Source of the DNA: Bacteriovoracaceae bacterium
Lineage (GTDB): Bacteria; Bdellovibrionota; Bacteriovoracia; Bacteriovoracales; Bacteriovoracaceae
Direction: 5' to 3'
DNA: 32,886 nt
Assembly: GCA_020631435.1 (NCBI GenBank)
Contig: JAHDHG010000009.1
Span: 1 to 32,886 of the forward strand
This document shows, piece by piece, positions 1 through 32,886 of the stretch. The position numbers and the translations under genes are program-made. Each line of letters begins with the position of its first letter. The stretch's first letter is position 1. The notes under the pieces are model-generated. The model was not told the DNA's origin. It ran no database searches and was given only the letters and a program-made list of their open reading frames with translations.

Positions 1-45
1 ATTGAAACGGCCTTTAATTGGCGTAGGGCTGCCCTAGAATTTAAC

Positions 46-276
46 TTATATCCAAGAAGAAAATTGAAAGGAGTTTATTTCAGAAAAATTTCCTTCTTCT
101 ACTTCTTCTCTTTCCAAGAAATTATACAACGTTTCTGCTTGTTTTCCAGAAAACTGAAGGAAGCTCACATTCCTCCAATTTTTCACAACATTCTCACTGT
201 AAGATGTTTGAATACTAACCTGTGAGAATCCAGACCAAGTAAAACATACCATTAACAAACCAAAGATTGATTTCAT
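46..276 (-). CDS. small secreted protein of unknown function
   Basis: ORF track 46..312; internal start at 276 (MKSIFGLLMVCFTWSGFSQ) has a signal-peptide-like N-terminus and an AAAAGGAG Shine-Dalgarno just upstream. Confidence 0.55.
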   Translation of the reverse strand: MKSIFGLLMVCFTWSGFSQVSIQTSYSENVVKNWRNVSFLQFSGKQAETLYNFLEREEVEEGNFSEINSFQFSSWI

Positions 277-482
277 TTTTTCTCCTTTTGAGGTTTTACG
301 AATCCTTAGCATGTAATGAGTATAAAAATAGAAATGATGTAATTATTCCGAGTCTTTTTTTGATCCATTACTATTTCTACATTCCAAATTGAGTTTTAAA
401 CAAAAAAAGGAAAATTAATTTTAAAAAGAGGTACAAAACACAAAAGATTTTTTCAGACCATATAATAAAACTTAAAAATAAA

Positions 483-776
483 TTAATCTTTTTTCAATTT
501 AATTTGAACTAACACATAAGGCTGAATAATTAAAAAATTAAAATTTGATTTTGAGAATTCCTCAGTGTCATCAAGAGATAGCTTTCTCAAATGATTATTC
601 TCAAGAAGGTTTTTAATGTAATCGGTATTGTCAGTGGCCATCGCTTCAGCTGCATCAAAAATATCTTCACTCGCACTCAAAAGAAAAACGGCACTTCTTT
701 CTAAATTTTTATCTAATAGATTCCAAGTGCAACTCTCTATTTCATTTTTAAATTTCTCTTTAAGCTCACTCATCAA
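483..776 (-). CDS. hypothetical protein, 97 aa
   Basis: ORF track only; no recognised family. Confidence 0.4.
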   Translation of the reverse strand: MMSELKEKFKNEIESCTWNLLDKNLERSAVFLLSASEDIFDAAEAMATDNTDYIKNLLENNHLRKLSLDDTEEFSKSNFNFLIIQPYVLVQIKLKKD

Positions 777-890
777 ATTTCCGCCAATATTTTGAGGCTT
801 ACCTAAATAAGTCCTCTACCCGATTAAGCATACTTAACCACAAAATTATTAAATGAACAATTTATACGGCTAACAGATATAAAATTAGAT

Positions 891-2255
891 GTGGATAAGT
901 TTTCTATTAAAATTATATTTTTCCTTTTAATTCTAATTTCTTGCTCAAAAGAAAATAATAGCTTTTTAGAGGAAGTAAAAAACTCATCTTCTAAAAACTC
1001 TCCTGCATCTGCTGGAACAACTACAACGACTTTGCCGCCATCTGTTCCTGATCCAATTCAATACTGTGATTTGAGTAAGACTAAGATAAAAAAAATGAAA
1101 CTTGGAGTTCTCTCTCCTCAATTACTAACACAAGGAGAGGTCAGTTCATTTAATCTCAGTACAACAATTGAATATGACTTAAGAGTTCAATACTATATTC
1201 CTAGCTCAATAGATCTCACCAAACTAGACGAAGTCTCCTCAGTCATTTTCCTTCATGGAGGAGGAGGATCAACCGGTGGGCTACCAGATGGTGCTTTAGG
1301 TGTAGCTAATACATATATAAATTCGTTTCTAAGAGATTTCTCTGAGGAAAATCAGTTTATTTCCATAGTTCCAGTTAGCCCTTTAAACTGGGGATGGAAT
1401 ACAAGTTTCATAGTAAGAGATCTTGCAAAGTATTTGAAAAATGTAGAAGGACTTAATCCAAATAAAATTGTTGTTTCGGGCCATTCGATGGGTGGTATGG
1501 GGCTATCAAGATCATCTTATCTTGTAATAGACCAGGTTGCAGGAGTTGCTCCATCGGCATCAGGTGTTGAAGTTGAAAAAAGACAAGATTGGAAAATCTC
1601 AAGCTACTTTAATACCATCTTTAAAAGACAACAAGGCTTAAACGATCACTTCGAAGAGTTTGTAACTTATTCCAGGGAAGAAGAAGCACAAATAAATGAT
1701 CTATCTGCTTTATTAAATTTTGATCCTAACTACAGACTCTACGAGCACAATGGAAATCATAATTTAAATGCTTCTGAACTAGGAGAGCAAATCAGAGAAA
1801 TAGCTTCAGAAGGCAGAAACATTTATCAAAAAAGATTATTTGCAAACTTTTATTTTTCTGAAAGAAGAAGAGATATATTTCAATGGCCCAATTTACATCT
1901 TCATTCTCTTCCTACATTTTTCTGGCTTGAGGCCCTAGAGTTTGATGATCCAAATTTTGATACAGATCAAGTTTCTACATCAACGTTAATAGCTGAAATT
2001 AAAGATCAGAAGATATTTCTTCAAGATCAATTTCGACGAAACAAAGTAAATAAGTTAAGGATCTATTTATCAAATGAATTACTTGATCTCTCTAAACCAA
2101 TTCAAATCATTTATGAAGATCAAGATAAAAGTAAAAAAATTGGAGAAAAAACAATAATCATAAGATCAGAATCAAAAGAAAATATAAAAAAGCATATGCA
2201 AGATGCATCTTTTGAATTTGATGAATGTATTGATGTCACTCTTAATTTAGATTAG
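891..2255 (+). CDS. putative lipoprotein alpha/beta-hydrolase (esterase/depolymerase-like)
   Basis: GTG start; lipobox-like N-terminus (FFLLILISCSKENN); HGGGGSTGG oxyanion-hole-like segment and nucleophile elbow GHSMGG. Confidence 0.75.
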   Translation: MDKFSIKIIFFLLILISCSKENNSFLEEVKNSSSKNSPASAGTTTTTLPPSVPDPIQYCDLSKTKIKKMKLGVLSPQLLTQGEVSSFNLSTTIEYDLRVQYYIPSSIDLTKLDEVSSVIFLHGGGGSTGGLPDGALGVANTYINSFLRDFSEENQFISIVPVSPLNWGWNTSFIVRDLAKYLKNVEGLNPNKIVVSGHSMGGMGLSRSSYLVIDQVAGVAPSASGVEVEKRQDWKISSYFNTIFKRQQGLNDHFEEFVTYSREEEAQINDLSALLNFDPNYRLYEHNGNHNLNASELGEQIREIASEGRNIYQKRLFANFYFSERRRDIFQWPNLHLHSLPTFFWLEALEFDDPNFDTDQVSTSTLIAEIKDQKIFLQDQFRRNKVNKLRIYLSNELLDLSKPIQIIYEDQDKSKKIGEKTIIIRSESKENIKKHMQDASFEFDECIDVTLNLD

Positions 2256-2799
2256 TAAGCTCAATTAAAGAAATAAGAAAAGTAGCTAATTCATTTAAAT
2301 TCAAGGTTTCAGTAAACAACTTATCATCTTTTTTAATTTTATATACACCCTTGCAGTCTATATAATCTCTGACAGTAATTTCTTTATTTAAATATATCAG
2401 TCTTAAAGATCTATTGCCTGCATCACAAGGATAAGGTTCAATTTTTTCGGGCTTAACCTTTAAAAGTTTTTCAGAATTTAGTTCACTTATCTTGCTATTA
2501 ATTCCTTTGATAATTTTTTTATCAAGAGTCATGACAAGTATTCGCTGAGCTCGCTTGTTTTCATTATATGATTTTAATGGAGTTTCTCTTTTATAAACTC
2601 TACCACTTTTACCAAACAAAATTTCGTAAACTTTTCTCTCACTATCTGGAACCATCCCAGGCATTCTCACATATCTAAATAAAATATCATCTTTAATTGT
2701 TTGTACAGATGCCAAGCCTCTCGATGAATCCTCAAAATTCATGGAGCTACAAGACATAAGAAACAGAAACATAAAAAATAATATATTTAATTTATTCAT
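2242..2799 (-). CDS. putative lipoprotein, unknown function
   Basis: N-terminal FFMFLFLMSCSS lipobox-like signal. Confidence 0.6.
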   Translation of the reverse strand: MNKLNILFFMFLFLMSCSSMNFEDSSRGLASVQTIKDDILFRYVRMPGMVPDSERKVYEILFGKSGRVYKRETPLKSYNENKRAQRILVMTLDKKIIKGINSKISELNSEKLLKVKPEKIEPYPCDAGNRSLRLIYLNKEITVRDYIDCKGVYKIKKDDKLFTETLNLNELATFLISLIELTNLN

Positions 2800-3263
2800 T
2801 GAGCCTCATCTATATATTGTATTTGGATTTGATTTCCATAAGGGTTATCTTTACAACCCACTGCACCTTTATTCGAATTGATCGTAAAACCATTTGGTAA
2901 CCTGACGTATTCGCCGTATGCCTTATCAAGTTGTGCTTGAGTTAAATTTCTAGCTTTGCTTAAATCAGCATTTGTTAAATTAGTGCACTCAAAGATCGCA
3001 CCTTTTAAATCTGCATCTTCAAACCTAGCAGATGATAAGTCTGAATAACTAAAAACTGCATTCTTTAAATTTGCATTGATATAACAAGCGTAACTTAAAT
3101 TCATATTAGTCAGTCTCGTATTTTCAAGATTTTTGTTTTCAAAGTTATTAGATACTCCCGTCTGAGTTGATTGATACCTTTGATTACATCTATCAGATTT
3201 TTCATATTGATCTTGAATTGAAGACGAACAAGAGAATAACAATAAGAGAACAAAGAATCTCAT
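2796..3263 (-). CDS. pentapeptide-repeat lipoprotein
   Basis: lipobox-like RFFVLLLLFSCSSS; pentapeptide periodicity NLENTRLTNMNLSYACYINANLKNAVFSYSDLSSARFEDADLKGAIF. Confidence 0.75.
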   Translation of the reverse strand: MRFFVLLLLFSCSSSIQDQYEKSDRCNQRYQSTQTGVSNNFENKNLENTRLTNMNLSYACYINANLKNAVFSYSDLSSARFEDADLKGAIFECTNLTNADLSKARNLTQAQLDKAYGEYVRLPNGFTINSNKGAVGCKDNPYGNQIQIQYIDEAQ

Positions 3264-3535
3264 TACTTTGTTCTTTTAATTATGTGATATCCAAATTGTG
3301 TTTGAACCGGCCCAGATGTTTCTCCAACACCTAAAGCATAAGTAGCTTCTTCAAATGGCTTAACCATCATTCCTCTACCAAACTCTCCTAAGCTCCCGCC
3401 ATTTTTTCCTGAGGGACATTTTGAAAAATCTCTGGCTAAATCTTCAAATGAAGTACCTTCAGATAGCTTTTTTAAAAGATCTTGAGCTTCAAACTCCTGA
3501 TCAACTAATATATGCAATGCGCTAACTTTATCCAT
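3263..3535 (-). CDS. ppiC: parvulin-type peptidyl-prolyl cis-trans isomerase
   Basis: ALHILV..., FEDLARDFSKCPSGKNGGSLGEFGRGMMVKPFEEA, QTQFGYHII parvulin signature. Confidence 0.92.
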   Translation of the reverse strand: MDKVSALHILVDQEFEAQDLLKKLSEGTSFEDLARDFSKCPSGKNGGSLGEFGRGMMVKPFEEATYALGVGETSGPVQTQFGYHIIKRTK

Positions 3536-3680
3536 TTTTTCTCCTTAATTATTAATAAGCTATTATCACTGATTTATTGAGGTTATTCAAGATTTTGAGC
3601 AATGATCAAAAGTCAGATTTCCTCTCTAGACAGATAAATTCTATATGCTAAGATCCGGCATCAATTTGAATGGAGAAATT

Positions 3681-3905
3681 ATGAAATTACTTATCGTTTT
3701 ATTGTTATCACTATCTACTTTTGCAAATTATCAAGAGATCAACACTCTTAGAAATGAAATCAATGATACAACAAATTCGAATTTAAAACTTTATAAATCT
3801 ACTTATCATGATCTATCTAAAGGTGAGTTAGAAAAATTAAGTAAAAAACTAAAAGATATTCATTCTATTTTAGAAAACAGATCCGAAGAAATTAAATATC
3901 AATAA
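3681..3905 (+). CDS. small secreted protein, unknown function
   Basis: ATG at 3681 (MKLLIVLLLSLSTFANYQE) preceded by TGGAGAAATT; signal peptide-like N-terminus. Confidence 0.55.
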   Translation: MKLLIVLLLSLSTFANYQEINTLRNEINDTTNSNLKLYKSTYHDLSKGELEKLSKKLKDIHSILENRSEEIKYQ

Positions 3906-4830
3906 TTCTACCTCTTTTCTTTGAATCTAATTCTTTAGGAAGATTACTTATAATTTCTTGTTCTAAAGCTTCGATTACTTCTTCTTTATAAAAAATCCTA
4001 GAAGAAACAATACTTACTTCTCGAACTGGATTTTGTTTTTCAAAATCCATCACTTGATCTTTTTTTTCTTTATTACTTAGACCTAAAGTACTTAGATAAG
4101 GAAGGACTGTATAACCTCCAGAAGTCCTGACAAGATTTTTCAAGACATCAAGGCTCCCTCCTTTGAATCTAACATTATCCAATACATTAATATCTTTTTT
4201 GATTCTACATAGATTTAATGTTTGAGACGCCAAGCAATGTCCATCTTCCATTAACCAAAGATCATCCATCACTAAATCGCTAATTTTTAAATTCTTAAGC
4301 TTGGAGAGCTTATGATTCTTTGAAGTAAATAGCTTTAAAGGTTCATGGAAAAGAACCCTCTCTATTATTTCATTATCTTTTAAAGGAGTTACTAAAATTC
4401 CTGCATCAATTCTATCTTCTTTTAAAAGCTTAAGAATATGCTCGGTTTGTAACTCGTTAATAATAATATTCAAATCTGGATATTTCTCAGAAAAACCTTT
4501 TAGAAATAGTGGCAACAAATTAGGAGCTAATGTTGGTATGATAGCAATTTTAAAGTCTCCTGAAATCTTTGAATTAGAATTTTTTAAATTCATCAAATTC
4601 TCTGCTTCATTAACTACTTTTCTTGCATGATGAATAATTTCTTCACCTCTTTTTGTGACAAGCATTGGCTTTTTTGATCTATCAAAAATAATTGCATCTA
4701 GCATTTCTTCAATTTTTTGGATTTGAATTGAGAGAGATGGTTGAGTTATAGAAAGCTCTTTAGCCGCTCTTCCAAAATGTTTATGGTGGCTTAAAGCGAG
4801 TAAATAGCGGCATTGGTCCAAAGTTATCAT
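3892..4830 (-). CDS. oxyR: OxyR, peroxide-sensing LysR-family regulator
   Basis: N-terminal LysR HTH (CRYLLALSHHKHFGRAAKELSITQPSLSIQIQKIEE); redox cysteine pair in MEDGHCLASQTLNLC, with the same spacing as E. coli C199/C208. ATG at 4830 preferred over the TTG at 4842. Confidence 0.92.
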   Translation of the reverse strand: MITLDQCRYLLALSHHKHFGRAAKELSITQPSLSIQIQKIEEMLDAIIFDRSKKPMLVTKRGEEIIHHARKVVNEAENLMNLKNSNSKISGDFKIAIIPTLAPNLLPLFLKGFSEKYPDLNIIINELQTEHILKLLKEDRIDAGILVTPLKDNEIIERVLFHEPLKLFTSKNHKLSKLKNLKISDLVMDDLWLMEDGHCLASQTLNLCRIKKDINVLDNVRFKGGSLDVLKNLVRTSGGYTVLPYLSTLGLSNKEKKDQVMDFEKQNPVREVSIVSSRIFYKEEVIEALEQEIISNLPKELDSKKRGRIIDI

Positions 4831-4841
4831 AGTTAATAACA

Positions 4842-4849
4842 ATTATAAT
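4842..4849. promoter_or_regulatory. candidate shared -10 region of divergent oxyR / ncRNA promoters
   Basis: self-complementary ATTATAAT gives a TATAAT hexamer on both strands (4844-4849 +, 4842-4847 -) in the 84-bp oxyR-ORF36 intergenic region; clear -35 not identified. Confidence 0.4.
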
Positions 4850-4863
4850 ATAGATTTAATTAA

Positions 4864-4883
4864 TTTCAACTATGTAGTTGGAA
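4864..4883. promoter_or_regulatory. 20-bp near-perfect dyad (possible operator or 5' RNA hairpin)
   Basis: TTTCAACTATGTAGTTGGAA: 9-nt arms, one T/G mismatch, central TG. Confidence 0.5.
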
Positions 4884-4914
4884 ATCATATATTAATTTCA
4901 AAGGAGATCAACAA

Positions 4915-5025
4915 ATGAAAATTAAAAATTATCTTAAATTTCTTATTAATAATAATTCAAACTCTAGAAATGAAGGCCCATACAGAACTTTCAACCCCTA
5001 TTACTTTTGGGTGTTTTATAAATAA
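4915..5025 (+). CDS. 36-aa small ORF at the head of the putative structured RNA (MKIKNYLKFLINNNSNSRNEGPYRTFNPYYFWVFYK)
   Basis: read directly from sequence; AAAGGAG Shine-Dalgarno 8 nt upstream of the ATG; below the length cut of the supplied ORF track. Confidence 0.5.
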   Translation: MKIKNYLKFLINNNSNSRNEGPYRTFNPYYFWVFYK

Positions 5026-5029
5026 TCTA

Positions 5030-6118
5030 TGCCCTTAAAGTGTGGATTGCCAATTATTAGATGCAAATTATAAGTGATACTCTTGAGTTGCAATCACTCT
5101 AAGTATTCGAAATCTATAGCAATTTAAAAATCACTTGAATCAAATTCTGCAGCTGATAAACTGATATTGATTTTATGCAGAGTGATCCACACCTTTACAA
5201 TCACTTGTCTAAAAGCTTTAAAGAAAACCACAGTTTAAGAAAAATCAACGAATGGAGTACAAGAAAACGTTTACACATCGCCAATTGGCTTTGTTCAAAA
5301 CGAAGAGAACGAAATTCAGATTAGAAAACACCGGTAGAGAAAAGCTTAAAGATAAGTTTGGATGGAATGAATCACGCATGTTCACAAAAGAAACGGTTTT
5401 CTCTAAGGAGAAGAAAGTTTTTAATCACGCACTTACAAAGGAAGACTCGAGGGAATATCAGGTTGATATTTAAAGAGAAAGACTTTAATAAGTGAATTCG
5501 GCAATTAAAAGTTTCATTGAAGATGAGACTTTAAGTTGGAACCAAGGAAGACTATAAAAGACTGACTTGGGTTTAAAGAAGTGATACTTAAGAGAAAGAC
5601 TTTAAAGTTAAAAGCTTTAAATACTGACTCATAATTTCAATTTTAGACTTTGGCCTAAAAAAGAAATTTGCACGTTAGAGTTTGAGAAGTAACGACTTCC
5701 AAATGAACACTTCTAGGGAAATGTAGATAATTGTGAACAGACAGAGATAGACTTCAAGAAGTTTAGATCTGTAGGTGATTGATGCCTCGATGGACACGAG
5801 CTAGTTGAATGGGAAAAATTAGTTGAAAGACTAAAATGACTCATGAGTTTGAAAGATCAACGAAAGCTGATCGGAAAGACTTAAAAAGAAATGACTATGA
5901 TCAAGCCGAGACTATAAGAAACGGGGAAGATGATAGGAAGGACTTAAAAAAAGTGATTGCCTTATCTGAATGCGGCACGTATTTGAAAAGTCTGAAAAGA
6001 CAGAGATAAGACAAAAACGAATGAGGAAATTGTTGATGCAGTAGCATGATTGCAATTTCTAGACTAGAGCAAACTAAAAAAAATAAGCCACTCTAATAAG
6101 AGTGGCTTTTTTTTAGTT
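5030..6118 (+). ncRNA. putative large structured non-coding RNA (~1.1 kb), class unknown
   Basis: no convincing ORF; consecutive stems readable by eye: 5036-5047/5185-5197, 5073-5078/5093-5098, 5146-5151/5176-5181, 5454-5460/5464-5470, 5508-5517/5523-5532, 5572-5578/5600-5606, 5633-5638/5663-5668 plus 5641-5646/5655-5660, 5686-5690/5695-5699, 5741-5772, 5855-5872 (GAAA loop), 5961-5967/6004-6010, 5990-6001 (GAAA loop); ends in a rho-independent terminator. Confidence 0.7.
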
Positions 6119-6119
6119 T
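6072..6119. terminator. bidirectional rho-independent terminator between the + strand RNA and - strand ssb
   Basis: CTAAAAAAAATAA GCCACTCT AATA AGAGTGGC TTTTTTTTAG: 8-bp perfect stem (6087-6094/6099-6106), A-run on the left and T-run on the right. Confidence 0.93.
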
Positions 6120-6209
6120 TTAATTAATCTGTGACTCTTGAAACATATTAGAAGCGGGGATTGTTTGGAATCAGACAAAAACTGCTTCATTTCTTTTCAA
6201 AAATTTTTA

Positions 6210-6662
6210 CTAAAACGGAATATCATCAGAAGCAAAACTTTCATCCGCTTGGATGTCATAAGTTGGCATTTCTGTATTATTGGTAGTTCCAGATGCATTT
6301 GTATTATTAGTAGCACCTTGAGAATTGTTTGGATTTGATCCAATAAACTGAACCTGATTACAAACGATCTCAGTCGTATACCTTTTGTTACCGTCTTTAT
6401 CTTCCCATTGTCTTGTTTGAAGTTTGCCTTCAAAATAGGCTTGTCTTCCCTTAGATAAATACTGGTTACAAAGCTCTGCTTGCTTTCCCCATACTACAAT
6501 TCTGTGCCATTCAGTTTTTTCGTTTCTTTGTCCTGAATTTTTATCAGTCCAATATTCAGATGTAGCAAGAGAAAAATTACATACTGCCGATCCATTTGGT
6601 GTGTATCTAAGCTCTGGATCAGTTCCTAATCTTCCTAGTAAAGTAACTTTGTTTACACTCAT
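6210..6662 (-). CDS. ssb: single-stranded DNA-binding protein
   Basis: [36 protein letters not shown]..., acidic tail ending DDIPF. Confidence 0.98.
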
Positions 6663-6759
6663 GTTTTTCTCCTATTTTTAATGAGTACTAAAGTATTTTA
6701 GTTCGGTAATATTTACAAGTTATTACTAAAAAAGTCAGAAGATTAGAGGATTATTTCAC

Positions 6760-8223
6760 TTATAAAACGTCAAATTTATACATCTTCAATGCTTTTTCTC
6801 TTTGAACTGAATGCTCTACCATGGGTTCAGGATAAGAGGCATGACCAAGAATGGGCTTGTGAAGTTCTTTAGAGGGCACATCTTTTAACTCTGGCACAAA
6901 CTTCTTAATATATTCACCTTCTAAATCAAATTTTTTACTTTGGGACCAAGGATTAAAAATTCTGAAATACGGCTGAGCATCGCACCCAGTAGAAGCGGCC
7001 CATTGCCAGCCACCATTGTTAGGAGCAAGGTCTCCATCAAGAAGTGTTTCCATGAAATACTTCTCTCCCCACTTCCAGTCAATAAGTAGATCTTTAGTAA
7101 GAAAAGAAGCAACAATCATTCTCACTCTATTATGCATCCATCCAGTTTCTTTCAACTCTCTCATTCCAGCATCCACAATAGGAAATCCTGTCATTCCATC
7201 TTTCCATTTCTGAAAATAATCATTGTTATTTTCCCATTTAAGATCAATGTATTTTTTCATAAAAGCTTCATGTTCAACTTCAGGCCACCTATAAAGTACA
7301 TGATAATAAAATTCTCTCCATATTAATTCACTGAAATAAACAGCTGTCCCCGACTTGTCTTTTTTCTCATAAAAATCTAAATCAAGATAAGCAATAATTT
7401 GCGGAACAGTGATAGATCCATTCTTTAAAAACATGGACATTTTTGAAGTTCCATTAATAGAAGGAAAATCTCTTTTATCAGAATAGGAATTAATTAATTC
7501 TTTAAACTTATCAAGTTTTTTAAGAGCAGTTCTTAATCCACCTTGTGGTATCTCAATAGTAACGTTCTTCAGGTTTTTATTGGAGTATTCAATTAATGTA
7601 TCAGAACCTAAAGAGCTATCTATTTCTTTCCAATTTAAATCAAAAATTTTCTTCTTACTATTTATTCGAGCTAAACTATTTTTTTGATCTAAGATTCTTT
7701 TTTGAATTTTATCACTCATAAAAATATCGAGCCACTTTCTGGAAAAAGGTGTAAAAACTTTATACCCTAGATCTACCTTTCCTCTAAAGAGCTCATGAGG
7801 CTCAATTAACAAATGATCTCTAAATGTATTAACTTCAATATCAAAACTTTTAAATAGCTCTGAGATTTTAGCATCTCGCTTCCTAGAAAATGGTTCGTAA
7901 TCTCTACTAACCGTTATGATAGAAGGCAGAAAATCACTTTTCTTAAGTTTCGTTAATAGATCTTTAAATGCAAGCTCAGGGCCCACATCTAGAAACAATA
8001 AATCAGAACCAAGTTCTTGCATTTCTTTTTTTAACTCTATTAAGGTATTAATAAAAAATTGAAATCGATTATGAGAAAAATCTTTTCTGGATAAAAAATC
8101 TTTATCGAAACAAAATACTCCAACCACTTTGCCATTATTAGCTTTCCAATTATGTTTTAATGCAGTATTCCCTATCACCCTTAAATCTCTTCTAAACCAA
8201 TGAATTCCAAACTTTTGAGACAT
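6760..8223 (-). CDS. phr: deoxyribodipyrimidine photo-lyase / cryptochrome-photolyase family
   Basis: IHWFRRDLRV N-terminus, WREFYYHVLYRWPEVE, and NNGGWQWAASTGCDAQPYFRIFNPWSQSKKFD FAD-binding signature; ATG at 8223 preferred. Confidence 0.96.
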   Translation of the reverse strand: MSQKFGIHWFRRDLRVIGNTALKHNWKANNGKVVGVFCFDKDFLSRKDFSHNRFQFFINTLIELKKEMQELGSDLLFLDVGPELAFKDLLTKLKKSDFLPSIITVSRDYEPFSRKRDAKISELFKSFDIEVNTFRDHLLIEPHELFRGKVDLGYKVFTPFSRKWLDIFMSDKIQKRILDQKNSLARINSKKKIFDLNWKEIDSSLGSDTLIEYSNKNLKNVTIEIPQGGLRTALKKLDKFKELINSYSDKRDFPSINGTSKMSMFLKNGSITVPQIIAYLDLDFYEKKDKSGTAVYFSELIWREFYYHVLYRWPEVEHEAFMKKYIDLKWENNNDYFQKWKDGMTGFPIVDAGMRELKETGWMHNRVRMIVASFLTKDLLIDWKWGEKYFMETLLDGDLAPNNGGWQWAASTGCDAQPYFRIFNPWSQSKKFDLEGEYIKKFVPELKDVPSKELHKPILGHASYPEPMVEHSVQREKALKMYKFDVL

Positions 8224-8311
8224 ATTTAGTATTTCCTTACTTAAAGTTGATTTTAGGGCCAAAATTTCAGATTATTAACTCAGTTATAAGACTATAAATC
8301 AAGGAATGTTT

Positions 8312-9892
8312 ATGAAATTGTTAACTCTATTTTTTATCTCATCATTATCTTTTTCCGCAGTTTGGAATGCTACAAATACATGGAATCAAAGTTGGGAAAG
8401 TAAATATAAAGAATGGATGAGATCTAGTTTAGATTCTAGAATTTTCACTAAAGGAAAATATAAAGGGATTAAAACAGACTGTGCAGATGCAGTCTATTCT
8501 ACTAGAGCAATTTTTTCTTTTGAAAACTCACTACCTTTTGTCATTACAAACACTTTGGGAGGGAGTTATAAAACCCTGTCAAACAAAACACGATCGTTTG
8601 ATCATATCTCTGATCCCACAAAAAGATTTATGGCATTTATTAATAACCTAGGGAATATTGTTAGCACTATCAGTTTAGCTCATTACGATACATTTCCTGT
8701 AAAGATAGATGCTATTGCTCCAGGTGATACTTATGTAACAGTAAATCCAAATAACTCAAGACACGCTTATATGGTTAAAGAAATTTTGGAAACAGGTTTC
8801 TTTCATATGATGTACTCAAATGTTCCTAGAGGAGTAAGAGAATTAACTGAAAGATTTGGATACCCGGTTCCATTATTTAAGAAAGCTCCTTTTGGATTTA
8901 AAAGGTTTAAATGGCCTAAGTATATGGCAAATTCAAATCTAGAGATCCCTTCATCACTTGGTTTTGGAAATGATCAATATATTATGAGAGATCGTTACCC
9001 AAATGAACCTAGATTCTTTGAAGCTTTAACAGAAAGATTAAGAGAAAAATCAGAAACAATAAAAGAAGAAATTGATAGAGTTTTAAAAAATGCCAAAATC
9101 CAACTTAAATTCAGAGCTAAAGTTGTTAAAGAAGCAATTGAATATAAAAAAGAAATTGGTGGAAGATGTATGAATTACTCTGAGTATGATTCTTATTCTA
9201 CTCCTTCAAGAGATGGAAGAATTATCAATGAAATTAGTACCCTTAAAACTTCTTGGAGAAAAGCAAAGGAAGATGGGATTACATTTACGATAGATGATAA
9301 GTATAGATTAGCAATGGATTACCTAATAGGTGATGATAGAACTGAAGAAGCAGGAAAAGAGTTAGCATCTTTATTAAAGATAAAGTTTAGACGAGGAATT
9401 TTTAAGAGACCAAGAAAAACTAACATTAAGGATTTTTACTTTGGTGTATTAAGTGGAAAGGTTTCATCTAATCCAAATGACTCACTATTGAGAAGATGGG
9501 GGTTTGAGGATAACTCTCCAAGGCAAAACTGCTCAGAGTTCAAAGTTAGAAATTTAGAAATAGCATCGGATTTTCCTAGCAATACAATTAAACTCGAAGA
9601 GATCATTAAAATTTCTACTCCTTTAAATATCACTTACCTTCTTAAGAAAACTGTGACGCCCAAAGGAACTCCAGAGAATATTCTGTTTAAATTAGATAAC
9701 TATGGTTTTCCAATAGAACTATCACTCACTAATAGAATGAAATTTAGTGCTACTACTGCAGATTTTGAAAAAATGTTAAATGGAGTGAAGACTTCTACAG
9801 TCATTAGAAATCAACTTGATATAAATGGGGAGTATTTTTATCAAGAGATTGAAAATGGTACTGAAAAGTTAAGAATTCCATATAAAAAGTAA
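8312..9892 (+). CDS. secreted protein of unknown function, possible Cys/His hydrolase
   Basis: MKLLTLFFISSLSFSAVW signal peptide with AAGGA upstream; KTDCADAVYSTRAIF and NSRHAYMV motifs resemble Cys and His segments of NlpC/P60/papain-like folds (weak). Confidence 0.65.
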   Translation: MKLLTLFFISSLSFSAVWNATNTWNQSWESKYKEWMRSSLDSRIFTKGKYKGIKTDCADAVYSTRAIFSFENSLPFVITNTLGGSYKTLSNKTRSFDHISDPTKRFMAFINNLGNIVSTISLAHYDTFPVKIDAIAPGDTYVTVNPNNSRHAYMVKEILETGFFHMMYSNVPRGVRELTERFGYPVPLFKKAPFGFKRFKWPKYMANSNLEIPSSLGFGNDQYIMRDRYPNEPRFFEALTERLREKSETIKEEIDRVLKNAKIQLKFRAKVVKEAIEYKKEIGGRCMNYSEYDSYSTPSRDGRIINEISTLKTSWRKAKEDGITFTIDDKYRLAMDYLIGDDRTEEAGKELASLLKIKFRRGIFKRPRKTNIKDFYFGVLSGKVSSNPNDSLLRRWGFEDNSPRQNCSEFKVRNLEIASDFPSNTIKLEEIIKISTPLNITYLLKKTVTPKGTPENILFKLDNYGFPIELSLTNRMKFSATTADFEKMLNGVKTSTVIRNQLDINGEYFYQEIENGTEKLRIPYKK

Positions 9893-9947
9893 TCAAATTT
9901 GATAATCAACTAACTCCTTAATAGTATTGACTTTTAGGGAGTAAATA

Positions 9948-11195
9948 ATGAGTTCATCTAACAATAAAGAAGCAGTATTTATATTAGGTTCAATTATCTT
10001 AGGTCTAATTTTTGGACTAGTTCTCTACTTTACCAATAATCAACAAATTGCTGAATACATAAAACCTGTAGGAGATATCTTTTTAAAACTTCTTAAAATG
10101 ATTATTGTTCCTCTCGTTCTGAGTTCAATTTTCATGGCAATAATTAATCTAGGATCTCCTGAAGAAATTGGCTCTTTAGGCATAAGAGCAATTAGTTATT
10201 ATTTCGTCACTACTGCTATCGCAGTATTTATCGGACTTATCATGGTGAATTTGATTCAACCAGGAGTTGGTGTGGAAATTGAGTCTATAAAATCTACTTT
10301 AACAGATGCTCAAACTAATAAATTTCAAACAAGTGCTGAGAAAGGTCTAGTCAATACAGTGATATCTGTCATTACAGATGCAATCCCTACTAATCCTTTC
10401 AAGGCCATGGCAGACATGAAGATACTTCAGATCATTGCATTTTCAATATTTCTAGGAATTATTTCATTAATGAATAGAAAAATTGCTCAACCACTTATTG
10501 ACCTCATGGGTTCAATTGAAAAATTATCCATGATCATGATTGATTGGGTGATGAAAATTGCTCCTTTTGGCGTATTTGCTTTAATGGTTCATGTTATTGC
10601 AAGCTCTGGATTAGGTGCAATAGTTGGTTTATCAAAATACATAATAACAGTTTTATTAGGATTATTAATTCATGGAATAATATTGCTAATCATTGGATCT
10701 ATAAGACATAAAAAATCACCATTATTTATTTTTAAGTCTTGCCTTCCTCCTATCTTAACAGCATTTTCTACTTCATCATCAGCTTCAACTCTTCCTGTGA
10801 CGATGAATACAGTGGAAGAAACTTTAGGGGTGAGCAAAAAAACTTCTCAATTTGTATTACCCTTAGGTGCTACAATTAATATGGATGGAACAGCTCTTTA
10901 TGAATCTGTAGCTGTCATCTTTATAGGCCAAGCTTACGGCTTAGATTTATCTATCGTTAATCAAGTCATTATTTTTATTACTGCATCATTAGCTGCTGTT
11001 GGAGCCGCCGCAATCCCAGGAGCAGGATTGGTTACTATGAGTATTGTTCTTAGTGCTGTTGGTTATCCTCTAGAAGGAATAGCATTAATTCTTGCAGTCG
11101 ATAGAATTTTAGATATGTTCAGAACTGCTGTTAATGTCTTCGGAGACTGTATAGGAACCGTAGTTGTCGATTCCTTTCTAAAGAAATCTACTTAA
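9948..11195 (+). CDS. dicarboxylate/amino acid:cation symporter (DAACS/GltP-like)
   Basis: FLKLLKMIIVPLVLSSI, STSSSASTLPVTM, PLGATINMDGTALYE, AVDRILDMFRTAVNVFGD signatures. Confidence 0.95.
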   Translation: MSSSNNKEAVFILGSIILGLIFGLVLYFTNNQQIAEYIKPVGDIFLKLLKMIIVPLVLSSIFMAIINLGSPEEIGSLGIRAISYYFVTTAIAVFIGLIMVNLIQPGVGVEIESIKSTLTDAQTNKFQTSAEKGLVNTVISVITDAIPTNPFKAMADMKILQIIAFSIFLGIISLMNRKIAQPLIDLMGSIEKLSMIMIDWVMKIAPFGVFALMVHVIASSGLGAIVGLSKYIITVLLGLLIHGIILLIIGSIRHKKSPLFIFKSCLPPILTAFSTSSSASTLPVTMNTVEETLGVSKKTSQFVLPLGATINMDGTALYESVAVIFIGQAYGLDLSIVNQVIIFITASLAAVGAAAIPGAGLVTMSIVLSAVGYPLEGIALILAVDRILDMFRTAVNVFGDCIGTVVVDSFLKKST

Positions 11196-12197
11196 TATTT
11201 TCTTTGAAACAGAAGTAATCGAGTAATTCTCAATATTTGTTTTTGAAATCCAAATAGCTGAGTCTTGATCAAAACTAATTTTTTGATCTTTTATAATATG
11301 ATTTTTGATTTTATATTTTGTAATAGTAGAACTCACAAAAGGTAACCCAGTAAATTCAATCCCAGATATCCTTGGAAATTGATTGATTGTTGAATTATTA
11401 AAAACAAAACTAGGTAGCTCTAACTGGCCCTCAAGCCATTTACCTTTAGGTCTTGTAAAAAAAAGGATTTTGTCATTTTTAACATTTAAAACTCTCAAAA
11501 CATCTAAGTTAATTTTCTTAACTTTCTTTTTCTTTTCTATTATCGGTATTAAGAGTTGATTATTGTTTTCAAATGAGACGCACTCTTTTCTTAAAGGGCA
11601 TAATAAACAATCTGTTTTTCTTGCCTGACAATAAACTCTTCCAAGATCCATAATGGACTCATTTAAGGCCCTAAAAGATATATTTTTTAAATTTAATATT
11701 TTTTTATCATTAAATTTTTCATAAAGAATTTTTTTGCAATTCTCTTTAGTGTTATTGATCCCAAAAAACCTAGCTAAAACCCTTATTAAATTTGAATCAA
11801 GAGACAGCTCTTTCTTTTCCATTCCAATAGAAAGTAATGCATTCGCTGTATATTCACCTATTCCTTTAATTGAGATAAGCTCATCAAACTTCTCTGGAAA
11901 ATACTCTAAGTCACAAATTACTTTTGAAGCTCCATGAAGTCTTCTGGCCCTAGAGTAATAACCCAGTCCTTCCCAAGACTTAAGAACTTCTTTTTCTGAA
12001 GCTTCCGCAAGAGTTGAAATATCAGGAAACTTTTTAATAAATTTTTCAAACCTTGGAATCACTGTACTTACTGTAGTTTGCTGGAGCATTATTTCTGACA
12101 CAAGAGTATGATATAAGGACCTTTTTTCTCTCCAAGGTAAATGAGAGTGATTTCTCTTAGACCAATTAATTAAATTTAGCCAAATTGAATTATTCAT
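11178..12197 (-). CDS. mutY: A/G-specific adenine glycosylase
   Basis: LPWREKRSLYHTLVSEIMLQQTTVSTVIPRF; GIGEYTANALLS helix-hairpin-helix; 4Fe-4S cysteines CQARKTDCLLCPLRKEC. Confidence 0.96.
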   Translation of the reverse strand: MNNSIWLNLINWSKRNHSHLPWREKRSLYHTLVSEIMLQQTTVSTVIPRFEKFIKKFPDISTLAEASEKEVLKSWEGLGYYSRARRLHGASKVICDLEYFPEKFDELISIKGIGEYTANALLSIGMEKKELSLDSNLIRVLARFFGINNTKENCKKILYEKFNDKKILNLKNISFRALNESIMDLGRVYCQARKTDCLLCPLRKECVSFENNNQLLIPIIEKKKKVKKINLDVLRVLNVKNDKILFFTRPKGKWLEGQLELPSFVFNNSTINQFPRISGIEFTGLPFVSSTITKYKIKNHIIKDQKISFDQDSAIWISKTNIENYSITSVSKKILSRFL

Positions 12198-12303
12198 TGC
12201 TTGATTTGTCTCTTACCTCAATGAAAGAAAATATAAGCCCTAGCTTTTTAGTCAGATTTTATCAACTTTGTTAGGCTAAATCATTCATTAAAAAGGAGAA
12301 TAT

Positions 12304-12870
12304 ATGAAAAAGTTAATCGCTTTTATGTTGATATCATTATCATCTTTTGCTTTGGTGCAAAATCACGGATCAATCATCGTTAACAAGAAGACAGGTTCAG
12401 CTTTATATATGGAATGCGCTATGATGCAAATGGGATCAGATCAGTGCGATATGTATAAGGCAGTAATTGTTACTGATGATAAAATTGAACAAGTTAACCC
12501 AAGTCTTTATAAAGCAATATTAAACTCTGGAAGTGACTACTATATTAATGGCAAAAGCATTAACTATAATGAGTACGGAAACACATACAGAAATGTAGCC
12601 AAAAATTTTGACAAAATTGAGAACAAGCAAAAAAAACCAATCTATAAAACATTGATCAGCATTCCATTAACAATTGCTGAAATTGCTGTTTTAATCGGTG
12701 AAACAGCAGTAGATGGATCAATCAACGGATATAAGAAATCTAAGGACTTAGTACTTGATGCAAAGTACAAAGGAATTTTAACAAAGCTTTTTGATGGAAA
12801 AAAAGAAGAACTTCATAAAGTTTCAAATAAAAGATTTAAGAATATAATCAAGTTTATTTCTGACATTTAA
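12304..12870 (+). CDS. secreted protein of unknown function
   Basis: signal peptide MKKLIAFMLISLSSFALVQ; AAAAGGAGAA Shine-Dalgarno. Confidence 0.65.
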   Translation: MKKLIAFMLISLSSFALVQNHGSIIVNKKTGSALYMECAMMQMGSDQCDMYKAVIVTDDKIEQVNPSLYKAILNSGSDYYINGKSINYNEYGNTYRNVAKNFDKIENKQKKPIYKTLISIPLTIAEIAVLIGETAVDGSINGYKKSKDLVLDAKYKGILTKLFDGKKEELHKVSNKRFKNIIKFISDI

Positions 12871-12881
12871 TAACATCTAAG

Positions 12882-12912
12882 GCAGAGGTTCGTAATTGAA
12901 CTTCTGCTTTTT
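12882..12912 (+). terminator. rho-independent terminator downstream of 12304-12870
   Basis: GCAGAGGTTC GTAATT GAACTTCTGC TTTTT, 10-bp stem with one G·T. Confidence 0.9.
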
Positions 12913-13001
12913 CAATAACTTATCTCCTCTCTTGCTACTAAAATCTAAATAATCTACACACTATATCTCCAAATAGATTAATTATTGTAAAATCAGCCAA
13001 A

Positions 13002-14255
13002 ATGATAAGTAGAGCATTCTTCCTATTTTTTATAATGGCATATTCTTACGGTGTTGAGGTTAACTTAAAAGATCCAAATAAATCTATGTCTAAAGTTAAG
13101 AGACAAGATCAAATTTGGGGTACTTGTTATGCTTATGCTGCAGCAATGGCATTAGAAGCTCATCAAAGAACCATAAATCACGCTTGGGATTACCAAATAG
13201 ACCCATTGTACTTAGCAACAAAATACGCTCTAGAGCATAAAGAAAAATCTTCACTTTTTAATAACAAGCAAGAAGACGGAAATAGGAATTTTGTTTTAGA
13301 AGCAGGTGATATGTCTCTTGTTTCATCTCAGGCATCAAATAAAGAAGTTTGTATTTTAAACTCTAAGAAAAAGACTTTGCTTGAAAGGTTATTAAAGAAT
13401 AAAGAACTTAAAAAAATTAATGAAGTTATACCTCGATTATTATCTTTTTTGCATAAACAATATCTAAAGTTAAATTATAAATTTAATGATGAATACTTAG
13501 ATAAGCTTTATCCCTTAGAACTTGAAAAGAACTCGGTAATGCCTCAATCTTCTACAAAAGTCTTTATTCCTTTAATAAATAAAGCTAACGAAGAGAAATC
13601 TTATGACGAAAAAGTAAATGAATTTAAAACTGCCTTCAGCGAAGAATTCTATAATGAGCTAAGTATGACCTTAAAGATTTCTTTACCAGAAAAAGTGCGA
13701 AAAAATATTTTTGAAGATATCATTTCTTTTTATCTTTCGCTTGATTATTCAGCGATAGAAGCAAGAAGATTGAAAGATTTATTATCTCCGTTAGATTTCT
13801 CTTTTCAATTACAAAAATTTATTTGTGAAACAAAAAAAATTACTAGTATTGAAACCTACAGCTTGCTTGAATCAAATAAAGCAAAATATGACGATAAGCT
13901 TGATATTCTCATCGATTATTTCAAAGATACAACAAAGACCCAACCTATAATGGCATCTATATGTGTAGATGGATTAGTTAACGGAAGCAAGCAAGTAGGA
14001 AATAAACTAAATGTAATAAAAAGGTATAATGATAAAAATAAAGAAATTGATAAATGTGGTAGACACGCAGTTTTAATAATTGGTGTAGAAAAATTTAGAG
14101 GCGGATATAAATTCCTAATAAGAGATAACTATCCATGTACTATTAGTAATTTTAAATACTCTAGCTGTGATAATGATCAAGATTCATGGGTCCCAGCATC
14201 TTATCTGCTAAATAATCTTTATAATGCAAATATAATTAAATCTCTTGGGTATTAG
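13002..14255 (+). CDS. secreted papain-like cysteine protease (C1-type fold)
   Basis: signal peptide; QIWGTCYAYAAAMALEA active-site Cys motif; GRHAVLIIGVEKFRGGYKFLIRDNYP catalytic His/Asn region. Confidence 0.75.
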   Translation: MISRAFFLFFIMAYSYGVEVNLKDPNKSMSKVKRQDQIWGTCYAYAAAMALEAHQRTINHAWDYQIDPLYLATKYALEHKEKSSLFNNKQEDGNRNFVLEAGDMSLVSSQASNKEVCILNSKKKTLLERLLKNKELKKINEVIPRLLSFLHKQYLKLNYKFNDEYLDKLYPLELEKNSVMPQSSTKVFIPLINKANEEKSYDEKVNEFKTAFSEEFYNELSMTLKISLPEKVRKNIFEDIISFYLSLDYSAIEARRLKDLLSPLDFSFQLQKFICETKKITSIETYSLLESNKAKYDDKLDILIDYFKDTTKTQPIMASICVDGLVNGSKQVGNKLNVIKRYNDKNKEIDKCGRHAVLIIGVEKFRGGYKFLIRDNYPCTISNFKYSSCDNDQDSWVPASYLLNNLYNANIIKSLGY

Positions 14256-14826
14256 GCGGAATCTTAAAAACAAAATATTTTTCATTAAAACTCACACTTC
14301 CATCATAAGAATCTAGTGTAATATCAACTAATTTTTGATCAGTATAAGTGATTGACATTTTTCTTACGGACCCTACGTGAAGCTTATTTGAAGAAGGATC
14401 AAAATTTAAAACTACAGATTTAATATTGTAATCTTTCTTTCCAGAAGCACTAAAATCTAAAAAATAACTATGTTCGTTTGACTTGTTAACTTTGTAAATC
14501 GAATTGCTTTTTAATCCATTTTTTAATGCATCAAAGATTTTGAAAATAGATTTATTACTAGATTGTGAAATTGAAACTTTACCTGATTCTGTTGCGATAA
14601 ATGGTTTAGAGTAAGTCCAAGTTGTTTTTTTATTTGCAACAAACTCAGTGTACTTTTTTTTAAATCTAACATGACTAGGATACATATAATCTAGTTGTCC
14701 AGACTCAAACTTTGCTTTTGAGTTTCCGAGCTTTGAAGCTTTCTCAGTCATGGTAACTCTAAAGCTATGAGGTAAAAAATTAGACAACGCTGACAAAGAC
14801 AACGTAAATAATAAAATGCATTTCAT
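14236..14826 (-). CDS. lolA: LolA-like outer-membrane lipoprotein carrier
   Basis: signal peptide, F-x-F/M periodic beta pattern with KAKFESGQLDYMYPSHVRFKKK; immediately downstream of smc. Confidence 0.65.
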   Translation of the reverse strand: MKCILLFTLSLSALSNFLPHSFRVTMTEKASKLGNSKAKFESGQLDYMYPSHVRFKKKYTEFVANKKTTWTYSKPFIATESGKVSISQSSNKSIFKIFDALKNGLKSNSIYKVNKSNEHSYFLDFSASGKKDYNIKSVVLNFDPSSNKLHVGSVRKMSITYTDQKLVDITLDSYDGSVSFNEKYFVFKIPPNTQEI

Positions 14827-14837
14827 CCTAAACTCCC

Positions 14838-17800
14838 TTATTGAAGTTGTACGGACACGGCCTTAGAAACTCCCGGTTCTTGCATCGTAATACCATAAAG
14901 CTTATCGTTGAGCTCCATAGTCTTCTTATTATGCGTAATGAGGATAAACTGTGATTCAGAGCTCATTTCCCTTAGAAGTTGGTTAAACCTTCCGACATTA
15001 GCATCATCTAACGGAGCATCAACCTCGTCAAGAAGGCAAAAAGGTGACGGTTTTACTAAGAATATAGAGAAAATTAAAGCAACTGCAGTTAAGGCCTTTT
15101 CACCACCAGACATTAGGTTTATGTTCTGCATTTTCTTTCCTGGAGGAGAAGCAATAATTTCCACACCGAAGTCTTCTTCGACTAAACTTCCATGCATTTG
15201 AAGTTTAGCACTTCCTCCACCAAAGATAATCGGAAAGACTTGTTCAAACTTACCATTAACTTCATCAAAGGCAATTTTGAATCTCTCTTTTGATTTATGA
15301 TCAATATGCTCAATTGCTCTCATTAAATCATCAATTGATTTTCTGAGCTCTTCTTCTTGGTCTTTTAAGAAGTCATATCTTTTCTTCTTTTCATCATAAT
15401 CGCTTACAGCTTCCCAATTTACATGACCAAGTCTATTTAATTGAGACTTATAATTTTTCAATCTGTCTTTAACTTCTGAAACTTGACCAGGGAATTTCTT
15501 ATTAAATTCATATTTCTCAGGCTGCATTCTCTTGGCACCATCAATGGTCTCCACATAAAACATATTATTAATATCTTTAAGTACCTCTAAGGATTCAATC
15601 TCAAGATACTCAGTAATTACTTTCCTTAAATCTACTTTAAACTGCTCAAAGATATCTCTAACATTTAACTCTTCATCTTCAATAGCTTTTTCTAATTTTA
15701 AATTTTTCTCTAAAATCAACTTATCTGATTTAGAAACTGCCTGGTTGAGTTTTTGGATTTCTTTTTCACTTTTTTCTAACCCATTTGAAAGAATATTCAG
15801 CTCTTCTTTTAATTTAGAAAGGGCAGTTTCTTTAATTCCAAGACTTCCGGAAAGTTCAGAAATTCTATCAGAATACTCTGATTCTTTTTCATTAATCTCT
15901 TTAACAGCTGCTTCATTTTCACTGATACTATTCTCTAGAGTTTCAATTTTTTCTTCAGCCTTAATCTTTTGATCAGACATATCTTCAATTAAACTCTTTA
16001 GTTCATCTTTTCGGGATACAGAAGCTTTTAATTCGGTTTTAATTTTGATCAACTCTTCTTGCTTTTCATGAAAAATACTTTTAGATTCTTCATATTTCTT
16101 AATGATTTCATCTTTTAGAACAGACAGGTTTTCTTTCTCAGCTGCTATTTTTTTCTTTTCATTATGACATTGATCTTCAGTCTCACTCAAAGTAAATCTC
16201 TCAGCAGAAAGTAGCTTATTCTTTTTTTCTAAAGAACTTAGCCTATCTTGATTTACATTAAACTGTTTCGAGCTTGAATTTAGTTGAGCTTTTAGAGTTA
16301 ACACTTGATCTTTTTTATCTTGGGCCTTGGAAGCTATTTCTTTATGCTCTTCTTTTTTTATAGAAAGATCTGCCGAAGTCTTTGTTAGGTTCTTTTCAAG
16401 TTCTTTCATTCTATCAGAACAGCTTTCCAGCTCTTCAACTGCTTTTTTATAATCAAGATCTCTCTTAAAAAAAGAAACTTCTTCAGCTTCTTTAAACTCT
16501 GAAATAAAAACCTCTCCCACTTTACGTTGAAGAGTATAACCATTATCTGTACTTGCTAAAAATCCATCAGGACATTCAGAAGTATCTACAATGAAATAGC
16601 TTAAGAAATTTCTAACTTTTTCATCAGAACATCCAACGACCTTATCTAAAGTTTTATAATCCTCAGCTTTCGGGTTGTATTCTACCTCTTTTAAAATTTG
16701 AAGGTTTGCTTGTTGCTCATGTGCCCAATCTGAAATTTCTTCTTCATCACCATTACCCACCATAATGTTTAGATAAGGAGCTAAAAGATTATTCACAATA
16801 GTTTCATTTTCTTCAGAAACAACAATACAAGTTTTAAGCTGCTTGAAATCTGAACCTAGCTTTGATTCTAAGAATTTATCATTCGCATTATTTAAAATTT
16901 CTTTCAAAGCACCTGTTTTAGCAATTAAAGATGCTTGAACTTGTTCTTTTTCTCTTAACTCATCATCTATTTCAGAAACTTTTAGTTCTAAATTTTCAAT
17001 AGATTTAATTAACTGAAGTTTTCTATTCTCTAGCTTTTCAAACTCTTGCTCATTAACTTCAAGCTCTTTTCTATTATCAGCATCTTGATTGTTTACTTCT
17101 AAGTAGTAGGCTTCTAATTCCTGAATTTCAGAAACAATATTATCAAGCATCTGTGCTTTATTTTCTTTTAATGCTTGAGTCTTTGTGAGTTCTGTTTCAA
17201 CTCTCGAAGCTTTCTTTTCTAATTCTGTTTCTTTGCTAGAGAATTCAAGAAACTCTTTTTCATTATTTTTAAAATTCTCTTCAGCACTTTTTAATTCATC
17301 TTCTAAGAATTTAATATCATTCTGAGCATTAGAATCAGGACTCTCTATATTTGAGAGTTTTTGATCAAGTTCTTTAATCTTTTCAGATCTAGATTCAATC
17401 ACTTGATTCAACTCTTCAATTTCCAACCTTTTTTCTTCTATATAACTATTTTTTTCTTCAAAAGATTTCTTAGAAAAATTAAATTTTTCTTCTAAAGAGA
17501 CCAACTCCATTTTAGATTCATTAAATTTTTCTTGATCTTGATCAATTTTATCGATCAATTGAGTTTTCTCATTTTTCTCAGTTTCAATCTCTGCTTCTAA
17601 TGTATTTAATCTAACTTTGTTATCTTCCAAACCAGCGGATAACTCTTCTATACTCTTAGAATAATCTCTTATCTTCTCAATCAGATCTAGTTCTTTATGA
17701 CTAGAAACAGTGAGGCTAGCCTTTTTAATTTTATCTCTTAGAGATCTCGCTCTTTCCGCTTTCTCTGCTTGCCCTTCAAGAGTTTTTAATTGTTTATAAA

Positions 17801-18410
17801 TTTCTTTCTTCAGATCACTAATTCTCTCTAAATTAGTATTCGTTTGATCAATTTTTCTTAATGACTCTTTCTTTCTAACTTTAAATTTAGTAATCCCAGC
17901 AACTTCTTCAATCATTACTCTACGTTCAACAGGCTTCGCTTTTACTAATCTATCAATTTCACCCTGAGCAATAATAGAATAAGATTTAGCTCCGGCTCCG
18001 GTATCCATAAATACTTCTTGGATATCCTTAAGCCTCGCTGGCATATTATTAATTCGATATTCAGTATCTCCGTTTTTATATAATTTTCTTGTTAATTGAA
18101 TTTCATTCGGGCTTACAACTTTTGAACCTATATGAATGTGTTTTTTCTTCGTGTTATTTAAAACAAGAGAAACTTCTGCAAAAGATCCTGGAGAATATTT
18201 TTTTGAACCAGAGAAAATAAGATCACTCATCTTAGTTCCTCTAAGGTGCTTAGCTGATTGCTCACCCATGACCCAAAAAAGTGCATCAACAATATTTGAT
18301 TTACCACATCCATTAGGGCCAACAATACCAGTAATCCCATCATCGAAGTGAATAGTTGTATGGTCTTTAAAGGATTTAAAGCCCTGAATATGCATTCTTT
18401 CTAATTTCAT
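14838..18410 (-). CDS. smc: chromosome segregation protein SMC
   Basis: GIVGPNGCGKSNIVDALFWVMGEQS Walker A, long coiled coils with hinge, NLMSGGEKALTAVALIFSI signature and LLDEVDAPLDDANV Walker B. Confidence 0.98.
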   Translation of the reverse strand: MKLERMHIQGFKSFKDHTTIHFDDGITGIVGPNGCGKSNIVDALFWVMGEQSAKHLRGTKMSDLIFSGSKKYSPGSFAEVSLVLNNTKKKHIHIGSKVVSPNEIQLTRKLYKNGDTEYRINNMPARLKDIQEVFMDTGAGAKSYSIIAQGEIDRLVKAKPVERRVMIEEVAGITKFKVRKKESLRKIDQTNTNLERISDLKKEIYKQLKTLEGQAEKAERARSLRDKIKKASLTVSSHKELDLIEKIRDYSKSIEELSAGLEDNKVRLNTLEAEIETEKNEKTQLIDKIDQDQEKFNESKMELVSLEEKFNFSKKSFEEKNSYIEEKRLEIEELNQVIESRSEKIKELDQKLSNIESPDSNAQNDIKFLEDELKSAEENFKNNEKEFLEFSSKETELEKKASRVETELTKTQALKENKAQMLDNIVSEIQELEAYYLEVNNQDADNRKELEVNEQEFEKLENRKLQLIKSIENLELKVSEIDDELREKEQVQASLIAKTGALKEILNNANDKFLESKLGSDFKQLKTCIVVSEENETIVNNLLAPYLNIMVGNGDEEEISDWAHEQQANLQILKEVEYNPKAEDYKTLDKVVGCSDEKVRNFLSYFIVDTSECPDGFLASTDNGYTLQRKVGEVFISEFKEAEEVSFFKRDLDYKKAVEELESCSDRMKELEKNLTKTSADLSIKKEEHKEIASKAQDKKDQVLTLKAQLNSSSKQFNVNQDRLSSLEKKNKLLSAERFTLSETEDQCHNEKKKIAAEKENLSVLKDEIIKKYEESKSIFHEKQEELIKIKTELKASVSRKDELKSLIEDMSDQKIKAEEKIETLENSISENEAAVKEINEKESEYSDRISELSGSLGIKETALSKLKEELNILSNGLEKSEKEIQKLNQAVSKSDKLILEKNLKLEKAIEDEELNVRDIFEQFKVDLRKVITEYLEIESLEVLKDINNMFYVETIDGAKRMQPEKYEFNKKFPGQVSEVKDRLKNYKSQLNRLGHVNWEAVSDYDEKKKRYDFLKDQEEELRKSIDDLMRAIEHIDHKSKERFKIAFDEVNGKFEQVFPIIFGGGSAKLQMHGSLVEEDFGVEIIASPPGKKMQNINLMSGGEKALTAVALIFSIFLVKPSPFCLLDEVDAPLDDANVGRFNQLLREMSSESQFILITHNKKTMELNDKLYGITMQEPGVSKAVSVQLQ

Positions 18411-18549
18411 GGTTCTCCAAATAACAGCTAAATATTAGTGGTTTGATTATAAAATAGAGTGCCCCTATTGTGGAGAAATAACATCAAGATAACGCGATGA
18501 GAGCGATGACATTATCTATCTTTACCCGACGTGTTAACGATCTGGAAAA

Positions 18550-19830
18550 CTATTCAAATTCTTTTTGAGTTAAAGTTCCAAGAAAGACTAATCCAGGAAT
18601 AGCTATAATTGCACAGGTTACGTAAAAATTTATATATCCTGTATGCTGCATGTCGCTAAAAATAACTGGACTGGTTTTGAAGTATTCAATCAAAGAGCCT
18701 GCTGCTCCAGAAAAAATAGTTCTCCCGAGTGAAGCCAAAGACGCAAAAAGAGCATATTGAGAGGCTGTAAATCTTTTGTTGGTGAGATGTCCCATAAAAC
18801 CAACTAAAGCAGCTGTCCCAATACCTGAAGCAAAGTCTTCTAGAAAAACAATTGCTCCTAAACTTGTTTGAGTAGCTACAAAGGCAAGCCCTGCGAAAAG
18901 AGCTGTAGTAATTGCTTGGGTAATCCCTGCGAACCAAAGAGTAACTTTATAGCCAAGCTTATAAATCATGGATCCACCCACAATTAATCCAGCTAATGTA
19001 GAAAAAAGCCCAACGGTTGAAGCGATAGCTCCTATCTCTTTATTAGCAAAACCAAGATCAGCATAAAATGGTCTGCTCATAGACCCTGCAATAGAATCTC
19101 CTAATTTAAAGAAGAAGATAAAAGCTAGAATTAGAAAAGAATTGTTTCTTTTTAAGAATTCAAAAAATGGATTCACTATACTATCAAGTAAGGTTTTTTC
19201 TTGAACAGCTTGATACTCTGGTTCATCTGCCCAAAGAGTCGCTAAAATTCCCACTCCCATAAAAGCAGCAAGCATTAAAAACATTTGATTAAAACTCCAT
19301 CCCCATGTGTCTTGATCAACAACCCAAATTCCAAATCCAGAAGCAACCCACATCGCAATTCTGTATCCATACACTCCTAAAGATGCTCCAATTCCAAGCT
19401 CTTCAGAATCTAATATTTCATTTCTATAAGCGTCTACTGCAACATCTTGTGAAGCACTAAAAAAACAAAGTAATATTCCTGCTATAGCAATAAAACTTAA
19501 TGACTTACTTGGATCTCCAAAAGATAAAAGAACAAATGAACCAGCTAAGCATACTTGAGTGATTAAAAGCCAAGATCTTCTTCTACCGAATTTCCTGAAA
19601 GGTGTATATCTATCAAAAAAGAAGGCCCAGAGAAAGTTAAAAGAATAAGATGTAGCAATCCAGGAGAACAGACCAATCTTAGGAAGATCAATTTCATATC
19701 TTCTTAACCACAATTTAATACTTGCATAGACAACCATGATGGGAAGCCCGCTAGAAAATCCAAGTAAAAAAACTGTAATAAATTTTTTAGGATCAGATAA
19801 TATTGTTGAAAGACTTTTCTTTTTTTCCAT
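18550..19830 (-). CDS. AmpG-like MFS transporter
   Basis: FLLGFSSGLPIMVVYASIKLWLRRYEIDLPKIGLFSW; WAFFFDRYTPFRKFGRRRSWLL; SASQDVAVDAYR, characteristic of the AmpG/PAT MFS family. Confidence 0.88.
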   Translation of the reverse strand: MEKKKSLSTILSDPKKFITVFLLGFSSGLPIMVVYASIKLWLRRYEIDLPKIGLFSWIATSYSFNFLWAFFFDRYTPFRKFGRRRSWLLITQVCLAGSFVLLSFGDPSKSLSFIAIAGILLCFFSASQDVAVDAYRNEILDSEELGIGASLGVYGYRIAMWVASGFGIWVVDQDTWGWSFNQMFLMLAAFMGVGILATLWADEPEYQAVQEKTLLDSIVNPFFEFLKRNNSFLILAFIFFFKLGDSIAGSMSRPFYADLGFANKEIGAIASTVGLFSTLAGLIVGGSMIYKLGYKVTLWFAGITQAITTALFAGLAFVATQTSLGAIVFLEDFASGIGTAALVGFMGHLTNKRFTASQYALFASLASLGRTIFSGAAGSLIEYFKTSPVIFSDMQHTGYINFYVTCAIIAIPGLVFLGTLTQKEFE

Positions 19831-19850
19831 AAGAAAAGCCTAACACCCCC

Positions 19851-20732
19851 CTACCGTTGAAACAAATTAGAATTATAAAATCTTGCAATTGCGGCCTTGC
19901 TTTGTATCCCCCGGGGAAAACCATCATGTGCCAAATGAGCAACTTTCTTTCTAAAACTCAGCAGTGTATTCTGATCAGCATACGAAAATTTAACTCCTCT
20001 CAAAGAAAAAGCTCCTCTAGTTTGTCTTTGATAATAATTTTTCCAATTATCCACATTCTTTAAGGAAAAATCGCTAAAATTATCTTTCCCAAACAATTCC
20101 AACGATTTTGGAATTGCATCAAATGTAAGCATAGAGTTTATTTGTACATTTAAAGCTTCTAGTTTTTTAGCAAAAAAAATCGACTCAAAAGCCCCCCAAC
20201 TAAATCCCATTAAATGAACTCTGCTTCTATTATCTTTTTTAGAAAATTTAAGTGCTTTTATTTTATTAAAACAATTTAAGGCTTCATTAAGTCCGTTTTG
20301 AGGGAAATATAATAAGTGATACCCAGAACGATTAGGAAGAGAGAAATCTAATCGTCCTTCATATTTTTTATTATATGAGATAAATGATTTAACAAAATAA
20401 GAGATCAAGCCAAAGTTTTTTTGATCAAAGAACTTATTATATACTTTTACATATCTTGTATATTGATTCTGAGTTATTAAATGCTTCTTTGATTTGAATC
20501 TAGAAAACTCATTATGCTCTTCAAATATTTTATAGATATAAAACTTTCTTAAATCATATTGAAAGGTTCCTTCAAAAAGAAACAAGAGAGGCTTTTCTTT
20601 TTTCTTAATTAATTCAATGTCACAAGTATTTAAGTTTTCATATTTTGGAGTTCTTAACTTATAAATGAGATTTTCAAAACTTGAAGCATAAGTACTAATC
20701 ATTAAGAAATAGAAAACTAGAAATTTGAACAT
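19851..20732 (-). CDS. secreted protein, possible alpha/beta hydrolase
   Basis: signal peptide MFKFLVFYFLMISTYAS; HLMGFSWGAFES resembles a GxSxG nucleophile elbow. Confidence 0.55.
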   Translation of the reverse strand: MFKFLVFYFLMISTYASSFENLIYKLRTPKYENLNTCDIELIKKKEKPLLFLFEGTFQYDLRKFYIYKIFEEHNEFSRFKSKKHLITQNQYTRYVKVYNKFFDQKNFGLISYFVKSFISYNKKYEGRLDFSLPNRSGYHLLYFPQNGLNEALNCFNKIKALKFSKKDNRSRVHLMGFSWGAFESIFFAKKLEALNVQINSMLTFDAIPKSLELFGKDNFSDFSLKNVDNWKNYYQRQTRGAFSLRGVKFSYADQNTLLSFRKKVAHLAHDGFPRGIQSKAAIARFYNSNLFQR

Positions 20733-20757
20733 GTTATGAAATAGCAATTTCAGTACT

Positions 20758-21384
20758 TTATGAATATCTTAAACGCGCTGAGTAATACTTTTTTTCAGAC
20801 TCACCAATCTTAACTAGGGCTTCGCCATCATTTCCTATACCTTCAAATCTCACTAGATCACTATCTAAGAAAACATCTTTATTTAAATGATCACAAACTT
20901 TCATGAAATCTGATTGAATGTTCTTCACTTCGGTTGAATAAAGAAAATCTACCAAAGCTCTAATTTCAATATCCCTATTGATAAACCCATGTGGAAATTC
21001 AAATTCTTTGCTTTCAGTTTCAAAAATATTTATTCCAATGCCTACTAAGACCAGGTCATTATTAATATATTCACAAATAATCCCACCAACTTTCTTTCCA
21101 TTTAGAATTAAATCGTTAGGCCATTTAAGCTTTAAATCCAAGTCATCAAAATACTTACAAAGTAAAATCCCTATTTTAAGCGGGGTTAAAGTAGGAGAAT
21201 TACAAGGCCTAAACGTTAAGCTTAAAGCAAGAGAACCTTCAAAGTGAAACCATGATCTCCCTCGTTGACCAATTCCGTTAGTTTGGTTCTTAGTATGAAT
21301 AATTATTTTATTAAAGGAATCACTAACTTGGTTTTTAAGCTCTTCTTGAGTAGAATGACAGACATCTAAAGAGATGATTTTCAT
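20758..21384 (-). CDS. birA: biotin-[acetyl-CoA-carboxylase] ligase
   Basis: DVCHSTQEELKNQ, TNGIGQRGRSWFHFEGSLALSLTFRP, KWPNDLILNGKKVGGIICE signatures; lacks an HTH domain (class I-like). Confidence 0.9.
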   Translation of the reverse strand: MKIISLDVCHSTQEELKNQVSDSFNKIIIHTKNQTNGIGQRGRSWFHFEGSLALSLTFRPCNSPTLTPLKIGILLCKYFDDLDLKLKWPNDLILNGKKVGGIICEYINNDLVLVGIGINIFETESKEFEFPHGFINRDIEIRALVDFLYSTEVKNIQSDFMKVCDHLNKDVFLDSDLVRFEGIGNDGEALVKIGESEKKYYSARLRYS

Positions 21385-21398
21385 AGGAGCATATTCCC

Positions 21399-22103
21399 AT
21401 GGCAGAGATTAGACGCCAAGAACCAAGAGAAATAAAAATTACCCCTCATATAAACCCTTACGCTGCTGGAAGTGTCATTGTTGAATGTGGAAATACTAAA
21501 GTTCATATTACTGCGAATTTAGCTGAAGAAGTTCCAAGATGGCTAAGAGGTCAAGGCAGAGGATGGGTCACTGCTGAGTATTCTATGCTCCCAGGCTCAA
21601 CACATGAAAGAATAAAAAGAGACAGAAAGGGAATATCTGGAAGAGCTCAGGAAATTCAAAGGTTAATAGCTAGATCTCTTAGAGCTGCTATAGATTTAGA
21701 AAAACTCGGTGAACAAATGATCACTATCGATTGTGATGTTTTAGTGGCAGATGGTGGGACTAGAACTACTTCAATTACTGGAGCTTACGTTGCATTAGAA
21801 CTTGCAATCAAAAAAATGATGAATGAAAAAATCATTAATCAAAATCCATTAATTCATCAAATCGCCGCATTAAGTGTAGGCATTGATAAAACTGGAAATA
21901 TTTTAGCTGATTTAAATTATGAAGAAGATTCAAGCTGTGAAACTGATATGAACATCGTGATGACAAAAGATGGAAACTTCGTTGAGGTTCAAGGTACTGC
22001 AGAAGGGCAGCCATTTTCTCCAGAAGAGTTTGCGCTTCTATTAAGCTGTGCCAAAAATGCTCTCAAAACTACTTTTGCAGCTCAAGATAAGGTTTTAAAT
22101 TGA
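21399..22103 (+). CDS. rph: ribonuclease PH
   Basis: EYSMLPGSTHERIKRDRKGISGRAQEIQRLIARSLRAA; VLVADGGTRTTSITGAYVAL. Confidence 0.97.
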   Translation: MAEIRRQEPREIKITPHINPYAAGSVIVECGNTKVHITANLAEEVPRWLRGQGRGWVTAEYSMLPGSTHERIKRDRKGISGRAQEIQRLIARSLRAAIDLEKLGEQMITIDCDVLVADGGTRTTSITGAYVALELAIKKMMNEKIINQNPLIHQIAALSVGIDKTGNILADLNYEEDSSCETDMNIVMTKDGNFVEVQGTAEGQPFSPEEFALLLSCAKNALKTTFAAQDKVLN

Positions 22104-22684
22104 AAGTGATTCTTGCTAGTTCCAATGATCATAAAGTTGAAGAGTTTCAAGTATTATTTAAAGATTCATTAGAAATAGAAAAAGCAGATAAAATTGAAGT
22201 CATTGAAGATGGAACAAGTTTCTTTGAAAATGCTCACCTAAAAGCGAAAGCATATTTTGAAAAATATAAAAAACCGGTCCTTTCTGATGATTCTGGATTA
22301 TGCTTAGAAGCATTTCCATTAATTTTAGGAATTCATTCAGCTCGGTATAAGCCTGAATTGGCATCATATACTGATAAATGTATTGCATTAATTGATCATT
22401 ATAAAAATGAAGAAGTAAATAATTTCAACTCTCATTTCTCTTGCGTTCTATGCCTATATATTTCAGAAAAAGAAGTCTATTTTTTTGAGGGTATTTCTGA
22501 AGGTAAAATATCCCAAACTCTAAGAGGACATCAAGGATTTGGATATGATCCACTATTTATCCCTACCCATCATCCTGAACAAAAGTCATTTTCAGAAGAT
22601 TCTGAGTGGAAATTCGAAAATGGACACAGAGCAAAAGCAGTCCAAGAACTAAAGAAATTCCTCAAAGAAGCTAGACTGAGCTAA
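22100..22684 (+). CDS. rdgB: RdgB/HAM1-family XTP/dITP diphosphatase
   Basis: LASSNDHKVEEFQ, PVLSDDSGLCLEA, GFGYDPLFIP; TTG start overlapping the rph stop. Confidence 0.95.
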   Translation: MKVILASSNDHKVEEFQVLFKDSLEIEKADKIEVIEDGTSFFENAHLKAKAYFEKYKKPVLSDDSGLCLEAFPLILGIHSARYKPELASYTDKCIALIDHYKNEEVNNFNSHFSCVLCLYISEKEVYFFEGISEGKISQTLRGHQGFGYDPLFIPTHHPEQKSFSEDSEWKFENGHRAKAVQELKKFLKEARLS

Positions 22685-22715
22685 AAGATTAAGTTACATT
22701 AGTTTTACTGATTTT

Positions 22716-22792
22716 CGGGGTGTAGCGCAGCCTGGTAGCGTAACTCGTTTGGGACGAGGAGGTCGGAGGTTCAAATCCTCTCACCCCGACCA
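22716..22792 (+). tRNA. tRNA-Pro (anticodon TGG), CCA encoded
   Basis: CGGGGTG...CACCCCGACCA cloverleaf; anticodon loop TTTGGGA; T-arm GGAGGTTCAAATCCTC. Confidence 0.97.
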
Positions 22793-22822
22793 TTGGTATT
22801 TCAATTAAATTTTTTCAAAAAA

Positions 22823-22857
22823 AAATCCTTGATACGTTTAATTACCAAGGATTTATT
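22823..22857. terminator. terminator hairpin between tRNA-Pro and the convergent gene at 22886
   Basis: AAATCCTTG (22823-22831) / CAAGGATTT (22845-22853), A-run on the left; best as terminator for the - strand unit. Confidence 0.6.
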
Positions 22858-22885
22858 TTCTAATTAATTAAAATTTTTAAATTTA

Positions 22886-23323
22886 TTAATGAACTCTTCC
22901 TTCATCTCGACAAGCTTCATTCGTAATTGCTCCTTTAGCATGAATCACGAATTGCTCCGAAGGATCGGTACATTGTCCTTTAGAAAGAACTCCATGTGGG
23001 AACTTTCCATGAGCACAACTAAAAAATGCTGGAAATTTTTTCTTATAACAAAAACCAGGTCGACCTCTTAATACTCTAGGAACAGCACATGCTCCACCAT
23101 CTTTCAAAGAACTTTTAATAGATCTAGCTTCGCTACGAGACAAAAACTCTGAATCCAAACAAATTATTGATAAGTGTAAATTTCCAGCTTCAGAATTTGA
23201 AGGTTTAACAAATTGTCCTTTCAATTTTTCTTGGACTCCCGCTTTTCTAGAAACTGCTTGATCTGCTTCATTTCCGAGCGAGTTAAAAGTAATTATCAAT
23301 AAAAAAGTTAATATATGTTTCAT
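22886..23323 (-). CDS. small secreted Cys-containing protein, unknown function
   Basis: signal peptide MKHILTFLLIITFNSLG; six cysteines in the mature part; 12 bp downstream of the giant repeat ORF. Confidence 0.65.
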   Translation of the reverse strand: MKHILTFLLIITFNSLGNEADQAVSRKAGVQEKLKGQFVKPSNSEAGNLHLSIICLDSEFLSRSEARSIKSSLKDGGACAVPRVLRGRPGFCYKKKFPAFFSCAHGKFPHGVLSKGQCTDPSEQFVIHAKGAITNEACRDEGRVH

Positions 23324-23335
23324 TTTTTCTCCGTC

Positions 23336-26300
23336 TTATCTTTTCTCAACACATTTTCCTAAAATTGTACTAAAGACAAAACCATCTCTACATGTAGTGT
23401 CTGAAGTATTAGGGATATCTTCATTTGAAGTTTGATCGAATTCACCATCAGGGTTTCTTATATCAGTATCACCAGAATCTAAATTACAGCCTGTAGATGT
23501 CGCCAACGTATTGTCTCTACACACACACATAATTTCACTTCCGTGAACAAATGCAATAGATCCTTCAGGACACTTATCAAAGGTTAGGACGTCATTAGAG
23601 CAACTTGTATCTTTTGTAAGAGTATCTCTAGAAGCTGAATCTAAAAGAGTTGCCTCTCCCTCACAACCAGATCCGAAGGTGGATCCACCACAAGTGCTCG
23701 TTACATCTTTACATGCACTAGCAAATTGACCAGCAAAAGAAGCTCCATTTGCACCTAATATATTATTAAATGCTGTTGCATCTGCAGCAGTTCCAACCTG
23801 ACCATCACCATCGACATCAATAACTGTAATACAACTTTGTCCTGCTAAGTAAGCGCTAACTCTTGACTGATAGATACTAAAATCTGCAGAAGTTAAATTA
23901 CCATCATTGTTAAAGTCTATATCACAAGAAAATGCACTCACATTAATATTTCCATTAGTACCATAACCTGCAGCTCCTAAAGAACAGAAGTTGTTAGATA
24001 ATGAAAGTTCTAAATCTTCTGATCTATAACCTAAGTCTTCAATCAAGAACGGTGAAAGAGTTCCATCTTTATGAATATGAACAAAGTCATTTGGCTCGTT
24101 AATACTCATAAATTGTCCTGTTGGATTCACACCCGCTTGATTTAACTGAGAAGCATGACATCCATTACAAGTATTCATGTTATATCTAAATGTTGCATGA
24201 TCTCTATCTGTACTAGAACCAAAAAAGCTTGGAAGTTGAGGCTTCCAATTAACATTTAGATCATAAGTATTTTGAAAAGCCATAATATTTGAAGGAACGC
24301 TATAAGATTTAAATGGATCTTTAATATTATTAAACTGACTAACATAAGAATTCTGCATTGTTGATTTAGCAGATGAATTATGCAGTTGATTATTCTGTCT
24401 AATCTCTATTCCAGGATCACTAAATCTCTGTCTTGCAGCTATATCAACAGGAGTCAAAGGCATTTTAACTCTTGCCAATTCAAAGCAACCATTACTCATT
24501 TTCTTCGGTTTATATTCAAATAAGGCCCATTTTGCAGAAGGATCTGTATGCATCTCAGCTAATGAATTCACTCTTATTTGAGATAATGGAACTCGAGTAT
24601 GTCCACATTCATTCACACCAGTTGTTGCATTAGTACCTGAACCATATCTACTTGTAGTTGAAGAAGTATTATTCACACATTCTTTGTAATTAAAAAACTT
24701 AGTAAAAATTGATCCCTCAACAAGGGTTGCAAGATGATCTTTATAAGCATCACCTTCTAAACACTTAAGTAAAGCAAAATTATAATGCCAGTTAAAGTCT
24801 CCAGGTAAGTCATACTCAAAAATAACCAAGTTTGGATCTTCGTTTAATTTATCTTGTGCAGTACAGTTTGTACTTGTAGAACAACTTCTTCTATATCGGC
24901 TCGATCCATTACAAGAAGTTGATGTATTACAAACGTTTGTCACTTGATTTGCTTCTTCTAACCAATAAATCAGCCTTATCTCTCCATGAGATAAAACCTT
25001 ACCAGCTGCATTTTTCTTGACTAAATCAGGCCTAAATACGATAGCAAGCAATTCATATGGTGCATCAGGACCTTTATTCAACCAATGAAGAGTTAAGTCA
25101 TTAGGAGCAGTAACACCCCATCGATTTTTAATATGAGCATATTCTCCAGGTCTAGATAAAGAATCTTTATTAGTAGTAGAAAATTTATAACCATCTACGT
25201 AAGACTTATAGATTCCTGCTTCACAATTATGGGTATCCCCTGTTGAAGTCTGTGCTCCACCAACTGAACCAAGAACCTCACCAAAATGTAAACTCGTTCC
25301 ATTATGCCCTGCTTCAAAAGCATCTAGAATAGTCTGGTCAGTAATAACAAATGCTTTCGAATGATCACTTGAATCAAATTCTCCTGCAGTTCCATCTTCA
25401 TTACATAGACAAGAGTAATGAGGATTATACTGACAACCATCCGTGAGAACTGTAGAAATTCCATAATTAGAAACTATATCTGCAAGGGCAGAATCAAAAT
25501 TCTGAGCATTAGGATCTGTACAACCAGTAAACGTACACGATCCGTCATCAGTAGTAGCTTGATTATTATAATTTTCTGCTTGAGGAATAGTACATCCAAG
25601 TAATCCTTCACAAATGTTTGAATTTACTTGACCAGTAAACGTAATTCCATTCTGAGCCAATAAATCCATATACTGCTGAATCATAGAATCAAAGTTCGGA
25701 TCAAAGTTTCCAAAATTACTTTGGTTACAACCTTCAAAGATACAAGATCCATCTTCATTTCTTCCAGCTTCAAAATTCTTAGCTTTAGGATTTGCACATC
25801 CAGGTAATGCTCCACAATCCTTAGGTTGTAAAACACCGTGCCCATAATTTGCAAATGCTTCTCTAATTTTTTCATCATCGTCGAAATTAGCAGAACCTTC
25901 CACCTGACAAGCTGAAAATATACATACATGATCAGGGTCAGCTGTTGCATTTGGATTATAATTGTCAGCCAACTCTTCCATACAACCTGTTACATCACCA
26001 CATTCAAAATTATTATCAAATTGTCCAGTTTGATTTAAACCTAGAGAAGTTAAAATACTTACATAAGAATCAATCTCTGTCTGACAAGATGGATCAAAGT
26101 TTTGAGTACCTTCAGTAGCACAACAGTTAAAATCACAAGACCCATCTTCTTTAACACCTGCAACATAATTTGAAGCATTTGGATCAGCACATCCAAGTTT
26201 TGGACCACAATTATGATTGTCTTCTAAACTTCCAGTAGAAGGAAGTCCAAGACCAGATATCAATGCTGTATATCCATCGATTTTACCTCTACAAGTATCA

Positions 26301-28360
26301 TCAAAGTTTTCAGTACCCTCTGTAGCACAACATAGAATAGTACAAGATCCATCTTCTTTATGATTATCTTCAAAGTTATCAGCGTCTGAATAAGAGCATC
26401 CAAGTGGAAGACCACAGTTATGATCATTACTTATTGTTCCTGTGGAAGATAATCCAAGTCCATTTAAAATTCCTGTATATACATCTATTTTTGACTGACA
26501 ATTTGGATCGAAATTTTCAGTACCTTGTGTAGCACAACATTCTATATCACACGTTCCATCTTCATCAGCCATAGAGTTATAATTACTTGCTTTATCGTAA
26601 GCACATCCTTTTGGAGGCTCACAAGCATCTGTAGTTATCGAGCCAATTAACTGGATACCTAATCCAGATAAAATTGAACTGTATGTATCTGCAGTTGATT
26701 GACAGTTAGGATCATAATTAGCCATACCTTGAGTAGCACAACAAGAGATAATACAACTTCCATTTTCCTTCGCAGCAGAGTCATAATTGCTTGCTTTATC
26801 ATAAGCACATCCAAGGCTTGGACCACAGTTATGACTATTAGAAATTGTTCCATTACTTGTAAGTCCTAGACCAACTAAAATAGTAGTGTAAGTATCAATC
26901 TTTGACTGACAATTCGGATCAAAGTTTTCTGTACCCTGAGTTGCACAACATTCTATATCACAAGATCCATTTTCCTTAGCTCCATCAACTGAATTCGAAG
27001 CTCCTTCATAAGAACAACCTAATACCTTACCACAGTTAAAATCGTTAGACACTGTTCCAAGAGAACTTAAACCAAGGCCTGAAAGAATTGCATTATAAGT
27101 ATCAATCTTTGTCTGACAGTTTGGATCAAAATTTTCTGAATTAGAATCTGCACAACAATTTATATTACATGTTCCATTTTCTTTAGTATTTGCTTGAAAA
27201 TTTTCTGCGTCATTATAAGCACATCCAAGAGGTTCTCCACAATTATTTGTAGAATCTATCGTTCCATTAGCCGTTAAGCCTAGACCAGATAAGATTGTCG
27301 TGTATGCATTGACCGCAGTTTGACAGTTAGGATCATAATTCTCAGTTCCCTGAGTAGAACAACATGAAATATCACATGAACCATCCTCTTTAGAATTAGA
27401 AACAAAGTTCGTCACAAATGAGTTATTAAAATTACAACCTAGTTTAGGTCCGCAACTAACTCCAATTTGTCCTGAAGGTTGAAGATTTAATCCCGCTAGC
27501 ATAGCAAGATAGTTATCAATTTTCCCCTGACAACTTGGATCATAATTTTCTGTTCCAGGATCTTTACAACACAAGATATCACAAGATCCATCCTCTTGAG
27601 ATCCAGCTTGAAAATTAGAAGCTTGATCATAAGAACAGCCTAACTGCTTACCACACTCAAAAGAATTATTAATATTTCCAGAAGAAGTTAGCCCCAAAGA
27701 TCCAAGTAGTGAAATATAAGAATCGATAGTAGTCTGACAAGTAGGATCATATCCTGAAAAACCTTCTTGCGAACAACAAGCAATATTACATTTTCCATTT
27801 TCTTTAGCTGGTCCATTGTAATTTGAAACATGAACACTATTTAAATTACAACCTAGAGTTGCACAATTATTTGAAGTTGTTGAGATCGTACCAGTAAGTG
27901 GTGTACCTTGACTGTTTAGCATAGCTTGATATGCGACTTGAGCATCTAAACAAGCTTGATCAGTATTAGATTGATCAGTTCCTGTAGGACACTTATTACA
28001 AACTATGTGACAACTACCATCATCTTTCTGAGCAGAAGAATCAAAATTAGAAGCGCTTTGATTAGTACAGCCTAATTTGAGACCACAGTTATAGTTACTA
28101 TCAATTGTACCAATTGATACAATACCTAAACTTGAAAGAATTGAGTTATAAGTAGAAATTTTACTTGAGCAAGTTGCATCGTAGTTTTCATGGCCTTGCT
28201 TAGCACAACATTTCACATCACAAGAACCATTCTCTTTAGAACCAGCTTGATAATTACTTGCTTGATTATAATTACATCCAAAATCCTGACCTTGGCAGAA
28301 ATTAATATCTACTGATCCAATAATTGGTACATTGTGATAAAAGATTTTGTTAATTAGCAA
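23336..28360 (-). CDS. giant Cys-rich repeat protein, C-terminal part (about 14 modules + CNGCH domain + dockerin/EF-hand-like repeats)
   Basis: modules GC..ASNY..G..EDGSC.I.CC..G.ENYDP.CQ.KID.Y..IL.GLGL..G.I....NCG; TCNGCHASQLNQAG; DIDFNNDGNLTSADFSIY and DVDGDGQVGTAADATAFNNIL. Begins at a TTG without signal peptide or SD, 11-nt overlap with the upstream ORF. Confidence 0.85.
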   Translation of the reverse strand: MLINKIFYHNVPIIGSVDINFCQGQDFGCNYNQASNYQAGSKENGSCDVKCCAKQGHENYDATCSSKISTYNSILSSLGIVSIGTIDSNYNCGLKLGCTNQSASNFDSSAQKDDGSCHIVCNKCPTGTDQSNTDQACLDAQVAYQAMLNSQGTPLTGTISTTSNNCATLGCNLNSVHVSNYNGPAKENGKCNIACCSQEGFSGYDPTCQTTIDSYISLLGSLGLTSSGNINNSFECGKQLGCSYDQASNFQAGSQEDGSCDILCCKDPGTENYDPSCQGKIDNYLAMLAGLNLQPSGQIGVSCGPKLGCNFNNSFVTNFVSNSKEDGSCDISCCSTQGTENYDPNCQTAVNAYTTILSGLGLTANGTIDSTNNCGEPLGCAYNDAENFQANTKENGTCNINCCADSNSENFDPNCQTKIDTYNAILSGLGLSSLGTVSNDFNCGKVLGCSYEGASNSVDGAKENGSCDIECCATQGTENFDPNCQSKIDTYTTILVGLGLTSNGTISNSHNCGPSLGCAYDKASNYDSAAKENGSCIISCCATQGMANYDPNCQSTADTYSSILSGLGIQLIGSITTDACEPPKGCAYDKASNYNSMADEDGTCDIECCATQGTENFDPNCQSKIDVYTGILNGLGLSSTGTISNDHNCGLPLGCSYSDADNFEDNHKEDGSCTILCCATEGTENFDDTCRGKIDGYTALISGLGLPSTGSLEDNHNCGPKLGCADPNASNYVAGVKEDGSCDFNCCATEGTQNFDPSCQTEIDSYVSILTSLGLNQTGQFDNNFECGDVTGCMEELADNYNPNATADPDHVCIFSACQVEGSANFDDDEKIREAFANYGHGVLQPKDCGALPGCANPKAKNFEAGRNEDGSCIFEGCNQSNFGNFDPNFDSMIQQYMDLLAQNGITFTGQVNSNICEGLLGCTIPQAENYNNQATTDDGSCTFTGCTDPNAQNFDSALADIVSNYGISTVLTDGCQYNPHYSCLCNEDGTAGEFDSSDHSKAFVITDQTILDAFEAGHNGTSLHFGEVLGSVGGAQTSTGDTHNCEAGIYKSYVDGYKFSTTNKDSLSRPGEYAHIKNRWGVTAPNDLTLHWLNKGPDAPYELLAIVFRPDLVKKNAAGKVLSHGEIRLIYWLEEANQVTNVCNTSTSCNGSSRYRRSCSTSTNCTAQDKLNEDPNLVIFEYDLPGDFNWHYNFALLKCLEGDAYKDHLATLVEGSIFTKFFNYKECVNNTSSTTSRYGSGTNATTGVNECGHTRVPLSQIRVNSLAEMHTDPSAKWALFEYKPKKMSNGCFELARVKMPLTPVDIAARQRFSDPGIEIRQNNQLHNSSAKSTMQNSYVSQFNNIKDPFKSYSVPSNIMAFQNTYDLNVNWKPQLPSFFGSSTDRDHATFRYNMNTCNGCHASQLNQAGVNPTGQFMSINEPNDFVHIHKDGTLSPFLIEDLGYRSEDLELSLSNNFCSLGAAGYGTNGNINVSAFSCDIDFNNDGNLTSADFSIYQSRVSAYLAGQSCITVIDVDGDGQVGTAADATAFNNILGANGASFAGQFASACKDVTSTCGGSTFGSGCEGEATLLDSASRDTLTKDTSCSNDVLTFDKCPEGSIAFVHGSEIMCVCRDNTLATSTGCNLDSGDTDIRNPDGEFDQTSNEDIPNTSDTTCRDGFVFSTILGKCVEKR

Positions 28361-30074
28361 CTAGAAAGGAATCAGATTTATTAGAATCAGAACAACACTT
28401 AATAATACATGAACCGTCATCTTGTCCTGCAGCAGGATTATAATTTAGTGCACCACTATTAGTACAACCAAGAAGAGCACCACAATTAAAGTTATTAACG
28501 AGAGCACCTTTTACAGGAATACCCATAGATTGAAGAGTTGCCTTATATGAATCTATTTTACCTTGACAGGTAGGATCATAATTTGAAGTACCCGGAGTTG
28601 CACAACAAGAGATATTACAAATACCTGATTCAACAGACCCTGCTTGATAGTTTGAAGCATTAGAGTTAGCACAACCTAAAGGAGCTCCACAGTTTTGATC
28701 TCCGCTAATATTACCACTAGCTGGAAGACTTAAAGCTAACAATATTTGATTGTATTCATTGATTGCTGACTTACAGCTTGGACTGTAATTTTGAAAACCT
28801 TCTTTAGAACAACAAGGAATGTCACAAGATCCATCTTCTTTTTGATTTGCACCATAATTAGTCACAAATCCATTATTGAAGTTACATCCATTCACAGGAT
28901 AATTACAATTAAATCTATTATTGTGATTTCCTGAAGGAGTAATTCCTTTTGCAGATAATACTCCAAGGTATTCAGAAATAACTGAATCACATTGTGGGTC
29001 AAAATTCGTTGCAGTTGAATCACCACAACATTGAACATTACATGATCCATCTTCAGCACATAGAGCACATCCCTGAGCCCCAGGTTGAACATTTGTTACA
29101 TATCCAGGCTTATGAAAATAACATCCAAATTTATTTCCACAGTTTTTATCATTTTTAAGTGTTCCAGAAGAAGTAACACCAAAAATAGTTAAGTTATCTT
29201 TATAAGCATCAATACCTTGTTGGCAGAAAGGATCATAAAATTCATGATTTTCTAGACCACAACATTCAATATTACATGTTCCATCATCTGTTGAAACGTT
29301 TGGATTATAATTAGAAGCCGCTGGAGAAGTACAACCTGCAGTTCCTGCACATGTTGTAACTACTGTTCCAGTATGAGGTTTACCGCCTAAAGAATTAATA
29401 TAATTATTATAAACATTTAAGAAATTCTGATCATAATTTGAGTATGTGTTTTCATTACATCCTCTAAAACTACATGAACCATTCTCAGAAGTAGCGCTAG
29501 GATCATAATTAGTAACGTAAGGGCTATTAAGAGTACAACCTCCAAGAGGTGTTTTACATAAAGATTGATTTCCTAAAACTTGACCACCATGCTGTGCTAC
29601 ATATGCTTGAAAAAATGCATGATCACCATTAAAAAATTCTTGATATTCAGATTTATCACAGACTTCAAATGTACAAGGCCCTGGCTGAGAACAACTTGGT
29701 CCAATATAATCAATTGCATCTTGATGACAACAACCTTGACCATATTCTTTTAGAGTTTTACATAAAGTTGAATTACCTACGATATTTCCACCATGAAGAG
29801 AAGTATAGTGACTATATTCTTCATGTTTTGAATACTCTACATAATCAGCCAATGGACAAGCTTCAAAATTACAAGGCCCAGGATTTGCAGTCATGACACC
29901 TGCTATAAAATTACTTGCTTCTGAGTGCCTACAAGCATCACCATAAGGAACTGTCGTTCCAGGAGAAGAAGAACTATTTCCTGTTATAACATTCGTGTTC
30001 TTATCAAAGAGATGAGAATTCCCTGAACATCCAATAAGAAAAATCAAAATAAAACTTGAAACAAGTGTTCGCAT
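28350..30074 (-). CDS. giant Cys-rich repeat lipoprotein, N-terminal part (about 8 modules)
   Basis: lipobox-like MRTLVSSFILIFLIGCSGNS; the same GC..NY..DGSC..CC modules as 23336-28360; stops mid-module. Confidence 0.85.
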   Translation of the reverse strand: MRTLVSSFILIFLIGCSGNSHLFDKNTNVITGNSSSSPGTTVPYGDACRHSEASNFIAGVMTANPGPCNFEACPLADYVEYSKHEEYSHYTSLHGGNIVGNSTLCKTLKEYGQGCCHQDAIDYIGPSCSQPGPCTFEVCDKSEYQEFFNGDHAFFQAYVAQHGGQVLGNQSLCKTPLGGCTLNSPYVTNYDPSATSENGSCSFRGCNENTYSNYDQNFLNVYNNYINSLGGKPHTGTVVTTCAGTAGCTSPAASNYNPNVSTDDGTCNIECCGLENHEFYDPFCQQGIDAYKDNLTIFGVTSSGTLKNDKNCGNKFGCYFHKPGYVTNVQPGAQGCALCAEDGSCNVQCCGDSTATNFDPQCDSVISEYLGVLSAKGITPSGNHNNRFNCNYPVNGCNFNNGFVTNYGANQKEDGSCDIPCCSKEGFQNYSPSCKSAINEYNQILLALSLPASGNISGDQNCGAPLGCANSNASNYQAGSVESGICNISCCATPGTSNYDPTCQGKIDSYKATLQSMGIPVKGALVNNFNCGALLGCTNSGALNYNPAAGQDDGSCIIKCCSDSNKSDSFLVAN

Positions 30075-30239
30075 ACGTACTACCTTTATAAATAAATAAA
30101 TGTCTCTTTGATTATATCGGTAATAAGCACTAGAAACTTTAATAATGAGAATTTTTCCTAATAAGGATGTTTTTACAAGGACTTATATGTCTCGAGAGGA
30201 AAGAATTGCCTGCAATAAATGTTGGCATTGATAGTGAAA

Positions 30240-30782
30240 TTAAAAACCTAGGGTTATACCACCCTGAAAGACAAAAGCATTTGAGTAAATTGATTTGTTT
30301 TCATCATGAAGAATGTCATAAAGACCTTCAACTGAAAATCCAATACCTTGTGATCCTGTTCTGAAACCAAGGCCAACAAACCACGCAGGGACTTCTCTTT
30401 TCGCTGAAACAGTATTTCCAATTTTCTGCTTAAATCTTAAAAACTCATATTTTGAAGTAGCATAAAACTGAGGATGAAATTTATAAATTGCAAAAGCTCT
30501 AGGACCAAAGATTGATTGGGACAACTTAGTACTTCCTCTAGAGTCAGATGAGTAAATATAAGTAATACCTGTACCAATACCAAACTCATTATTAACTCTA
30601 TAACCAACACCTGGTGAAAGTTGAACTTGAGTAATATCTCCAAAACTAAATCCAACATTTCCATTAAAAAACAGACGATCTTTAAAAGTTTCTTTTTTTA
30701 CAGGTGGCTTCTTCGAAGGAGCAAAAGTATGTTTTTCGTTAGCCATTAGTCCAAAAGATATTAATAAGAATAAATATTTCAT
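30240..30782 (-). CDS. outer-membrane beta-barrel-like protein
   Basis: signal peptide MKYLFLLISFGLMA; alternating amphipathic strands (GVGYRVNNEFGIGTGITYIY, FYATSKYEFLRFKQ), C-terminal FQGGITLGF. Confidence 0.7.
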   Translation of the reverse strand: MKYLFLLISFGLMANEKHTFAPSKKPPVKKETFKDRLFFNGNVGFSFGDITQVQLSPGVGYRVNNEFGIGTGITYIYSSDSRGSTKLSQSIFGPRAFAIYKFHPQFYATSKYEFLRFKQKIGNTVSAKREVPAWFVGLGFRTGSQGIGFSVEGLYDILHDENKSIYSNAFVFQGGITLGF

Positions 30783-30809
30783 AATTAGATTATGACTTAT
30801 TTTTTAGAC

Positions 30810-30839
30810 AAAAAAAAAGCCAGGGCAAAGACCCTGGCT
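30810..30839 (-). terminator. rho-independent terminator for 30862-31821
   Basis: on the - strand AGCCAGGG TCTTTG CCCTGGCT TTTTTTTTG. Confidence 0.93.
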
Positions 30840-30861
30840 AAAACCAAACAATGTCGGTTAA

Positions 30862-31821
30862 TTAAATATTTACGTTTAACTTTCTTAAAGTATCGTAAGT
30901 AAGAGCACCAACAGAAAGTCCGTTCTTTCTTTGAAAACTCTTGATAGCTCTTGCAGTATCAGAACCTAAGATTCCATCAATTTTACCAGGGTTAAACCCA
31001 GCAGCCTTAAGTGCTTTTTGAACCATAGTAACATTAGTTGCATTTGCATTTGTTTTACAAAGAATTTGCGCCCATTCAGTTTTTGAAGCTGAAACAAGTT
31101 CTCTTTTTGAAATTTCTTTGAATTTAGCAGCAGTAGTAACTGGCTCTTTTCTTGCTGGTTCTAATAATTTTTTAACTCTCATTGTCTTAGTCACAGCTGG
31201 AATAGTTTTCTTATCAACTCTAGCAGGAGTATCTACAACTTTCTTTCTTACAGTTTTATATACTGCAGGAATTTCAATTTCTTTAACACCAGCTTCAGTA
31301 TCCATTACAGTTTCTTTAACTGTTTTATAAACTGCAGGCTTCGTTACTAAACATAAAACACTATCAGTATTTGAATGATCTAAAGCTCCAGACTCACCCT
31401 TTTTCCAAACTTTTGTTTCAGGCTTAACCATAATTTTCTTAGTTACAGTTTTATACTTAGGTTGAGTTTTAACTAACTTAACACCAGCTTCTTTTACAAG
31501 AACTTTTTCTTCTACATACTTGTAAGTAGCAGGAATAACTTTTAGAACTTCTTTTGCTTCTTCAACAGTAACTGTTTCATTTACGAAACCATACTTTGGA
31601 GGAATAGTTTTGTAAGTAGTAGTTTCAGGCTTAACCATAACTTTTTCAGTTGTAGTATTGTATTTTGCAGGAGTAATAACCTTAGCAAAACACTGACCTG
31701 GTTGAGCGTTAGCAGGGATATCTCCACCACCAAGATTTGCTGTAGTCACAGCAGTTTCTGTTTCGTTATTATTAGCGAAAACAGAGAAAGACATTAAAAT
31801 TGCCATTAAAATAAATTTCAT
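30862..31821 (-). CDS. secreted repeat protein with C-terminal peptidoglycan-binding domain
   Basis: MKFILMAILMSFSVFA signal peptide with AAGGAG upstream; tandem P.(T/K)YK.V...V(M/L)V..A repeats; VTMVQKALKAAGFNPGKIDGILGSDTARAIKSFQRKNGLSVGALTYDTLRKL matches the PG_binding_1 pattern. Confidence 0.82.
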   Translation of the reverse strand: MKFILMAILMSFSVFANNNETETAVTTANLGGGDIPANAQPGQCFAKVITPAKYNTTTEKVMVKPETTTYKTIPPKYGFVNETVTVEEAKEVLKVIPATYKYVEEKVLVKEAGVKLVKTQPKYKTVTKKIMVKPETKVWKKGESGALDHSNTDSVLCLVTKPAVYKTVKETVMDTEAGVKEIEIPAVYKTVRKKVVDTPARVDKKTIPAVTKTMRVKKLLEPARKEPVTTAAKFKEISKRELVSASKTEWAQILCKTNANATNVTMVQKALKAAGFNPGKIDGILGSDTARAIKSFQRKNGLSVGALTYDTLRKLNVNI

Positions 31822-31946
31822 CGAAATCTCCTTAGTAAAATTCTCAATTAATGAGTCTGGCAAATGGTAATTCATCAATTGAAGGAAGGCAACGATAGGG
31901 GCGTCTTATGGGGATTTTATTTATAAACAAGAGACATGTATGGCAT

Positions 31947-32886
31947 CTAGGAGTTTTTTAAATCTTCTAATTCTTTTGAGATCAGCTTTTCAGAGATTTC
32001 TGGAACAACTTTCCAAACTTCTTTTACTAATTCCTCATTAAGGATTTTTTTAAGAATTGAATCCAGTTCAGGTTTTAACTTTTCTAATACTTCTAGAGAT
32101 ATTTTGTTTTTGAACTCTTCTCGGAGCTCATCTTTAATCTCAGACTTAATTTTAGAATAATCTATATTTGAACTTACTTTACTTTCTTTAACCGGAAGAT
32201 CTTCTGAAATTTTATTTTCATTCGAACGAAACATAAAGGTTCTTGTGTTTTCATTCCATAAATCTGTCTCTAGCTCTTGAAGAATTTCTTTTTTCAAATT
32301 CTCAAGTTTCCTAGCGTCTTCTTCGGGATCAAGTTTAGTCGATTCTGGAAGCACACTTAACTCCTCAACTAAATTATTATCACTCTCACTAAAATCATTT
32401 GACGGATATTCTAAATCATCTAATGAAGGGAGCTGAGAACTCAATAATTCATCAGTGGAATCTTCAATAATATCAGGTAACTTTAATTCATTATTTAAAT
32501 CTTTAGGAATTTGCACCTCTTCAATTTCAGATGGAAGAGATACTTCACTTTCAATTTCTGCATTTAAATCAATCGCTTCAGGAACATCTATTTCATTATC
32601 CAAAAGGTCTGGCAAAGAATCGGCATTTAGCTCAGAGGGTAGAGAAGTCTCTTCTAAGTCATCTTCAATAATTGAAGGAAGTTCATCCAAAGAACTATCA
32701 TTAAAACCTGGGTTAAAACTTTCTTGATCTTTCTCAAGAATCTCTGGCAGCGCCATTCCCCATTCTTCTTCATTTTCTCTGTGATCGATTGGAAAAGCCT
32801 CATCAAGTTTTGGTAACTCCTCTGGCAACTCATCTTTTACCATCCCTGGCAGAGAAATAGATGTATTAGTGTCGACTTTAGAAATC
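31947..32886 (-). CDS. acidic protein with repeated LP(S/D/E) motifs, N-terminus beyond the window
   Basis: ORF 31947..32843 continues upstream of ATG 32843 without a stop to the window edge (ISKVDTNTSISLPGMVKDE...). Confidence 0.6.
   Translation of the reverse strand, partial: ISKVDTNTSISLPGMVKDELPEELPKLDEAFPIDHRENEEEWGMALPEILEKDQESFNPGFNDSSLDELPSIIEDDLEETSLPSELNADSLPDLLDNEIDVPEAIDLNAEIESEVSLPSEIEEVQIPKDLNNELKLPDIIEDSTDELLSSQLPSLDDLEYPSNDFSESDNNLVEELSVLPESTKLDPEEDARKLENLKKEILQELETDLWNENTRTFMFRSNENKISEDLPVKESKVSSNIDYSKIKSEIKDELREEFKNKISLEVLEKLKPELDSILKKILNEELVKEVWKVVPEISEKLISKELEDLKNS

Follow-up and report, generated by a model that had tools for sequence, protein, structure and literature searches.

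A candidate structured non-coding RNA gene beside an oxyR-like gene, and a longer sibling near fusA, in two species of Bacteriovoracaceae

What occupies the interval of more than 1 kb that separates an oxyR-like gene from ssb, next to a photolyase gene, in a Bacteriovoracaceae bacterium? We examined this question in a window of 32,886 nucleotides (contig JAHDHG010000009.1, or C116) from a 2.43-Mb, 88%-complete assembly (GCA_020631435.1; hereinafter G000). The interval is filled by purine-rich sequence and, as was remarked in a preliminary description made from the sequence, lacks a credible long open reading frame (ORF), the longest being 73 codons. That description proposed a large structured RNA of no recognised class, divergent from oxyR and ending at a strong terminator with a U-run on the plus strand. 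The terminator is real (6085-6108 plus the U-run) and reads both ways; the divergent arrangement holds, and the LysR-family neighbor is indeed nearest to the OxyR models but falls below their cut-offs. The central proposal gains support from a fold that is kept in two species and from the lack of a match in Rfam. In our assessment, the locus very probably contains a gene for a structured non-coding RNA, denoted here RNA A, that has a sibling elsewhere in the genome; this assessment covers the identity of the predicted transcript as such an RNA and not the scaffold role considered below.

The RNA A gene is predicted to span approximately positions 5168-6114 of the plus strand, that is, ~0.95 kb (Table 1). 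Pairwise alignment with the ortholog from a second genome (G002) places the beginning of the conserved unit, including the putative promoter, at ~5150 and the likely RNA start at ~5168, so the start at 4831 and the size of ~1.1-1.2 kb given in the preliminary description were too generous. A promoter consensus scan did not list the element at 5135-5162; its conservation, in particular that of the TGATAWWCT-GAT sequence, which is largely common to the promoters at the sibling locus of G000 and G002, suggests that it drives RNA A. The segment 4843-5025 appears as a separate small unit consisting of a ribosome-binding site and a 36-codon ORF. Within it, on the plus strand of 4900-5025, the strong ribosome-binding site AAAGGAG precedes the ORF, which ends in ...YRTFNPYYFWVFYK and is followed by a weak hairpin; the encoded peptide is rich in aromatic residues and resembles an attenuator leader peptide. 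This unit is not found in G002 and may be either a leftover of the start of a VOC gene (see below) or a leader peptide.

Table 1. Features of the RNA A locus (window coordinates) and of the sibling locus
Feature	Position	Strand	Description
LysR-family gene, oxyR-like	3892-4842	minus	Best NCBIfam models are OxyR, with scores under their cut-offs
Promoter-like element	5135-5162	plus	TTGAAT (5135-5140), 16 nt, TGA-TAAACT (-10 at 5157-5162)
5'-end block TTGATTTTATGCAGAGTGATCC	5167-5188	plus	Likely RNA start; common to the sibling locus
5' rod domain	5198-5360	plus	Same rod in independent minimum-energy folds of both orthologs
Expandable interior	5387-5744	plus	Several hairpins plus recurring GACU motifs; largely missing in the ortholog (alignment, repeats, fold)
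3' multibranch domain	5798-6070	plus	Closed by CTAGTT/GACTAG; several hairpins; same architecture in the ortholog fold
3' signature hairpin	6025-6060	plus	Apical ATGCAGTAGCAT at 6036-6047; last hairpin before the terminator
Intrinsic terminator with U-run	6085-6114	plus	Bidirectional, placed to serve the convergent ssb; present in the ortholog
ssb	6210-6662	minus	Convergent with the RNA A gene
BC (sibling)	1996-6325 of L146, G000 contig C28	minus	4.3-kb non-coding region downstream of fusA

The homology search among relatives that the preliminary description had suggested identified an ortholog, at the same locus, in only one other species among 129 genomes of the family, namely, Bacteriovoracaceae MAG-111 (JAHDBN010000001.1; G002). 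The two sequences are 84% identical over 5153-5386 and 70-74% identical near the 3' end, and most of the segment 5390-5740 is missing in G002, where RNA A would be ~629 nt long compared to ~952 nt in G000. In the congeners G001 and G003, the gap between the oxyR-like gene and ssb is filled by a VOC/glyoxalase-family gene and a Dps-like ferritin gene, both divergent from the oxyR-like gene. These genes are gone from the locus in G000 and G002, with the window retaining at most their promoter and ribosome-binding region (4843-4915), upstream of the 36-codon ORF. The gene content of the congeners is compatible with the interval being a remnant of the lost VOC and Dps genes or else an mRNA for a small protein encoded by the 73-codon ORF (5252-5473), which is slightly longer than expected (13 of 200 shuffled sequences contain one as long), and the two orthologs keep a stretch of ~30 codons in the same frame. 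Yet tblastn detects no trace of either gene in the RNA A region, the ATG of the 73-codon ORF opens a different frame in the G002 ortholog, and the codon changes in the common-frame stretch, judged by eye, mostly alter the amino acid. Indels of 1-2 nt are scattered across the 84%-identical block, so that start codons and frames differ between the orthologs, and there is no match in Pfam. Thus, neither conserved protein coding nor gene decay, the readings that the preliminary description had set against an RNA, was found, and, the RNA structure being conserved, we regard both as very improbable. A phage or plasmid origin was rejected as well: phages gave no match to RNA A, viral contigs none to seven patterns, and plasmids one short terminator-like match only.

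Folding of the plus strand of 5164-6060, without the terminator, yields -208 kcal/mol compared to -170.6 +/- 5.2 kcal/mol in dinucleotide shuffles (z = -7.2), and the G002 ortholog also folds below its shuffles (z = -2.7). The reverse strand beats the shuffles, too (z = -5.5), and therefore the strand cannot be fixed by folding energy alone but is indicated by comparison of the orthologs. As a control, the observed substitutions were shuffled randomly among the columns of the same alignment, upon which the pairs of the first sequence are mostly lost. In the 5' domain, 45 of the 49 pairs are common to both orthologs (6.2 +/- 6.8 in the controls, with 0 of 400 reaching the observed number), and in the 3' domain 28 pairs are (4.0 +/- 4.8; again 0 of 400). 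When the reverse strand is compared instead, 43 pairs are kept in the 5' domain and none in the 3' domain, so it is the 3' domain on which the strand call rests. The same domain contains three exact double-changed pairs, compared to 0.17 expected.

The 5' rod consists of ~11 short helices in a row, with purine-rich internal loops between them, and is capped by GCC-AATT-GGC. Many of the helices differ in sequence between G000 and G002 while remaining paired: CAA/TTG vs CAT/ATG; ACTTGTCT/AGATAAGT vs ACTT.TCT/AGA.AAGT; AAGCTTT/AAAGCTT vs AGTTTT/AAAACT; ACC/GGT vs CC/GG; GTTT/AAAC vs GGTT/AACC; and CGTTT/AAACG vs CGA/TCG. The rod further includes AATC/GATT, GAAT/ATTC, GT/AC, ACA/TGT and GCC/GGC. 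These compensations were read by eye from two separate folds, being hidden in the register of the MAFFT alignment; accordingly, RNAalifold applied to this alignment gave no signal for the 5' domain, which we attribute to the misregistered helices. The covariation throughout comes from one sequence pair per locus, and both species are represented by metagenome assemblies. In the 3' domain, the hairpin CTTATCT/AGATAAG is present in both orthologs but differs between them in its inner stem, GTCT/AGAC or TTGTT/AACAA. The stems listed in the preliminary description all exist in the window at their positions and fare differently in the comparison. The stem at 5990-6001 is retained by covariation (GTCT/AGAC vs TTGTT/AACAA in the ortholog); at the place of the stem at 5855-5872, the ortholog also has a hairpin, but a different one; and those at 5454-5470, 5508-5532 and 5633-5668 are beyond comparison because they lie in the interior that is absent from the ortholog.

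A second copy of the 5' block of RNA A, TTTTATGCAGAGTGATCC, is present in each genome, on contig C28 of G000 (with one mismatch) and at C31:114372 of G002. When the family genomes were searched with patterns and models, and genome contigs were scanned, the block was found identical or nearly so at only four places, the two RNA A genes and these two; in 125 genomes of the family, the model of the 5'-end sequence matched exactly these four (E <= 1.5e-17; next match, 5e-4). In both species, the second locus, here called BC, is a long non-coding region between fusA (EF-G) and a gene whose protein product is uncharacterised. As one transcript, BC would measure 4330 nt in G000 and 2535 nt in G002; in G000 it holds 92-93-nt tandem units, CACCG motifs and GAC-UUCG-GUC hairpins. 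The region ends in a terminator hairpin with ATGCAGTAGCAT at the tip, as in the last hairpin of RNA A, and its stem is compensated between the species (GGTCGCAA/TTGCGGCC vs GGCCGTTA/TAACGGCC). The signature motif ATGCAGWAGCAT is present in the G002 ortholog of RNA A and in the sibling terminator hairpin of both species, whereas all further sites in G000 and G001 are inside ORFs and G003 has none. Given these intragenic locations and the four strong places matched by the 5' model, a third family member was rejected; a weak match to the 3' model in G017 is a terminator just past an ORF that, by eye, is dihydrofolate-reductase-like.

Structure is kept in the 5' part of BC and in the parts C1, C2 and pre-3', on the strand that begins with the 5' block, and for the last three clearly better than on the opposite strand. 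In the pre-3' part (336 nt, 57% identity), there are 12 exact double-changed pairs, compared to 0.18 expected; none of 150 controls had more than 3. Part B3 (211 nt) shows no structure common to both species, and in the terminal 140 nt the structure comparison does not separate the strands. Taken as a predicted transcript, BC looks like a single structured RNA of 2.5-4.3 kb; it could instead represent two adjacent RNAs.

The sibling RNA, which has the same promoter and the same ends, adjoins fusA, so the adjacency of RNA A to the oxyR-like gene is probably incidental. This bears on the possibility that RNA A is a trans-acting regulator, either a long sponge or base-pairing RNA akin to OxyS or one that titrates an RNA-binding protein at repeated hairpins. 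RNA A is divergent, like OxyS, from an oxyR-like gene (with the qualification on the OxyR cut-offs made above), and GACUU and hairpin motifs are repeated in both A and BC. Against such a role, the promoter and ends are common to a locus that does not adjoin oxyR, and a conserved multibranch fold is unnecessary for a small regulator. OxyS is ~110 nt long; RNA A, at ~950 nt and with a putative promoter of its own that is also found at the fusA locus, is nine times this length, and the Rfam model of OxyS has no match in the window. Complementarity between A and BC extends over at most 12 nt, on which ground antisense pairing of the two was rejected, and, on balance, a regulatory function of this kind strikes us as rather unlikely, although it ranks next after the scaffold considered below.

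Two loci with common ends and different, variable interiors, one of them situated where congeners have the VOC and Dps-like genes, could also be viewed as a non-autonomous selfish or mobile RNA/DNA element, comparable to a degenerate intron or to IS200/IS605-type derivatives, whose conserved ends are mobility signals and which is now fixed at two sites. Exactly two copies were found per genome, however, at orthologous sites; the substitutions preserve base pairs; and neither the ORF lists nor a family search of some ORFs revealed a recognisable transposase or reverse transcriptase next to the two loci. Such an origin is, in our opinion, improbable.

Our preferred reading is that RNA A and BC, which share the promoter-like element, the 5' block and the 3' hairpin motif, are the short and the long member, respectively, of a two-gene RNA family, each presumably transcribed from its own promoter to its own terminator, with interiors of repeated hairpins that would grow or shrink between species (629-952 nt for A and 2535-4330 nt for BC). 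As for the role, our best guess, and a tentative one, is that the RNA is a multivalent scaffold of a ribonucleoprotein particle, perhaps including A and BC together: the conserved end domains would serve for docking or capping, and the hairpin repeats would offer protein-binding sites many times over. A scaffold would account for the combination of sequence conservation at the ends with length variation in the interiors. A bolder version, which we consider doubtful albeit conceivable, is that A and BC are the two components of a hitherto unknown RNA machine that belongs to a single bacterial genus; the end modules, which are conserved, and the hairpin arrays, whose length varies, would join with proteins to build a particle that resembles none described to date.

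If the proposed interpretation is correct, BC would be among the largest structured RNAs of bacteria, exceeding 23S rRNA in one species; to our knowledge, as far as limited searches go, no structured non-coding RNA longer than ~2.5 kb, other than rRNA, has been reported from bacteria, and literature searches for this lineage and for similar RNAs yielded nothing relevant. The finding would add another family of large structured RNAs, confined, in the genomes searched, to two species of one genus. The presence of the VOC and Dps-like genes at this site in related species suggests that such RNAs can arise or vanish within a genus, and rapid change of length with conserved ends would amount to a natural test of which segments of a giant RNA are important.

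How does RNA A relate to known RNA families? The cmscan search proposed in the preliminary description, run against Rfam 15 over 4800-6200 with permissive filters (E <= 10), assigned RNA A to no family, giving chance matches only, nearly all of which involve the terminator; the BC loci had no family match either. The absence of hallmarks of RNase P RNA and tmRNA, noted initially, was upheld. ARAGORN finds in the window only a tRNA-Pro and Rfam has no tmRNA match, so tmRNA was rejected; the tRNA-Pro (TGG; 22716-22792, plus strand) is the sole Rfam match in the window. Bacterial RNase P RNA resembles RNA A in being large and structured, and at first went undetected in G000, but RNA A has no match to RF00010. 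This model matched most relatives, with G000, G001 and G002 among the exceptions. In G000 and G002, a blastn search with the rnpB of a congener showed the canonical rnpB to be cut by contig ends, which is why it looks absent to the covariance model, and RNase P RNA was rejected as the identity of RNA A; rnpA is present. The rnpB fragments are at C71:46099-46268 in G000 and at the ends of contigs C24 and C13 in G002; in G001, an assembly that is 99% complete, rnpB was missed by both searches.

The closest comparison is with OLE, GOLLD and ROOL, which belong to the small group of large structured RNAs in bacteria whose function is unknown, with surprising architectures such as nanocages and dimers (PMC12286853). 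All three form RNA oligomers, and GOLLD is the largest of them, with many members exceeding 800 nt (PMC12286853). Like these RNAs, RNA A appears, here from sequence alone, to be a stand-alone, highly structured, non-coding RNA, of 0.6-0.95 kb. The covariance models of OLE, GOLLD and ROOL have no match in 4800-6200 or in the BC loci (E <= 10). Unlike them, RNA A and BC were found in two species of Bacteriovoracaceae only and would form a two-gene family with common termini, interiors of differing length and a long member of up to 4.3 kb.
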